This document shows, piece after piece, positions 1 to 64,000 of a stretch of DNA of 64,000 nt. Every line of letters begins with the position of its first letter. Positions within the stretch are counted from its first letter, which is position 1. The notes beneath the pieces were generated by a model that searched no databases, had not been told where the DNA came from, and saw only the letters and a program-made list of their open reading frames with translations. A program made the position numbers and the translations under genes. Source of the DNA: Moraxella ovis (GTDB lineage: Bacteria > Pseudomonadota > Gammaproteobacteria > Pseudomonadales > Moraxellaceae); NCBI RefSeq assembly GCF_900453105.1, contig NZ_UGPW01000001.1, positions 1,364,001-1,428,000 of the forward strand. The letters run 5' to 3'.

Positions 1-2
1 AC

Positions 3-1391
3 GCAAGCATGATACGGGCAGGGGCATTGCATAAAGCCAATGGCGGATATTTATTATTAGAAGCGTCATCGCTATTAGAGCACCCCTATGCGTGGCAAGG
101 GTTAAAGCGAGCCTTACAATCAAAATCGCTAAGCATATCAAGCCTAGAACAAATGCTAACCCTAACAGGCTCAGTATCTTTATCGCCTGACAGCACGCCA
201 TTATCGGTAAAAGTGATATTATTGGGCGAGCCTGATTTATATTATGAATTATTAGAATTTGAACCTGAATTTAATAACCTATTTAAAATCCGAGCCGATT
301 TTAATGACACCTTACCACGCAATCACGACAGCGAATTATTTATCACCCATAAAATCGCTGACATGATAAAAAAACAAGCATTGCCCACATTTGATAATAC
401 TGCCTTTGGGGCGATATTGGACGAATTGTCCGTCTATGCTGATGATAAAGACAAATTGGATTTGCACAGCGACAGATTATTACAACTTGTGGTAGAATCA
501 GCAAGGCAGTTTTATTTAAATCATTCTTATGACATTGATAATAAAAACAATGATAAAAATATTGCCAAAACTGTTAATAAAACCCACGTCCAAAATGCCT
601 TAGATGACATTAAAGAACGTAAAGGCTATTTAAAAGAATTATATTGGCAAGAGATTCAAAACGGACAACAGCTTATCAATACCACAGGAAAAGTAGTCGG
701 GCAAATCAACGCCTTGACCGTGATTGCCTATGCCGACAGCGAATTTGGCTTGCCTGCTCGCTTGACCGCACTCATCGCTCCTAAGTTTGGCACGGGCGAA
801 ATCTTAGACATAGAGCGAGACGTGGAGCTTGGCGGAAGTCTGCACGCCAAGGGAATGCTGATTATGACGAGCTTTTTACGCTCATTATTTAGCCAATTTG
901 CCGAGCTTAATTTCTCAGCAAGCCTTGCCTTTGAGCAAAGTTACGCCCACATTGACGGCGACAGTGCCACCCTTGCCGAATGTGCCGTGCTACTGTCCGC
1001 CCTTGCAAATGTGCCGATAAATCAATCACTTGCAATCACAGGCTCCATGAATCAGCTTGGGGACGCTCAGGCGATTGGCGGTGTGAACGAAAAAATCATT
1101 GGCTTTTTTGACGCTTGTGCTGAGCGTGGGCTTAACGGCGAGCAAGGCGTGATTATCCCAAAAACCAACATCGGACAGCTCATGCTCCCTGATAATGTCG
1201 TGGAGGCGGTAGAGCGTGGCGAGTTTCATGTTTATGCGGTGAGTAGCATTTATGAAGCGTTGTTTATTTTGACCGATATGCCGATTCATGATAAAAATAA
1301 AAAAGGCGATTATAAAAAGCATACGTTGTTTGGCAAAATCGTAAGACGGCTTATACAATGGGAAGATGATGATAATGAAGCCAAGAAATGA
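3..1391 (+). CDS. Lon-like AAA protease, C-terminal part (5' end outside window)
   Basis: ATP-dependent serine protease of the Lon-type (S16) family with a fused AAA module, the LonB/YcbZ-like group. The frame is open to the window edge, so the N-terminal part is missing. The visible part begins inside the ATPase module (RAGALHKANGGYLLLEA) and ends with the protease domain. The catalytic Ser lies in DGDSATLAE (codon about 963-965) and the catalytic Lys in GGVNEKIIGFF (about 1092), the expected Ser-Lys dyad. The role would be cytoplasmic protein quality control. The stop codon overlaps the start of a small downstream ORF by ATGA. The family call is firm; the physiological substrate is unknown. 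Confidence 0.9.
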   Translation, partial: ASMIRAGALHKANGGYLLLEASSLLEHPYAWQGLKRALQSKSLSISSLEQMLTLTGSVSLSPDSTPLSVKVILLGEPDLYYELLEFEPEFNNLFKIRADFNDTLPRNHDSELFITHKIADMIKKQALPTFDNTAFGAILDELSVYADDKDKLDLHSDRLLQLVVESARQFYLNHSYDIDNKNNDKNIAKTVNKTHVQNALDDIKERKGYLKELYWQEIQNGQQLINTTGKVVGQINALTVIAYADSEFGLPARLTALIAPKFGTGEILDIERDVELGGSLHAKGMLIMTSFLRSLFSQFAELNFSASLAFEQSYAHIDGDSATLAECAVLLSALANVPINQSLAITGSMNQLGDAQAIGGVNEKIIGFFDACAERGLNGEQGVIIPKTNIGQLMLPDNVVEAVERGEFHVYAVSSIYEALFILTDMPIHDKNKKGDYKKHTLFGKIVRRLIQWEDDDNEAKK

Positions 1392-1543
1392 ATAATAAAA
1401 TAAAAGAATATAAAAGCATGATGTTTTGGCGAAATGTCTATGTATATAGCCCATTTATTGTCATGCCAACCGTTGTTTATTTTATTCAAAGCGGTTTTGC
1501 AATCATGGTTATTTTGTGGCTAGTCGAAAGGCGAGAATATTGA
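1388..1543 (+). CDS. small membrane protein, 51 aa, coupled to the Lon-like gene
   Basis: A 51-residue ORF too short for most gene finders. Its ATG overlaps the protease stop as ATGA, which suggests translational coupling. The N-terminus is basic (MNNKIKEYKS). A hydrophobic stretch follows (VYVYSPFIVMPTVVYFI) and a second one (GFAIMVILWLV), ending with the charged tail ERREY. It would fit a one- or two-pass inner-membrane peptide. I do not recognise a family. Because coding status rests only on overlap and hydrophobic pattern, it could also be a chance ORF. Confidence 0.45.
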   Translation: MNNKIKEYKSMMFWRNVYVYSPFIVMPTVVYFIQSGFAIMVILWLVERREY

Positions 1544-1789
1544 TAAATTAAATCATCAATGATGAAATGAAAAATACCCTCTTGCAAAAGTAACAAGTTT
1601 AGATATTTAAAACACCAACTACATTTATCTAAGGTGGTTTTTTTATTTATAAGAGAAAGGTGTGATTTATGATGCGCTGATGTATGTTAAGGATGAACTC
1701 AAATACCAACAATAATACCAACAAAATCATGGATAGCAATAGATTATGACGGACTGCCAAAGACAAAAAAGGGCTTAAAGCCTAGAAAA

Positions 1790-1827
1790 ATCAAGGGCTG
1801 TCGTACGATGACGGACAGCCCTTGATT
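1790..1827 (-). terminator. terminator of tRNA-Pro
   Basis: Long inverted repeat (arms around ATCAAGGGCTGTC and GACAGCCCTTGAT) directly downstream of the tRNA on the minus strand. It is followed on that strand by TTTTTC, a classic Rho-independent terminator. Confidence 0.8.
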
Positions 1828-1833
1828 GTTTAA

Positions 1834-1910
1834 TGGTCGGAGTGGCGGGATTCGAACTCGCGACCCCTTGCACCCCATGCAAGTGCGCTACCAAGCTGCG
1901 CTACACCCCG
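1834..1910 (-). tRNA. tRNA-Pro (anticodon GGG)
   Basis: On the minus strand a complete cloverleaf can be drawn. The acceptor CGGGGTG pairs with CACTCCG, the D-arm is GCGCAGCTTGGTAGCGC, and the anticodon stem CTTGC/GCAAG encloses loop ATGGGGT with anticodon GGG. The T-loop GTTCGAATC and an encoded 3' ACCA follow. Length is 77 nt including CCA. It has its own promoter and terminator, so it is a single-gene transcription unit. Confidence 0.97.
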
Positions 1911-1922
1911 AATAGGATTGCC

Positions 1923-1950
1923 ATTTTATCAAATTTCTGAGATTTTGCAA
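1923..1950 (-). promoter_or_regulatory. sigma-70 promoter of tRNA-Pro
   Basis: On the minus strand TTGCAA (-35) is followed after 16 bp by TAAAAT (-10). The -10 ends about 13 nt before the tRNA 5' end, as expected for a stable RNA promoter. Confidence 0.7.
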
Positions 1951-2370
1951 GTGTTTTTACATGGCTTATGGCGCAAACTTATTCGCCTGACGATCAATAA
2001 AAGACGCGCTTCTATCATTAAATGGTTTTATTTTTGTTATTACATGCAAAATCCTTTATAATTAGCCATTTTCTCGCAGCAGCTTAGGCTGGCTGATGGC
2101 AGAACTTTTAGGCTATTTTCAAAACTGGGTGGAAATATCCACCCAAATAATATTAGGTTTAATTTTGTTAAATCAAATATTAGGTTGATTATGCGCAAGC
2201 TTCAAGCGCTATTTTTGCAGCGGTTGGTTGAATCATCTAACCTCATCTTGAGTTGTCACCCATCCAATGTAACAATATTAAAACACACTCAAAAGCAAGA
2301 ACTGAATGCGTTTTAGCACACGGCGGATTTTATTTGCAGTAATGCTTTGAGGTTGTATGACTAAACAATA
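1951..2370. other. gene-free AT-rich spacer before the defence-like island
   Basis: No convincing gene. There is a short direct repeat (AATATTAGGTT twice, near 2150 and 2178) inside a possible 30-codon hydrophobic ORF on the plus strand starting near 2097. That ORF has no supporting evidence. Confidence 0.4.
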
Positions 2371-3338
2371 TCAGTTTGTTAGCCCGAATTCCCACATGTG
2401 CATTTTACCAACCCCAGTACTACTACTTTGATTCTTTTGCATAAAATCATACACAATAGCAACATCTTTTTGATTTTTGGACTTAGCATTAATTGCAAAC
2501 CAAATCATACCAAGTGTTTGAGGTTTACTACCCATTGGGAATAGCACTATAGTTATGTCATCATCCAAGGGATCGATTTTTTCTTAATATGTTCATAGGT
2601 TTGTATTGGATCGTCTGAAGGAATCGGATGGATTCGTTGCTCTATTTTTTCCATTGAAGCTAGAAGCGTGAAATTTACGTCTACACTTCGCTTTTCCCAG
2701 CCAATATTAAATGGAGGTACGCCTATTATGAAATATTTATCGTGCTCATTTTCCACTTCATCAGAATTTAAAAACCCAGCAAGCCGGAAAGCTTCATACC
2801 CCAGGCTAACAAAATAAGCTTTGCTACCTAGCTTCTTGGGCTCAAAGTATTGTAGGTAATCCATACCGGCACCATTTCCAGAAAGGGCATAATTATACGC
2901 CCCTTTTAAATGAGGAAATTTTGAAAAAGCATTGGATGAATTGCAATATTTTTGAGGTTCTATATAGCAAACAGTAAACTTCAAAAGGTTTTTAAATAAC
3001 CCATCTAATAAATGTGTAAGATCTGGCACATCAAAAGTGGTTATATCAACAAGAATATTTTGATTTTGAAACTCAGATAATTTTTCTGCAAAAGCACTGA
3101 TGTGAACTTTTTGCCCCTCCATCGAAATAAGGACATTGTCTGATTGGTAGGTGCATCCAATTTCAACAACTTTAGGTTTTTTAATAAGAGTAGTGTCACC
3201 CATCATGCATTTCCAGAATTTTGTCCGATCATCGGTATCAATGTTCTGTCCAGAGAATACGACATCAAAATTCTTAACCCAAGGATGCTCTTTGCTTGGT
3301 TGGTATATGAAGTAGTTAATACACTCAATCATACTCAT
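2371..3338 (-). pseudogene. unknown partner protein of the ORC/CDC6-like ATPase, one frameshift
   Basis: About 320 residues when two minus-strand frames are joined. The start chosen is the ATG of MSMIECINYF, preceded by AAGGAG at good spacing; the longer upstream frame has no such site. The frames join at a run of six T (plus strand 2577-2582). One more base would give KKKIDPLDDDITIVLFP continuously, so this is a one-base contraction. A beta-strand pattern with ILVDITTFD and LGYEAFRLAGFL resembles a Rossmann-like sensor or nuclease fold, but this is only suggestive. I cannot name a family. It lies about 180 nt downstream of the ATPase pseudogene on the same strand, so the two were probably an operon. 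Confidence 0.6.
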
Positions 3339-3517
3339 TAAAAATATCTCCTTGAATCTTCTTTTTATTTGAATTCTTAAACTTAAGTTTAAGTTCTTCA
3401 AATTGATTGCTATCTCCATTGCATATAATATTCAAATCATGCACCTCCAAAGTAATTTTGTGCATCTTTCTATAGCTTATTCCAAAAGCGGGGCTGTACA
3501 TGGGTTTAATTGATAAT

Positions 3518-5222
3518 CTAGATACGTTTCCTTAAACTGTTTTTTTCTTTGGTATTGGGATGATCGATGAGTACGTTCCAGCACAATGCCTGATTAAGCA
3601 GACGCTCCAAACCACCTTCAAACGCATTACTATCTAGCGAAAAATGGTTAATTTCAGGCTCTGACAGCCTATCCTGATGCAAGATGTAAAAAATCTCCGC
3701 CAGTCTTACAGTCAAGACATTCAAAGCCTGCCCCAGAGGAGCGTACGAACCAATATCTTTTACAAGCTTCTGACTTACAGCTTTTGCGGCATCATGCATA
3801 CGGGTAGGTGGTATGCTATTCATGTTGGCAATATCAATGAAGCCGTCATGTATTGCATTGACTGAATCAAAGTACAATGCCAAAGATTGATAACATAATT
3901 CCAAAAAATGGCGTATATTGTCTGCGCTTAAATATATAAACCTATCAAATCCAGAGTATATAGGTATATTGTTATACATTGAATCCAAATTCAGTTTAAA
4001 TATTCCCGCATGCAAATAATGATCAATTTTTTCATTGAAGGATTTAAGTTCTGGGTCGGTCAGCTTGTTATTTAAACAACGGGTTAAAATATCAGGATCA
4101 AATGTTTTATGTTTTGATATTGCAGCAAGAGCAACAATCAAAACAGCATCCTCCTTTAGAAGCTTTATTGATTCTTCATTGAGGTGTTCTATATATTTTT
4201 GGTTTTTTATAGCTCTATCAACAAACTTGGGGTTTTGTTTTACATACTCAGAGACTAGATGTTTTGCAGAGTACTCCCTAAATATACCACTTGCAAAACT
4301 TAGACAGCATTCATCAGGAGTTTTTTGATAGTTGTCTGGATCCATGGTTGCAAGCAGTACTTTAGCAAAAAAAGACGCTTTTCAGATCTAGCTAAATTAT
4401 TTATAATTTTGTCAAGATTGATTTCTTCATAATCATGGTTCTTTTGCAGCTGCTCGCCCTGACTACCATCAAATAATTCCTCACCAGGTTCACTAACTTC
4501 GTTTGAAACCTGAGCATGTGCTTTATATGCAACATTCCAAGATAGTAGGTCATGTGAATGTTTGCACAGCCCATTAATGAATGATTGTTGTCCAGCGCTT
4601 AGATTTTCAAACTCATCAATAAAAACCTTAAAACATATATATTTTTTAATATATTTGGTGGATATACAAAAAAAGGTTCTCCCTGCAATGCTTGAGAATA
4701 GAGCCTCGATTTCTGAATGTCTAAATTATTTTTTAAATCTTCCAAGGCACATCCTTTTTCAGAAAAAGTATTTTGGAGCAATTGTAATATTTTGCTATCA
4801 GATAGAAACCTGTCTATAGAAAGACCTTGATGCTCGCAAGCATTAATCATGAAAGAAATCAGCTCTTGTGTCACTTCAAGTGTCACCATGGATGAAAATA
4901 GATTTCCAGCAATTTTTCCATCCAACTTTCTGGATATGGAGCGATAAAATGTAGTATCAGGCTTCCAATAGAAAATCACACTTTCAAGAGAATTAACATC
5001 TGTAGCGATTTTTTTATTTAGCTGCATCCAGTGGGAGAAATACTTTAAATATATTGTTTTCCCTGAGCCTCTACCCCCACCAAAGCCACTGATTGTTTTT
5101 TGCAAGAGATTAATTTGTTGCCCAAATGGTGGGCGAACAAATTTTTTTGCAAGTCTTTCGTGTGTATCATTTTCAGTTCGTTTGGCTGAAAGATTGGTTA
5201 ATACTTGCTGCACTTCTATCAT
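3518..5222 (-). pseudogene. ORC/CDC6-like AAA ATPase, two frameshifts
   Basis: P-loop ATPase of roughly 570 residues spread over three frame segments. The N-terminal part has Walker A GFGGGRGSGKT (minus strand near 5060). The middle part, out of frame with it, has Walker B VFIDEFENLS (near 4620). The C-terminal part runs from KRLFFAKVLLATMDPDNY to the end. Both breaks sit in homopolymers: six T at 4642-4647, where seven restores the frame, and seven A at 4367-4373, where eight restores it. Restoring both gives an unbroken protein. ORC/CDC6-like ATPases occur in mobile defence loci, where they are thought to act as regulatory or switch ATPases. It could be inactive, phase-variable or a sequencing artefact. 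Confidence 0.7.
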
Positions 5223-5379
5223 TTTTCAAATTCCTTTTCGGCGAATGAATGGTGGTATCATCACATGAACATAATTTTGACTTAAAAAGGAAGTTGTATT
5301 TATCAAGTATGCACTTCTCCTTATCACGCAGTTTGTTTCTTAGTTCTGTATCTCTTAATAATGACTCATAATCAGCCAT
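5173..5379 (-). CDS. small charged protein upstream of the ATPase
   Basis: About 68 residues from the ATG of MADYESLLRD, preceded by GGGAGA. It is rich in Lys, Arg and Asp and contains a CSCDD stretch. Its 3' end overlaps the ATPase start by about 50 bp in another frame, so it is either a separate small gene translationally linked to the ATPase or its displaced N-terminus. A longer TTG start at 5415 overlaps the stop of the XRE fragment. No family recognised. Confidence 0.45.
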   Translation of the reverse strand: MADYESLLRDTELRNKLRDKEKCILDKYNFLFKSKLCSCDDTTIHSPKRNLKNDRSAASINQSFSQTN

Positions 5380-5411
5380 ACAACATTCTCCCATTGCAAG
5401 GTATCTTGTTT

Positions 5412-5660
5412 TCAAATATCCATACTACTGCTTACTATATCATAAACAGCCAACAAGAGCAGTTTGTTGCTAGCTGCAGATAAATTTTGAATATAATCAA
5501 CTGTATGACCCTTTAGCATTTCTGGATCGATATCGCAGTTATTTAATGCAAATTTGCATAATATGCTAAAGTTTTTAGATCTAATCTTTGCCTTATTATT
5601 TAGAATTTTGCTTATTTGAGATTGGTCTATGCCTGCGCTTTTTACAATTCTCCTGGTTTT
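5412..5660 (-). pseudogene. XRE-type HTH regulator, 5'-truncated fragment
   Basis: On the minus strand about 82 codons read TRRIVKSAGIDQSQISKILNNK and onward, which is a recognisable XRE recognition helix (SAGIDQSQISKILNN), ending SSSMDI. There is no ATG; a stop codon lies just upstream in frame at 5661-5663. The missing N-terminus coincides with the join to the methylase remnant. Its stop overlaps a TTG that could start the next ORF. It was probably the autoregulator at the head of the ATPase operon. Confidence 0.55.
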
Positions 5661-6569
5661 TTAGGCGACATTCCCAAGAATACAACCTTGTTCTTGAGCA
5701 ACCCGCCTTTTCATCGAGCAAAAAGTGGATATACTTTTAGTTTTTTTGAAAATATTGGAATCTATCATCAATTGGATATTGCCTTTTTAGATAAAGCGAT
5801 CTCCCTGTCTTGCCAAACTTCATCTTTGCTATTTATTGTTTCAGCTCCTTTTATTAGTTTTTCTAGCTTTAAGCAGCATAGAAAAAAATTTCTTCAGAAA
5901 TTTAATGAAGTCAGTGTTATTGCTCTGCCTGATAATATATACACTGGCGCCGAAGTTGATTCTTATGCGATTATCGCCAAAAATACAGACAAAAAAATAT
6001 TCTCACTGTAGCCTACTAAGCATGGGGGTAGATGGAGGGATTCAAGATGCACCAGTGGTGAATGAAGAAGAGGCGTGTGAAAGCTTATGCTTCAATTTTC
6101 ACACCAAAAAGAAAATCTTATTATCAAAAGTTGGTAAAAATCATGTCACAATTGCTAAAATTATCAAGGAGATACGACGTGGTAGTAAAACTAAAAAACA
6201 ATTTAGTGAACTAAATATTGATGCGGTACACATCACAGATTTAATTGACAAAGATCTTGTGTTAAAGCAAAGACAATATCATCATACCCCTCATGCGTTC
6301 AATTTTGCGAAAGAGGGAGATATCTTAATCCCTAGGGTTGGCAAGAGATCTATAATGCGCGAATCTTTGGTTGCATCCGGTGCAGATTACTATACTGACT
6401 CGATATTTAAATTAACCGCCTCCACAGAAAATGAAACCGAAATCCTATGGGGTGCAATATCAAGTGATTTTGGAAAGGAATGGAGGGGTATTTATTCACA
6501 AGGGAAATGTGCGAAATATTTAACATGTGAAGCCTTAATGTCGATGCCCCTTTTGAATTAATTCCATAA
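5661..6569 (+). pseudogene. N6-adenine DNA methylase with target-recognition domain, truncated and frameshifted
   Basis: A remnant of a type I or IIG-like methylase. Motif IV appears as LFLSNPPFHRA. After it comes a Rossmann-like half, then a target-recognition-like region (HTPHAFNFAKEGDILIPRVG). Frame breaks lie near 5987-5993, where a run of seven A would restore the frame with six, and near 6525-6530. After the second break the ending reads SLNVDAPFELIP then TAA at 6567-6569. The SAM-binding N-terminus (motif I) is absent, so the enzyme cannot work. It probably belonged to a restriction-modification or related defence locus. Confidence 0.65.
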
Positions 6570-6582
6570 AATACCCAGTTTC

Positions 6583-6620
6583 AAATCACCCTCAAAATCA
6601 CTTGCTTTTGAGGGTGATTT
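6583..6620. terminator. hairpin between methylase remnant and cdiB
   Basis: A near-perfect 15-bp stem, AAATCACCCTCAAAA with TTTTGAGGGTGATTT and an 8-nt loop, between convergent genes. A/T-rich at both ends, so it may work in both directions. There is no long T tract. Confidence 0.6.
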
Positions 6621-6635
6621 GATGTCAACCTGCTT

Positions 6636-8492
6636 TTAAAACCCCACCCCCAAACTCATCCCACCAACCCAATCTTGATCACCAAAGTATTTAGGCTGTC
6701 TGATAGGATGTCCTGCAAAGAAGTCGTAGTTTAGGCGTAGTGGCTTAATTTGTCCTTTGATGCCGATTGCACCACCGACCAGAGTATGCCCAAGCAGCAG
6801 GTTGTCTTGTTCTTTGTTTTGCATGGCGATACTGCCAGCATCTAGAGCCAGATATAAACTGTGATTTGACTGCTTGATGGGAAAGCTGACATCTTGGCGC
6901 AGGATTGCTCCGATGTCACCTGACAGTGTCCGCTCACCATCAAAGCCACGCACGCTATATCGCCCACCAATGCTCATTCGCTCACTGGGGACTAGAGCTT
7001 CTTGGGTGTATTGGGCTTTTAGATTTGCCTGATAGCCTGCTTGGTAGTTATCATTAATTTTGATGGGCGTGGCAAAGTTGAGATTAAGTTTATAAATCGG
7101 TGTGCGTGCCGTGCCTTCGTTAAACAGACTCTCAGGTGGTGTCAAGGCATTAAATGCCCCTGTACCTCGTTGTATGCTGACATCTGTATTTAGCTGACTT
7201 TGCCCCAAGCGTATATCATGACGAATGCCTGCCGTCCAACCTGAGATTTTGCGGCGTTGTACATCGATTTGGGTATCATCAATATGGCTTTTTTGTGATT
7301 TGGTAAAGCTGCCCAAATTAAGCCATGTTTTGCTCTTGGCATCTCGATGTACCAAGTGGCTGGCGTTTAGACTGATGTTATCCGAATCACCACTGTAGAG
7401 ATAATCTTGATTTACCCCTGCCACGGTTTGATGATAGGTGTAATGACTGGCATTGGCATGAAAGACGGTATTTTTAATCGGTAATACATAGCCTAGTCCA
7501 TAGTTTTTACTGCCGCCTTTGTCGGTCTTATTGGTATATTCGTTTTTATTGATGCGATTGCCCAAATCACGGCTGTAGGTTAAGTAAAGTAAGTCATTAT
7601 GCCAAGTGGGGTTATCAAAGCTTAGGGTAGCACTGCCTTGGTATTTACCTGTGGTTTTTGAGCCTGAATCATCAAGGCTAAAACTGCCTCGCACTTTTTT
7701 GGATGCAGCGTATTTGATGAGTACATCACTTGCTCCCACCTTACCAGTCTCACTTGGCATGATGGCAAAGGTAGCATCAGAGCTTGGCACTCGTTTTAGG
7801 TTTTCAAGGGCGGTTTCAAGCTGTCTGATGTTTAGCACATCGTAAGCTTTAAAAGGCAAAGCGGTCTTAAAATTGGCGGGCAGTCCTGTAGGGTCTGTAT
7901 AAACTGTATAAATAGGTTTGGGGCTACTTAAAGTATCCGCCTTAATCTGTCCGATGATGCCTGGTACGAGGGTTAAGACCAGCTGTCCGCCAGATAAGTT
8001 TTGATCACCGATAAAGACTCTGGTGGTGGCAAAGCCACGCTCAATGAGGTGGTTTTGTACATCACGGACAATGCGATGAATGTCATTGATGTTGAGACAT
8101 TGACCCAATACACTACGCTTGCCATGGGTTAAGGGTGTGAGAGCAAAAGAAAATTGTCTTAGGTCTGTTTTATCTTTGACATCCAGTGGTGCATAAGCAA
8201 TTTGGTTGATGGTAAAACAAGGCAAATCATCGTGGCTGTCTTGACTGTTAGTATGAATAGAATCCATCTTGGCAACAGGTTCAAAGGCAGCTACATCAAC
8301 TTGCACGCTAGGGCTTGTCATCAATGATTGATTAAGCACAGCCTGTCTTTGCTCATTAAGCAAGATTTGCTGATGGGTAATCTGTTCAGGGGTATTGGCA
8401 TAAGCTGAACAGCATAAGGTCAAAGAGACGGCCAATGCCAGTCGTTTTGGTAAGGATAGTGTATGGTAAGATGAGTGGTTGATGTGAGTCAT
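6636..8492 (-). CDS. cdiB: CdiB/FhaC-family two-partner secretion transporter
   Basis: Outer-membrane TpsB translocator, 618 aa, that exports the CdiA protein encoded upstream. A Sec signal peptide (KRLALAVSLTLCCSAYA) is followed by an N-terminal plug and two POTRA regions with SSDATFAIMPSE and GASDVLIKY. A 16-strand barrel carries the conserved loop-6 motif (GGRYSVRGFDG). The last residues (LGVGF) end in aromatic Phe, the normal BAM signal. Length matches the family. It lies 147 bp downstream of the immunity gene on the same strand. A heptanucleotide tandem repeat sits in its 5' leader. Confidence 0.93.
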   Translation of the reverse strand: MTHINHSSYHTLSLPKRLALAVSLTLCCSAYANTPEQITHQQILLNEQRQAVLNQSLMTSPSVQVDVAAFEPVAKMDSIHTNSQDSHDDLPCFTINQIAYAPLDVKDKTDLRQFSFALTPLTHGKRSVLGQCLNINDIHRIVRDVQNHLIERGFATTRVFIGDQNLSGGQLVLTLVPGIIGQIKADTLSSPKPIYTVYTDPTGLPANFKTALPFKAYDVLNIRQLETALENLKRVPSSDATFAIMPSETGKVGASDVLIKYAASKKVRGSFSLDDSGSKTTGKYQGSATLSFDNPTWHNDLLYLTYSRDLGNRINKNEYTNKTDKGGSKNYGLGYVLPIKNTVFHANASHYTYHQTVAGVNQDYLYSGDSDNISLNASHLVHRDAKSKTWLNLGSFTKSQKSHIDDTQIDVQRRKISGWTAGIRHDIRLGQSQLNTDVSIQRGTGAFNALTPPESLFNEGTARTPIYKLNLNFATPIKINDNYQAGYQANLKAQYTQEALVPSERMSIGGRYSVRGFDGERTLSGDIGAILRQDVSFPIKQSNHSLYLALDAGSIAMQNKEQDNLLLGHTLVGGAIGIKGQIKPLRLNYDFFAGHPIRQPKYFGDQDWVGGMSLGVGF

Positions 8493-8509
8493 GGGTTTGG
8501 GGTTTTTGG

Positions 8510-8530
8510 GGTTGTGGGTTGTGGGTTGTG
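8510..8530. repeat. heptanucleotide tandem repeat, 3 copies, in the cdiB leader
   Basis: GGTTGTG three times on the plus strand, about 18-38 bp upstream of the cdiB ATG. The adjoining sequence is also G/T-biased. A change in copy number would alter the leader length. Confidence 0.75.
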
Positions 8531-8639
8531 GTCTTTAAGGGTTATGCTTGGGCAAAGCGAAGGCCAAACAAAATCAATAGGTTAAGCCACAAATGTTAGG
8601 TTTCACATTCGTTCAACTCAATCTACTGTTCTTATTGAT

Positions 8640-8987
8640 TTATTGGATATATACAAAATCCTTTATGCAAACCCTACCATCCGTTACAATCTCGGTAAAA
8701 TATTTTGATGCCGATGTTAAACTCATTAAAGGAAAAATTGCTAGTAGATTATACTCTCCTTTTTCAAATGCAGAGATAGCAATACAATTATCCAAAGAGT
8801 CTAGGCAGTAGTAGAGATTATTTGGGTTGTTTATTTTCTCTCCAAAAATTTCACAAGGTTCCCCTTGTAGATTATGTATTATACTCTTTTTCATCATGAT
8901 TTTATATTGATCATAAGGAAATAGAGTTTCGTTTTTTTGAAAAAAATCTCCCTTATGATATTTTTCATTTATATTGATGTCAATCAT
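8640..8987 (-). CDS. cdiI: CdiI candidate immunity protein
   Basis: 115 aa, acidic, no signal peptide and no membrane segment, so cytoplasmic. The start ATG overlaps the cdiA stop (ATGA). Position immediately after the toxin end is the main evidence for an immunity role. I see no conserved motif. By established CDI logic it would bind and inhibit the TNT toxin domain encoded just upstream. Identity as a TNT-specific antidote is inference; immunity proteins are highly diverse. Confidence 0.7.
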   Translation of the reverse strand: MIDININEKYHKGDFFQKNETLFPYDQYKIMMKKSIIHNLQGEPCEIFGEKINNPNNLYYCLDSLDNCIAISAFEKGEYNLLAIFPLMSLTSASKYFTEIVTDGRVCIKDFVYIQ

Positions 8988-11900
8988 TTTACCACCTTTT
9001 CTATATACTTAAGCTCTTCTAATTGCTTGATTGTAAAACCTGTTGCTTCTTTTGTTTCATACTGAATACCCATACCTTCTTTTCCAAACCAAGGCATAAC
9101 CTTACTTTGTATTACAGGCAAGGGTTTAAGTACAATGTACTCATCTCTAATTAGTAGATTGGTATCTGGCGATAAAGCTCTGGCATCAACAGGAACATCT
9201 ACTGGGGCCAAATATGAGGAGCGATCGCCTGTGCCGCCATACCTATCTAGTCTCGACCCTACTGGAATTGTGGTATTAAATGACGAGTGTGGTACAATAC
9301 CATTGTTAGGAGGCCAAATAATACTGCCGTCTGGACTTTTCCAGCCAGTACTTTCAGCTTTTTTCATTAAATCCGAAATGTGAGTAAAACTATCATTATC
9401 GGCATTTACATTATTCTCAATTCTTACACTATTCTCTTGAGTGGAGGCAGGCTTATTAGTATGCCTAATATTCCTCCCCTGCAAAACCTTTTTAGCTGCA
9501 AGTGCTGACACCTCAGCTACTGGCATTGTCATCCATATTTTTTGAGAGTTTTCTATCTCTTGAGATGTTTTTAAGTATCCGTAGTCATAATAATTACCTT
9601 GCAACTGCAACAGCCTTTCATAATCAGCCACCCCTCGAACACTGTCTATAGGTCCAATATCTGAGCTTTGTGCAGATTTGATAATATTGGGAATTAAATT
9701 AATAAAGTCATCCAGTATGAGTTTTGTAGTTTTAATAGGGTTGGTGTTTGCTGTGTTATAAGCATTGCCAACACCTTTATTATACTCATAAGCTGCCAAT
9801 GCAGGATCTTTATTAACCCATATTAATTCTATATACTCCCTGACAGTCTGATCATGAGCTGCAGCCCGCATTAACTCATCTAGATTTTTAAAAGAATCCT
9901 CACGAACCTTATCCCTTAAATCGTCTTTAAACAACTTCATGCCGCTATTGGTTTCGTTGGGAACACGCCAATAGTCTTGAACAACTTCATCGTAGTATAA
10001 AAAATCAAAAGCTCTATCTTGATCCCCATGCAACACATTTAATTTATTACCATCTTTTTCAAATGCCTCCGCCCATTCTAAATCATGGTAAGCTGTAACA
10101 ACAATTGCCAGCTCTTTTTTAGCCTCCTCAATACTCAAACCATATTTATCAGCAAATCTTTTTACTCTATCCTCATTTAAGATAAAACGAATCTCATCAG
10201 GATGCAACTGCCGATTAAACGCATCCACATTCACTGCTGTGGCAGTGCTTGAAGTATCTACACCTGCTGATTGGGTAGCGGTTGCAACGGCAAGACTTGT
10301 GATTAGACTTGTGGCATTTTGTGCAGTATCTTCTGAAATGCCAGCTTTTACCAGTTGTTCAGTTATTTGTTCTGACAGTTTGTTGATTGTTGGTGCAGCT
10401 GCTGCAACAGAGCCTGTGGTGACAGCACCTTCAATAGTACCTGTCCCCAAAGCACCCACAACCGTATGCAACGCCACACGATAAACACCACCCTCTGCCC
10501 ATTTTTTGGCTTCTTGGGTGTTGCCTTGGGCAAGTAGTTTAAGTTCTTTGTCTTGGGCATAATCCCCAATTTGTTTTGGAGCCTCTTCACCAAACTCTGT
10601 GGTAATGACTGTCTGAGCCCCAAGCTCTTTAAGTGCTTGCTCTTTATTAAACTCATTGGTGATGATTTCATTAAGCTGGTTTTGAACTTCTGCTTGTTTG
10701 AAGTTTTCTGTGTTGATGTGGGAGAGGCCTGCTTGGTCGGTGATGGCAGAATGGGTGGTGGAAGTTTTGTGGGTTGGGGTTATTTTACCATAGCCTAAGC
10801 CTTGTAGGGTAGGTTTGGCTTTGCCATTTGGATTGCTGGTGTCTGCACCAATACCAATGCCGACACTGATGGCATCGCCTCCATAACTTAGCTGATTTTG
10901 TATGCCTTGGGTTTGGATGCCTTGGGCAAATTGGGTTTGGTTTTTACCTGCATCGGTGATGAGATGGCCACCTGTGAAGCTGCCTTGTCCTTGTACGATT
11001 AGAGTGGACTCTTTGGCTGTGATGCCTGATTGGTGGGTGACTTGGGCGTAGGTGGCATCTACATCGGTTTTACCGCCATTGATACTAAAGCTTTGGGGTT
11101 TGCCATTAAAGCCAACATCGGCACTAAATCCTGCTTGTTTTTGATCATGAGTGTATTGGTAGGTATCTTGACGGCTTTTGACGATCAGATCACCGCCTAC
11201 TGTGCCTGTTAGATATGTGGTATCAAGATTGGCTCCATCTAGGATAAGACTGCCACCAATGTCATTGACGGTTGTACCGCCAACAGTGACTTGGGTATTG
11301 GTGTGGGTTGTGGTTGTTTCACTGCTACTGCCTTTTGCTTTGTTGGCATTGATGGTAAAGCCAGCAGAGTTTGAGGTCAGCCCATCGGTGCTAAGATTGG
11401 CAGAGGCATAGACACCTGCACCCCAACCTTTGCTGCTGTTTTGACTGTCTTGGGTGTTGGTCTGGGTTGAGGCTTGATAAGTAACATCGCCTTCGACCAG
11501 ATTGTATAAATTTTTTCCAACACTGATGTTTGAACCTGTGACGGTGAGTGTGCTGTTTTCACCTTTGCCTTTGACATCAAAGATGAGATTACCCTCAGCA
11601 TAAACATTGGCAGCGTCATTCATTTCTTGACGGCTGTGGCTATCACTTTTGGTGCTTTGACTGCCGATGGTAGCTTGGGCTCTGATGTTACCGAGCTTAC
11701 CGTCTTGTAGATTTTGAGTGAGGGTGCGTGCTTTAGACACAGCAGCCAAGCTGCCCATCAGTTTGGCACGGCGAGAGTTGGTGTCATTGATAGATTCTTT
11801 TAGAGTTTCTAGGCTTTGAACCTCGCCAACAAGACTGCTTGAAACACTGGCGGTAATGCCTGTGGTTTTTTGTAAGAAGTGTGATTCATTGCTGGATTGG

Positions 11901-14900
11901 ATATTTTGGCTTGTGATGTCTACAGCTTGGGCTTTAAATAAAATATTACCTGTATTGGCATCAATCGCATCTTTTTGAGCGATGATGTCGCTATTGATGA
12001 TATTGATGTCATCACCAGCTTCAAGGCGGATGTTACCCCCTGTGGTACCCACCAATGAGCCTGTGTAGGTGGTGTGCTCATAGGCATCGTTCTGACGAGT
12101 TTGCTGTTTGCCTAGTGTAACAGAAGTTGGCGAAGTGGCAAATAAGCCTTTTTTTGTGACCTCGTGGCTACTATGACCGCTCACATTATCTTTGGCAGAA
12201 CCAATAAGCAGTTGGTTGTCGGCTTTGATAAGAATGTCCTTATCTGCCAAGACTTCGGTTGAGATTAGACTGGTGTTTACGCCTTGAATGACAACTTGAT
12301 TGCCACCAACTTGACTTACTAGACTCTTGTCACTGTACTGTCCAAAGCCAGACTGCTCAGTTTTACTGCCTGTTAAGCGGCGGTTAGTGTGTAAACTTGC
12401 ACTCTCTGCACGCTCGGTTTGTCTACCTTCGCTAATGCTAACATCCCCTGTTGCCACAACAGCAGTTGTACCACCCGACTGCATACTTGAGCCTTGGATG
12501 TTAATGTCTGCATACTCACCTGTGGTTCTGATGATGGTGTTGCCATGACTTGTGATGTTTGAACCCACATCAGTTGTTTGGCTGTAGTTAAAGTAATTAT
12601 TCTCATCTGCCACAGCACTGATGTGATTGCTTACGGTAACAGTGCCAATGTCGATGCCATTTTCGGCGGTCATGTGGGTACTGCCGCCTGTGTTGTCTGA
12701 TGTGGCACCTTGATAGATGATCTGATTGCCACGCAGACTTAGGGTGATTAATGGATTACCCTGTTCATCTGTTTGGTCTTTTAATCCATCTCCCACACGG
12801 ATGGTGGCGATGCGTGTGATGGCGGTATTGGATGAAGTGCTTTGCCCTTGTTTGTTGTGATGAGTGGTTGTTTGGCTTTGGTTGATGATTTGATTGCCAG
12901 CATCTAGACTCATGGCACTGTTTGCATACATGGTGCCATGATTGGCAATGGTATTATCTGCTGTGACAGCGACAAAGTTACCATAAATACCGCCGTCATT
13001 GGTGACATTGTTTGCTTTGATGCTCATGGTGCCTTTGGCAATGACATTACCATTGTTATCCAAATTGCCAGTCAGCTGCATATCAATGCTTCTGGCAGAG
13101 ACGGTACTGTATCTACCATCAGGACTAAGCGTGCCTGTCGCGATGTTGGCAGATCTTAGATACAGCTTGGGTACTAAGGCGTCTTGGGTTTTGGTGATGC
13201 TATTACCATCTTTGTCTTTGGTGACGACCGTAATTGGTTGTTTGACCAGCCAAACGATGTCAGTGGTTAAGTTTGCCATCTGATCAGGCGTGAGTGCGGT
13301 GCCAAGCGTGTAGCCGAACTGCTTGGCTGCCGTGATGCCATTATCCATTAAAGCTTTAAAAGCTTCTTCATTACTGTGATAATCGGTGTTGATGTGTCTG
13401 CCTGTCAGTAGATAGTACTGATCTTTAATACGCTCTTGTTCACCATAACCATCAGATAGGCGTTTATGGATGTGATTTGGGTCTGATTGTAGTGCTTTTA
13501 GCATGTAGTCAGATGACAACCACTGTTTGTAATCGGTGAACACAGGGTCAGTTTGAACCAGTGGCAGATTGGGGTCGTCAGCGTTGATGATGTAAAGGGC
13601 TGAACTTGGGATGGTCAGCTGTGAGAAGTCTGCACTTATCACAGAGGCTGGTTTAGTATTGACGCTTTGAGACAATACCTTGGTCAACTCTGGTAAGATT
13701 GCTTCATCAACAGCTTGTCCTTGTGCTTTGGCAGCAAGCAGCTTTGATAGCTGTTGCTTAGCATCAAGGGATAAGGCAGATTGATTGGCTTTTAGAGCAG
13801 CAAGCACCGTCTCCACATCACCACTGGTCAAGGCTGATTGGTCAAATGTTATGGCCGATGGGGTTTTGTTGATGGCAGCGTTTAAGATGGGGAGCCCATA
13901 TGTTGCTAGTGGCGCAAAGGATTGCGTAAAGCTACCACCACCATTAGGTACACGTTTATGACGACGACCACCAGCTGATGAGCGTACAGTATATCTTGTA
14001 AAGCGACCATTTTCGGTGACTTTGGTTTTTTCACCATACAAGCCATTGTCAGGTGTTTGAATGACAGTATCGCCAATCACTGAAAAGCCTGCGCCTGCAT
14101 TCATTTGGCTTTTATCATTAATCAGAGTGTCGCCATGTATAACAAGATTTTGTCCTGCCACCATGCGAGCAGGGTCAGAAGATAAGGTTTTATCTTCATA
14201 GACGACAAAGTCAGTAGTAATGACATCCACCTCTTCGGTAACAAAGTGGAAATTGCCACTGGCATCTTTGACATACAAAGCGCCATCTGGTGCGCCTTTT
14301 TTGCTGGTTGGTCCAAGTTTTGCTTCATCGGTGGTGTAGATGTTTAGGGCTAAATCAACATCGCTTTTATTTGTGGCAAATTGGCGATTATATTCCCTGA
14401 TAGCCAGTTCTAACGCTTCAATGGAGGCAGCATTATCCTCTTGCCATTTTAATAAAGGACCCATGACCTTGGTATAATTGGCCAATGCTTCATTATACTG
14501 TGTGCAAGCTTGGTTGCTTGCTTCTGCCAACGCACAACTTTCAGCGGTTTCATTCTTTGGTAGCTTAGGCTCATCCAATAAATCTTTGGCTTTGATGTCT
14601 GGAATGGGCTGTTTGGGTGCATCAATCTTAAAGTATGACCAGATGGGGGAGTTGTGATCATAATTGACAATACACTCACTGCCTTTAGGGCAGTCAAATA
14701 AACCTGCCATGGGCTTTTTACCCAAATCAGCAACATCAGTGCTTTTTTGAGCGGTGGGGATGGCGGCAGCTTGTTCGTGAGCGCGGTAAAGCGTTTGTCC
14801 ATAAACAGATTCTGCGTCTACCTTAACCGTATGCTTTTTAAAATCAGCATTGGTGTTTAGCAGGGTTTTGGTGTCAACCTGCATCTGTCCTGCCGATTCA

Positions 14901-17527
14901 ATCGTCGCACCTTTATTGACAACTGTCTGTGCTTTGCCTGTGGCATGATGGTCGTCATCTAGGCTGCCACCAATGTGTAGTCCGCCTAGGCTTGTGATTA
15001 AAGCTTGATTGTCGAAATCTTCGTTGAATTTGCCTACTCTGTCAGGGTTGGGGTTGTTGTTTAAGTGATTAACACCAATGTCCAGACGCTCTCTTGCGGC
15101 AATCACAGGGCTTGTATGATGATCATTTTCTTGATTGGTTTGTTGGTTGGTAGCTTTTGCTGGTGTATTATTCAGCGTATCAGCCTGTATCGCAAGCTGT
15201 GTGCCATAGATGCGACCAAAAGCTTGGTTGTTGATGGTGTTTGCGGCTTTAACAATGGTCGTATCGCCATTGATTAAGCCTTGGTTTGTGATGTTTGTTT
15301 GGCTAGTAATCTGTGTGTGATTGCCGCTATTGATAATACCTGCTTGCGTGTTATCAATGTAATTGGCATTCAGTGTTAATGTTTGATCCGCGGTTAATTG
15401 GCTTTGGTTAATCAGCTTGCCACTTGTTGTAAACGCTAAGCGATTGGCAACAAGCTTATCTTGATCGGTATGGGTATAGTCCACTTGTTGCGTAATGGCA
15501 ATTGCATCAGCCGTGATGGTGCCACCGTTTTGTAACTCTTTGGCAGTGATATCTGCTTGTTTGACTGCGGTAATGGTGCCGTCTTGATTGATAATACTGT
15601 CTTTGGCGATGAGTGTCATATCACCGCCACTTGCTAAGCTGCCACTTGTGTTGATGATGACAGAACCACTGTCAATCACCATGCCATCTCTGGCAGTGAT
15701 GCTGCCTTTGCTGTTGTCAAAGCGAGTTAATTGCCAATTAATATCCTCTAAGGCGATTTTACTGTTGGTGTTGGTAAGAGTCTTGGTGTTTAAGGTTTGT
15801 GCGTCAATGGATGCTTGATTGGTGTTGCTGGTCTGATTAGCGGTGATACTAATGTCGCCTGTGGCTGTGATGAGTGCTTGATTGCCGGTGTTGTGAATGC
15901 TGGTGGTAGCAGTGATATGACCGCGAGCAGTTGGGACGGGTTTGGTTTGAGTGTTTACACCAGAGCCACTTAAAGCAGGTGGTTGTGGGTTGGTTCCCAA
16001 ATTACCTGTACCGCCTGATGTATTTGTATTATCTGCTGGCTCACTGCTGATACTGCCAGCACTTTGATCACTGCTTGGGGTAGAAGGTGTGGGGATACTG
16101 GTTTGTCCATACAGGCTTTGACCGATTACAGCTTTATCAGTGTTGATGAGTGTATCGGTGGTGATACCAAGCTTGCCTGTACCAGTTTGGATCAGCTGAC
16201 CGGTGTTATTAAGCTTATCCGTATGAACTTGCAAAACACCGCCGTAGACACTACCAAGGTTTTTAATGCTATTTTGAGCATCAATCTTGGCAGTCTGTGT
16301 GCTGGTGATGGTACCGGCGTTATTAAGACTTGCGGTATTGATGGCGATATCAGCTTGTTCACTTAACAAGGTGCCGTTGTTTTGAGTGGTGCTACCATGT
16401 GTGTTGATGGTGACAGCGTCTTTGGCTAGGATTTTACCAGTATTGACAAGATTGCCTTGGCTATCCAAGGTGAGTGTACCTGTGCCAAACTGCCTTCCAT
16501 TGCCGGTTGCTGTGATAACCCCTTGATTATTAACCCCAAAGCCTTTGTCTGTGCCGACAAGATGAATCTTACCAGCGTACATACCACCAAGCGCTGAAAT
16601 GTCCAATGCCAAGATTGGCGTAGTGCCTTGTTGCTCCTTATTGGTGGTTTGACTGGCGGATGATGTGCTAGTTTGTTTATTGATGGCAGTTAATTGTGTG
16701 AAATCGCCATCTTGAATATTCACACTGTTTTCACCCAAGATAACATCCAGCTGTTTGCCTGCATAAATCTCATCATGGATTTGGGCGGTTTTGGCGATGA
16801 GAGTGGCATAATCGGTGCCTTGTAGGTTTAATTTGCCATGGGCGGCAATATGACCTGTGCCAACTTCATAACCTGTCACTTGCCCGTGATTAACTTGGCT
16901 GTTTGCTGCTGCCAGATGGACATTACCAGCATTGATAAAGCCAGCACCATTGATGACAAGCCCTGATGGATTGGCAATGATGACATCGGCTTTTTTACCT
17001 GCAATTTCAATAAAACCACCTAAGTGACTTGGGTGGTTTGAATTGACTTGGTTTAAGATGGTATTAGCTTCCCCACGAGCCATAAAGGGGTTAGCTTGTA
17101 CATATCCTGCGATTTGGGTATTGACTGCTTTACGGTTGTTATTTAATACAGCACCTGTGCTACCGACATCAAACTGGCTGTAATGGTTATTGGATAAGCC
17201 GTTGGCATTAGGCGTGGCGATATTGACAGAAGTGATGCCACTGGCGGTAGGCAGGATGATGGGCTGCAAGGCTTTATCGGCAGATGGGTCAGCGGTGATG
17301 GTGGTGGGTGTGTTGGCGTGCACGGTTAGACCTAAACCAAACAGAAGTGATAGTGCAAGGGTCTTTAAACCAAAGCCAACACCAAAACCAAGCGATGTTG
17401 ACGAAACTGGCGTACTACCACCCACGCTAGGGTTGTCAGATTTGCCTTCTGATCTTGTCTTTTCAGAAACCACCACAAATCTGCCTAGGCTTTTACTGAA
17501 AATGATGCGATAACAAAAGCGGTTCAT
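8984..17527 (-). CDS. cdiA: CdiA: giant two-partner secreted toxin with C-terminal TNT domain
   Basis: 2847 aa. The N-terminus has an extended signal peptide (MNRFCYRIIFSKSLGRFVVV). A TPS haemagglutination domain with NPSGLVINGAGF follows, from about residue 80 to 300. Long FHA repeats come next. The central part has cysteine-bearing sections near residues 970 and 1040, a plausible receptor-binding zone. Further haemagglutinin repeats follow around 1800-2300. A pre-toxin module with FNRQLHPDEI follows near 2430. The last about 130 residues contain DRYGG, APVDVPVDARAL and PWFGKEGMGIQYE, features of the tuberculosis necrotizing toxin family, which hydrolyses NAD+. Delivered to neighbouring cells, it would deplete their NAD+. 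No VENN motif is obvious at the toxin boundary. The start has AGGGG upstream. Confidence 0.92.
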   Translation of the reverse strand: MNRFCYRIIFSKSLGRFVVVSEKTRSEGKSDNPSVGGSTPVSSTSLGFGVGFGLKTLALSLLFGLGLTVHANTPTTITADPSADKALQPIILPTASGITSVNIATPNANGLSNNHYSQFDVGSTGAVLNNNRKAVNTQIAGYVQANPFMARGEANTILNQVNSNHPSHLGGFIEIAGKKADVIIANPSGLVINGAGFINAGNVHLAAANSQVNHGQVTGYEVGTGHIAAHGKLNLQGTDYATLIAKTAQIHDEIYAGKQLDVILGENSVNIQDGDFTQLTAINKQTSTSSASQTTNKEQQGTTPILALDISALGGMYAGKIHLVGTDKGFGVNNQGVITATGNGRQFGTGTLTLDSQGNLVNTGKILAKDAVTINTHGSTTQNNGTLLSEQADIAINTASLNNAGTITSTQTAKIDAQNSIKNLGSVYGGVLQVHTDKLNNTGQLIQTGTGKLGITTDTLINTDKAVIGQSLYGQTSIPTPSTPSSDQSAGSISSEPADNTNTSGGTGNLGTNPQPPALSGSGVNTQTKPVPTARGHITATTSIHNTGNQALITATGDISITANQTSNTNQASIDAQTLNTKTLTNTNSKIALEDINWQLTRFDNSKGSITARDGMVIDSGSVIINTSGSLASGGDMTLIAKDSIINQDGTITAVKQADITAKELQNGGTITADAIAITQQVDYTHTDQDKLVANRLAFTTSGKLINQSQLTADQTLTLNANYIDNTQAGIINSGNHTQITSQTNITNQGLINGDTTIVKAANTINNQAFGRIYGTQLAIQADTLNNTPAKATNQQTNQENDHHTSPVIAARERLDIGVNHLNNNPNPDRVGKFNEDFDNQALITSLGGLHIGGSLDDDHHATGKAQTVVNKGATIESAGQMQVDTKTLLNTNADFKKHTVKVDAESVYGQTLYRAHEQAAAIPTAQKSTDVADLGKKPMAGLFDCPKGSECIVNYDHNSPIWSYFKIDAPKQPIPDIKAKDLLDEPKLPKNETAESCALAEASNQACTQYNEALANYTKVMGPLLKWQEDNAASIEALELAIREYNRQFATNKSDVDLALNIYTTDEAKLGPTSKKGAPDGALYVKDASGNFHFVTEEVDVITTDFVVYEDKTLSSDPARMVAGQNLVIHGDTLINDKSQMNAGAGFSVIGDTVIQTPDNGLYGEKTKVTENGRFTRYTVRSSAGGRRHKRVPNGGGSFTQSFAPLATYGLPILNAAINKTPSAITFDQSALTSGDVETVLAALKANQSALSLDAKQQLSKLLAAKAQGQAVDEAILPELTKVLSQSVNTKPASVISADFSQLTIPSSALYIINADDPNLPLVQTDPVFTDYKQWLSSDYMLKALQSDPNHIHKRLSDGYGEQERIKDQYYLLTGRHINTDYHSNEEAFKALMDNGITAAKQFGYTLGTALTPDQMANLTTDIVWLVKQPITVVTKDKDGNSITKTQDALVPKLYLRSANIATGTLSPDGRYSTVSARSIDMQLTGNLDNNGNVIAKGTMSIKANNVTNDGGIYGNFVAVTADNTIANHGTMYANSAMSLDAGNQIINQSQTTTHHNKQGQSTSSNTAITRIATIRVGDGLKDQTDEQGNPLITLSLRGNQIIYQGATSDNTGGSTHMTAENGIDIGTVTVSNHISAVADENNYFNYSQTTDVGSNITSHGNTIIRTTGEYADINIQGSSMQSGGTTAVVATGDVSISEGRQTERAESASLHTNRRLTGSKTEQSGFGQYSDKSLVSQVGGNQVVIQGVNTSLISTEVLADKDILIKADNQLLIGSAKDNVSGHSSHEVTKKGLFATSPTSVTLGKQQTRQNDAYEHTTYTGSLVGTTGGNIRLEAGDDINIINSDIIAQKDAIDANTGNILFKAQAVDITSQNIQSSNESHFLQKTTGITASVSSSLVGEVQSLETLKESINDTNSRRAKLMGSLAAVSKARTLTQNLQDGKLGNIRAQATIGSQSTKSDSHSRQEMNDAANVYAEGNLIFDVKGKGENSTLTVTGSNISVGKNLYNLVEGDVTYQASTQTNTQDSQNSSKGWGAGVYASANLSTDGLTSNSAGFTINANKAKGSSSETTTTHTNTQVTVGGTTVNDIGGSLILDGANLDTTYLTGTVGGDLIVKSRQDTYQYTHDQKQAGFSADVGFNGKPQSFSINGGKTDVDATYAQVTHQSGITAKESTLIVQGQGSFTGGHLITDAGKNQTQFAQGIQTQGIQNQLSYGGDAISVGIGIGADTSNPNGKAKPTLQGLGYGKITPTHKTSTTHSAITDQAGLSHINTENFKQAEVQNQLNEIITNEFNKEQALKELGAQTVITTEFGEEAPKQIGDYAQDKELKLLAQGNTQEAKKWAEGGVYRVALHTVVGALGTGTIEGAVTTGSVAAAAPTINKLSEQITEQLVKAGISEDTAQNATSLITSLAVATATQSAGVDTSSTATAVNVDAFNRQLHPDEIRFILNEDRVKRFADKYGLSIEEAKKELAIVVTAYHDLEWAEAFEKDGNKLNVLHGDQDRAFDFLYYDEVVQDYWRVPNETNSGMKLFKDDLRDKVREDSFKNLDELMRAAAHDQTVREYIELIWVNKDPALAAYEYNKGVGNAYNTANTNPIKTTKLILDDFINLIPNIIKSAQSSDIGPIDSVRGVADYERLLQLQGNYYDYGYLKTSQEIENSQKIWMTMPVAEVSALAAKKVLQGRNIRHTNKPASTQENSVRIENNVNADNDSFTHISDLMKKAESTGWKSPDGSIIWPPNNGIVPHSSFNTTIPVGSRLDRYGGTGDRSSYLAPVDVPVDARALSPDTNLLIRDEYIVLKPLPVIQSKVMPWFGKEGMGIQYETKEATGFTIKQLEELKYIEKVVK

Positions 17528-17957
17528 AACACCCCTAACTTACACTACCAAATTATCATCTTAATTTGCCAAAACACCTGCCAGTTTGCCTATTTTAGTA
17601 ACAAAGCAGTAATATTGTGTGGATATTAGCACAGGTATTCTTAAAAATAAAGTCTTATCTATTTAAGAATTTAATTTTTGTTTTTTAACTTTATTTAAAA
17701 GTTACTCTGCATACTCGAATCACTTCTTGTTTTATGATACTAATCAGCATCTATGGTTATTATGCAACTCTATTTATAATCACAATATTTAAAAAATGAT
17801 TTAATTTTTTTAAGATAAATCAAATGATGATAAAATCTAAATAAAGCATCTTGCAATCATCAAATCCATCAGTTACAATCAGGTAACTTTAATTGCTGAT
17901 TAGATGGTCATTAGGCGATCTTGACCATTTGCCTGACCTTTGCTGTCACGACTTGAA
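17528..17957. other. gene-free region upstream of cdiA and downstream of the RHH/XRE regulator
   Basis: About 430 bp, very AT-rich in its middle. It contains a short inverted repeat (TGGTCA and TGACCA, near 17910-17930) that might end the upstream regulator transcript, but no T tract follows. The cdiA promoter must lie here; I could not pick a single convincing -35/-10 pair. Confidence 0.4.
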
Positions 17958-18917
17958 TCAATCATAATAAGCTCTCAATCTAGCATCCTCATTGATATAT
18001 GTCTGCACCCTAAAGCACAAATCTCGATAACCTTGCCAGTAGTAATTAGCATCTTGTTTTTCATACATATACCGATCCCAAATATCATCCATCCATGAAA
18101 TAAAGGTGGTGCGCGCCATCAGATTGAGTGGATGCTGCATGCCTTGTTTTAATTGTTCGCACCGATCTGTGTCAAATACATAACTCATGGCTCGATGTTT
18201 GTATTCACTACTTTTGCAAATAAATCTTAATGCCAGTACAAATAAAGCTTGCATTCTGGCACCCGTGGCACCGACAACATCGCTTAGATGGATATTGGTG
18301 ATATAGACCTGAGCGTGCTTTTGATCAAATTGCTTGATGATCAGCACCTCGCCTGTGTGAGTGTCATTTCGGATGAATGAAACCTTTTGAACCTCATCAA
18401 ATCCCGCCTCTGGCTCAAAACAAAACTCAACCACCGCCTCGACGGTATTTAAATTGCTAAAGTCTTTGTTTTTAGTAGGGTATGGACAGCCCTCATCAAA
18501 CATCAACCAAGCGGCGTCACAGCCTAAATAACCTGCCAGCTGTTCAAGCTGGGTAAAGGTAGGTTCAAAATCCCCTTCAAACCAGCGAACCACTTCATCG
18601 GCACGCTCATAACCCAATTCATAAGCAATGCGTGCAGGGGTAAGCTGTCTGACTATCGGAACTTTACACAATTCCAATAAAGCGATATTTAATCGCTCTT
18701 TAATGGCGCTTAATCGCTTGGTTTTATGATGACGAGCGACAATCTCATCCATCTTCTGGATGATGTCTGCATAGCTGTCATTAGGGGTAGAGAATGAATT
18801 GACCAAGCGATAATTCATTTCAAGATTAAGCGAGCGTCCGTTAAACTCTGCTTGTTCTAAGAGTTTTTGTTTCAGGTCAGGTGGGATGCGTAGATTCACC
18901 TGAATATCACCAGCCAT
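17958..18917 (-). CDS. fusion regulator: Arc-type ribbon-helix-helix plus XRE-like HTH
   Basis: 319 aa. Residues 1-45 (IQVNLRIPPDLKQKLLEQAEFNGRSLN) form an Arc-like ribbon-helix-helix DNA-binding unit. Residues about 85-150 (LTPARIAYELGYERADEVVRWFEGDFEPTF) look like an XRE-type helix-turn-helix. The last about 170 residues have no known domain that I recognise. The start follows AAAGGAG. It is divergent from a small RHH protein across a region with repeated GGTAYA boxes, so autoregulation is likely. The next gene downstream is cdiA, also on the minus strand. Two DNA-binding domains of different folds in one protein is unusual. It may be a phage- or toxin-related regulator. Confidence 0.65.
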   Translation of the reverse strand: MAGDIQVNLRIPPDLKQKLLEQAEFNGRSLNLEMNYRLVNSFSTPNDSYADIIQKMDEIVARHHKTKRLSAIKERLNIALLELCKVPIVRQLTPARIAYELGYERADEVVRWFEGDFEPTFTQLEQLAGYLGCDAAWLMFDEGCPYPTKNKDFSNLNTVEAVVEFCFEPEAGFDEVQKVSFIRNDTHTGEVLIIKQFDQKHAQVYITNIHLSDVVGATGARMQALFVLALRFICKSSEYKHRAMSYVFDTDRCEQLKQGMQHPLNLMARTTFISWMDDIWDRYMYEKQDANYYWQGYRDLCFRVQTYINEDARLRAYYD

Positions 18918-18993
18918 AAGAACAGCTCCTTTGGATTTAAATGAATTTATTATACTAAAAAGTGAGTGAAAATTAATATACTTTTGCTACATT

Positions 18994-19064
18994 GTATACC
19001 GTTATTTTATATTTATGGTACAATATGGTATATATAAATAAAATAAAAAATATATATTGGTACA
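18994..19064. promoter_or_regulatory. candidate operator cluster, GGTAYA boxes
   Basis: Boxes GTATACC (18994-19000), GGTACA (19018-19023), GGTATA (19028-19033) and GGTACA (19059-19064). They are spaced between the divergent regulator and small RHH gene and partly form an inverted pair. RHH regulators bind such short repeated half-sites. Assignment to either regulator is inference. Confidence 0.45.
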
Positions 19065-19071
19065 AAATTAT

Positions 19072-19100
19072 TTGACAATAACCAATCGATCATTTATGAT
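19072..19100 (+). promoter_or_regulatory. sigma-70 promoter of the small RHH gene
   Basis: TTGACA (19072-19077), a 17-bp spacer, and TATGAT (19095-19100), a near-consensus promoter. It lies 8 bp downstream of the last GGTACA box, so repression there is plausible. A second TTGACA (19111-19116) has no -10 at proper spacing. Confidence 0.7.
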
Positions 19101-19138
19101 GAGACAATCGGTTGACATACCTACATAAGGAGCATCAT

Positions 19139-19351
19139 ATGACTGTTCGAAATAATCGCCAGATTGCTCAGAGCAACATAAAACTACCAATATACTTGAA
19201 AGATTGGGCGAAAGAGCAAGCTGACAATGACTTTCAATCATTATCAGGCTTTATTGCCAAGCTTATTAATGAAGAAAAGAGTCGTCATGAATCTGCAGTC
19301 ACTACCTGCAACTTGCAAATAAGCAGATCAATACATTCTACATCTGCATAG
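19139..19351 (+). CDS. small ribbon-helix-helix protein
   Basis: 70 aa from the ATG of MTVRNNRQIA, preceded by AAGGAG. The longer start in the same frame lacks a ribosome binding site. The segment SNIKLPIYLKDWAKEQADND followed by SLSGFIAKLINEE fits the RHH pattern: a beta strand of alternating residues, then two helices. It resembles Arc/Mnt-type phage repressors or antitoxins, but no partner toxin gene follows. Transcription ends at a terminator just after the stop. Confidence 0.65.
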   Translation: MTVRNNRQIAQSNIKLPIYLKDWAKEQADNDFQSLSGFIAKLINEEKSRHESAVTTCNLQISRSIHSTSA

Positions 19352-19356
19352 GACTA

Positions 19357-19380
19357 GGCACGCTTTTTGCGTGTCTTTTT
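19357..19380 (+). terminator. terminator of the small RHH gene
   Basis: GGCACGC, TTTTT loop, GCGTGTC, then TTTTT. A 7-bp stem with a T tract starting 6 bp after the stop codon. Confidence 0.8.
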
Positions 19381-19633
19381 AATGACTAATAGAAAGAATG
19401 AGTAACGGGAGATAGCTTATGCACTGGCCATAAATTTTTGTGGATAATAAAGCAAAAACGCCACCAACGGCAATTGGTAGCGCTTTTATAATGAAATTGT
19501 CTTAATCGGGACAGTCTCATTATCCCAAACGGAGTTTGACTTGTCAAGCCCTGTAGAGGGCTTTGTTATCCTTAAATTAAGTTTTTTGTAAAATTTTCTT
19601 TTTATTTTTAAATTTATTTACAGGGAAACAAAA
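19381..19633. other. gene-free spacer with two hairpins upstream of the ISL3 element
   Basis: No ORF of note. Two terminator-like hairpins: 19453-19487 (ACGCCACCAA with TTGGTAGCGC, then TTTT) and 19546-19564 (AAGCCCT, GTAG, AGGGCTT then TG). The sequence GGGCTTTGTTATCC near 19559 could be the left end of the element, but I found no matching inverted copy at the right side. Confidence 0.45.
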
Positions 19634-20847
19634 ATGATTGACTTATTAAGCTTAGCTGATGTTGAAAGTGTCCGCATTGAAAATCATGATGAAGCAGTAA
19701 CTATCTATGCCAAAACAACTTATCATTTAGTCAACTGCCTCAATTGTGGTGGCGGTTTATACAAGCATGGTAGCCGAGAATATTGTTATACAGACACGCC
19801 ACTGTACATGAAACCCACCACATTACAGATTAGTGCACGTCGCTATCGTTGTAAAGTATGCAAGTAAGTGTTCAGTGACAGCATTGTTTGTGTTGATGAA
19901 AACCGTAGGTGTGCCCACAGGCTAGTGCAGCACATCCAAAACCACTGCTTTAGGCTTGCTTTTAGCGAACTATTGAGGCAGATCGGCCTATCGGTCAATA
20001 CTATTCGCAATATTGCACAAGACTATTTAAGTTACTTGGAACAAAGTTATCCAAGACCTACCCCAAGTATTTTGGGTATTGATGAAGTGATGATTGCTGG
20101 TGAGTATCGCTATGTGCTTACAGACCTTGAGCATCATAGATTGTTCAATATCCTATCAACCAGAAAACAATCCTATCTTGAAAGTTATTTTGAGCAGCTA
20201 CCCAATAAAGAGAGTATTCATACGGTTTGTAGTGATATGTGGCAGCCTTTTAAAATGTTTGTGCCAAATGCTTACCCTCTGCCAACTTGGTTTTGGATAG
20301 ATTTCATGTTGTTAAACTCGCCAACGAAGCCCTGGAGAGCATTAGAAAGTCCCATCAAAATAAATTGGACACCAAAGGACGCAAGCAATTAAAAAAGCAT
20401 CTACGCTGGCTGTTGGTTAAGCGATTAGCACAGCTGTCTTCTGACGACCTAAAAATCTTAGAAGTACTTGCCAAAGAATATCCAAAGCTTGTGATTGCCT
20501 ATTATTTAAAAGAGAAGTTCTTTGATATTTATGAAGCTAAAGATAAAAATGCGGCAATGTTGGCATTTTTTGAATGGACTGACAGTATTGATGAGCAGGT
20601 AACAGGGGTGCATCTGCCTGAGTTTTATCATCTTAAACAAATCGTCAAACGACATTTTACCCAGACCTTCAGCTATTGGGACAGCACCACTAAAGTGAGC
20701 AATGGCTACACGGAATGTGCCAATGGTTTAATTAAGCTTGCCAACCGATTGGGCAGAGGTTATGGTTTTGAAATGATCAGAGCTAGAGCCTTGTATGGGC
20801 AGATAGGCTTAGATAAAGCCAACAAAAAACCTCAGAAGAGTAACTAG
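19634..20847 (+). pseudogene. ISL3-family transposase, nonsense and frameshift
   Basis: An ISL3-type DDE transposase split into three pieces. The N-terminal zinc-binding region has CLNCGGGLYKHG and YRCKVCK. An in-frame TAA follows at 19865-19867, probably from CAA (Gln). The catalytic part has ILGIDEVMIAGEY (first D), HTVCSDMWQPF (second D) and, in another frame after a shift near 20290, NGYTECANGLIK (catalytic E). Two independent lesions mean the element is dead unless complemented by an intact copy. Terminal inverted repeats and a target duplication were not found by eye. Confidence 0.85.
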
Positions 20848-20891
20848 GTAAAAATCTTAAGTGAAAGCATCCAGAAAGATGATTGGTATTC

Positions 20892-20930
20892 AAAACAAGC
20901 CAGTGAATCAGTAAGTCACTGGCTTGTTTT
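20892..20930. terminator. strong terminator downstream of the ISL3 transposase
   Basis: A 15-bp perfect stem, AAAACAAGCCAGTGA with TCACTGGCTTGTTTT and a 9-nt loop. The symmetric A and T ends allow bidirectional function. Confidence 0.85.
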
Positions 20931-21293
20931 ACATCAAGCAATCAAATTATTTATCAAAAATTCAATCCAAAATTATTCTTGTACGCACAATCAAGTTCTT
21001 ATGTTTTTTCACATTCAACCAAGTTTTGCAAAAGTCAGAGATTTTCAGACATTCAACTTCCACCAGATTTTGCAAGAATCAGAACTTATGCTAGGATAGG
21101 TGGCATTGGAGTTCCAACTCGGTTTTGAACATAGCCAAAATTCATTGAAAAACTTCATAAAAGCCAATGGCACATTAATTTTATTGAAGCCCAAAATTAC
21201 CTAAAACAATTATTTTTATAACTCTTGATTTGATATGATACACATCCAATAAACTTTTTTAATTTTACGAATTAAGGTGCATTCATAAACCTC
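20931..21293. other. gene-free region upstream of frmA
   Basis: No gene. Two imperfect direct repeats near 21015-21090 share CATTCAAC and GATTTTGCAA- or AAGTTTTGCAA-like cores. A possible -10 (TATGAT, 21234-21239) has only a weak -35. This presumably carries the frmA promoter. Confidence 0.4.
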
Positions 21294-22404
<1,111 letters not shown>

Positions 22405-22420
22405 TTCATTCAAATACCCC

Positions 22421-22441
22421 GCCCTTAGACACTCTAAGGGC
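22421..22441. other. intercistronic hairpin between frmA and fghA
   Basis: GCCCTTAGA, loop CAC, TCTAAGGGC: a perfect 9-bp stem without T tract, 25 bp before the fghA start. Probably affects RNA processing or attenuates read-through. Confidence 0.5.
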
Positions 22442-22465
22442 TACCACAATATTGATAGGATAATC

Positions 22466-23311
22466 ATGGATAAACTCACCCAAATCAACCACTACAAGAT
22501 GTTCGATGGGCATCATAAGCGTTATCAGCATTTCTCTGATACCAACCAATGCACGATGACCTTTGCCATCTATCTGCCACCTATAGCCCTTCACGGCAAA
22601 AAAGTGCCGGTGCTATATTGGCTGTCTGGTCTTACCTGCACCGATGAGAATTTCGCCACGAAGGCGCACGCCCAGCAGTTCGCCAGTCAGCATGGCATTG
22701 CACTGGTAATGCCTGATACATCGCCTAGGGGTGATGGCGCGGCTGATGATGATGCGTATGATTTGGGGCAAGGCGCAGGGTTTTATGTCAATGCCACTCA
22801 AGAACCATGGGCTAAGCACTACCAAATGTATGACTATGTGGTGCATGAGCTACCAAAGATCATCGAAAGTCATTTTCCTGTGACTGACGAGCGCGCCATC
22901 TTCGGGCACAGCATGGGTGGGCATGGCGCACTGCAGATTGCTCTGAAGAACTCACAAAGATACAAGAGCGTCTCTGCCTTCGCACCCATCGTCAACCCAG
23001 GCGACATCCCTTGGGGTAAAAAAGCCTTTAGTGCTTACCTAGGCAATGATGCGGCAGCATGGTCAGAATATGATAGCTTGCAGTTACTGGATAAATGCAC
23101 CCGCAAAGACCTACCCATCCTGATAGATCAGGGCCTGGCGGATAGCTTCTACCCTGAGCAGCTACAACCTGAGAAATTCATCCAAAAAGCTAACGAGCTT
23201 GGCTTTAATGCGACGCTTCATCTGCGCAGCGGATATGATCATAGCTACTATTTTATCGCAAGCTTCATTCGTGAACATATTGAATTTCATGCCAAAATCC
23301 TAAAGGGATAA
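22466..23311 (+). CDS. fghA: S-formylglutathione hydrolase
   Basis: 281 aa alpha/beta-hydrolase that splits S-formylglutathione into formate and glutathione, the second step after the dehydrogenase encoded directly upstream. The nucleophile elbow is IFGHSMGGHGAL. The catalytic His lies in SGYDHSYYFI and the Asp in LIDQGLADSFY. Length and termini match esterase D family members. Start MDKLTQINHYK. It is intact although frmA next to it is broken, so it may now act alone as an esterase. Confidence 0.92.
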   Translation: MDKLTQINHYKMFDGHHKRYQHFSDTNQCTMTFAIYLPPIALHGKKVPVLYWLSGLTCTDENFATKAHAQQFASQHGIALVMPDTSPRGDGAADDDAYDLGQGAGFYVNATQEPWAKHYQMYDYVVHELPKIIESHFPVTDERAIFGHSMGGHGALQIALKNSQRYKSVSAFAPIVNPGDIPWGKKAFSAYLGNDAAAWSEYDSLQLLDKCTRKDLPILIDQGLADSFYPEQLQPEKFIQKANELGFNATLHLRSGYDHSYYFIASFIREHIEFHAKILKG

Positions 23312-23319
23312 CCCTTGCA

Positions 23320-23356
23320 TAATATAAAGACCACCGATTTGGTGGTCTTTATATTA
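23320..23356. terminator. bidirectional terminator fghA/thioredoxin
   Basis: A 16-bp perfect stem, TAATATAAAGACCACC with GGTGGTCTTTATATTA, and loop GATTT, between convergent genes. Confidence 0.85.
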
Positions 23357-23382
23357 TTGCTCCATGGTATGAATAGAAATAA

Positions 23383-23706
23383 TCATTGTAAACTTTGGCA
23401 GTCTTGCAGAACTTCTTTGATCTCATCTAATTTTAGATATCTGGCGCCTCGATACATCTCTTTTCCCAATAAGAACACCAACACAGCAGGCGCGGTCAAC
23501 ACATGGAAACGCCCTGCAATACTTGGCACATCCGCGATGTTCGTCTGCATGAACTGCACATCATCAAAATCCGCCTCCATACCCCTCACCCGCTCCAAGA
23601 ACACCTTGCACACACCACAGTTCGGCGCTTGCACGTACAGCAGAACGATGCCATGCTCTGTGATGGTCTGCTCTATCTGACCCAAATCCTCTACAATTCT
23701 CATCAC
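23383..23706 (-). CDS. thioredoxin-family protein
   Basis: 107 aa, a single thioredoxin fold without signal peptide, so cytoplasmic. The redox motif is CGVC in LYVQAPNCGVCKVFL, and the cis-proline is in VLTAPAVLVF. The short length and non-standard CxxC fit YtpP/YbbN-like thioredoxin-related proteins rather than TrxA (WCGPC). The start may be either of two adjacent ATGs (23706 or 23703). Confidence 0.85.
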   Translation of the reverse strand: MMRIVEDLGQIEQTITEHGIVLLYVQAPNCGVCKVFLERVRGMEADFDDVQFMQTNIADVPSIAGRFHVLTAPAVLVFLLGKEMYRGARYLKLDEIKEVLQDCQSLQ

Positions 23707-23735
23707 TTATTCCATTCGATTAATTCTGTATAAAA

Positions 23736-23760
23736 TAAAAAACCACCCATAAAGGCGGTT
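23736..23760 (-). terminator. hairpin downstream of the thioredoxin start region, terminator of the small acidic gene transcripts reading leftwards
   Basis: On the minus strand AACCGCC, loop TTTAT, then GGTGGTT followed by TTTTTA. It lies between the small acidic gene (ending 23772) and the thioredoxin gene, so the two are separate transcription units. Confidence 0.65.
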
Positions 23761-23771
23761 CGTTATCTGAT

Positions 23772-23948
23772 TTAGATTTTACAAGCACCGCCTGCGCAGT
23801 CATCCTCAGCACTGTCTGCATCAAAACCGCCTTCAACGGTTGCATCAGCGAAGTCGCCAAGCATGGCATCGAAGTCTAGATTATCGATGTCCAGACTGTC
23901 AAAGGATGTGTTATTTGTATCTGTTGTATTAAGATTGGGATTGCTCAT
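23772..23948 (-). CDS. small acidic protein with CAGGAC tail
   Basis: 58 aa from the ATG of MSNPNLNTTDT, chosen because GGAG lies 8 nt upstream; longer starts in the same frame (23981, 24128) lack one. Very acidic core (DSLDIDNLDFDAMLGDFADA) and a C-terminal DDCAGGACKI. The two Cys near the end could bind a metal or form a disulfide. No family recognised. Confidence 0.55.
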   Translation of the reverse strand: MSNPNLNTTDTNNTSFDSLDIDNLDFDAMLGDFADATVEGGFDADSAEDDCAGGACKI

Positions 23949-24019
23949 GGCTTGCTCCGCGTTAGTGCTGGTTAATGTCATCTTTATGCTGTCTGTCTTG
24001 ATATTTTCAAGTCCACAAA

Positions 24020-25153
24020 TCAAATATCCAAAGGCTGCCACTGTTTGCCCTTTAAAGGCGGCAAGTAGGCAAGTCCTTTTTGTTGGTATGCCCACAACTG
24101 GCTTGGGATTTTGTAGATGTGGTTGCACTCAGGATCGATGGCAGTGTTGATCTTATCGTATTCGTCAGTTTTCATCAATGTGGCGAAATTGGGATTAATC
24201 ATCACTGCCTTACCAACCGCAATGAATTCAGCCCACCCTGTCGCATAAGCACGATTCACATCATCAGCGGACAGCAGACAGCCCACCCCAATCAGTGGCA
24301 GACGTCCAGCGATGCACTCGTGAATGAGAGACATTCTAGTAAGGTTCGCGTCTGCACCGCGGCGAGCTTTCTTATAAAAGCCCCACAGCGAGACATACAG
24401 ATATTGCAATGGTTGCTGAACCAGATAATCAATCAAATCAAAACAGTCCGCCATCGTCAGTCCCTGCTCGCCCGCTTCCTCGGGGGATAAACGATAACCG
24501 ACAATAAAGTCAGGCTTGACGTGCTTGGTTCTCACCTCATCTACCATCTGTATGACAGCATCCACGAAGCGAAGGCGGTTCTCGAGGCTGCCACCCCATT
24601 CATCATCACGCTGATTCGACTAGGGTGAGAAGAACTGCTGGATAAGATAATTATTCGCGCCGTGAATCTCTACACCATCAAAGCCCGCTCGTATCGCAAG
24701 GTCAGTCGCCACGCCAAAGCCGTTAATAAGAGCGCGTATCTCATCCACCGTCATCGCACGAGCGATCTGCTTGCCGTTATCCATGGCAGACGGCGCAATC
24801 ACTTCGCCAAATTCAGCTCAAGACTGATGGCCACCGTGATGAATCTGCAAGATTGCCTTCGCACCACCCTTCTTAATGATGTCTGCAATCTGAGTCAGGC
24901 TCGGCAAATACTGCTCATCATAGGCGCACGGCTGACCAACGAACGCCTTGCCACTTGGGTGAACTAAGGTCGCTGCTGTGATGAATAACCCAAAATCATC
25001 CGAGCGACCCACCAAAAAATCACGCTCTTCATCAGATAATGTACCATCAGGATTCGATGCATAATGCGTCATCGGAGCGACAACGAGACGGTTGGGTACT
25101 TTGACGCCGTTATTTAAGACAAACGGGGTTAATATATTATTTGTATTATTCAT
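24020..25153 (-). pseudogene. NADH:flavin oxidoreductase, two in-frame stops
   Basis: Old-yellow-enzyme type (beta/alpha)8 FMN reductase, 378 codons in one unbroken frame except for two stop codons. Recognisable features are LVVAPMTHYAS, ILQIHHGGHQS, GFDGVEIHGANNYLIQQFFSP, RDDEWGGSLENR and FIAVGKAVMINP. The first stop is TGA after GGHQS, where Arg (CGA) is expected; the second is TAG after QFFSP, where Tyr is expected (SPYSNQR). Both are single-base changes. The remaining active-site residues are preserved, so the loss looks recent or erroneous. Confidence 0.85.
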
Positions 25154-25314
25154 AAGATTCTCTATTATCGGATTTAATTGTGGCTAATTGTAGCAGTGAC
25201 ATTATATCAAATCGCACCCACATGCACCGTCATCGCTGTGTAATATCATCTTACCATCATCGTTCAAGCGGTAATATATTGGCTTAATAGACTGCATTTA
25301 TCATCGCATTTGGA

Positions 25315-25644
25315 TTATCCATCCGCGCTCTTTAACGCCTTAACACCCAATTGAAACCAACGCACAAGCTCATCACGATCATCAATCACTTCACTTGGCA
25401 CGCTCATGTAATGCATGACCCGCTGCTTGCCCTGAGCAACATAAGTATATGAATGACCACCCGCCTGCGCAAACTCATGACGCGTCTGTCCATCCACTTT
25501 CACAAAGATCTCATCATCGTCAGTAATGATCGCAATAATCTTATCGCCATAGAACAGACAATGCTCGCCGAAAATCTTTTTGTAAGTTAATTTATAATAA
25601 TCACTCAGCTCATCTTGAATAAACCTGACAAAATCATTAGACAT
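25315..25644 (-). CDS. TfoX/Sxy N-terminal-domain protein
   Basis: 109 aa from MSNDFVRFIQDEL, preceded by a purine-rich AAGGGGG very near the ATG; a start 21 bp upstream is possible. The pattern KKIFGEHCLFYGDKIIAIITDDDEIFVKVD is characteristic of the TfoX N-terminal domain. Only that domain is present. Such proteins relate to competence regulators, but short stand-alone forms have no proven role. Confidence 0.75.
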   Translation of the reverse strand: MSNDFVRFIQDELSDYYKLTYKKIFGEHCLFYGDKIIAIITDDDEIFVKVDGQTRHEFAQAGGHSYTYVAQGKQRVMHYMSVPSEVIDDRDELVRWFQLGVKALKSADG

Positions 25645-25700
25645 ATCCCCCTTAATTTTACACATTACGGCATATCGCCAAGCGCAGTCGTTGAAAAATT

Positions 25701-25732
25701 AAAAACACCACCCAGTGATGGGTAGTGTTTTG
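25701..25732 (-). terminator. terminator of the Gcr-family gene
   Basis: On the minus strand AAAACACTACCC, short loop, GGGTGGTGTTTTT then AATTTTT. It lies 10 bp after the stop of the gene at 25742-28060. Confidence 0.8.
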
Positions 25733-25741
25733 ATTATAGCA

Positions 25742-28060
25742 TTACTTAGGTAGTTTTGGTGGCTTGTCAGGCTTGGGTAGTGGCGTGGTATTTTGATCTT
25801 CTCTCACCTCTATTGTCTCAATCTCCTCATCATCGCTATGATGTTCAGCGATCGCCTCGCGAATGCCTTTATTCTCATCACCTGACTTATCTTTTTCCTG
25901 CTCTTTGTCTTTGTCCTTAGGTTTACGACCTAGGCGACGCACGACATAGTTATCAGGCAGCACACGCGTGGTGGGTTCTTTTTCATCTGACACCTCTTCA
26001 TAGATCACACGCCCTTCACTATCAATCTGGGCATATTTCACCGACTCACTTCTAGGAAAGAAAAAGTCCCAAGGATTGACCAAGAAGTGCTTCCATATCA
26101 AGCTATTTAGCTTCTTCCACTCGAAGAATTCCACTTCTTTTGAGCGCAGTGCCACGAACAACGCCAAGGAGAAGCTCACCATCAGGTTCACCATACCGAT
26201 AAGCAGCACGCCACCGAAGGACAGTAGCGCAAGCCCCCACGTCAAATCCTGTGGCGATAGGTAGAACAGCCCATGCACGAAGTTCGCTGACGCAAAAGCA
26301 ATGTGGCGAATATCCAGCGGCAACCCAAGCATGTAGCCGATCGTCGCTGTACTACCTAGGAAGCAACCAAAGATAAAGTTACCCATGATCGCGCCCAGAT
26401 TCGCCTCAATAAAACCACCGAGCTTATCTTGCCATTTGCTAGGCATGATGTGTGACAACAAGCGATGTCTGCGAATGCGTTCACCGATTTTATTATAGGC
26501 GGCCAGATTATCATAATAACCTGCGATCAGCCCCGATAAGAACAAGAACACGCCTGCGATCGCCGCATGCGGCAGTGACAATGAACGAATCGGATCAAGC
26601 TCATGCAGCAGATGCGCCGCCTTCGAGCCATCGATCATCGGCGCACCCGTGAAATATAGCCAAGCATAGGCAATCATCAGCGCAATCGGCATCGCAATCG
26701 AAATATTACCCATAATAGCCACGAACTGCGTACGCAAGATATCAACAATCAATTCAGAAAGCTTGGTGAGCTGCTGGTTTTTTTTGTTGCCAGCACCATG
26801 CGAGATGGTCGAGGCAATGGCGGCAGCCGTCATCGCAGGCTGCTTAGTGGCAACCGTACCGCCTGCAATGTGGATCGTCACAAAGCCCAAGCCATAGATC
26901 ATGCTGTTAATGAATGCCTTGCCAATCGGTGCCAGCACCAATGACGAGCCTAGGATTTTCATCGTCGCCATGAAAGCAATAAAAAAGCCACCGATCGCCG
27001 CTTTTTTGAACATCTTGTGATAGCCTATGCGATCAGTACTGATGTAATGCTCGCCGACACGACTGGCATTCTCGGTAACCTTGCGCGACAGCAGCTTGGT
27101 ATTATTCTCAATCAGATAACCAAAGCTATAACGTGTCTTGGCGGTGCGCACAATCTGAGCAGTTAGCTCCACGATGGCTTTGTCGCGTTTTTTGTCGATG
27201 TCTGATACCAGCTCAATCAATACCTGCATGCGATGCAAGCTCTGCTCTAGTCGCACAAGCATGTTCGTCAGGCGAATAGAAATGCCCGTCTTATAGATAC
27301 GCTTACGTACGCTGGTGGCAATCTCCTCGCACTGCTCCAACATAACAAGCAGCGGTGCAGGACTGATGTCCTCATCAGGCATGATGTCCGTCATTAGGTC
27401 AAGCTCATGCGCTTTACGGTATTGATTCACGAATAAAACTGCTTCTTGGTTCTGAGCGACGAAGGCGGCAGAGTGGTTAAGCATCTGCGGATAAGCAGAC
27501 ATCAAATCAGGATGCAGACCCATGCCACTGATGCGATAAGATAAGATAACGATGGCGTTTAGGATATTATTCTTAGCAGTCGCCACCAGTGCTAGATCCG
27601 ATTCATCGACATGCACAAGCTCGACCAGCTTGTCCCACTTGTCTTCATCAATCATGCGCACCCAACGCAAGTCGCTGCGTTCATTAAATAGGTAACTTGC
27701 CAGCTCCACCACCGAATCCTCATCGGGCAATAGTGGCAAGAATCGATGTCCTATCAGACGATTAACACTATAAGAAAAACTATGATCTGAGGCGATGCCC
27801 GTATCGGTATATAGAGTGACTTGGTTGTATTTATTGGTTAGCCTTAGGATAAATGCAGCAAGCGATGCGCCATATTCGGGTTTTTGTTCGATGAATTCGA
27901 TCAGCTCATCCATCTTATCATTGGCGATCTCTTCGTCGCCATCATTCACGCGCAAGAGATCCACCAGCTCCTTGAGCGCCTGTGGTTCAGGCAGCTCTTT
28001 TAGGGCGGTGATGCGCTGTAAGGCATGTTCCAATTCAGAATGGTCAACACTTTGCACCAA
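25742..28060 (-). CDS. Gcr-family membrane protein ('site-specific recombinase')
   Basis: 772 aa. The N-terminal half is soluble and helical. Residues about 350-650 form several membrane segments, including IGGFFIAFMATMKILGSSLVLAPIG and ISIAMPIALMIAYAWLYF. The C-terminus is charged (KDKDKEQEKDKSGDENK). It matches the Pfam 'SpecificRecomb' family found in Moraxella and Neisseria. The historic recombinase label has weak support: I see no catalytic Tyr/Ser recombinase motif. An inner-membrane protein of unknown role is the safer reading. The start is TTG at 28060 preceded by GGAGAGAA; GTG in the next codon is an alternative. Confidence 0.85.
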   Translation of the reverse strand: MVQSVDHSELEHALQRITALKELPEPQALKELVDLLRVNDGDEEIANDKMDELIEFIEQKPEYGASLAAFILRLTNKYNQVTLYTDTGIASDHSFSYSVNRLIGHRFLPLLPDEDSVVELASYLFNERSDLRWVRMIDEDKWDKLVELVHVDESDLALVATAKNNILNAIVILSYRISGMGLHPDLMSAYPQMLNHSAAFVAQNQEAVLFVNQYRKAHELDLMTDIMPDEDISPAPLLVMLEQCEEIATSVRKRIYKTGISIRLTNMLVRLEQSLHRMQVLIELVSDIDKKRDKAIVELTAQIVRTAKTRYSFGYLIENNTKLLSRKVTENASRVGEHYISTDRIGYHKMFKKAAIGGFFIAFMATMKILGSSLVLAPIGKAFINSMIYGLGFVTIHIAGGTVATKQPAMTAAAIASTISHGAGNKKNQQLTKLSELIVDILRTQFVAIMGNISIAMPIALMIAYAWLYFTGAPMIDGSKAAHLLHELDPIRSLSLPHAAIAGVFLFLSGLIAGYYDNLAAYNKIGERIRRHRLLSHIMPSKWQDKLGGFIEANLGAIMGNFIFGCFLGSTATIGYMLGLPLDIRHIAFASANFVHGLFYLSPQDLTWGLALLSFGGVLLIGMVNLMVSFSLALFVALRSKEVEFFEWKKLNSLIWKHFLVNPWDFFFPRSESVKYAQIDSEGRVIYEEVSDEKEPTTRVLPDNYVVRRLGRKPKDKDKEQEKDKSGDENKGIREAIAEHHSDDEEIETIEVREDQNTTPLPKPDKPPKLPK

Positions 28061-28158
28061 TTCTCTCCAAATTCTTTTTATAATTAGTTTTTAAGTCGCA
28101 GTCATTTTAGCACAGTTTTTATTTCAGTTATGTCTTTATATGATTGCGACTTTTGTTA

Positions 28159-30192
28159 TTAGCCGCCGCGCTTGGCTGCAAGCATGGCTTGAATGTTCGA
28201 CAGGTAGTCTTGGGCGACCAGTTTTGGGTCTTTTTTGACGCCTGATCTGCCTGGGTAATCCATGTGGTCGGTTGGCAGCTCTTCTAAGAATCGTGACGGG
28301 GTCGTCTGCTTAAAATCACGTCCTGCGCGGCGTTTTTGGGCAAGTGTTAAAGTCAGCTCCAATCTGGCACGCGTGATGCCCACATACATGAGACGACGCT
28401 CTTCTTCGGTGTTCTCTTCGATGAGCGAATTACGGTGTGGCAGAATCTCTTCTTCGACGCCGATGATATACACATAATCGAACTCAAGCCCCTTAGCGGC
28501 GTGGAGCGTCATTAGGTTCACCTTATTGGTGTTATCTTCTTCTTGTTGCTGCTCAAGCATGTCAAGCAGCATCATCTTACGAATCACCGCTTCGATGGTC
28601 TTATCCTCATCCTCTTCAGCGCGGTCGATGAGTGTCGCGATGCTCTGGTAGAGGGATTCGATGTTGTCAAGGCGGTTTTTTTCTTGTTGTGGGGTTTTGC
28701 TGTCTTCTTTGATGTAATCAATATAACCCGTCTCGATGATCATCTGACGTACCAATGGCATGGGATCAGCATTATCATACAGCTCACGCGTGTAACGCTC
28801 AATAAAATCAGCAAATGCATACAAAGTATTACTCGCCTTAGCACCAACAGCCGCCTTGAGACCCGCATGAGAACACGCAGACAGCAGCGAGATGCCATAT
28901 TCTTGGGCGAGCAGACCCAGCTTCTCAAGCGTCGCCGAGCCCATACCGCGCTTCGGCGTATTAATAATCCTTAAAAACGCCGCGTCATCATCAGGATTTA
29001 GGATGATGCGCAGATAGCTCATCACATCCTTAATCTCAGTACGCGCAAAGAATGACGTACCGCCCGAGAGCTTATAAGGCACATTCAGCTGACGCAGCTC
29101 GGTCTCTAGCACACGTGCTTGGAAATTCGAGCGATACAGCACCGCATACTGATCCCATGTGTTGCCGTTACGCAGGCGGTGTGCGACGATTTCTTTGGCG
29201 ACGCGTTCCGCCTCATCAAAATCCGACGGGCAAGTAATCACTCGAATGCGCTCACCCTCACCCTTGTCCGACCACAGCGCCTTATCAAAAATATGCTCAT
29301 TATTGGCGATGACCGTATTCGCCGCGCTTAGAATGCGGTTGGTGGAGCGATAGTTTTGTTCGAGTTTGACGACATGCAGATTGGGGAAGTCTTGCTTAAG
29401 CAGCGCCATGTTCTCAGGCTTAGCACCGCGCCATGTGTAGATGGATTGGTCATCATCACCGACCACCGTAAATCTCGCTGATGATCCGACCAGCAGCTTA
29501 ACCAGCTCATACTGTGCGGTGTTGGTATCTTGATATTCGTCCACGAGTAGATAGCGAATGCGGCGCTGCCATTTGTCACGCACCATCTCATTATCTTTTA
29601 GAATCTTGGCAGGCAGCACAATCAAGTCATCAAAATCCACTGCGTTGTACGCGCGCAGATTACGCTCATACAGCCCATACAGATGGGCGAACATCAGATC
29701 TTCTGGGTCGGACAGCGTTTGCGCAGCATCTTCAGGAGATACCAAGTCATTCTTCCAATCAGAGATGAATTTCATCGCCTTACCAGCCAGCTCGCGACTC
29801 TCGGCGCCGCTCATGTTGTCTCGCATCATCAGCTCCATCAGCAGCCGCTTAGAATCGTCCGAATCCATGATGCTAAAGTTCGCCTTCAGCGGTGTGTGCA
29901 TGAGCTCATAACGCAAAAACTGCAAGCCAAACTGGTGAAAAGTAGACACTGTCAATCCGCGAGTTTTTTCACTAGGCAAGAGCTTAGAGACACGCGCTTT
30001 CATCTCGCGAGCCGCCTTGTTGGTGAAAGTCATCGCCGTGATACGCTCGGCAGGCGTGTTGCAGTTTTGGATAAGATGAGCGATTTTTTGGGTAATCACA
30101 GACGTTTTGCCCGACCCTGCCCCTGCCAGAACGAGCAAAGGGCCTGAAACATGGGCTAGGGCTTCTTGTTGGCGGGGGTTTAGTTGGCTCAT
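28159..30192 (-). CDS. rep: ATP-dependent DNA helicase Rep
   Basis: 677 aa superfamily 1A 3'-5' helicase. Walker A is GAGSGKTSVI, motif Ia TFTNKAAREMK, motif II DEYQDTN, motif III GDDDQSIYTWRGA, and later VNLMTLHAAKGLEFDYV and RRLMYVGITRA. It acts at stalled replication forks. Length is typical of Rep, shorter than UvrD. It stands alone, divergent from the WG-repeat gene and upstream of the Gcr-family gene. Confidence 0.97.
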   Translation of the reverse strand: MSQLNPRQQEALAHVSGPLLVLAGAGSGKTSVITQKIAHLIQNCNTPAERITAMTFTNKAAREMKARVSKLLPSEKTRGLTVSTFHQFGLQFLRYELMHTPLKANFSIMDSDDSKRLLMELMMRDNMSGAESRELAGKAMKFISDWKNDLVSPEDAAQTLSDPEDLMFAHLYGLYERNLRAYNAVDFDDLIVLPAKILKDNEMVRDKWQRRIRYLLVDEYQDTNTAQYELVKLLVGSSARFTVVGDDDQSIYTWRGAKPENMALLKQDFPNLHVVKLEQNYRSTNRILSAANTVIANNEHIFDKALWSDKGEGERIRVITCPSDFDEAERVAKEIVAHRLRNGNTWDQYAVLYRSNFQARVLETELRQLNVPYKLSGGTSFFARTEIKDVMSYLRIILNPDDDAAFLRIINTPKRGMGSATLEKLGLLAQEYGISLLSACSHAGLKAAVGAKASNTLYAFADFIERYTRELYDNADPMPLVRQMIIETGYIDYIKEDSKTPQQEKNRLDNIESLYQSIATLIDRAEEDEDKTIEAVIRKMMLLDMLEQQQEEDNTNKVNLMTLHAAKGLEFDYVYIIGVEEEILPHRNSLIEENTEEERRLMYVGITRARLELTLTLAQKRRAGRDFKQTTPSRFLEELPTDHMDYPGRSGVKKDPKLVAQDYLSNIQAMLAAKRGG

Positions 30193-30294
30193 AATCTAAA
30201 TTCTTCGGGCAAATGGTTGGCTATTATAATGGATTTTGGCAAATTGGGCAAAAGTTTGTGGTAAAATACACTCATCATTTTAGGAAAAATACTC

Positions 30295-31554
30295 ATGAAA
30301 AAACGCCCCACCCTTTTTACCAAATCCCTTTTAACCGCCGTACTGGTTTTGGTAAATATCTCCCATGCCAACACTCCATCAAATAACCTACCAAAAACCC
30401 CAAGCCAATTGGAAGCACAAATGCAAGCAGCAGAGAGAGCGAGGCAACGGGCAGAAGAAACAGCAAGACAACGAGCACTGCAACTTGCCAAAAGCCAACT
30501 TAGACTCAACCCCATACAAGACCCCATCACACACAAGTACGGCTATACAGACGCACAGGGTAATGTTATCATCAAGCTCATTTATGATGAGATTGAAAAA
30601 TTTGCTGGCACTGACATGATTGCTGTCAAATCAGGCTTATATGGCGTGATTGATAGAGACGGCAAAGTCATCATTGATATGGTTTATGATGACATAATAA
30701 GACAAGATTCGCATTATATCGTCAAAAAACAAGGACTTTATGGCGTGCTTGATAAAAACGGCAAAGTCGTTATTGACCTGACAAATGATGAATTACATGA
30801 TGTAAAGGTTATTAAAGCATATAAAAGCAAATCTGCTTATTTTGCCAAAAAACAAGGTAAATATGGCATATATGATGACAAAGGCGAAGTTATCTTGCCT
30901 TTTGAATATGATAAACACGGCAAAATAGAGCAAGGCATTTTACCTGTCTCCAAAAATGGCAAATGGGGCATGATAAAATTTGCTACCGACCAATATCATG
31001 GCGTTGATTTTGACAAGCCATATCATGTCATGGTTGATTTTGGTTTAGATTATGATTTTATTTATTGATTTACCGATGAGCTGTCTTTGGCGGTCAAAGA
31101 TGACAAATACGGCTTTATTGATAAAACGGGCAAATTGGTGGTTGGGCTAGATTATGATTTAGCTTTGCCATTTTATGCACCCATTTTAAAAATCAAAGCC
31201 ATAACAAACCCCAGCATCAATAACGAACCCATTACCTTTGTTGCCAAAAAGTCCGGCGATAAAATACATCTTGGTGCAATTGATAAAACAGGCAAAACTG
31301 TCATCCCTCTCATCTATGATAACATACAATCAGACCTCTTTACCCATCTGATTATCATCTCAAAGGACGGTAAATTTGGTGTTGTTGGGCGTACAGGCTC
31401 ATCTGTATTGCCTATGGTGTATGACAACGTTAAAATCTCGCCAATGTGCTTTATGCCTTTTGACTTATTTCCAAAAAATAACAATCAACCACGCCAATGC
31501 ACAATATATACCCTTAAAGACGGGATAGAAGGCGAAGTTAGTATTGACTATTAA
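30295..31554 (+). pseudogene. WG-repeat exported protein, one in-frame stop
   Basis: 419 codons in one frame with a single TGA at 31066-31068. A signal peptide (LFTKSLLTAVLVLVNISHA) is followed by an Arg/Gln-rich coiled coil (QAAERARQRAEETARQRAL). At least six WG-type repeats follow, such as YGVIDRDGKVIIDMVYDDI, YGVLDKNGKVVIDL and YGFIDKTGKLVVGLDYD. Such beta-repeat proteins are periplasmic or surface-located, of unknown role. The repeat array continues in frame on both sides of the stop, so only this codon breaks it. Confidence 0.8.
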
Positions 31555-31565
31555 GCCAATCCAAT

Positions 31566-31597
31566 AAAAACGCCAATCATCAGGTTGGCGTTTTTTG
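31566..31597. terminator. bidirectional terminator
   Basis: AAAAACGCCAA, 8-nt loop, TTGGCGTTTTTT, between the convergent WG-repeat and DUF333 genes. Confidence 0.85.
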
Positions 31598-31600
31598 TTT

Positions 31601-31849
31601 TTAGTGATGCTTACGATAAAAGTCCCATTCTTCAACGGTTGGCCCATTGGGTAATTGACACACACTGTATTGGCTGCCGTCTTTGGCGGTCTTAATGACC
31701 GACTTACCGCCACGCTCCACGCAGAACACACTGGCAGGATTGGAAGCATCAGCTTTAGGTTCTTTTTTTAGTGGATTATAGTCCTTAATGGTCTGACAAC
31801 CTGCCAATACCAGACACGTTGCCATCATCGACAGTGCTACTTTTTTCAT
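31601..31849 (-). CDS. DUF333 lipoprotein
   Basis: 82 aa. Lipobox LAGC at residues 15-18 after MKKVALSMMATCLV gives a lipidated Cys 18. The mature part has ASNPASVFCVERGGKSVI and VCQLPNGPTVEEWDFYR, the DUF333 pattern with two Cys that probably pair. Family members are small outer-membrane-associated lipoproteins of unknown role. Confidence 0.85.
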   Translation of the reverse strand: MKKVALSMMATCLVLAGCQTIKDYNPLKKEPKADASNPASVFCVERGGKSVIKTAKDGSQYSVCQLPNGPTVEEWDFYRKHH

Positions 31850-31965
31850 CTTATGCTCCCAGGTAGGTTTAAAATTTAATTACACCACAAATCGAATGTA
31901 AATCGCCAAATATTTTGTACAAGAAACGTTATCAATGGTTGCTTGAACCACCATGGTATTATTCA

Positions 31966-32831
31966 CTATCTTAGATAGAACAGACACCACACCGCCAGCA
32001 CACCTAATAGAATACCTAGCCCGTTGATTTTTGAGATTTTTCTCTAAATATCACCAGACCAACCACCGCACCGAGGCAGATAACGCCAATATTCATGCCA
32101 GCAAATACCAATGTCGGGTCATCTTTATAGACTTGATGCGCCTTGATATAAAATAAAATATTAGCAAAATTGAGCGCGCCCAACAGCACGCCGCTAGCCA
32201 GGCTTGTTAGTTGCCATTCGGTTCTGTTCATCACAAGATAAACAAAGAGCAGCACAAACGCCAACACAAAGCTTGCAAACAGCGTATCAGGAAACGCATT
32301 GCCAAGCTTTGCCATCTGCTTGAACAGAACATCAATCACACCATAGCCCAGCCACACCCCGCCCAGAATGGCGGCGGCGCGCTTAAAGTCAGTCATATCG
32401 GATACTTTAACATCTGTATGATGGACTGGCTTGTAGGTCAAAGCGATGAGCGATGAGAATGCTAAAATAAGACCTACGCCCTTCGCCAGCGTCAAATCCT
32501 CCCCAAAGATCGTAAATGACGCCAATATCGGCAAAAATAACGCCAAACGCTGCGCCACGTCTGACTTGGCGATACCGACCATCTGCACCGCTTTTGCCAT
32601 GATGATGAATACGCTAGGCAGCAGCACACCCAAGGCAACAAAAATAAATGCGCCATTTGCCATTATTTGGCTAACATCAAAGCTCGGCTTTAATAGATAA
32701 ATACATAAAATAATGGCGGTGATGTAGTTAATTAAGATCGCCTGAACGACATCGATGCCACGGCTGCGCGCCATTTTTAGGAATATAGACACCAGTACGC
32801 TGGCACTGATGGCAAGAACCAGATAACTCAT
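31966..32831 (-). pseudogene. EamA/DMT-type transporter, C-terminal frameshift
   Basis: An inner-membrane protein of about ten segments, DMT/EamA-like. The reading frame ends early with VIFREKSQKSTG. In the next frame it would continue EKISKINGLGILLGVLAVWCLFYLR to a TAG at 31966, exactly the missing last transmembrane helix. The shift lies in a run of five A after GAG on the minus strand (plus about 32043), where four would keep the frame. Its start overlaps the ispB stop by ATGA (32828-32831). The substrate is unknown. Confidence 0.75.
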
Positions 32832-33823
32832 AACAGCCGGGCGCTCGCAAGCTCCGTCAGCTGATACAGCGCATGGCGGTATTTATTATCAGGGAGCTTG
32901 GCAAGTGCCTCTTGAGAGAGCTTCGTCTCTTCTAATGCGCGCGCCTTACAGTAGTCTAGCGCCCCAGATGATCTGACCAGATCAATTAGCTCGTCAGCAT
33001 TATCTACCTTGCCTGTTTGGACAGCGATTCTTAGCTTGTCATAGTCAGGAGATTTGGTTGCTTTTAGAATTTCTAAGGTTTTGATAATCGGCAAGGTCGG
33101 CTTACCTTCGGCTAGGTCATCGCCCAGATTTTTGCCCATCGTTCGACTGTCGCCCATAAAGTCCAGCACATCATCAATCATCTGAAAGGCATTGCCAAAA
33201 TGTTGCCCAAAACCAGACAAATTAGCAAGAAGCTCTTTATCATCATGCTTACCATGAAGGAGAGCCGCCCCCACGCACGCCATCATAAAAAGCCGTGAAG
33301 TCTTGCCGTCAATGATTTGTAGGTAGTCGCTTTCGGTCGTCTCAATGTTGTGTTGGTGTTGCAGTTGCAAGACTTCGCCTTCGGCAATGTCGCACGTCCC
33401 GTCCGAGAACAGTTTTAATAATGTCATGTCGCCAAACCCCGTCAAAAGGTTGAACGAGCGTGCGATGAGATAGTCGCCCACCAGTACAGCCGTGGCGTTG
33501 TTCCAAGTGGCGTTGGCGGTCGGTCGCCCCCGTCTCATGCCAGACTGATCAATCACGTCATCATGCACGAGCGTGGCGGTATGGAGCATCTCGGTAATCG
33601 CCCCAAGTTCTAGGCTTGGCTGATACTGCTCATCCTTTATCATGCGTGAGATGAGCAGGGTCATCAAGGGTCGCATACGCTTACCGCCTGCGTTGATGAC
33701 GTGGTCAGACACTTTCATGATGAGCTGAACTTTGGAATTTAGCGAGCCAAAAACCTGCTTGTCCATGACGGCAAAATCATCAGCAACAACGGATAAAATC
33801 TCAGAATAAGTGGGCGTGGTCAT
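32828..33823 (-). CDS. ispB: octaprenyl diphosphate synthase
   Basis: 331 aa trans-prenyltransferase making the polyprenyl side chain of ubiquinone. First aspartate-rich motif HDDVIDQSGMRRGRPTAN, second MIDDVLDFMGD, GKRMRPLMTLL near the N-terminus, all intact. Length is typical. Stop overlaps the transporter start. Confidence 0.95.
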   Translation of the reverse strand: MTTPTYSEILSVVADDFAVMDKQVFGSLNSKVQLIMKVSDHVINAGGKRMRPLMTLLISRMIKDEQYQPSLELGAITEMLHTATLVHDDVIDQSGMRRGRPTANATWNNATAVLVGDYLIARSFNLLTGFGDMTLLKLFSDGTCDIAEGEVLQLQHQHNIETTESDYLQIIDGKTSRLFMMACVGAALLHGKHDDKELLANLSGFGQHFGNAFQMIDDVLDFMGDSRTMGKNLGDDLAEGKPTLPIIKTLEILKATKSPDYDKLRIAVQTGKVDNADELIDLVRSSGALDYCKARALEETKLSQEALAKLPDNKYRHALYQLTELASARLL

Positions 33824-34154
33824 GTTATTTTTCTCAAAAAATCAACAGTAAACAAAATCCATTTATCATACCACAGCCAACGCATTTACTCAAAGACAAA
33901 TCAATCCTAGCAACGAAACCGATCAGTTTTATTATTTAGATATCATTAACTGATATTTATATTTTTTGAATTAATTCGATCATAATTAGATTTTTGATGC
34001 GATGTTCGTGAATAATTTAAATTTTTTGGGAGCTTTCGCGAGTTTTTGCCCTGCTAAGGCTTGTAAAATGGGTTCATTGTGTGCATAATGGTTGCATTTT
34101 TATTTGAGTGTATTTGTGTGCCGCAATAAGCACTGCCAACCACAAGGTACCCCT
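33824..34154. other. gene-free region between ispB and the DAHP synthase
   Basis: AT-rich divergent promoter region. A 21-codon in-frame extension upstream of the DAHP synthase start is visible, but the ATG at 34155 after AAGGTAC is the better start. I see no attenuator leader with repeated Phe, Tyr or Trp codons. Confidence 0.4.
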
Positions 34155-35234
34155 ATGTCATTTTTAACTCATCATACCGAAATCGACGACGTGAACATCG
34201 AGAAAATCACACCGCTCATCACCCCTGCAGAACTAAAACGCACCTATCCACTGACCAGCCAAGCCTTTAACACCGTACTTCATGGCCGAAAAGTCATCGA
34301 AAACATCCTAGACGGCGAAGATAAGCGCATCCTAGTCGTGATAGGTCCTTGCTCTATTCATGACGTGGAAGCTGCTCATGAGTATGCGGACAAATTGAAA
34401 GTATTGGCGGATGAGCTGAAAGACGAGCTATTCATCGTGATGCGCGTGTACTTTGAGAAACCACGCACCACCACCGGCTGGAAGGGTCTGATTAACGACC
34501 CTGACATGAATGACAGCTTCGACATCGAAAAAGGGCTTGGCATGGCTCGCAAGCTTCTGCTTGAATTAAACGAAAAAGGCCTACCTTGCGCCACCGAAGC
34601 CCTCGACCCTAACACACCGCAATACATGCAAGATCTTATCAGCTGGTCTGCCATCGGCGCACGCACCACCGAATCACAGACTCACCGCGAGATGTCAAGC
34701 GGCCTGTCTTGCCCTGTCGGCTTCAAGAACGGTACGGACGGCTCAATGACCGTGGCTGTGAACGCCATGCAAGCCGTTAAGTCAGGGCATAGTTTCCTAG
34801 GTTTGTCATCAGACGGTCAAGTGTCTATCATTAAATCCAAAGGCAACAAATACGCCCATGTCGTACTGCGTGGTGGCAACGACCAACCAAACTATGATGA
34901 GACTGCCATTGCTGCCGCCGAAAATGAGCTTGCCCGTGGCAAAACCAACGGCAAAATCATGGTAGATGCCAGCCACGCCAACTCTGGCAAAGACCCATAC
35001 CTTCAGCCAATGGTTATCCAAAACATCGCAGGTCAAATCCAAAATGGCAACAAATCCATCATGGGTCTGATGATCGAAAGCCACCTAAAAGGCGGTCGCC
35101 AAAACATTCCTGCCGACCTAAGCCAGCTAGAATATGGCAAATCAGTAACAGACGGCTGCTTAGATTGGGACGCAACGGTTGACGTGCTACGCCAATTCGC
35201 CAAAGATGTGAAAGATCATCTACCAAATCGCTAA
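34155..35234 (+). CDS. aroG: 3-deoxy-7-phosphoheptulonate synthase (class I)
   Basis: 359 aa. Condenses phosphoenolpyruvate and erythrose 4-phosphate, the first step of the shikimate pathway. VVIGPCSIHD, RVYFEKPRTTTGWKGLINDP and the C-terminal MVDASHANSGKDP (metal ligands) are all present. It is of the AroFGH type. Which aromatic amino acid inhibits it cannot be read from sequence by eye; aroG is used as the general symbol. Confidence 0.93.
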   Translation: MSFLTHHTEIDDVNIEKITPLITPAELKRTYPLTSQAFNTVLHGRKVIENILDGEDKRILVVIGPCSIHDVEAAHEYADKLKVLADELKDELFIVMRVYFEKPRTTTGWKGLINDPDMNDSFDIEKGLGMARKLLLELNEKGLPCATEALDPNTPQYMQDLISWSAIGARTTESQTHREMSSGLSCPVGFKNGTDGSMTVAVNAMQAVKSGHSFLGLSSDGQVSIIKSKGNKYAHVVLRGGNDQPNYDETAIAAAENELARGKTNGKIMVDASHANSGKDPYLQPMVIQNIAGQIQNGNKSIMGLMIESHLKGGRQNIPADLSQLEYGKSVTDGCLDWDATVDVLRQFAKDVKDHLPNR

Positions 35235-35262
35235 TCGCGACATGCATTGATACATCAAATAG

Positions 35263-35292
35263 AGGCGGAGCAATTCGCCTTTATTGTTTTTT
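35263..35292 (+). terminator. terminator of the DAHP synthase gene
   Basis: AGGCG, 8-nt loop, CGCCT followed by TTATTGTTTTTT, 29 bp after the stop. Confidence 0.65.
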
Positions 35293-35313
35293 AGGCTAAC
35301 AATCAAATTCATC

Positions 35314-36186
35314 ATGTCAAACCCCACTCCCACCAACCCCAATCAAGGCTCATTCTTCGGCTCATTTTACATGGTGCTAGCTAGCCTTGCCTTTGCCTTG
35401 ATGCTTGTATTTATCAAGCTGTCTGGGCAGAAATTTGGCATGAACACCTATGAGATTACATTTTGGCGAGTGTCGTTCGCCTTGGTGTTATTGGGCGGAT
35501 TTTCATGGATGAAAGGACGAGATTTTCGCACTAATCATCCAAAAGATCATTTTTGGCGGTCACTGGCTGGCTCGGTCGCTCTACTGATGAACTTTTATGT
35601 AGTGCTACACCTACCCTTAGCAACCGCAAGCACCCTGCAGAACACTTCAGCGATATTCCTTGGACTACTCTCCATCATCATCCTAAAACAAAAACCATCA
35701 CCCATGGCGTGGCTGTCTTTGATTTTAGGTTTCATTGGTGTGGTGATTCTACTAAAACCCACCACAGGCGGTGATACATTCGCCATGCTCGTGGGGCTAG
35801 GTAGTGGGGCGATTAGCGGTTATGCGTATCTGCAAGTGCGAGAGCTGTCTTTGCTTGGCGAACCTGCTTGGCGGATTGTGTTTTATTTTTCGTTATTATC
35901 CACGCTGACATCAGGCGTTTTGGCGTGGTATTTTGGCTTTACGCCTGTGAGCCTAGCAAGTCTGCCTTATATTGTTGGCATTGGCGTTACCGCCCTAGCA
36001 GGGCAACTTTTAATGACTTATGCTTATCAAGTCGGGCAAAAATTTGTCGTGGCGACACTGTCCTATCTTGGCGTGGTATTTGCCATTGTCTTTGGGGCAT
36101 GGCTGTTTGGCGAGCGATTAGACGCATTAAGCCTTGTTGGTATTGGTATGATTGTGACAAGTGGGGTGCTGAGTGGGAAGAGGTAG
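35314..36186 (+). CDS. DMT-family (EamA) transporter
   Basis: 290 aa from MSNPTPTNPNQ; a TTG start 30 bp upstream is less likely. Ten hydrophobic segments in two EamA halves (ending GVVILLKPTTGG and GVLSGKR). Inner membrane exporter of a small metabolite, substrate unknown. The ribosome binding site is weak. Confidence 0.85.
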   Translation: MSNPTPTNPNQGSFFGSFYMVLASLAFALMLVFIKLSGQKFGMNTYEITFWRVSFALVLLGGFSWMKGRDFRTNHPKDHFWRSLAGSVALLMNFYVVLHLPLATASTLQNTSAIFLGLLSIIILKQKPSPMAWLSLILGFIGVVILLKPTTGGDTFAMLVGLGSGAISGYAYLQVRELSLLGEPAWRIVFYFSLLSTLTSGVLAWYFGFTPVSLASLPYIVGIGVTALAGQLLMTYAYQVGQKFVVATLSYLGVVFAIVFGAWLFGERLDALSLVGIGMIVTSGVLSGKR

Positions 36187-36320
36187 CCAATACCAATAAA
36201 TTCAATGAGAATATTTTCTAAATCAATTTTTATGTTATAATACATATTAAAGTTATGCATCAGTTAATTCAATACATGATTTTTGGTCAAAATTCATCTT
36301 AAATGGGTTTTTGACACCAA

Positions 36321-36346
36321 AAAACCATGTCATCATCATGGTTTTA
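36321..36346 (+). terminator. hairpin terminator downstream of the DMT gene
   Basis: AAAACCATG, 7-nt loop, CATGGTTTT then ATC, 135 bp after the stop and only 26 bp before the next ATG. Confidence 0.55.
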
Positions 36347-36371
36347 TCACAATAAAACAATAAGGTAACAC

Positions 36372-37214
36372 ATGAAAACAACTATGATACCAATGCTGAT
36401 TATTGGTGGGCTGATGACCGCTCAAACAGCATTTGCTACTGCACCACTTGATGTAAGTTTGGGTCTTGAAACTCACGAAGAAACCTACCGAGAGTATGAA
36501 GATGGTCGGCGTGTTATGCAGCAAAAAGGTCGTCTATACGGCTTAAATGCTGCCGCCCAATACCACTTTAATGACGCTCACAGTGTCAAGCTAGAAGGTA
36601 GGTACGCCAAAGGCAAGATTGATTATACAGGCGGGGAAAACCCCAGCAAAGAAAACCCAGAGGGTACACCTTATGGCTCGGCACACCAAAAAGACGTTCC
36701 CCGCCGTGCTTATGATGTGCGTGCTGTCTATGGCTACCAAAAACCTGTTCGCTCCAATGTTACACTCATTGGCGAGGCAGGTATCGGACATCGAGCGCTT
36801 AGAGATTTAAACTCTCGGATTGACCCTGAGGACTATGACCGCAAGAACGAGACCACTTATGCTCAAATTGGTGTTGAAGCAAAAGTTGCCTTGGCAAATG
36901 GCTTGGAGATTTCCCCAAAAATCTCTTATAATCACGGCATTCGTGGTCGCCAATACTCCTATTTTGGCGATGATACCATCACCCTAAAACAGCACCATGC
37001 CAAAGGTGTGGAAGTTGAACTGCCCATCAGTCGCACCAGAGGTAATCAGCACAAAATCAGCTACACACCCTATTATCGTGGCTGGCGTGTGCCCGTCTCC
37101 GATACGGCATATCGCATCGAAAAGGACGAGGATGGCGATGATGTCATCGCAGCATACAGCGAGCCTAAAAATTACACCCATGAATTTGGTGTCAAACTTC
37201 AATACACTTTCTAA
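36372..37214 (+). CDS. outer-membrane beta-barrel protein
   Basis: 280 aa. A signal peptide (TMIPMLIIGGLMTAQTAFA) is followed by alternating amphipathic strands, e.g. HSVKLEGRYAKGKIDY and HKISYTPYYRGWRV, and a C-terminal VKLQYTF ending in Phe. About 12 strands. The loop GGENPSKENPEGTPYG looks extracellular. It resembles porin-like surface barrels, but the specific family is not recognised. It probably has its own promoter. Confidence 0.75.
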   Translation: MKTTMIPMLIIGGLMTAQTAFATAPLDVSLGLETHEETYREYEDGRRVMQQKGRLYGLNAAAQYHFNDAHSVKLEGRYAKGKIDYTGGENPSKENPEGTPYGSAHQKDVPRRAYDVRAVYGYQKPVRSNVTLIGEAGIGHRALRDLNSRIDPEDYDRKNETTYAQIGVEAKVALANGLEISPKISYNHGIRGRQYSYFGDDTITLKQHHAKGVEVELPISRTRGNQHKISYTPYYRGWRVPVSDTAYRIEKDEDGDDVIAAYSEPKNYTHEFGVKLQYTF

Positions 37215-37321
37215 AACAAGCTCACTTTTATCATAAATACAGCCACAGGCAGTCGCCAGATTGCTTGTGGTTACAATTTATCATCATTCAAATAATAACA
37301 AACAACCATTTTTTAATTTCC

Positions 37322-38035
37322 ATGAACAAATCCAACAAAACCACCCTAACCTACACCGACTTTATTATCCTATCTGTCATCTTTTTTGGTTATTTTAGCT
37401 ATGTTGCCATCACAGGCTATCTGTATGCCACACCCGAACAAACAATCACCGCCACCACCTTTGATGACACCGCCAATTATCTGAGCATCGCCACCGAGCT
37501 TATCCTGCTGGCGATTGCAGGGGCATATCTAGCGTGGCGACGCTTTGATTTTTCATTATTGGCTTTTTGCTGGGATAGATACACCCTGCCTTTGACCCTA
37601 CTGCTCATCATCATTGGGGCGATGACTACCGATGCCGTGCTGTACGGCTGGCATTATCTCTTGACAGGCTACCACCCCTTTGCCGACATCAGCACCGCTC
37701 ATCTGTCCATCTCTGGTATTTTTGGTCAGCTTACGCTTAGTCTGGTGCTGTTTTCACTACTAAACGGCTTTTTTGAAGAGCTGCTTTTTATGGGACTTGC
37801 CTTCGCTGTCAAACCTGAGCATCGCACGCTTGCGATAGCCACCAGCCTATTTGTCCGCTTTATTTTTCATGTCTATCAAGGCATACCATCTGCCATCGCC
37901 ATCACGATGACAGGACTAATGTTCATTCTTGTCCGCCGTAAGGTACAAAATCTGGTGCCGTTCATGCTGGCTCATGCGGTGTTTGATGTATTTGGGGCGG
38001 GGATTTTATCATTCTTTTTGCCAAGCGAAGTGTGA
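37322..38035 (+). CDS. CPBP-family intramembrane protein
   Basis: 237 aa from MNKSNKTTLTYTD. Eight hydrophobic stretches. The motifs of CPBP (Abi) proteases are present: FEELLFMG in place of EExxxR, FIFHVYQG (FxxxH), and AHAVFDVF (HxxxB). The Arg of motif 1 is replaced by Met, so proteolytic activity is uncertain. Such proteins process membrane proteins or give bacteriocin immunity. Confidence 0.8.
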   Translation: MNKSNKTTLTYTDFIILSVIFFGYFSYVAITGYLYATPEQTITATTFDDTANYLSIATELILLAIAGAYLAWRRFDFSLLAFCWDRYTLPLTLLLIIIGAMTTDAVLYGWHYLLTGYHPFADISTAHLSISGIFGQLTLSLVLFSLLNGFFEELLFMGLAFAVKPEHRTLAIATSLFVRFIFHVYQGIPSAIAITMTGLMFILVRRKVQNLVPFMLAHAVFDVFGAGILSFFLPSEV

Positions 38036-38061
38036 TGGTAAAAAAGAGCAAGATAAACATA

Positions 38062-38200
38062 GGGCGTACCCAACTTTTGTATTTACAATTAAAATCAAGA
38101 TTTAGCCCCAGCTTTTGACAAACAGTTCATGCAAAAACAATTCATTTATTTCTAAAATATTTCTATTTTATAAATAGTGTTATAAAGGTTGGGCATACCC
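38062..38200. mobile_element. MITE copy 1 (139 bp)
   Basis: Non-coding element with imperfect terminal inverted repeats. The left end is GGGCGTACCCAACTTTTG; the right end read inward is GGGTATGCCCAACCTTTA. A 4-bp direct repeat CATA flanks both sides (38058-38061 and 38201-38204), a target-site duplication. It shares the interior AAGATTTAGCC, TTCATGCAAAAACA and GTGTTATAAAGGTT with copy 2 at 48154-48359. Short length and no ORF make it a MITE. Confidence 0.75.
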
Positions 38201-38212
38201 CATATAAAATCA

Positions 38213-38240
38213 CTTAAAATCCGTCATTTTCTGTTATAAT
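38213..38240 (+). promoter_or_regulatory. candidate promoter of the DedA gene
   Basis: CTTAAA (38213-38218), 16 bp, TATAAT (38235-38240), 29 bp before the ATG. It lies just outside the right end of MITE copy 1. Confidence 0.5.
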
Positions 38241-38269
38241 TTGCACCCATTTATCACAACTTGACCGCC

Positions 38270-38913
38270 ATGGACATTATTCTGCAACTTTTTGATTTTA
38301 TTTTACATATTGATGAGCATTTAGCTGTATTTTTGGCGGATTATGGCTTGTGGATTCATGGCATTTTGTTCTTGATTATCTTTGTGGAGACAGGCTTGGT
38401 GGTCATGCCGTTTTTACCAGGGGATAGTTTACTGTTTGCGATGGGGGCATTGGCGGCATTTACAGGCGAGCTAAATCCTGCCTTACTTATCGCTCTGCTG
38501 TTTGTGGCGGCGGTACTTGGCGATACGCTCAATTATCACATTGGCAAATACATCGGTCCAAAAGTTTTTGAAAAAAATTACCGCTTTATTAACAAAGACT
38601 ACCTGTTCAAAACCCAAGCATTTTTTGAAAAACACGGTGGCAAAACTGTGATTTTCGCCCGCTTTTTGCCTTTTGCTCGCACCTTTACCCCCTTTGTGGC
38701 AGGAGCAGGGAGCATGAATTATAAGCGGTTTATCAGTTATAACGTCATTGGCGGGTTTTTGTGAATTACATCCTTTGTGCTACTCGGCTATTTTTTGGCA
38801 ATCAGCCCGTCATCAAGGATAACTTTACTTATGTGATTTTTGGCATTATCGGGTTTAGTGTGTTGCCGATTGTCGTTAGCTTTATCAAGCAAAAAATCAA
38901 ACCCATGGCTTAA
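38270..38913 (+). pseudogene. DedA-family membrane protein, stop and frameshift
   Basis: Start ATG of MDIILQLFDFILH. The protein has GLVVMPFLPGDSLLFAMGALAA, FVAAVLGDTLNYHIGKYIG and KTVIFARFLPFARTFTPFVAGAG, all conserved in DedA (VTT domain) proteins that help move undecaprenyl phosphate or lipids. After GGFL a TGA stands where TGG (Trp) is expected. Then a run of six T, where seven would keep the frame, shifts the remaining GNQPVIKDNFTYVIFG to another frame, ending at 38911-38913. Confidence 0.8.
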
Positions 38914-38961
38914 TCACTCATCTATTTTTAATCACTCATCTATGTAACGACAGTTATCATC

Positions 38962-39672
38962 ATGACTACATTTAAAGACTTACTCTCCAAAGACGCCCAA
39001 ACCCAGCTCAAAGAAATGGGTGGCAAATCCTCCACCAAACCAGAGATGGATGCCAAAAGCAAGCCAACCACCGCTGCCGTGATGGGCAAAAAAGAAGCAG
39101 CCAGCCAAGTAAAACGCTTTAATCACGAAAGCATCGATGAGGACAAAGTGCTGTTCATGCAAGCAATGAGCGGCGTTCGCCCTTTAAAGCACGAAAAATC
39201 AATCGACCACCGCACCAAGACCAACCCCAAGGACCCCACCGCCATCTTTCGCCGTGCCAATGCCGAAGGAAGCGAGGAGTTGGCGAGTGCCAATCTTTCT
39301 GATATGCAGGCACTGCTCAATCCTGTGGCAGGCGAGGCGTTTTTAAGCCACAAGAATCCAACCCTACAAAACAGAGTCTTTGAACAGCTAAAACAAGGCA
39401 GGCTTCGCTGGTATGATGCCGTTGACCTACACGGTACCAGCATTGATGAGGCTCGCACAGCGGTTCAAACCATCATCTCAAATGCCCTAAAAAACGGTGA
39501 GACGGTCATAAAAATCGTTCATGGCAAAGGTTCAGACGCCATCATCAAAACCTGTGTCAACGGCTGGCTTCGCCAAATCAGCGAGGTGATGGCGTTCGTC
39601 TCCGCCCCAGTCAATGACGGTGGCACAGGGGCGGTGCTGGTGCTACTCAAACGCAATCAGGTCACAAAATAA
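38962..39672 (+). CDS. Smr-domain protein
   Basis: 236 aa. The charged N-terminus (residues 1-130) is low complexity. The C-terminal Smr domain is clear: DAVDLHGTSIDEARTAV, VIKIVHGKGSDAIIKTCVNGWL, and NDGGTGAVLVLLKR. Smr domains nick branched DNA or cleave RNA at stalled ribosomes (SmrB). It has no MutS2 body. Cytoplasmic. Confidence 0.9.
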   Translation: MTTFKDLLSKDAQTQLKEMGGKSSTKPEMDAKSKPTTAAVMGKKEAASQVKRFNHESIDEDKVLFMQAMSGVRPLKHEKSIDHRTKTNPKDPTAIFRRANAEGSEELASANLSDMQALLNPVAGEAFLSHKNPTLQNRVFEQLKQGRLRWYDAVDLHGTSIDEARTAVQTIISNALKNGETVIKIVHGKGSDAIIKTCVNGWLRQISEVMAFVSAPVNDGGTGAVLVLLKRNQVTK

Positions 39673-39850
39673 ATAACAATAGCCAATGACATAACAATCC
39701 CAGCGAATGACCACAGACCGATGGTCAGACGATGCGTTCTGGCACATCACAAAACGGCGGTGCGATGAAATTGCATGGTCAGTTTTCAAGCTTTAAGGAG
39801 AGATGCACAATGTGTTTATTGACAAGATCAACGACCACCAAGGAGTTGTC

Positions 39851-41018
39851 ATGAACTCGTGTTTGACCATCGGCATCGTCGCTGGCGAGGTTTCAGGCGA
39901 TGCATTAGGGGCAGATTTCATACACCAAATGCACGCCATTTGCCCAAATGTGTGCTGGGTGGGAGTTGGCGGCGAAAGAATGCAAAAGGCAGGTCTTGTC
40001 TGTGTCGCTAACATGGCAAGGCTGTCGGTCATGGGCATCTTTGAGGTTGTCAAGCATCTGCCAGACCTACTGTCCGCCAAGCGTGAGATTTTATCGGCAT
40101 TTGAGCATCACGAAATTGACATTTTTGTCGGTATTGATGCCCCAGATTTCAATCTAAGACTTGGCAAAGTCTTAAAGCCCAAAGGCATATTTTGTGTCCA
40201 GATGGTCAGTCCGAGCATCTGGGCATGGCGTGAAAATCGCATTCATGGCATCAAAGCGGCAACCGACTTGGTTCCCTTTTGAGCTACCCATTTATGCCAA
40301 GCACCAGCACCCCGCAGTTTGCATCGGGCACCCACTAATCAAATCACTACGCCCCAAAGGGCTTATTCGCCGTGCTGACACGCTATGTCTGATGGCAGGG
40401 TCTAGAATGAGTGAGATTCACGCCATATTGCCCGTTTTGCTTGCAAGTTTCGGCAGATTGTATCAGCTCAATCCGTCCTTAAAAGCGATACTGCCACTTG
40501 CCAAGACTGAGCATCATGCCGCCGTCGATGCCATCATCAAGCTGCACGCACCCCACCTGACCTCTGCACTACAAACCCTCACTCCCAAAGACTGGCAGGC
40601 ATCGACCGACTTTGACGCAAACTACACCGCCAGTCAATACGCCATGCAAATCAGCACTTTGACCATCTTAGCCAGTGGCACAGCAACACTTGAAGCCTTG
40701 ATGCTACAATCACCGATGATTGTGGTTTATAAAATCAATGCCTTAACCTACTTCATCGCCAAACGACTGGTGAAGACACCTTATGTCGCCCTACCCAACA
40801 TTTTGGCGGCACAGTCTGGCCCTGCCATCGTGCCAGAGCTGATTCAAAAGCAAGCGACCCCCCACGACATCGTAACCACCGCTTTGGGCATTTTAAATCA
40901 ACCAGAGCGTCAGCAACAGCAGCTTCGTCATGTTCTAACCCAGCTGCAACAAAACCAGTCAGACGCCGCCCATGCCATTTTGACCCATTTTCAATCAAGC
41001 ACCAAGAGGTATTCATGA
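39851..41018 (+). pseudogene. lpxB: lpxB paralogue, frameshifted
   Basis: Lipid-A-disaccharide synthase relative, start AAGGAG-TTGTC-ATG. It is clearly related to the intact copy at 45370 but diverged. IVAGEVSGDALGADF, APDFNLRLGKVLKPKG and MVSPSIWAWRENRIHGIKAA are retained. Near 40270 the DNA is 11 nt shorter than the intact gene (TTGGTTCCCTTTTGAG), which causes a frameshift and a stop; the C-terminal frame resumes at PFELPIYAKHQHPAVCIGHP. A further gap of about 20 codons lies before LCLMAGSR. Its stop overlaps the rnhB paralogue start by ATGA, the same arrangement as in the intact pair. Confidence 0.88.
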
Positions 41019-41797
41019 CAGCTCACACCAAAGACACCCACCGCCATGATTGCGTGTGCTTTTTGCACAAAAATTACCCAGCAGAATCAACCATTCTCAC
41101 CATCAGCGTCGATGAGGTCGGTCGTGGCTCGCTGTTTGGTCAGATGACGGTCGCTGCGGTGATACTAGATGATGAGATGACTGGCGAATTTGATGTCGTC
41201 GACCTAACTGGCACGCCGATTGCCAGCATCAACGACAGCAAAAAACTCTCTGCCAAAAAACGCACTACTGCTCATGATGCCATCAAGCAGACTTGTCAAA
41301 GCTACGCCATCGTTGACATTCCAGCCCATGTCATCGATGAGATTGACATTGATCAAGCAACTTTGCTTGGTATGCGTCTTGCCATCGAAAGCCTTATACA
41401 GCTCAATGACATCATGCCTTATGATGCAGTTGTCATCATCGATGGCAACACCGTACCAATCTTATCCAATGATTTCGTTCATCATCAAGACAACCTACGA
41501 GCCCTCGTCAAAGGCGACGGCATTCATACCAGTGTTGCTTGTGCCAGCATCTTGGCAAAGGTGCATCGAGATGCCGCCATGGACCGCTTTGCCCAAAAAT
41601 ATCTCCACTATCTTTTGGACAAGAACAAAGGCTACCCCAGCAAAGCTCACACCCAAGCCATCTTTGAACACGGCATCTTACCAGAGCATCGCAAAAGCTT
41701 CAATCCGATTCGCACTTTACTGATGACAAAGCGACAACAAGAAGCACACGCACCGCATGGTCTCACCCACACGGCAAACCCGTTCACACACCTCTGA
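41015..41797 (+). CDS. rnhB: ribonuclease HII, second copy
   Basis: 260 aa. It removes single ribonucleotides from DNA and RNA primers. The catalytic motif is SVDEVGRGSLFGQMTV (Asp, Glu), with later Asp in VVIIDGN and SILAKVHRDAAMDR. All active-site residues are intact. It carries a C-terminal tail (RQQEAHAPHGLTHTANP) not in the other copy. Start ATG overlaps the stop of the lpxB paralogue. Confidence 0.9.
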   Translation: MTAHTKDTHRHDCVCFLHKNYPAESTILTISVDEVGRGSLFGQMTVAAVILDDEMTGEFDVVDLTGTPIASINDSKKLSAKKRTTAHDAIKQTCQSYAIVDIPAHVIDEIDIDQATLLGMRLAIESLIQLNDIMPYDAVVIIDGNTVPILSNDFVHHQDNLRALVKGDGIHTSVACASILAKVHRDAAMDRFAQKYLHYLLDKNKGYPSKAHTQAIFEHGILPEHRKSFNPIRTLLMTKRQQEAHAPHGLTHTANPFTHL

Positions 41798-42296
41798 CAC
41801 AGCCCTAACATGGACGAAAGATTTTTTCATCCATTCATGATGTTCATGGTGCATCGGGTTTGGCTTTTTTGTCTTGTCTTTTGACACACTCATAAAAATC
41901 AGCCCACCAAAACACATCAGATGAATGTTGACAACACAACCAAACTCTCGATGACAAAGCCGTGCATCAAGGCTTGATTCAAATCTGCCAAAAGGCAGAT
42001 AAAATTCGTCCCATCTGTTTAGAACCGTCGCCTACTTTTTTGTGATATAATACAAATGCACCATCTCATCACTGCCTTGCTCATTTGCCTTGCATGAGCA
42101 ATCAGCAGTTTTTCATTAAAATGAAGCATAGAGATGACATACTCAACAAACCAAACAGTTATCATTTTATGCCAATTCAGTTCATAAGCCCTTGCTTTTG
42201 ATGAATGCAATTCATTCATGGTGCAGGTACGAACGATTGAGCATGACTTATGACAAATGTGCAGCACCGCACGGACATCACAATACAGGCAATCTC
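41798..42296. other. gene-free region between rnhB copy A and the YqhA-like gene
   Basis: No gene. A TATAAT (42046-42051) may be a -10 with a weak -35, 245 bp upstream of the next start. A short palindrome ATGAATGCAATTCAT lies near 42200. ORFs here overlap and have no supported start. Confidence 0.4.
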
Positions 42297-42776
42297 ATGG
42301 TAGAACACATCTTTCATAAAAGTCGCTTTTTGGTATGGCTCATCGTCATTGCCAGCTTGATTTTTTCTATATTGCTGTATTTGTCATCTTTTAAGGTGAT
42401 GGGACACATCATTGCCGACTTTTCGTCAAATATGCCCACCAAGGTTACCGATTTGCAGTATCAGGCGGTTTATATGCTCAAAGCACTGGACAACCTGTTC
42501 ATCGCTTTGACTTTCCAAATCATCAGCATTTCACATTATGGTTTGTTTTTATCAAACACGCCGCCATCAGAATCAAAATTTTTGCAAGCTTTGCACATCA
42601 GCAGCTATCATGATGTCAAAATCAACATCTTGCAAGTCTCCTTGTTGATTTTGGTAATCATATTTTTAGAACAGTTGGTTGCACGGGGAGCGGTCATTGA
42701 GACGCTCTATTTGTCCTTATCTATCGCCACGATGATGGGTGCAATCATCTTTGCGGTCAAGAGTATGCGGCATTAG
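42297..42776 (+). CDS. YqhA/UPF0114-family membrane protein
   Basis: 159 aa from MVEHIFHKSRFLVW, which matches the usual family start; earlier ATGs in frame add an unlikely leader. Three or four membrane segments (FLVWLIVIASLIFSILLYL, VSLLILVIIFLEQLV, IATMMGAIIFAV). UPF0114 function is unknown. Confidence 0.7.
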   Translation: MVEHIFHKSRFLVWLIVIASLIFSILLYLSSFKVMGHIIADFSSNMPTKVTDLQYQAVYMLKALDNLFIALTFQIISISHYGLFLSNTPPSESKFLQALHISSYHDVKINILQVSLLILVIIFLEQLVARGAVIETLYLSLSIATMMGAIIFAVKSMRH

Positions 42777-42876
42777 CCGATGTGCTGTTTGGTCGATGAC
42801 AAAACCTAAGACAACAGGTCATAGGTCAAAAGACGAGTCAGTCAAATCGTGGTCAAATCAAGAATAGGAGTTTTTT

Positions 42877-43491
42877 ATGAGCATTCAACATCTGACCGTT
42901 CTCGGTTCTGGCGTGCTTGGAGCACAAATCGCCTTTCAAGCTGCCTTTCATGGGGTCAAGGTTGTCAGCTATGACATCAATGATGAAGCATTGACAGCTG
43001 CCAAGACACGCTTTGAAGCATTGTCCCATCATTAGCGTCGTGATTTGGGGACTGATGATGCTGCAATCGAGCAAGCCTTTGAGCGTTTGAGTCAGTCCAG
43101 CGATTTGCAGCAAGCGGTTAAAAATGCCGACATCATCATTGAGGCTGTGCCAGAGAAACTGTCCTTAAAGCAACAAGTTTGGCAGAGTGTGGGGCAGCTT
43201 GCCAAAAAAGACTGCATCTTTGCCACCAACACCTTCACCATCTTGCCCAGCAAGTTCAGTCAAAGCTCTGGCGATGTTTCTCGTTTTTTGGCGATGCATT
43301 TTGGCAGTGACATCTGGAAACAAAATGTTGTTGAGATTATGGGTACTAAGGACACCCATCAGGCAATCATCGACCAAACCATCGCTTTTGGTGAACAGAT
43401 GGGCATGGTGCCTGTGTTGGTCAAAAAAGAGCAATCGACTTGGCGAATAAAGCAAACACATAAAAACCAGTCATTACGACTGGTTTTTTGA
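42877..43491 (+). pseudogene. 3-hydroxyacyl-CoA dehydrogenase, stop codon and 3' truncation
   Basis: The NAD-binding N-terminal domain (TVLGSGVLGAQIAFQAAFHG) is intact, with TAGGAG upstream. An in-frame TAG at 43033-43035 follows SHH. The frame continues with NADIIIEAVPEKLSLKQQVWQ and FLAMHFGSDIW. The gene is cut off after VLVKKEQST; the C-terminal substrate domain is gone and unrelated sequence leads straight into the amtB terminator. A beta-oxidation-type enzyme that is dead. Confidence 0.85.
43462..43490. terminator. bidirectional terminator, amtB
   Basis: ACCAGTC, ATTAC loop, GACTGGT with T and A tracts on both sides. It ends amtB on the minus strand and lies at the truncation point of the dehydrogenase remnant. 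Confidence 0.8.
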
Positions 43492-43503
43492 TGAGTAAGA
43501 TTA

Positions 43504-44784
43504 CTAATCTGATATTTTCTCACCATGGATGGCCAGATCAAGACCTTGATATTCCTCTTCGGCATTCACGCGCAGACCCATGGTCTTCTTAATAATAATA
43601 CCAATCACGAATGTCATCACACCGCCATACACTAAGGTAGCAATCACACCCTCAACCTGTAGCCAAAGCTGCTTTAATAACGACACATCGGCAATCTCGG
43701 GATATAGCGCAGGACTCACAAACACCCCTGTCAATACCGCACCAATGATGCCGCCCACACCGTGCAGCCCAAACGCATCCAGTGCATCATCCACACGCAG
43801 GCGTTTTTTGGCATAATAAATCATCACAAAACACCCCAAAGAAGTCAATACACCAATCGCCATCGCACCAGACACATCCACAAAGCCTGCTGCAGGTGTA
43901 ATCCCCACCAAGCCTGCCACAGCGCCAGACGCTCCTCCTAGTGCGGACGCTTTACCGCGCTTGGCGTATTCTGCCATCAGCCAAGCTATCGCACCCACTG
44001 CCGCAGCTGCTTGAGTGGTGATGAGTGCCATCACCGCATTACCGTTAGCGCCGAGCGCAGAACCACCATTAAAGCCGAACCAGCCCACCCAAATCAGACC
44101 TGTACCGATGAGTGTTAATGCCAAGTTCGCAGGCGCAAGATTGCCCTTACCATAATCACGGCGACTGCCCAACAGATAAGCCAGCACCAGACCGCCCACA
44201 CCCGCATTAATATGAACCACCGTACCGCCGGCAAAGTCTAGCGCATCGCCAGTCAGCCAGCCGCCACCCCACACCCAGTGGCATACAGGCACATACACCA
44301 GTAGCGTCCAAGCCGCAGCGAACACCATGAATGAGCTAAATTTGATTCGCTCAGCCAAAGAACCCGCTAAGATCGCCATGGCAATAACCGCAAATGTCAG
44401 CTGAAAAATTACGGTTAATAGCTTGGGAATGCTGCCATCCAATTCATCCAGCCCAATATTATGCAGCATCACATGATCAAGACCACCCACGAATGTATTC
44501 ATGGCACCTTCTGAAAATGCCAACGAATAACCAGCCGCAACCCACACAATCGAAACAACAGCCGCAGCACCCAGACTATGCATCATGGTAGATAGGATAT
44601 TTTTCTTACGCACCATACCAGCATAGAACAGTGCAAGCCCCGGAATGGTCATCATTAAGACCAACGCCGTCGCTGTCAACACCCAGGCTGTATCACCGGT
44701 ATCTAATACCGACTCATTCGCCATCGCCAAGGCAGGTAACAACCCCACCCCCACCAAACCAAATCGACCTACTGAATTTCTCAT
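43504..44784 (-). CDS. amtB: ammonium transporter
   Basis: 426 aa. A signal-like N-terminus (LVGVGLLPALAMA) and eleven membrane segments. Amt signatures are TIPGLALFYAGMVRKKN, GGTVVHINAGVGGLVLAYLLG and DDALDAFGLHGVGGIIGAVLTGVF. It carries NH4+/NH3 across the inner membrane. It sits 21 bp downstream of glnK on the same strand, the standard glnK-amtB operon. Confidence 0.97.
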   Translation of the reverse strand: MRNSVGRFGLVGVGLLPALAMANESVLDTGDTAWVLTATALVLMMTIPGLALFYAGMVRKKNILSTMMHSLGAAAVVSIVWVAAGYSLAFSEGAMNTFVGGLDHVMLHNIGLDELDGSIPKLLTVIFQLTFAVIAMAILAGSLAERIKFSSFMVFAAAWTLLVYVPVCHWVWGGGWLTGDALDFAGGTVVHINAGVGGLVLAYLLGSRRDYGKGNLAPANLALTLIGTGLIWVGWFGFNGGSALGANGNAVMALITTQAAAAVGAIAWLMAEYAKRGKASALGGASGAVAGLVGITPAAGFVDVSGAMAIGVLTSLGCFVMIYYAKKRLRVDDALDAFGLHGVGGIIGAVLTGVFVSPALYPEIADVSLLKQLWLQVEGVIATLVYGGVMTFVIGIIIKKTMGLRVNAEEEYQGLDLAIHGEKISD

Positions 44785-44805
44785 TGCTTTTACCCCTTAT
44801 TAGTT

Positions 44806-45153
<348 letters not shown>

Positions 45154-45369
45154 CTATTAATACATAAGTAAAACTGATTAATTAAGTCATAGTATGCCAA
45201 AGATTATATAAAATAAAAAATGATTTATCTTAATAAAAAATTGGTTATTTATTAATTTAACTTATTACTATATAAAATTTAATAATATGTAAAATTTTCA
45301 CGAATTTGTTTGCAAGCATTCCTAGAAATTCGTAAAATATGGCATTTATTTATAATAATTGGGTGACTT

Positions 45370-46569
45370 ATGACAGACATGCTTACCATCGGCATCGTGG
45401 CAGGTGAAGTCTCAGGCGATGCGCTGGGTGCGGATTTTATGCATCAGATGAACGCCATTCACCCAAACATTTGCTGGGTAGGCGTGGGCGGTCAAAGCAT
45501 GCAAAAATTAGGGCTGCGCTCCATCATAGACATGAAGCGGCTCTCTGTGATGGGTCTGACCGAGGTCGTCAAGCATTTGCCTGATTTATTGCGAGCCAGG
45601 CGTGAAATATTAGAAGAATTTGATCGTCAGAGCATTGATATTTTCGTTGGCATTGATGCGCCTGATTTTAATTTAAGACTGGGCAAAGTTCTTAAGCCAA
45701 AAGGTGTGTTCTGCGTGCAGATGGTCAGCCCGAGCGTGTGGGCATGGCGAGAGAGTCGAATTCACACCATCAAAGCCGCCACCAACCTGGTGCTGTGCCT
45801 CTTTCCTTTTGAGCTTGATGTATATGCCAAGCATAATCACCCTGCTGTCTGCGTCGGTCATCCACTGCTGGACAAGCTACAAGCCGATGAACGAGCACTC
45901 GATGAGACTAAGGCGGAATTTATCAGTCATCATCGTGGCAGTTTTCCATCACTTAAGAAGCTTAATAACCAGACCATTCTATGCATGATGGCAGGTTCGC
46001 GCGTCTCTGAGATTCACGCCATTTTGCCACTGCTTATCGATAGCATGGATGAGCTTGCTGATGATCGCGTGGGTTTTGTGCTGCCCGTAGTGAATGCAGA
46101 ACACGCGCGGCTGATAGAGTTGATGTTGTTTGAGCGTGCGCCTCATCTGCTGCCCCATGCCCACATCGTTTATGGCGAGGATACACCGATCAGTCATGAT
46201 GTGATGATGGCATCTGATGTGGTGGTGTTGGCATCGGGCACCGCCACGCTTGAGACATTGCTGCTGCACCGCCCCATGGTCGTGGTATATAAGCTTAGCA
46301 ATCTCACCTACACCATCGCCAAGTATCTGGTAAAAATCCCCTATGTATCTCTGCCAAATATCCTATCCTACGGGCAGACAGGAAAACCAATCGTACCTGA
46401 GTTAATCCAGCATGACGCAACTGCAGCCAATATCGCAAGAGAAGTCAAGCTAATTTTAGGCGACCCTAACGCTCAAATCATAAAATTACAACAAACAACC
46501 GCCACACTACGTAAGGACAGTCATCATAACGCCGCCGAAGCCGTATTGACTCATTATCAACATTCATGA
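45370..46569 (+). CDS. lpxB: lipid-A-disaccharide synthase
   Basis: 399 aa, intact. It condenses UDP-diacylglucosamine and lipid X to the lipid A disaccharide. GIVAGEVSGDALGADF, GIDAPDFNLRLGKVLK, CVGHPLLDK, and ASGTATLETLLLHRPMVVVYK. Its stop overlaps the rnhB start by ATGA. Compared with 39851-41018 it is complete and must supply the essential activity. Confidence 0.96.
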   Translation: MTDMLTIGIVAGEVSGDALGADFMHQMNAIHPNICWVGVGGQSMQKLGLRSIIDMKRLSVMGLTEVVKHLPDLLRARREILEEFDRQSIDIFVGIDAPDFNLRLGKVLKPKGVFCVQMVSPSVWAWRESRIHTIKAATNLVLCLFPFELDVYAKHNHPAVCVGHPLLDKLQADERALDETKAEFISHHRGSFPSLKKLNNQTILCMMAGSRVSEIHAILPLLIDSMDELADDRVGFVLPVVNAEHARLIELMLFERAPHLLPHAHIVYGEDTPISHDVMMASDVVVLASGTATLETLLLHRPMVVVYKLSNLTYTIAKYLVKIPYVSLPNILSYGQTGKPIVPELIQHDATAANIAREVKLILGDPNAQIIKLQQTTATLRKDSHHNAAEAVLTHYQHS

Positions 46570-47294
46570 AAGCCCATACTCTAAACACGCACACTCACGC
46601 CTGCACCATTACCACCCACAAAAATCACGAACCTACATCACGCACTTTTGTCATCGGCATTGATGAAGTGGGGCGGGGTTCACTGTTTGGGCAAATGACG
46701 GTTGGGGCGGTGATTTTGGATAATGATTTGACGGACGAATTTGGGCAAATTGACCTGACAAATACGCCCCTTGCTCTTATCAACGACAGCAAAAAATTGT
46801 CCGAAAAAAAGCGGAATTTGGTCTTTGACCCGATTAAGCAAACCTGCCAAAGCTATGTCATTATTGACATTCCTGCTTGTGTGATTGATACGATTGACAT
46901 TTATCAAGCGACTTTACTTGGCATGAGATTGGCGATTGAACACTTGATAACGTTAAATGACGTTAGCAAAAATGACAATCTTATCATCATGATAGACGGC
47001 AACGCTGCGCCCACCCTGTCCGATGACTTTACCGATTTTCAGCCGTGCATTCACACGCTCATCAAGGGCGACAGCCTTCACACGTCTATCGCTTGCGCCA
47101 GTATCCTTGCCAAGGTTCATCGTGATACCGTCATAAGCGACTATGCCAAGATTTATCCTGATTATGGATTAGACAAGCACAAAGGCTATGCCAGTAAAGC
47201 CCATACCACCGCCATTTATGAGCATGGGATATTGACCGAACATCGCAAAAGTTTTAATCCCATGCGGACGATGTTGGCAAATCAACTTTTTTAA
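46566..47294 (+). CDS. rnhB: ribonuclease HII, copy next to intact lpxB
   Basis: 242 aa. IDEVGRGSLFGQMTVGAV carries the catalytic Asp and Glu; IMIDGN and SILAKVHRDTVISDY hold the remaining Asp residues. Highly similar to the copy at 41015-41797 in the core but clearly different at both ends and in many silent and non-silent positions. Coupled to lpxB by ATGA overlap. Confidence 0.94.
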   Translation: MKAHTLNTHTHACTITTHKNHEPTSRTFVIGIDEVGRGSLFGQMTVGAVILDNDLTDEFGQIDLTNTPLALINDSKKLSEKKRNLVFDPIKQTCQSYVIIDIPACVIDTIDIYQATLLGMRLAIEHLITLNDVSKNDNLIIMIDGNAAPTLSDDFTDFQPCIHTLIKGDSLHTSIACASILAKVHRDTVISDYAKIYPDYGLDKHKGYASKAHTTAIYEHGILTEHRKSFNPMRTMLANQLF

Positions 47295-47309
47295 TCGCTT
47301 TAAAACAAA

Positions 47310-47498
47310 TCACCCCTTTAAATTCTTATGCTTTTTTATCATCTCTTTTAACACCCGATTATTATCATCAAACCTACGACAGGTAGGACACATCAAAAGA
47401 TGAAACTTTACCGTCATTTTTTGGGATAAAGTCAATGGCTCTTCTTGTGATAGACTCATAAGTTCAGTCATTTTTTGGCAATTCTTTAATTGTTTCAT
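47310..47498 (-). CDS. small zinc-finger-like putative anti-sigma factor
   Basis: 62 aa from MKQLKNCQKM, with GAGGGGG upstream; the longer start lies inside the sigma gene. One Cys near the start (KNCQ), a His in VKFHLLMCPTCRRF and CxxC make an HxxxCxxC-type motif, the zinc-binding anti-sigma pattern. It follows the ECF sigma gene by 11 bp, which supports an anti-sigma role. Confidence 0.7.
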   Translation of the reverse strand: MKQLKNCQKMTELMSLSQEEPLTLSQKMTVKFHLLMCPTCRRFDDNNRVLKEMIKKHKNLKG

Positions 47499-47509
47499 TG
47501 TATCCCCCT

Positions 47510-48097
47510 CTAAACAAACCATTTTACCGACAAACACATTTGCAATCTTAATCTAGCTCTGTGCAATAACACATATAAATTCTGTCGAGTAATATTTAGA
47601 TTCTTACAAATCTCATCACTATCCAATTCTATATATTCTTTCATCAAAAAAACTTGTGCCTGCTCTTTGGGCAGATTCTCCAAACAAAGTTCCAATACTT
47701 GCCAAAATTCATCATTTTCAGCTGTTTCATGCGGACTTGCCCAGCGATTATCAAAGGCATTTGGCGATGAACCGTTTTGCCAATGCCCAATATCATCAAA
47801 CAGCATTGCCAAAAATTCTTCATCGCTATTTTCACTCATGTCGCTCATGACTTCATAATGTTTGTTTTGGCGGATAAAGTCGGCAATTTTATTTTTTAAA
47901 ATGGCAAATACCCATGTTTTAAAGGCGGACTTTCCTTGAAAACTATCGGCATATTTTAGGGCATTTAAGAGAGCATCTTGCACCACATCTTTGGCGTGCT
48001 GTTCGTGATTTAATTGGTTATACGCAAAAGCAAACATGGACTGATATATCTCGTCCATGCTTTTTTTATCAAATTGGCGTAATTGTATTTGGTGCAT
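47510..48097 (-). CDS. ECF-type RNA polymerase sigma factor
   Basis: 195 aa from MHQIQLRQFDKKS; the longer frame from 48151 begins with a TTG next to the MITE. Region 2: DEIYQSMFAFAYNQLNHEQHAKDVVQDALLNALKYAD. Region 4: LCLENLPKEQAQVFLMKEYIELDSDEICKNLNITRQNLYVLLHRARLRL. It follows a DoxX-DUF2063-DUF692 set and precedes a zinc-finger protein, as in other copper-bufferin loci where such sigma factors control the operon. Confidence 0.9.
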   Translation of the reverse strand: MHQIQLRQFDKKSMDEIYQSMFAFAYNQLNHEQHAKDVVQDALLNALKYADSFQGKSAFKTWVFAILKNKIADFIRQNKHYEVMSDMSENSDEEFLAMLFDDIGHWQNGSSPNAFDNRWASPHETAENDEFWQVLELCLENLPKEQAQVFLMKEYIELDSDEICKNLNITRQNLYVLLHRARLRLQMCLSVKWFV

Positions 48098-48153
48098 TTT
48101 TAAGTCAAAAAAATTTGAAATAAGACAAGGAAAACGGGCGAAGCTGTACAAAT

Positions 48154-48359
48154 AGGGCGTGTTGAACTTTTATATTTGCAATGAAAAATGAGAAAAATCG
48201 CACGTTTTTCAAGGAAAAAACTTAAGGCTGATAGTCACTCTATCAGACCAGTTTTTGACGCAGAAAAACAAGATTTAGCCATTTTTCATGCAAAAACATC
48301 ATTTCATTTTCACAAGATTTCTAAATTTTAAATTGTGTTATAAAGGTTCGGCACGCCCT
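48154..48359. mobile_element. MITE copy 2 (206 bp) between doxX and sigma genes
   Basis: Left end AGGGCGTGTTGAACTTTTATA, right end read inward AGGGCGTGCCGAACCTTTATA: two 21-bp inverted ends differing at 3 positions. Internally there is a hairpin near 48228-48250 (CTGATAG and CTATCAG) and the same blocks as copy 1 (AAGATTTAGCC, CATGCAAAAACA, GTGTTATAAAGGTT). No flanking duplication is visible. It lies 57 bp upstream of the sigma start on the minus strand. Confidence 0.8.
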
Positions 48360-48384
48360 CACTGTGAACGAGTTTGACACAGTA

Positions 48385-49023
48385 CTATTTCAAAGTTGGC
48401 AGACTTTTATTTATCCAAAAATCCATGCTTATATAACGCCCTGCCCCATAAATAATTAGCACAAGTAACATGATAAAATAAGTCATGCCAAATTCTATGC
48501 CATTATTTAAGACCACAAAATTACCCGTTTCGGTCAGCCAATCATAATTGCCATGCGTTTGTAAGATTTCACGGGCTTTATTTAATCGCTCGCCTGCTTG
48601 TATGGAATTATCCAAACTTGCCTGTCCCAATCCGCCAAATAATTGGGCGATATTGGTCGCAGGGTCGGTTGGGGTAATGGCGTGCCAGCCGTTTTTTAAA
48701 TGCACAAGGAGCATGGCAACCGCCATTGTGATTGCCAATAACACGCCAAAAAAACGAGTCGCCACGCCGAGTAATAACGCCACACCACCAATCAATTCAG
48801 CAACAATCACCATTGCCACCCAAAAGGATGCAAATGGCAAACCAAGCCCCCAATCGGCATTACCAAACCACTGTGCCGTATCATCAAACGAACGGTATTT
48901 GGTTAGCCCTGCCATAATAAACACAGGGGCAAGATAAAGACGAATGGCGAATAATGGCAAAAAGTCCAATTTATTTAAATTTACAACAAATTTATTGTAA
49001 TAAGCGCTGTATTTTTTTATCAT
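48385..49023 (-). CDS. DoxX-family membrane protein (HvfD/BufD-like)
   Basis: 212 aa. Four membrane segments with the DoxX feature LYLAPVFIMAGLTKYRSF and AELIGGVALLLGVATRFFGVLLAITM. It follows DUF2063 (HvfC) by 17 bp. DoxX proteins accompany copper-bufferin and related peptide operons, where they are thought to act in the membrane step. The exact function is not known. Confidence 0.85.
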   Translation of the reverse strand: MIKKYSAYYNKFVVNLNKLDFLPLFAIRLYLAPVFIMAGLTKYRSFDDTAQWFGNADWGLGLPFASFWVAMVIVAELIGGVALLLGVATRFFGVLLAITMAVAMLLVHLKNGWHAITPTDPATNIAQLFGGLGQASLDNSIQAGERLNKAREILQTHGNYDWLTETGNFVVLNNGIEFGMTYFIMLLVLIIYGAGRYISMDFWINKSLPTLK

Positions 49024-49040
49024 AATTTACCTTATTTTTA

Positions 49041-49832
49041 TTAAAAAGATTGGTTATAAAAAATTTGATTATCAATCATTGTATTGACCAAATCATCAAA
49101 CGAAGTTTTGATATTATCAAAAATCTCATCATTTAATTCAAAGGTGCGTTGTAGCTCTGCCAATAACTCATTTGTATTTTGATAACATACCTCTTCATTT
49201 TGCTTTTCTTGCATAAAGGTTAGTATGATAAAACTAAGCTGGCTTATGGTCATAAATGCCGTTTTAAATGTACCGTCCACCACTTTACGATACACCACCA
49301 AAAAAGTGGGGCTTTTTTGACTGGGAGAAAATGCCACGCTAATATCCTGCACCGCCCATTCGTAATATAAAATCTGGGCGGTATGATTGATAAAAATAGA
49401 CGCATTTTGATACATTAAAATAGGCTTGGGAGTATTGTTCGGTAGATTATCTACAAACAATTCCACCCATTCATAATGAGCAAATTCTGACAAATAAATG
49501 GGCAAATCAAATTTTGTCAAAACATCATCGGTCAAATAGCCGACAAATTGCTCGGTAATTTCACTAAAATACGGACTTGCCATATCGCCATGTTTTAAAA
49601 AATCTTTAATCAGATTTTGCCAAACCAATATGCCAAAATGCGTCTCAATAATACTGCGAGTAATGGGAAAGCATTGATTGACAAAGCCAGAGACATTATT
49701 ATAAATCAGATTTTGATATAATTGCCCCACACGAGCAGGCACGGTATCGGTATTATCGTGTTTTTGTTTGCGGATATAATCGCCAAATTCACGCTGAAAG
49801 ATGCGTAACTTGGGTGCTTTATCAATCATCAT
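49041..49832 (-). CDS. DUF2063 protein (HvfC/BufC-like)
   Basis: 263 aa. The N-terminal DUF2063 helical domain (LRIFQREFGDYIRKQ, QLYQNLIYNNVSGFVNQCFPI) and a C-terminal alpha/beta part. In methanobactin and bufferin systems this MbnC-like partner forms a complex with the DUF692 enzyme and presents the precursor peptide. It lies 35 bp downstream of that gene. Confidence 0.88.
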   Translation of the reverse strand: MMIDKAPKLRIFQREFGDYIRKQKHDNTDTVPARVGQLYQNLIYNNVSGFVNQCFPITRSIIETHFGILVWQNLIKDFLKHGDMASPYFSEITEQFVGYLTDDVLTKFDLPIYLSEFAHYEWVELFVDNLPNNTPKPILMYQNASIFINHTAQILYYEWAVQDISVAFSPSQKSPTFLVVYRKVVDGTFKTAFMTISQLSFIILTFMQEKQNEEVCYQNTNELLAELQRTFELNDEIFDNIKTSFDDLVNTMIDNQIFYNQSF

Positions 49833-49867
49833 TGTTATGCCACTTTATTAAATCATCATTAAAATAA

Positions 49868-50776
49868 TTAGGCCAATTTAAATGTAGAATTATTTTTATG
49901 GCGTTCTTGAATTTCCCGAATGAATTTAACTTCACGGGTAAGCTCGCTAAGTTCTGGGAAATTAAAATCACGCTCCAAACAAGTCGGAATCTTATCTGCC
50001 GTTTTACCTGTTTTGGCAAATATCAAACCATAAGCGTCATTTAATAACGCCCAAACACGCTCCACCACACTATCGCCATGCGTATCCACAATCAAGCCGT
50101 CATCATCCACATAATGCCCAGCAACGTGCAAATAACACGTCCGCTCGAGCGGCAATTCACGCAAATATTGGTGTGGGTCAAAACCAAAGTTTTGGCTATT
50201 GACAAAAATATTATTCACATCTAAATGCAATAAACAATCAGCTTCTTTTACCACCGCAGAAATAAATTCACTGTCGGACATTTGGCTTTGGGGTGGTAGA
50301 TAATAATATGAGGCGTTTTCAATGCCAATTTGAGAGCCTAAAATATCTTGTACTTTTTTAATACGCTCGGCAACCCAAAATACCGCTTCTTCGGTGCAAG
50401 GAATGGGTAATAAATCATACAAATGCCCTTTGTCATCACTACACCAAGACAAATGCTCGGTAAATAAATTGATGTTATGCGACTTCATAAAATGCTTAAT
50501 ATTATTTACATGAGCCACGTCCAATTCTTTTGAACTGCCAATAGATAAAGAAAGTCCATGACAAATAAAAGAAAACCGCTCGCTATAAGCACGCAAGATA
50601 TTTTCAAAACGTCCGCCCATAATTCCGTGGGAGTTTATCCAATTTTCAGGCGACACTTCAAAAAAATCAATCTGGCTTAATTGATGAATGGCATTGGCAT
50701 CATCAAGAGACATTTGTGGCAATAACTCACGGCGAAAGCCAAGCCCTGCCCCGTGTAATGGTCTTTTACTTGTCAT
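49868..50776 (-). CDS. DUF692 multinuclear iron oxygenase (HvfB/BufB-like)
   Basis: 302 aa TIM barrel. Candidate metal ligands are FICHGLSLSIGS, FTEHLSW, IGIENASYY, LLHLDVNNIFVN and YLHVAGHY (His, Glu, Asp), the MbnB pattern. MbnB-type enzymes convert Cys of a precursor into oxazolone-thioamide, a copper ligand. The likely substrate is the EGKCG-rich protein at 53011-53448. The intervening genes (DUF2892, rhodanese, RclA-like, DUF2798) are unusual guests. Confidence 0.9.
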   Translation of the reverse strand: MTSKRPLHGAGLGFRRELLPQMSLDDANAIHQLSQIDFFEVSPENWINSHGIMGGRFENILRAYSERFSFICHGLSLSIGSSKELDVAHVNNIKHFMKSHNINLFTEHLSWCSDDKGHLYDLLPIPCTEEAVFWVAERIKKVQDILGSQIGIENASYYYLPPQSQMSDSEFISAVVKEADCLLHLDVNNIFVNSQNFGFDPHQYLRELPLERTCYLHVAGHYVDDDGLIVDTHGDSVVERVWALLNDAYGLIFAKTGKTADKIPTCLERDFNFPELSELTREVKFIREIQERHKNNSTFKLA

Positions 50777-50792
50777 TTTATTTTCCTAATTA

Positions 50793-50994
50793 TTAGGGTT
50801 TGTTATCAACATGGCATTTGCAAGTGCTGATGCCCAAAATATGATAAATGGGGCAAAAATTCATAAAGCCTGTCAATAATGGCACAAGCCCAACAATTCC
50901 CCCACTACGAACCAAAATAAGTACCCAAGCCAATAATGACAACACCCAAAATAATTCGTACGATTTTATCAGGTTTACCAACATTGATTTTCAT
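50793..50994 (-). pseudogene. DUF2892 inner-membrane protein, stop and frameshift
   Basis: Frame one starts MKINVGKPDKIVRIILGVV (ATG 50994) and ends at TYFGS-TAG, where TGG (Trp) is expected. A run of five G, where four would keep the frame, then shifts the rest, which continues in another frame as GLVPLLTGFMNFCPIYHILGISTCK. Both halves match DUF2892 (YgaP C-terminal type). Two lesions within 10 bp. Confidence 0.75.
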
Positions 50995-51004
50995 AAAATA
51001 CCTC

Positions 51005-51394
51005 TTAACGATAGCCCTGTTGTTTTAGGTCTTCATAACCACCGTGATTGGTAACATTGGTATAGCCCAATTTTAAGAGTTCTGTACGAGCGGCTTCGGC
51101 ACGTCTACCACTACGGCAATACAGATTGATAGGGTTGTCTTTATTAGGCTCAATGGCAGAAATCTTTGATGCAATATCGCCAACAGGGATATTGACGCTA
51201 TTTGACAAATGCCCTGCTTGATACTCTTCTGGGCTACGCACATCAATCCAAACGCCTTTTGCTTTTGGTTTGATTTGTGATTGAGTTTGGGTTTGAGATT
51301 TGGCATTGTTTTGTTTTGATGAGGTATTGGCAAAACTGTTACACGCAGTTAATCCCAAAACGCTAATTGCAATGGCAAGAGTGAGTTTTTTCAT
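51005..51394 (-). CDS. rhodanese-domain lipoprotein
   Basis: 129 aa. Lipobox LTAC after MKKLTLAIAISVLG gives a periplasmic lipoprotein. One rhodanese domain: GVWIDVRSPEEYQAGHLSNSVNIP, active Cys in NLYCRSGRRAEA. It could transfer sulfane sulfur or act on thiols. It is placed with DUF2892, a common pairing (YgaP combines both in one protein). Confidence 0.9.
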   Translation of the reverse strand: MKKLTLAIAISVLGLTACNSFANTSSKQNNAKSQTQTQSQIKPKAKGVWIDVRSPEEYQAGHLSNSVNIPVGDIASKISAIEPNKDNPINLYCRSGRRAEAARTELLKLGYTNVTNHGGYEDLKQQGYR

Positions 51395-51438
51395 AAGACA
51401 TCTTCTAAATTACACCAATTAAATTTATTTAAAAACAA

Positions 51439-52755
51439 TTAAAATTCAGCAAATAAATCATTTAATGATTCGCTAATGGTTGGGTGCGTAAAAATTTGCC
51501 CTTTAAAATAATCCGCTTTAACGCCATTATCCATTGCCAATTTAAATAAATTGATAATCTCATGGCTATTTTCACAAAACAACGTAACGCCCAAAATCTC
51601 GTTATTGTCTTTATCCACAATCGCTTTTAATAAGCCTTTGGTATTGCCTGTGATTTTGGCTTTGACAATGGTTTGGGCGGGCAAGGTTGCCACTTGGTAA
51701 TTTTTGCCACTGTCTTTGGCTTGTTTTTCGCTCAGGCCAATTTGTGATAAAGGCGGTGTGATAAAAACACTCGTTGGGAAGGTGTGGCGGTCGGCTCTGT
51801 GGCGTGTGCCGTTCCCAAACAAATCATCCGCCACAATGCGATAATCATCAAGCGAGATGTAGGTAAACTGCGGTGAACCTGCGACATCGCCCATCGCCCA
51901 AATGTGGTCGGTGGCTTTTAGTTTGTCATCGCACACAACATAGCCACGCTCGCTTAGCTGTACGCTTGTGTTTTGTAGGTTTAGACCACCTGTGTTAGGT
52001 CGTCTACCAATGGCGACAAGCACAGCATCAGCGTCAAGGGTCATCTTATCGGTGATGACTTGGGTATACTCTGTTAGGTGTTTAAACTCTTGGACATCTT
52101 GCCCTAAATGCACCGTAATGCCACGCTCATTTAATAGGTCAAGCACAATCGCACGCACATCATCATCGACGTTTGGCAAAAAGCTGTCAAATTTTTCAAC
52201 AATGCTCACTTGACTGCCAAAAGCGTGATACATAAAGGCAAATTCAAGGGCGATAAAGCCTGCACCCACGATAACCAGTCGCTTGGGGGCAGTCGCTTGG
52301 CTGTCGCCTAAGTTTAAAAGCCCCGTGCTGTCATAAACACGCTCGCCGTCCACGCCTGCAATCGGTGGCATAATGGGGGTCGTGCCTGTGTTGATAAAAA
52401 TCCGCTCGGCACGCACCGTCTCGCCTGTGGATAGGGCAACAGTGTTATCATCAACAAAGCTCGCTTGTGCATTAATGACGGTTACATTTGGCAAATCATT
52501 GATTTTGTTAAAATTAGCTTCACGCAAGGCAGAGATGAGCTTGTCCTTGTCCTGCATGGCAACAGCAAAACTGTCTGTTTTGGCTTCATGAATCAGTTTT
52601 TTTGACGGAATACAGCCCACGTTAATACACGTTCCGCCATACATTTTGTCCGATTGCTCAACCAAAATGGTACGCTCTCCCTGTTTGTCAAACAGCCCTG
52701 CCAGCGTTTTGCCTGCTTTACCAAAGCCGATGATTAAGTTTTTAGTTTGTATCAT
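51439..52755 (-). CDS. rclA: RclA-like pyridine nucleotide-disulfide oxidoreductase
   Basis: 438 aa. FAD site LIIGFGKAGKTLAG, redox disulfide GGTCINVGCIPSKKL, NAD site VIVGAGFIALEFA, and the RclA-like block QFTYISLDDYRIV and a C-terminal IFTHPTISESLNDLF. E. coli RclA is reported to be a hypochlorite-induced enzyme that reduces Cu(II) using NADH. Here it lies in a copper-bufferin operon, which fits a copper-redox role. Confidence 0.88.
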   Translation of the reverse strand: MIQTKNLIIGFGKAGKTLAGLFDKQGERTILVEQSDKMYGGTCINVGCIPSKKLIHEAKTDSFAVAMQDKDKLISALREANFNKINDLPNVTVINAQASFVDDNTVALSTGETVRAERIFINTGTTPIMPPIAGVDGERVYDSTGLLNLGDSQATAPKRLVIVGAGFIALEFAFMYHAFGSQVSIVEKFDSFLPNVDDDVRAIVLDLLNERGITVHLGQDVQEFKHLTEYTQVITDKMTLDADAVLVAIGRRPNTGGLNLQNTSVQLSERGYVVCDDKLKATDHIWAMGDVAGSPQFTYISLDDYRIVADDLFGNGTRHRADRHTFPTSVFITPPLSQIGLSEKQAKDSGKNYQVATLPAQTIVKAKITGNTKGLLKAIVDKDNNEILGVTLFCENSHEIINLFKLAMDNGVKADYFKGQIFTHPTISESLNDLFAEF

Positions 52756-52764
52756 AAAAAACTC

Positions 52765-52998
52765 TTATGACGACCAACGTCCAAGCGTCCGTTCAGTCAA
52801 ACGCACAACCAAAGGACGCAAAGATAAAATGCACATAAAGGTAATAGGCATGGTTTTGATGTATGCCCAAAATACTCTTATTAGGTAATTATCATCTATC
52901 CCTGTATTCATGGCGACAGATACCAGCGACATGATGAATGCCATTATCACCGCCATGTAAAGGGCAAAAATCACAGATGAAAATTTGTTAGACACCAT
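52765..52998 (-). CDS. DUF2798-family small membrane protein
   Basis: 77 aa with two hydrophobic segments (FALYMAVIMAFIMSLVSVAM and MPITFMCILSLRPLVV), typical for DUF2798. It lies 12 bp after the HvfA-like gene and 9 bp before the RclA-like gene, so it is part of the same operon. Function unknown. Confidence 0.75.
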   Translation of the reverse strand: MVSNKFSSVIFALYMAVIMAFIMSLVSVAMNTGIDDNYLIRVFWAYIKTMPITFMCILSLRPLVVRLTERTLGRWSS

Positions 52999-53010
52999 GA
53001 TGACATGGGA

Positions 53011-53448
53011 TTATTTGTTACCGCCACAACTGGCATTAGCATTTTTGTCGGTGCTTGCTCCACAACTGGCAGTTGCTGATTTGTCGGCGGTAGCAGTAGC
53101 AGTGTTCGCTCCACAACCTGCATTAGCACTTTTATCGCCTGCTTTTGCTTCGGCTCCGCATTTGCCTTCGCCACATTTGCCCTCACCGCATTTGCCTTCG
53201 GCTGATTTGTCGGTCATGGTGGCACTGCACCCTGCTTCGCCACATTTGCCCTCACCGCATTTGCCTTCGGCAGTTTTGGTAGCGGTAGCGGTGTTAGGCT
53301 CGGCAGTAGCAGGCTGAGCTGGCTCGGCATTTTGGTAGCCTTGCTCCATGGGCTGGGCTTCTACCTTTTCTTCTTTACAAGCAGTAAGTCCTGTGGCAAG
53401 CAGGGTTGCTACGGCAAGACCTGTGATTTTACGGTTAAGATTTGACAT
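53011..53448 (-). CDS. HvfA/bufferin-like copper-binding precursor
   Basis: 145 aa from MSNLNRKITG, with GGAG 6 nt upstream. A signal sequence ends with a lipobox-like LTAC. The mature part is low complexity and rich in EGKCGEGKCG repeats, with further CG motifs: CGANTA, CGAST, CGGNK. EGKCG-type peptides are substrates of MbnB/MbnC-type enzymes in bufferin (Buf/Hvf) systems that sequester copper in the periplasm. The lipobox would add membrane anchoring; a soluble form is also possible. Confidence 0.87.
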   Translation of the reverse strand: MSNLNRKITGLAVATLLATGLTACKEEKVEAQPMEQGYQNAEPAQPATAEPNTATATKTAEGKCGEGKCGEAGCSATMTDKSAEGKCGEGKCGEGKCGAEAKAGDKSANAGCGANTATATADKSATASCGASTDKNANASCGGNK

Positions 53449-53491
53449 GATAAACTCCAATTAAACATCATAAACCATTTTATGATATACC

Positions 53492-53520
53492 TTAGACGGA
53501 CGTGGGGCAAATATCTTACA
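53492..53520 (-). promoter_or_regulatory. candidate ECF promoter of the bufferin operon
   Basis: On the minus strand TGTAAG (53515-53520), 16-bp spacer, CGTCTAA (53492-53498), 43 bp upstream of the hvfA-like ATG. Element types and spacing are usual for ECF promoters. It would link the operon to the sigma gene downstream. Confidence 0.5.
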
Positions 53521-53537
53521 AAAAATTTGAAAAATTT

Positions 53538-53714
53538 TTAAAAATTGTTGTCATACCCCTTATGTTTTAGGTGCAAACGTATTTTGGCACGCTCTTTTTT
53601 ATGGCGTGTTTTGGGGTTGTCTTTATCATGAACACCACCCTTCTTCAACAAAGGATTTAGTGCAGTTTGATTGCGCGTTTTAATTACACTTGGACAAATT
53701 AGGCGGTTTGGCAA
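53538..53714 (-). CDS. small basic ORF, uncertain
   Basis: Minus-strand frame of about 58 codons ending at TAA (53538-53540): LPNRLICPSVIKTRNQT, then LNPLLKKGGVHDKDNP and KERAKIRLHLKHKG. It is strongly basic, with a protein-like composition. No ATG exists; TTG at 53714 is the only nearby start and a stop lies further upstream. It might be a remnant or a non-coding sequence. Confidence 0.25.
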   Translation of the reverse strand: MPNRLICPSVIKTRNQTALNPLLKKGGVHDKDNPKTRHKKERAKIRLHLKHKGYDNNF

Positions 53715-54057
53715 TTTCTTGCCAAGCTTGATGAGTTGTTTTTATGTTTTTATATTTTTATTCTCAAATTCATTCGATTCATAGTTTTTGTTGTAAATTT
53801 ACAATAAAAAAGTGCAAAACCAAAGAAGGTTTGTACCGCATTGAAATCAGGTCAGGCCAGATCACATCACGCAGTCATCATCCAGACAGTCAAAACGGTC
53901 AGTTTTATAAATCTACAAGTATTGCAATACATAGACATTGTTTTACTCCCGTTATTATCTGAATGGATGAAATGCGCCAAAGCGCCCGATTGCCTCTATA
54001 ATGAGTGCCAAAGATACAAATTCAAGTGAATCGAGGCGCTTTTAATCAGCTACTCTA

Positions 54058-54546
54058 TTATTCGCTGACAGTTTTAATGATTAATTTCTCAGCACCCACC
54101 AAAGTGTTCTCCACCTGAGTATAATTAATATTCGTCTGCGCAATCATCGCCTTAGTGTCGTTAAAGCTCACCAAAACTTCATCATCCACCTGTGTCACCA
54201 ACACCTTTAATGGTAGCTGCAGCGCAAAGGTGGGTTCTTGGATCATTAATGGCGTGCCCGCTTTTGGATTGCCAAACACAATAACGGTCGCAGGCTGCAT
54301 ATCAAGACCCGCTTCCTTAGCGGCTTGTTGATGGTCGATGGTCGCAAATACCGCCATACCTTTGCTTTGGATGGCAGCAGTTAATCTCTCAACCGTCTGT
54401 TCAAAGCTGTATTTGCTTTTGATGGTTTGCTGTTTCATGATTTTATTCTCCGCATGAATGACAGGTGTTTTTGGGGGGTTGTCAGGCAGACTAGTACACG
54501 CACCCAAAAGCATGGTAGCAACAATTAATACAGGTAAAGTTTTCAT
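54058..54546 (-). CDS. DUF302 lipoprotein
   Basis: 162 aa. Lipobox LGAC in MLLGACTSL. The DUF302 core spans SKYSFEQTVERLTAAIQSKGMAVFATIDH to VIVFGNPKAGTPLM, and FALQLPLKVLV. DUF302 proteins have an alpha/beta fold and occur near copper or stress genes in many bacteria. The gene is on the same strand, upstream of the bufferin operon but about 600 bp away. Confidence 0.85.
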   Translation of the reverse strand: MKTLPVLIVATMLLGACTSLPDNPPKTPVIHAENKIMKQQTIKSKYSFEQTVERLTAAIQSKGMAVFATIDHQQAAKEAGLDMQPATVIVFGNPKAGTPLMIQEPTFALQLPLKVLVTQVDDEVLVSFNDTKAMIAQTNINYTQVENTLVGAEKLIIKTVSE

Positions 54547-54591
54547 TATAATACACCCTCAAAAATTAATTCTACTAACTAGATGGAAAAT

Positions 54592-56007
54592 CTAGCGCTT
54601 CTTATCGCGTTTCTTAAATTCTGCAATGCGTTTACGTTCACGCATGACTTTCGCCTTATTTTTAATTTTAGGGTTTTTCTTACCTTCGTATGGGTTGGCG
54701 TTCTGCTTAAATTCCACATGCAAAGGCGTACCCTCTAGTTTGAACACATCGCGATAAATGTTCTCAAGATAACGCTGATAGCTCTTTGGTAAGGCGGAAG
54801 TCTGGTTGCCATGGATGACAATCACTGGCGGATTATGCCCGCCCAAGTGCGCATATCTTAACTTGATGCGGCGACCACCGACCATTGGTGGCTGGTGATT
54901 TTGCACGGCATCTTGTAGAATCTGCGTCAGACGAGACGTGGACACCTTGAACATCGACGCATCATACGCCTTATGAATTGACGGATAAAGCTCGCCCACG
55001 CCATTACCATACAGCGCTGAGATTAGATGAATCTTCACCCACGGCACGAAGTTAAAGCGGCGATCAATCTCAAGCTTCACATAGTCTTTTTGGTCTTGGG
55101 ACAGGCCATCCCATTTATTAATGGCAATCACTATCGCGCGACCTGCATCGAGTGCATAGCCTAACATGTGCAGATCCTGATCGACGATACCCTCTTTGGC
55201 ATCGACCACAACGACAACGACATTCGCATCCTTAATGGCCTGCAAGGTCTTAACAACAGAGAACTTCTCAACCTTCTCATCAATACGACCGCGACGACGC
55301 ACACCCGCCGTATCGATCAGCGTATATTTGCGGCCTTCGCGCTCAAAAGGAATGTAAATACTGTCTCTGGTCGTGCCCGGCATATCAAAGACGACCACAC
55401 GCTCCTCGCCCAGTAGGCGATTGACCAGTGTTGATTTACCAACGTTCGGGCGTCCGATAATAGCAAGCTTTAGGCTGTCATCATCATTATCATCAACCTC
55501 ATCCTCTGGCATGTCAGCCGTTAAGACTTCTAGAAGGTTAGTAACACCCTTACCATGACTGGCAGCGGTCGGAAATGGCTCACCAAAACCCAATTCAAAA
55601 AACTCTACCGACGAGGCTTCATGTACGCCATCCATCTTGTTCGCCACAAGATATACCGGCTTGCCCAGAGTATGCAAGAATCTGGCGATCTCGCTATCCG
55701 CACCGATCAAGCCAGAACGCGCATCAACCACAAAGACAACGATATCTGCCTCATGAATGGCGGTATAAGACTGAGTCGCCATGTAGTCGTCGATGTTGCC
55801 CGTACCATCATCCGCTTCACCGATACCGCCTGTATCCACGACGATGAATGACTTATTTCCAAAATGCGCATCGCCATATTGACGATCGCGCGTCAGACCA
55901 GCCATGTCCGCAACCAGTGCTTGACGAGACTTGGTCAGCTGATTAAATAGGGTTGATTTTCCGACATTTGGGCGACCAATCAAGGCAACCACAGGTTTAA
56001 TACTCAT
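54592..56007 (-). CDS. der: ribosome biogenesis GTPase Der (EngA)
   Basis: 471 aa with two GTPase domains and a KH-like C-terminal domain. First G1 [14 protein letters not shown], second [15 protein letters not shown]3 DTGG and DTAG, G4 NKMD and NKWD. It acts in 50S subunit maturation. The C-terminal basic tail is [26 protein letters not shown]. Confidence 0.97.
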
Positions 56008-56106
56008 AATCTCTCAAAATTATCTAAAAAATAAATTTACAATCAAATAAAAACACCAAATCCTTTGCCATCATTTGACAGCAAAGGAAAAGTATCAATT
56101 AAAAAC

Positions 56107-57282
56107 TTAAAACTGCCAAACGCTCACTACGCCTGATGCACTCTGGGCATAGAGACGATTACCATTGACTTGCAGGCTGGTTAATTGACCTTTGGTATCA
56201 ACACGGCTTACGATATTGCCATTGACATCGAACAGGTGAATCACTCCATCATAGTCACCAACCGCAATATAATTACCCACAGTAACAGGATTAGTAAGCT
56301 TACGGTGTTTTAGGTTTTCATTTAGCCATAATGTCTCGCCTGTCAAGCGGTTAAAAGCCTTAACATCACCATTAACCCCTGTGGCTACAAGCACCTCACC
56401 AAGAACGGTCGGTGATTTCGTGCTTGGAATCTCGCCTACGAACATCGGGCGACCTGTTGACATGTTAAAAGCCGCCAATTGACCACTAAAGCTTGTCACA
56501 TATAAGTGCTGACCTACCACCAATGGCATACCATCCACATCACTCATGCGCTCAACCGCACTGCCACCAGTCGCCATACCCACACGGCGCGTCCATAATG
56601 GCGTACCCGAAGCAGGGTTAATCGCATGGATACGACCATCCGCTGTACCAAATAGCGCTGTCTGCTCATCCAAATGTAGCGGCTTAGCGGCGCCGCGTAC
56701 ACTCACATCGACATTCTGCGTGCTAAACTGCCACATGGCTGTACCTGTCTGCAGGTCTAGACCATAAAGCGTTCCATTATTGCCCGACAGTAGGACACGA
56801 TTGTTAGTAATGAGTGCTGGGGTTGGGCTAGATGTTGGTAGTGCCTTCTCCCACACGATCGCACCTGTCTGAGCATTGATGGCAACCACTTTACCTGAGC
56901 GCGTACCAACGATGGCAACACTGCCTGATTGATTGGATGATACGCCGCTGGTGATGGCTTCTTTAAGATCTACCGACCAGACGGTTTGCTTGCCATTCAA
57001 TAAGGCAACGATGCCATCACGGCTGGCAGCAATCAGACCCTCGCCTGTTTGGGCAACTTGTAGATCAACCACGTCTTTTTTGCTGGCGCGGATGCCTTTC
57101 ATCATGCTACGACCTTGATCTAGCGATGCACTAAACACAGGTGATAGCACTGCAACAGGTGCGCTGATTTTGATTAATTTGGCAGGTTTTTTGCTTTCTG
57201 CCTTAATACCTTTACCACAACCAACCAAAGCCACCGCACTTAATGCGCAGACCAGAGCAGTTTGTACAAAACGAGTGTGCAT
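56107..57282 (-). CDS. bamB: outer-membrane assembly factor BamB
   Basis: 391 aa. Lipobox VALVGCG. Eight PQQ-like beta-propeller repeats, e.g. GDLIVKSR-type strands are absent but LYGLDLQTGTAMWQFS, AINPASGTPLWTRRVG and AFNRLTGETLWLNEN are clear. It is a lipoprotein of the BAM complex that assists OMP folding. The neighbours yfgM and der are conserved. Confidence 0.95.
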   Translation of the reverse strand: MHTRFVQTALVCALSAVALVGCGKGIKAESKKPAKLIKISAPVAVLSPVFSASLDQGRSMMKGIRASKKDVVDLQVAQTGEGLIAASRDGIVALLNGKQTVWSVDLKEAITSGVSSNQSGSVAIVGTRSGKVVAINAQTGAIVWEKALPTSSPTPALITNNRVLLSGNNGTLYGLDLQTGTAMWQFSTQNVDVSVRGAAKPLHLDEQTALFGTADGRIHAINPASGTPLWTRRVGMATGGSAVERMSDVDGMPLVVGQHLYVTSFSGQLAAFNMSTGRPMFVGEIPSTKSPTVLGEVLVATGVNGDVKAFNRLTGETLWLNENLKHRKLTNPVTVGNYIAVGDYDGVIHLFDVNGNIVSRVDTKGQLTSLQVNGNRLYAQSASGVVSVWQF

Positions 57283-57377
57283 ATTTTATCCTTATACTGT
57301 ATAGCTGCCAACTGTGCGCTGCAGCAATTTTTTGAGGTGATTGTTCGCTCATCATTATAAAGCTGATTTAATAACGA

Positions 57378-58214
57378 CTAATTACCCATTTGTGTGTTTT
57401 GTGTTTCTAAGTTTTGAGCAGGTGCTTCAGCTTCATCACCACCCTCTTGGGTAGCTTGAGCACTCTCAGGCTGACTGACCTGCACAGGCGCTGCGACCAC
57501 AGGTGTTCTTGGGGTGATCGGTGTTACTTCAACGCCCAACGACTGCAATTTCAGGCTTAATACAGCGCGCTGTTCTTGGCGTTCGCGTAGCGCCTCCCAT
57601 GCTGCCACATAAGCTTTCTTGGCATTCTCGGTATCATTTTTGGCGATGTGAATATCACCCAACAACTCTTGACGTGACGCCTCAAACGCTGACGGCAGTT
57701 CTTTATTTGCCAATTCAAGCGCTTTATCAGCTTCATTGTTGTCAAGCAGCACACGACCTAGGCGCAAATCTGTCATCGCTGCCAAGCCTTGATCATCAAG
57801 TTTTAGCGTTTGTGCCTGCTCAAGCGTTGTCATAGCCTCAGTCAGCTTGCCTGCATCCGCTTGATGGCGCGCCTTTAACATCAGGCCTTGCCATGCATAT
57901 GCAGTATTTGGATGTTCTGCGACCAACTTATCAATGTCAGCGAATAACGCCGCTTCGTCCTTAGCGGTGCTCTCCTGCGCTGCAGCGTCTAGGTCGGGAT
58001 TTTGCTTGGCAAGCTTAATCACCTCATTACGCTCATTGATGTTAGTATACATATCCGCAGCGACAGTATCAACTTTGGCGTAGTTCTTTTGATAATACTC
58101 CCACCCAAAATAACCTGCAAGCACAGCAACGATCACCCATATGATGGTACTGCCGTGTTTTTTGAGTGCGCTCATAGCCTGTTTGTCTGTCATGTTTGAC
58201 GAATCTTTTGTCAT
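57378..58214 (-). CDS. yfgM: YfgM-family TPR membrane protein
   Basis: 278 aa. A single membrane helix (TIIWVIVAVLAGYFGWEYY) near the N-terminus and a TPR-like periplasmic domain (AYAWQGLMLKARHQADAGKLTEAM). The Pro/Gln/Glu-rich tail (TPRTPVVAAPVQ) is longer than in E. coli. YfgM interacts with SecYEG and periplasmic chaperones. Starts at MTKDSSNM or 21 bp further in. Confidence 0.88.
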   Translation of the reverse strand: MTKDSSNMTDKQAMSALKKHGSTIIWVIVAVLAGYFGWEYYQKNYAKVDTVAADMYTNINERNEVIKLAKQNPDLDAAAQESTAKDEAALFADIDKLVAEHPNTAYAWQGLMLKARHQADAGKLTEAMTTLEQAQTLKLDDQGLAAMTDLRLGRVLLDNNEADKALELANKELPSAFEASRQELLGDIHIAKNDTENAKKAYVAAWEALRERQEQRAVLSLKLQSLGVEVTPITPRTPVVAAPVQVSQPESAQATQEGGDEAEAPAQNLETQNTQMGN

Positions 58215-58277
58215 GCCATTATCCCATCAGTTGGCAAATTTGCCATAAATATTAATCAATAATCGACCAGCAATCAA

Positions 58278-59543
58278 TTAATTTAAAAACCAGTTTCTAT
58301 CTTGGGTGCTCTGCTCGCCAGTCGTCATGTCTTTGACGCTGATCACACCGCGATCAATCTCATCTTGACCGAGCACGACGGTGTATTTAGCGCCTGACTT
58401 GTCTGCTTTTTTGAATTGAGATTTTAGACTTGAGCCATTTGCCATTTTTACGCGAAGATCGCTTCGTTCATTGCGAAGACTCTCAGCGAATAGCAATGCC
58501 TCTTTATACACCTCGGGCTGCGCTACCACAAACACATCGCAGTCAGCTTCTAGCATAAAAGGATTAACCGCCTCAATCAATAGCAGCAAACGCTCAAGAC
58601 CCATACCAAAGCCCACCGCAGGCTCAGACTGCTCAGGCTTGCCTTTTAGCACACCGACCAATCCATCATAGCGACCACCACCACATACGGTTGCCTGAGA
58701 GCCCAATTTATCCGTCACCCATTCAAAAACCGTCTTATTGTAGTAATCAAGCCCGCGCACCAATTTATCATTGAGTTCAAAATCAATGCCAAGCGCGGTC
58801 AAATATATCTTCACCTGCTCAAAGTGCGCTCGAGTATCATCGCCCAAGAAATCATCAAGCTTTGGCGCATTTTGTAAGATGGATTGGGTTTTTTCATCTT
58901 TAGAATCCAAGATGCGCAGCGGATTGGTGGTGAGTCGGCGCTGACTGTCTTCATCAAGTTCATCTTTGCGCACCGTTAGGTAATCAACCAGCGCCGTCTT
59001 ATACGCCAAGCGTTCGCTTTCCTCGCCCAGGGTATTCAATTGCAATTTAACGTGCTCTGACACGCCAAGCTTTTGCCAAAAACGATAAGTCATGGCGATC
59101 AATTCCACCTCGCCATCAGGCAGATCATTGCCAAACACCTCGGCGCCAAGCTGATGGAATTGACGATAGCGGCCTTTTTGTGGGCGTTCATAACGGAACA
59201 TCGGCCCAATGTACCAAAGCTTTGGCGCATCGCCACGAAGCATGTTATGCTCAATCACCGCGCGCACACAGCCTGCCGTACCCTCGGGGCGCAGCGTAAA
59301 TGACGTACTTTCACCTTCAGATTTGCCGCCATGAATCACGCTGAACATCTCTTTTTCGACGATGTCAGTTGCCTCACCAACACCACGGGCAAACAATTGA
59401 GTCTCCTCAACCAAAGGCAGGCGAATTTGGCTAAATCCATAACCATCAAGCACATCACCCAAGATGGCTTCTAGCTTGCGCCATTTTTGTGCATCGCTCG
59501 GTAGCACATCGTTGAATCCACGAATGGCGGTAATTTTACTCAT
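58278..59543 (-). CDS. hisS: histidyl-tRNA synthetase
   Basis: 421 aa class II synthetase. Motif 2 [20 protein letters not shown], histidine loop [12 protein letters not shown] and motif 3 [12 protein letters not shown] are intact. Charges tRNA-His. Start [15 protein letters not shown]. Part of the conserved ispG-hisS-yfgM-bamB-der run. Confidence 0.98.
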
Positions 59544-59598
59544 GTTTTTTCCTTATTAATATCGTCGGTTTATGTATTAAAATCAATCAAAGCTCAAA

Positions 59599-60576
59599 TC
59601 ATTCGGTCAAAAATACCTGCTGCAAGGTCGATTCTAATTCGCCATGTGACAAGATCTTATCAAATTCATTCAAAAATCTGTTGGAGTTCGATAAATCAAA
59701 ATCCGTTACTGTTTTTAGAAATTGGGCAAAGTTCGGGCTTTTTCTTGCCAGCTCATCAATCACCGAATAATCCATTTTTTCTTTGAATTTGGCAGGTGAT
59801 AAAATCTTAGATTGACCGATATTATTTAAATTCAGCTCAATAATACCAATCCCAAAGCTTTGGCTTAATTTTTGTAAGGCTTCGATAAACTGACCATCTT
59901 GCTTGATGTTAAGTGCCACCAAATAACCTTCATTTGCCCAACTTGAATTACTTACCGCCTGAAAGAAGCTTTCTTTATAATTTGAAAAGTTCAGTTCTTT
60001 TTTAATTTCAAAAGAAAAAATTTTAACGGGCAAAATATCAAATTTTTTGATAAAACTTAATACATTATTCTTTTGATAATTGGCGTATTCAAAATTAACT
60101 GCCACCATATCGGGATACAGCCATTTATCTTCGCCTCTTACGCCTTTTGAACCCTCTTCATGAAAGATGGTTTTGGAATATGCTTTGAAATAGTCATTTT
60201 CTTTCAAAAAATAACTCAATAAAGCATGCAGCTCCCTTTCATGACAAGCGGCTTTAGGTGGTCTTGACATCACAGAATTAACTTCTTGAGATACAGTGTC
60301 GCTATTTTTTAAGATGTATTGCTTTGGTTTGGTATTTGGTACTGCCTCAAAAATATCACCAGATGTGCAAATTCCAGCGCTAAATGTCGCTTCGGGTGTT
60401 TTACCCTTAAAAGATTGCGTCTAAACATCGAAAGTCTTTAGTTGGTGATGCAAATCATTTTGCAAAACAAATTGCCATAAATCTGATGCAGTCATGGGTT
60501 TATCAACCATTTGCATAGCTAATTTTGCCAATTCAACAAATCCCAATCTATCGGTTTGCAAAGAATGATTCATCAT
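59599..60576 (-). pseudogene. HrgA-like protein, one in-frame stop
   Basis: 326 codons in one frame with one TAG at 60421-60423. The start ATG overlaps the ispG stop (TGA at 60573-60575). The N-terminal part (GFVELAKLAMQMVDKPMTASDLWQF and later SFKGKTPEATFSAG) matches a HARE-HTH domain, and the TAG stands where a sense codon is expected (FDV-stop-TQSFKG). The C-terminal part (FSFEIKKELNFSNYKESFFQAVSNSSWANEGYLVAL) resembles a PD-(D/E)XK-like or COG2958 domain. HrgA-like genes accompany restriction systems. Here it stands alone in the housekeeping run. Confidence 0.75.
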
Positions 60577-61700
60577 CCAACCCGAATAATCTCTTTTTGC
60601 TTGGCAATGGCTCTTGCCTCAGCAAGCTCTTTGGCTTTGGCGCGCACCATTTGCTCAATTTCATCTGCAAGCGTCTTGGTATCGATCAGATGGCTTTTTT
60701 GACCACCCAGATACACGAGCGAATTTGGGCTTGCACCCACGACACCGATGTCCACTTCTTTTGCCTCGCCAGGTCCATTAACCTTGCAGCCAATGACCGA
60801 AAGATCAATAGGCTCACGGATGTCTTCCAAGCGAGATTCCAATTCATTCATGACTTTAATGACGTCAAATTCTTGGCGGCTGCAACTAGGGCAAGCGATG
60901 AAGTTCACGCCATTTGAACGGATGTTAAGCGATTTCAAAATATCAAAGCCGATTTTGATCTCTTCTTCTGGTTGGCTTGCCAGTGAGATACGCATGGTGT
61001 CGCCAATACCCTCTAGCAATAATCCACCCAATGCAATGGCAGATTTGACGGTGCCCGTGCGATACACGCCTGCCTCAGTCACACCAAGATGCAGAGGGTT
61101 TTCCACCTGCGCCGAGATAAGTCGATAAGCATCCAAAGTCAAAAATACGTTCGACGCCTTAACTGAGATTTTAAATTGATCAAAGTTATTGCGGTCTAGA
61201 ATATCAATGTGGCGCAGCGCGGACTCAAGCATTGCCTCGCCTGTCGGTTCGCCGTATTTTTTTTGTAGATCCTTTTCAAGAGAACCGGCATTGACACCGA
61301 TGCGCATGCTCACGCCATGATGGCGCGCTGCCGCGATGACTTCACGTACTTTTTGTTCGTTGCCGATATTGCCTGGGTTGATGCGCAAGCAATCAGCACC
61401 TGCATCTGCCACCGCCAGAGCAATTTTGTAGTCAAAATGAATATCCGCCACCAGTGGCACGCTAACACGTTTTTTGATCTCGGCGAATGCCGCCACCGAC
61501 TCCATCGTCGGGGTTGAGACTCGCATAAAATCAGCACCCGCATCGACGCAGCGCTGAATCTGCGCAACCGTCGCCTCAACATCACAGGTGTTGGTATTGG
61601 TCATGCTCTGCACACTGATTGGTGCATCGCCGCCCACCGCCACAGAACCAACGTGAATCTTCTTGGTGGGGCGGCGCTTGATAGGACTGTGATGTGACAT
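60573..61700 (-). CDS. ispG: 4-hydroxy-3-methylbut-2-enyl diphosphate synthase (IspG)
   Basis: 375 aa. The [4Fe-4S] Cys are in [15 protein letters not shown] and [28 protein letters not shown] at the N-terminus. It performs the penultimate step of the MEP isoprenoid pathway. The TIM barrel and reductase-like domain have the usual length. Confidence 0.97.
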
Positions 61701-61712
61701 GGAAACTCTCTT

Positions 61713-62444
61713 TTAATTTTTGGGTAAATCTGGCATCTGTAATTGAGTGCCTTTATATGATAATGCTGACGATCGACCGAAGGCAGCTACGGCTCTTTGA
61801 TATATATTTCGGGCATCATTCATATTTGACTGCATCACATGTAGATCAATCAGCTGCACATAACTTCGCTCAGTAGCACTGCCCGAATCAATGGCACGTT
61901 GATAAGCACCAATCGCATCATCATGCCGACCGATGCGCTGATAAGCCGCAGCCAGATTCTCTAATGACTGCACACGGCCTTCATAGCCTAGGTTGGTCGA
62001 TGCAATCTTAAAATGATGAATCGCCTGATCATAATGTCCGACCTGCATCAGATACACCGCATAGTTGTTATGCGCACGCATCAGATTGTTATCAAGCTTA
62101 AGCGCTTGACAAAAATAACCATCCGCACGCGCAAGGTTCGCCTCACTGCCTTCACTCTGAAGCAGCACACCCATCATGTCATAAGCTGGCGCAAAGCCTG
62201 CATCAACTGTCAGCGCCATGTCAAGTTGGCGCTTGGCATCATCTAGCCTACCTGCCGCGATGTATTGCCCTGCCATGGCGGTACGAATCTTAGCAAGTTC
62301 GGTCTTATTCTGATGAATGTTACGATCAACGCCCTGACATGCGGTCATCACAAGAGCGATGCTCGCAATCGCCATAGTACGGTAAACTTTCAACCTAAAA
62401 ACCATCAGACATCCCATTCTATCAAGTCTCAAAAATTTTGCCAA
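61713..62444 (-). CDS. pilF: type IV pilus biogenesis lipoprotein PilF/PilW
   Basis: 243 aa. Lipobox MTAC (ALVMTACQG); an alternative start at MVFRLKVYR suits a normal signal length. Several TPR repeats (AAGRLDDAKRQLDMALTVDAGFAPAYDMMG, AHNNYAVYLMQVGHYDQAIHHFK). PilF pilots the PilQ secretin to the outer membrane. Located 19 bp after rlmN as in other gammaproteobacteria. Confidence 0.92.
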   Translation of the reverse strand: MAKFLRLDRMGCLMVFRLKVYRTMAIASIALVMTACQGVDRNIHQNKTELAKIRTAMAGQYIAAGRLDDAKRQLDMALTVDAGFAPAYDMMGVLLQSEGSEANLARADGYFCQALKLDNNLMRAHNNYAVYLMQVGHYDQAIHHFKIASTNLGYEGRVQSLENLAAAYQRIGRHDDAIGAYQRAIDSGSATERSYVQLIDLHVMQSNMNDARNIYQRAVAAFGRSSALSYKGTQLQMPDLPKN

Positions 62445-62463
62445 CTTATTTCAAATATACCGA

Positions 62464-63645
62464 TTAGGCGTGGTCTTGGCGCTTTTGGATGCTTTCTTGC
62501 CATTTTTTGGCACGTCGGGTACGGTCAGCAACTTGCCCAACCAACTGTCCACACGCCGCATCGATGTCATCGCCGCGAGTCTGACGAATCGTACACACAA
62601 AGCCTGCATTATTAAGAATGTTGCTAAACGCATGGATTCGGTTATTGCTTGAGCGGTCATAAGGCGCATGTGGGAACGGGTTGAATGGAATTAGGTTCAC
62701 CTTACTTGGCAAATCTTTTAATAGTGCCACAAGCTGACGCGCGTGCTCATCGCTGTCATTCACGCCGGCGAGCATCACATATTCAATGGTGACGTGTTTT
62801 TTGTGGCGTGGATTTTCTTCATAGACGTATGCTTTGGCGGCGGCGATGAGATCTACCAGTGGGTATTTTTTGTTAATTGGCACCAGCTCATCTCGAAGCT
62901 CATCATTCGGTGCGTGCAGGCTGATGGCGAGTGCCACATCAATGTCCTTGGCCAGATCATACATCTTTGGCACCACGCCTGATGTTGATAGAGTCACACG
63001 GCGTTTTGATAATCCAAACGCATGATCATCAAGCATCAAAGACATGCTGGCAACTACAGGGTTATAGTTCAACAGGGGCTCGCCCATGCCCATCATGACG
63101 ACATTGGTCACGCGATTCTCACGCTCGGTCGGAGCAACATCTTCCATATATGACTGATTCGCCACCCACAACTGCCCGATGATTTCACTGGCGTCCAAGT
63201 CACGCTCAAAGCCCTGTTTACCCGTACTACAAAACGAACAATCCAGCGCGCAGCCAACCTGAGATGAGATACACAAGGTCTTACGCCCAAACTGCTTGCC
63301 ATCTTCGGCAGGGATAAGCACCGCCTCAACGAGCGAACCGCCCGACACCTCAAAGACCCATTTACGCGTCCCATCTTCGCTAAACTGCTTAAATTTCACC
63401 TTCGGCGGTAGTACGCAAGCGACTTCATCAAGCTTTTGTTGAAGTTTTTTTGAGATGTTTGTCATCTCAAAAAAGTCCGTCACGCCAAACTGATAAATCC
63501 ACTTCATCACCTGCGTCGCTCGAAACGGCTTCTCGCCAAGCGACACAAAAAACTCACCCAAATCCACCTTGGACATACCAAGCAAATTAACCTTATTGGA
63601 TGAATCAGTGAATTCTGGCGTGTGGATTACGGGGATTTTTGTCAT
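62464..63645 (-). CDS. rlmN: 23S rRNA and tRNA adenine-C2 methyltransferase RlmN
   Basis: 393 aa from [12 protein letters not shown]; the upstream in-frame extension has no support. Radical SAM cluster CALDCSFC, the methyl-carrying Cys near the C-terminus in [20 protein letters not shown], and [16 protein letters not shown]. It methylates A2503 of 23S rRNA and A37 in some tRNAs. First gene downstream of ndk. Confidence 0.96.
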
Positions 63646-63751
63646 GACAATCGGGCTGCTACAATAAACATAAAAACAGCATATTATACTAAAAATTTCG
63701 TTCAAAGTCATGATTTTTTGGTATTGGCGCACTTGTTTGATTTTGCGCAAA

Positions 63752-63785
63752 ATAAAAAACAGCCCACTAAAAAAGCAAGCTGTTT
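63752..63785 (-). terminator. terminator of ndk
   Basis: On the minus strand AAACAGC, 15-nt loop, GCTGTTT followed by TTTATTTTG, 34 bp after the ndk stop. Confidence 0.65.
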
Positions 63786-63818
63786 ACGATTAATCAGATG
63801 ATAATATCTGGCAATCAA

Positions 63819-64000
63819 TTAACGAGTGCGTGGGAAGATTTCGTCTGCACCGAAGAAGTAAGCGATTTCGCGCTCAGCTGAAGTGGTAGAGTCAGAACCG
63901 TGAGCTGCATTCTCGTCGATGCTTACTGCAAAGTCAGCACGGATGGTGCCAGCAGCAGCTTCAGCTGGGTTGGTTGCGCCTAGGATATCGCGGTGTGCTA
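63819..64000 (-). CDS. ndk: nucleoside diphosphate kinase, 3' part (5' end outside window)
   Basis: About 60 C-terminal residues visible: [31 protein letters not shown] (active-site region, catalytic His) and [17 protein letters not shown] then TAA. It makes nucleoside triphosphates from diphosphates. The rest of the gene lies beyond the window edge. Confidence 0.95.

Follow-up and report, generated by a model that had tools for sequence, protein, structure and literature searches.

A Moraxella hvf operon with an inserted RclA-like reductase and rhodanese lipoprotein as a candidate joint copper and oxidant stress operon

Introduction

The hvf operon of Haemophilus influenzae, also known as the oxazolin or Buf_EGKCG operon, encodes HvfA with its EGKCG repeats, the MNIO protein HvfB, the DUF2063 protein HvfC, and the DoxX-family protein HvfX (PMC13419390). 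The hvfABC genes are described as copper-peptide genes, and HvfB together with HvfC as oxidizing the cysteines of HvfA; RclA, rhodanese, DUF2892 and DUF2798 are not among the four hvf genes that this report names (PMC13419390). Additional redox genes have been seen before: a few Buf_EGKCG clusters contain oxidored_molybd or ferric-reductase genes. These belong to other families, and the main text of the study does not mention rhodanese, RclA, DUF2892 or DUF2798 (PMC12452194).

Gene sets of this type have been linked to extracytoplasmic function (ECF) sigma factors. In H. influenzae, RpoE2, which is accompanied by a related small anti-sigma factor, controls msrAB and a DoxX/COG3220/DUF2063 cluster after HOCl (PMC7907618); judged by its labels, this cluster is presumably hvf. 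In Neisseria meningitidis, NMB2140-2145 unite a DoxX-family gene, an ECF sigma factor and a ZAS anti-sigma factor in one operon, and the other direct target of sigma-E is msrA/msrB (PMC3240639, PMC2893595). The neisserial sigma-E consensus is GTMAGBWTT / CGTCTAAH with a spacer of 12-13 (PMC2893595).

The flavoprotein RclA of Escherichia coli is described as guarding against HOCl combined with intracellular copper and is reported to reduce Cu(II) (PMC7527725). The residues K13, K16, C43, C48 and HxxxxE have been described for hypothiocyanous acid (HOSCN) reductases (PMC11107202). Here we describe a Moraxella locus in which an RclA-like gene lies inside hvf, and which we read, with the balance somewhat in favour, as an Hvf operon enlarged to meet envelope stress from copper and oxidants together. 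The literature searched (titles and the opening of abstracts) yielded no match to the combined operon and no paper bringing HvfA together with Moraxella; with this incomplete coverage, absence from print is not established.

Results and Discussion

An hvf locus interleaved with redox genes

The window analyzed here, a 64,000 nt stretch of the Moraxella ovis genome, carries on the minus strand at 47310-53448 every part named by an earlier note on this DNA. The genes are arranged in the order HvfA precursor, DUF2798, RclA-like flavoprotein, rhodanese lipoprotein, DUF2892, HvfB, HvfC, HvfX, ECF sigma factor and zinc anti-sigma factor, all on the same strand. The EGKCG precursor, DUF692, DUF2063, DoxX, ECF sigma and zinc-finger proteins are present as the note had claimed, each with a family match above cut-off or E-value support, and gene order and family matches bear out its placement of RclA, rhodanese and DUF2892 between the precursor and HvfB. 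By their coordinates, neighbouring genes in the stretch hvfA through hvfX lie 9-44 nt apart, a close packing that favours a single operon.

The 145 aa HvfA precursor (53011-53448) matches the NCBIfam domain NF050137 (45.4 bits; cut-off 19.5). Motif reading and counts give an N-terminal signal, five EGKCG motifs and ten cysteines, one of which lies in the lipobox LTAC. As its score with the equivalog model NF050188 is 25.9 bits, below the cut-off of 95, we regard this protein as a divergent HvfA. The N-terminus of H. influenzae HvfA is a secretion signal (PMC13419390), whereas the Moraxella locus has the lipobox, and HvfA in this lineage is probably a lipid-anchored lipoprotein. HvfB, the MNIO (DUF692) RiPP maturase (49868-50776; PF05114, E 2.5e-89; NF003818, 377.8 against 360), the DUF2063 partner protein HvfC (49041-49832; NF050145, 166 against 142) and the DoxX-family membrane protein HvfX (48385-49023; NF050144, 210.7 against 80) all pass the NCBIfam equivalog cut-offs.

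The inserted genes begin with a small DUF2798 protein (52765-52998; PF11391, E 1.2e-17), followed by an RclA/Har-family flavoprotein reductase (51439-52755; NF040477, E 4.5e-162; PDB 6kgy, E 1.4e-126) and a rhodanese-domain lipoprotein (51005-51394; PF00581, E 2.7e-17) with the lipobox LTAC and the active loop CRSGRR. The next gene, a DUF2892/YgaP-like transmembrane gene (50793-50994; PF11127, E 2.7e-10 on the C-terminal part), has a broken frame: the frame starting at 50994 closes after 29 codons, and the listed ORF 50984-50793 takes its N-terminus from another frame. YgaP combines a rhodanese and a membrane domain in one protein, whereas the Moraxella locus encodes the lipobox-bearing rhodanese and the transmembrane protein separately. 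The DUF2892 gene is open in all five relatives with the same arrangement, and its broken frame in this genome suggests that the strain can do without DUF2892, provided that the break is not an assembly error.

A conserved promoter-like site upstream of hvfA

The ECF sigma factor gene (47510-48097, taking ATG 48097 as the start; TIGR02943, 204.6 bits against 162.2) lies beside hvfX, unlike the sigma gene of H. influenzae, which is located near msrAB and apart from the DoxX cluster (PMC7907618). It is followed by the zinc anti-sigma gene (47310-47498; NF052368, 58.7 against 50), whose motif C-x25-H-x3-C-x2-C fits the ZAS pattern C/H-x23-26-H-x3-C-x2-C; a looser C/H-x20-28-H-x3-C-x2-C was found in 7/7 relatives checked. 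The combination resembles that of N. meningitidis, but Moraxella adds RclA-rhodanese inside the operon. About 285 nt with an interspersed repeat separate hvfX from the sigma gene, and a terminator-like hairpin in this interval counts against the reading as a joint copper and oxidant operon.

On the basis of pattern and conservation, a putative ECF (sigma-E type) promoter, TGTAAG-N17-GTCTAA, is located upstream of hvfA at 53492-53520 on the minus strand. TGTAAG-N17/18-GTCTAA is found at this place in all ten hvf-positive Moraxella genomes, eight times exactly and twice with one changed base, and the exact pattern has no match in 12 other Moraxella genomes. In the window genome, the hvfA site is the only exact match genome-wide. 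The 2.4 Mb genome G067 from a related genus contains only two exact sites, one upstream of one hvfA and one upstream of RclA; its other hvf locus has no such promoter-like site. That the hvfA promoter-like site is shared supports joint expression.

Aligned as GTAAGATAT-N12-CGTCTAAG, the window site agrees with the neisserial sigma-E consensus at 7/9 and 7/8 positions (14/17), with a spacer of 12 as published, and the 16 sites scored, including this one, reach 13-15/17 with spacers of 12-13. Of the ~128,000 window start positions, 4 score at least 14/17 and 65 at least 13/17; the specificity of the site rests on the exact pattern and its conservation, not on the consensus score. Two of seven stand-alone RclA loci have the exact site, both with 13/17 consensus positions, and no ECF sigma factor of this kind was detected in one of these two genomes (G072). 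Because the -10 half overlaps an inverted repeat, by reading, in both cases, these two sites could belong to another regulator.

Distribution and origin of the inserted genes

RclA-rhodanese-DUF2892 lies inside hvf in six of the ten hvf-positive genomes (window included) among the 22 Moraxella genomes searched, where G014, 63% complete and with weak HvfB matches (E 5e-9), was counted as hvf-negative. The other four lack RclA in the locus, and one of them (G010) has the rhodanese alone there; in G067, DUF2892 alone is located between HvfA and HvfB of one hvf locus (L211). Relatives also carry RclA-rhodanese apart from hvf: the pair is unlinked to it in G067 and is present in G009, where no HvfB was detected. 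RclA is present in 7/10 hvf-positive versus 3/12 other Moraxella genomes, counts that are not corrected for descent and are therefore not used as proof of co-occurrence.

The earlier note had proposed a search for the inserted genes within the Hvf loci of other genomes. Beyond Moraxella, apart from the DUF2892 of G067, neither rhodanese nor RclA, DUF2798 or DUF2892 was found in 45 HvfB loci from other genera with flanks of up to ~1.5 kb, of which 29 come from the 117 positive class genomes and 16 from the family set, or in four further hvf loci (L148-L151). In the reverse direction, no hvf genes were found beside RclA in 76 other RclA loci outside Moraxella, a poor sample mostly of Mycobacterium and its relatives. 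RclA (E<=1e-90) was detected in 13/199 family genomes and, among 369 class genomes, only in that of the window, whereas HvfB is far commoner, with 61/199 family genomes (E<=1e-40) and 117/369 class genomes (E<=1e-60); a widespread RclA-in-hvf arrangement was thus rejected. DUF2798 occurs in just two of the six genomes with RclA in hvf, that of the window and M. lacunata (G005, locus L096), and is absent from the other four; it is not co-conserved with the rest and was rejected as a constant part of the locus.

RclA of the Moraxella hvf group has nearer relatives in Pasteurellaceae, a Neisseria sp. and Prevotellaceae than in six other RclA proteins of Moraxellaceae, which implies transfer. An RclA-rhodanese cassette might thus have landed in the hvf locus of one Moraxella ancestor without functional coupling, a scenario that is also in line with the restriction of the arrangement to one group of close relatives and with DUF2798 and DUF2892, which come and go or decay. 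We consider such neutral mobility unlikely, since RclA and rhodanese keep their order and their frames in 6/6 genomes although RclA identity among them (76-100%) falls as low as 76%. Furthermore, an exported-type rhodanese stands next to RclA in members of each of two RclA groups, and one of these pairs shares the hvfA site while being unlinked to hvf. A single entry of the rhodanese into hvf is only suggested, as the supports in the rhodanese tree are weak.

RclA carries the signature of HOSCN reductases

K13, K16, C43, C48 (CxxxxC) and HxxxxE are all present in the window RclA, as they are in RclA of E. coli rclABC, Har of Streptococcus pneumoniae and MerA of Staphylococcus aureus. The sequence GFGKAGKT occurs in 12/13 Moraxellaceae RclA, and the thirteenth, GFGKGGKT, keeps both lysines; this lysine signature was found in 0/10 paralogous flavoproteins of the genus (10 checked of 20 fetched). 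We call the protein a family member but not an equivalog, because it scores 539.7 bits with its best NCBIfam model, NF040477, and 496.5 bits with the MerA model NF041853, below the equivalog cut-offs of 740 and 650, respectively. Unlike in rclABC, Har and MerA, its partners are a rhodanese lipoprotein and hvf genes and the linked regulator is an ECF sigma factor; the RclB, RclC and RclR families have no match among the ten genes of the locus.

From its active site, RclA is a probable HOSCN/HOCl-defence reductase, with Cu(II) reduction as a possible but secondary activity. The earlier note had proposed a combined copper sequestration, copper reduction and sulfur unit. The Hvf locus with its inserts and the shared promoter-like site agree with this proposal, and its sulfur-handling part draws on the rhodanese fold and the CRSGRR loop, but not on anything beyond them. 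Copper reduction as the sole or main role of RclA was rejected, because of the HOSCN-reductase signature and because RclA is reported to protect E. coli from HOCl and copper in combination (PMC7527725).

A unit dedicated to copper would accommodate both the copper-peptide genes (PMC13419390) and the reported Cu(II) reductase activity (PMC7527725): RclA would make Cu(I) from Cu(II) for HvfA to capture, and the rhodanese would provide sulfur or change the modification of HvfA. We nevertheless judge this reading rather improbable, as HvfB with HvfC is already described as oxidizing the HvfA cysteines (PMC13419390). Moreover, RclA has no export signal on reading, which makes it unlikely that it hands copper directly to an exported HvfA that would bind the metal outside the cytosol; 4/10 hvf-positive Moraxella genomes have no RclA in the locus, and RclA is found with rhodanese away from hvf. 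It seems quite unlikely that RclA-rhodanese acts on cyanide or sulfide (persulfide) instead of host oxidants, with the YgaP-like protein moving sulfane sulfur out or in: the CRSGRR rhodanese, the YgaP-type membrane protein and a Holdemania locus in which rhodanese and an Rrf2-like regulator (named by reading of the sequence) precede RclA would fit, but RclA has the HOSCN-reductase lysines missing from the ten genus paralogues, and its best named relatives belong mostly to genera of mucosal habitat.

A model for joint copper and oxidant defence

We therefore return to the joint copper and oxidant envelope-stress operon as our preferred reading. Gene content and order, conservation in close relatives, active-site residues and the conservation of the promoter-like site form its observed basis, from which we predict co-transcription, induction, the individual biochemical activities and a benefit of combining them. 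Oxidants made by host peroxidases (HOCl or HOSCN) or stress from metals would inactivate the zinc anti-sigma factor, and the freed ECF sigma factor would transcribe from the site at 53520 through hvfX as one message. HvfB-HvfC would turn the EGKCG cysteines of HvfA into copper-binding thiooxazoles, and HvfA, exported and probably lipid-anchored, would hold copper. In the cytosol, RclA would use NAD(P)H to reduce HOSCN and perhaps also Cu(II). At the envelope, sulfane sulfur or thiocyanate would be dealt with by the rhodanese lipoprotein, joined by the YgaP-like membrane protein in genomes that keep it intact. Against induction by oxidants stands the report that oxidative stimuli left sigma-E expression unchanged in N. 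meningitidis (PMC2893595).

These features suggest coupled defences against copper and against oxidants of the host mucosa in this Moraxella group, apparently governed by a single stress switch. One operon and one sigma-E-like site for a RiPP and a probable HOSCN/HOCl reductase would tie host copper and peroxidase oxidants to one bacterial switch, which bears on why copper-binding RiPPs matter to host-associated bacteria, and HvfA is predicted to be able to work as an anchored lipoprotein. A broader generalization is tentative and, in our view, more doubtful than not: in mucosal bacteria, Hvf copper peptides may form one arm of a defence dedicated to copper acting together with (pseudo)hypohalous oxidants, for which a sigma-E-type switch would have recruited into one transcript a cytosolic HOSCN/Cu(II) reductase and, for sulfur at the envelope, an exported rhodanese with a YgaP-type membrane protein, while HvfA became a membrane-anchored lipoprotein. 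The pairing would then have arisen twice, by merger in Moraxella and by promoter sharing in the genus of G067.

Genes upstream of hvfA

The small ORF at 53538-53714, upstream of hvfA, matches no Pfam family at E values up to 1. Further upstream, on the minus strand, a DUF302 lipoprotein is encoded at 54058-54546 (PF03625, E 1.1e-19; lipobox by reading). Its membership in the operon is uncertain; a DUF302-type gene adjoins RclA-rhodanese in some relatives (loci L168, L207 and L208).

RclA and rhodanese genes lie within an Hvf operon

The 2.32 Mb genome of the window (3 contigs) carries on the minus strand, from 53448 to 47310, the genes for HvfA, DUF2798, an RclA-like flavoprotein, a rhodanese, DUF2892, HvfB, HvfC, HvfX, an ECF sigma factor and a zinc anti-sigma factor, in this order. 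Profile matches recovered every family that the earlier note had named here. Moraxella caprae, M. bovoculi and M. lacunata are the nearest named relatives at this locus, with RclA proteins 97–99% identical to that of the window. This arrangement is a new form of Hvf operon, and its most economical account is copper binding by an exported peptide combined with defense against peroxidase oxidants, under a sigma-E-like switch; for this we infer co-transcription, induction and each enzyme activity.

The genes from hvfA to hvfX are separated by 9–44 nt, and the terminator scan found no terminator-like site on the same strand in this stretch besides one within hvfC. The sigma gene follows hvfX at a distance of about 285 nt, and this interval contains one terminator-like site on the same strand. 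An insertion of ~200 bp, bounded by short inverted ends (GGGCGTG/CACGCCC), also lies in this gap (48104–48384); it is present in M. bovoculi and missing from M. lacunata, and part of it is repeated at two further sites of the genome. The element resembles a small MITE-type repeat. A short ORF without a Pfam match is located 5′ of hvfA (53538–53714), with similar DNA upstream of hvfA in four relatives (L096–L099), and a DUF302 gene (54058–54546) lies directly upstream of the operon.

HvfB, HvfC and HvfX score above the NCBI curated cut-offs, while HvfA passes the domain model and does not pass the HvfA equivalog model. The DUF2892 reading frame (50793–50994) is broken in the window but open in all five relatives that share this arrangement (L096–L100). 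HvfA contains five EGKCG motifs in the window and two to five in these relatives.

The window HvfA has the lipobox LTAC. Of 15 HvfA proteins from Moraxella and two related genera (one per locus), 12 have a lipobox-like motif (the exceptions are L103, L104 and L210); elsewhere, such a motif is present in one of the 37 loci that contain an EGKCG-type ORF (45 loci examined, eight without such an ORF). Membrane-anchored HvfA thus looks like a lineage feature, as judged from motifs rather than by a signal-peptide predictor. In the main text of the landscape paper on bufferins, "lipoprotein" is used once, of Buf2 bufferins (PMC12452194). A QGYQN-like motif, possibly a maturase recognition site, also follows the signal sequence of Moraxella HvfA. 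Most class-level EGKCG-type ORFs have a related motif, xxxGYxx, which the ORFs of this type at 16 loci in other Moraxellaceae genera lack.

The flavoprotein carries the active-site residues described for hypothiocyanous acid reductases

The closest solved structure by sequence to the window RclA is 6kgy (E 1.4e-126), which is E. coli RclA (PMC7527725; PMC11107202). Hypothiocyanous acid (HOSCN) reductases are described as differing from glutathione and thioredoxin reductases by two active-site lysines, besides cysteines, histidine and glutamate (PMC11107202). The window protein has K13, K16, C43, C48 and HxxxxE at 424, and the lysine motif was missing in 10 paralogous flavoproteins of the genus, examined out of 20 retrieved. 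Two roles are reported for E. coli RclA: reduction of Cu(II), with protection against the combination of HOCl and copper (PMC7527725), and HOSCN defense (PMC12096828; PMC11107202). In the window rhodanese, a lipobox is present together with a CRSGRR loop.

RclA is found within and apart from hvf loci

A strong HvfB (E ≤ 1.2e-132) was detected in 10 of 22 Moraxella genomes and a strong RclA (E ≤ 3.2e-121) likewise in 10; seven have both. RclA, rhodanese and DUF2892 are located between HvfA and HvfB in six of these seven; in the seventh (G004), the RclA-rhodanese pair is away from hvf, downstream of a DUF302 gene. The hvf loci of G004, G008 and G017 lack all three genes, and G010 has the rhodanese alone between HvfA and HvfB. 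RclA is kept without strong HvfB in three genomes: with the rhodanese in G009, in G019, and in G021, which also has paired DUF302 and rhodanese genes and the remnant of a decayed hvf locus. The G021 remnant (L212, G021:C17) consists of the anti-sigma gene, a sigma gene with an internal stop and a partial HvfX, with RclA retained elsewhere; matches to HvfA, HvfB and HvfC were not found within the 10-kb stretch. One further genome (G007) gave zero candidates for RclA, rhodanese and HvfB, common flavoprotein paralogues included, possibly reflecting masked or unusual data.

In a related genus (six genomes), DUF302-RclA-rhodanese is found apart from hvf in two. G067, one of the two, carries a pair of hvf loci (L210 and L211) that differ in HvfA type; at the locus that has a promoter-like site, DUF2892 lies between the genes for HvfA and HvfB, and HvfX gave no match. 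A DUF302 gene directly precedes the stand-alone RclA-rhodanese in G004, G067 and G072. At 3 of the 76 other RclA loci, in Holdemania (Bacillota), a rhodanese gene is located upstream of RclA at a distance of one gene.

In the midpoint-rooted RclA tree (30 rows), the hvf-linked proteins form one group with M. nasovis (P0007) and P0003–P0006, near proteins of Testudinibacter, Actinobacillus, Chelonobacter, a Neisseria sp., Riemerella, Prevotellaceae, G019 and M. caviae (P0087). Six other Moraxellaceae RclA proteins (G004, G009, G021, G067, G072 and G167) constitute a separate, well supported group. This split of the Moraxellaceae sequences makes two or more acquisitions of RclA in the family probable. 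A signal-sequence rhodanese adjoins RclA in four of the six genomes of the separate group, and not in G021 and G167. In the rhodanese tree, the hvf-linked proteins including that of G010 grouped weakly.

hvfA and RclA share a promoter-like site

The window anti-sigma factor has the zinc anti-sigma (ZAS) motif C-x25-H-x3-C-x2-C; relatives of H. influenzae HrsE in N. meningitidis and S. coelicolor are described as having a ZAS motif (PMC7907618). The same report places H. influenzae msrAB under the control of the sigma factor RpoE2 and describes a DoxX/COG3220/DUF2063 cluster, which by its labels is hvf, as strongly RpoE2-dependent after HOCl. In N. meningitidis, deletion of the anti-sigma gene is reported to upregulate the sigma-E operon (PMC3240639), and sigma-E expression is described as unaltered by oxidative stimuli (PMC2893595).

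Comparison of hvfA upstream sequences yielded TGTAAG-N17/18-GTCTAA. The window's genome has one exact match, upstream of hvfA, and likewise one match to the reversed control pattern. Across the 22 genomes there are 15 exact matches (control, 6) in nine genomes, all hvf-positive, with eight upstream of hvfA and seven elsewhere. The two hvf-positive genomes without an exact match before hvfA, G004 and G008, have GACTAA there instead of GTCTAA. G067 has only two exact matches: one is located upstream of hvfA (C39), the other upstream of the unlinked RclA-rhodanese pair (C15). The second hvf locus of this genome lacks such a site. One of two exact matches in G072, where ECF and HvfB were not detected, is upstream of RclA. 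The remaining five genomes with stand-alone RclA (G004, G009, G019, G021 and G167) have zero exact matches. This promoter-like site common to hvfA and RclA, physically linked or not, is the best new point of the analysis.

Against the neisserial sigma-E consensus (GTMAGBWTT/CGTCTAAH; PMC2893595), 16 sites agree at 13–15 of 17 positions with a spacer of 12–13, the window's site at 14; the consensus alone reaches at least 13 at 65 window positions and at least 14 at four, so a score of 13 is not rare. The G067 and G072 sites may belong to another regulator because, as read from the sequence, an inverted repeat overlaps their −10 half. Two hvf-positive genomes, G010 (L190) and G017 (L192), have a further conserved, exact sigma-E-like site before a small membrane protein, a putative isoprenylcysteine-methyltransferase-like protein by reading of the sequence.
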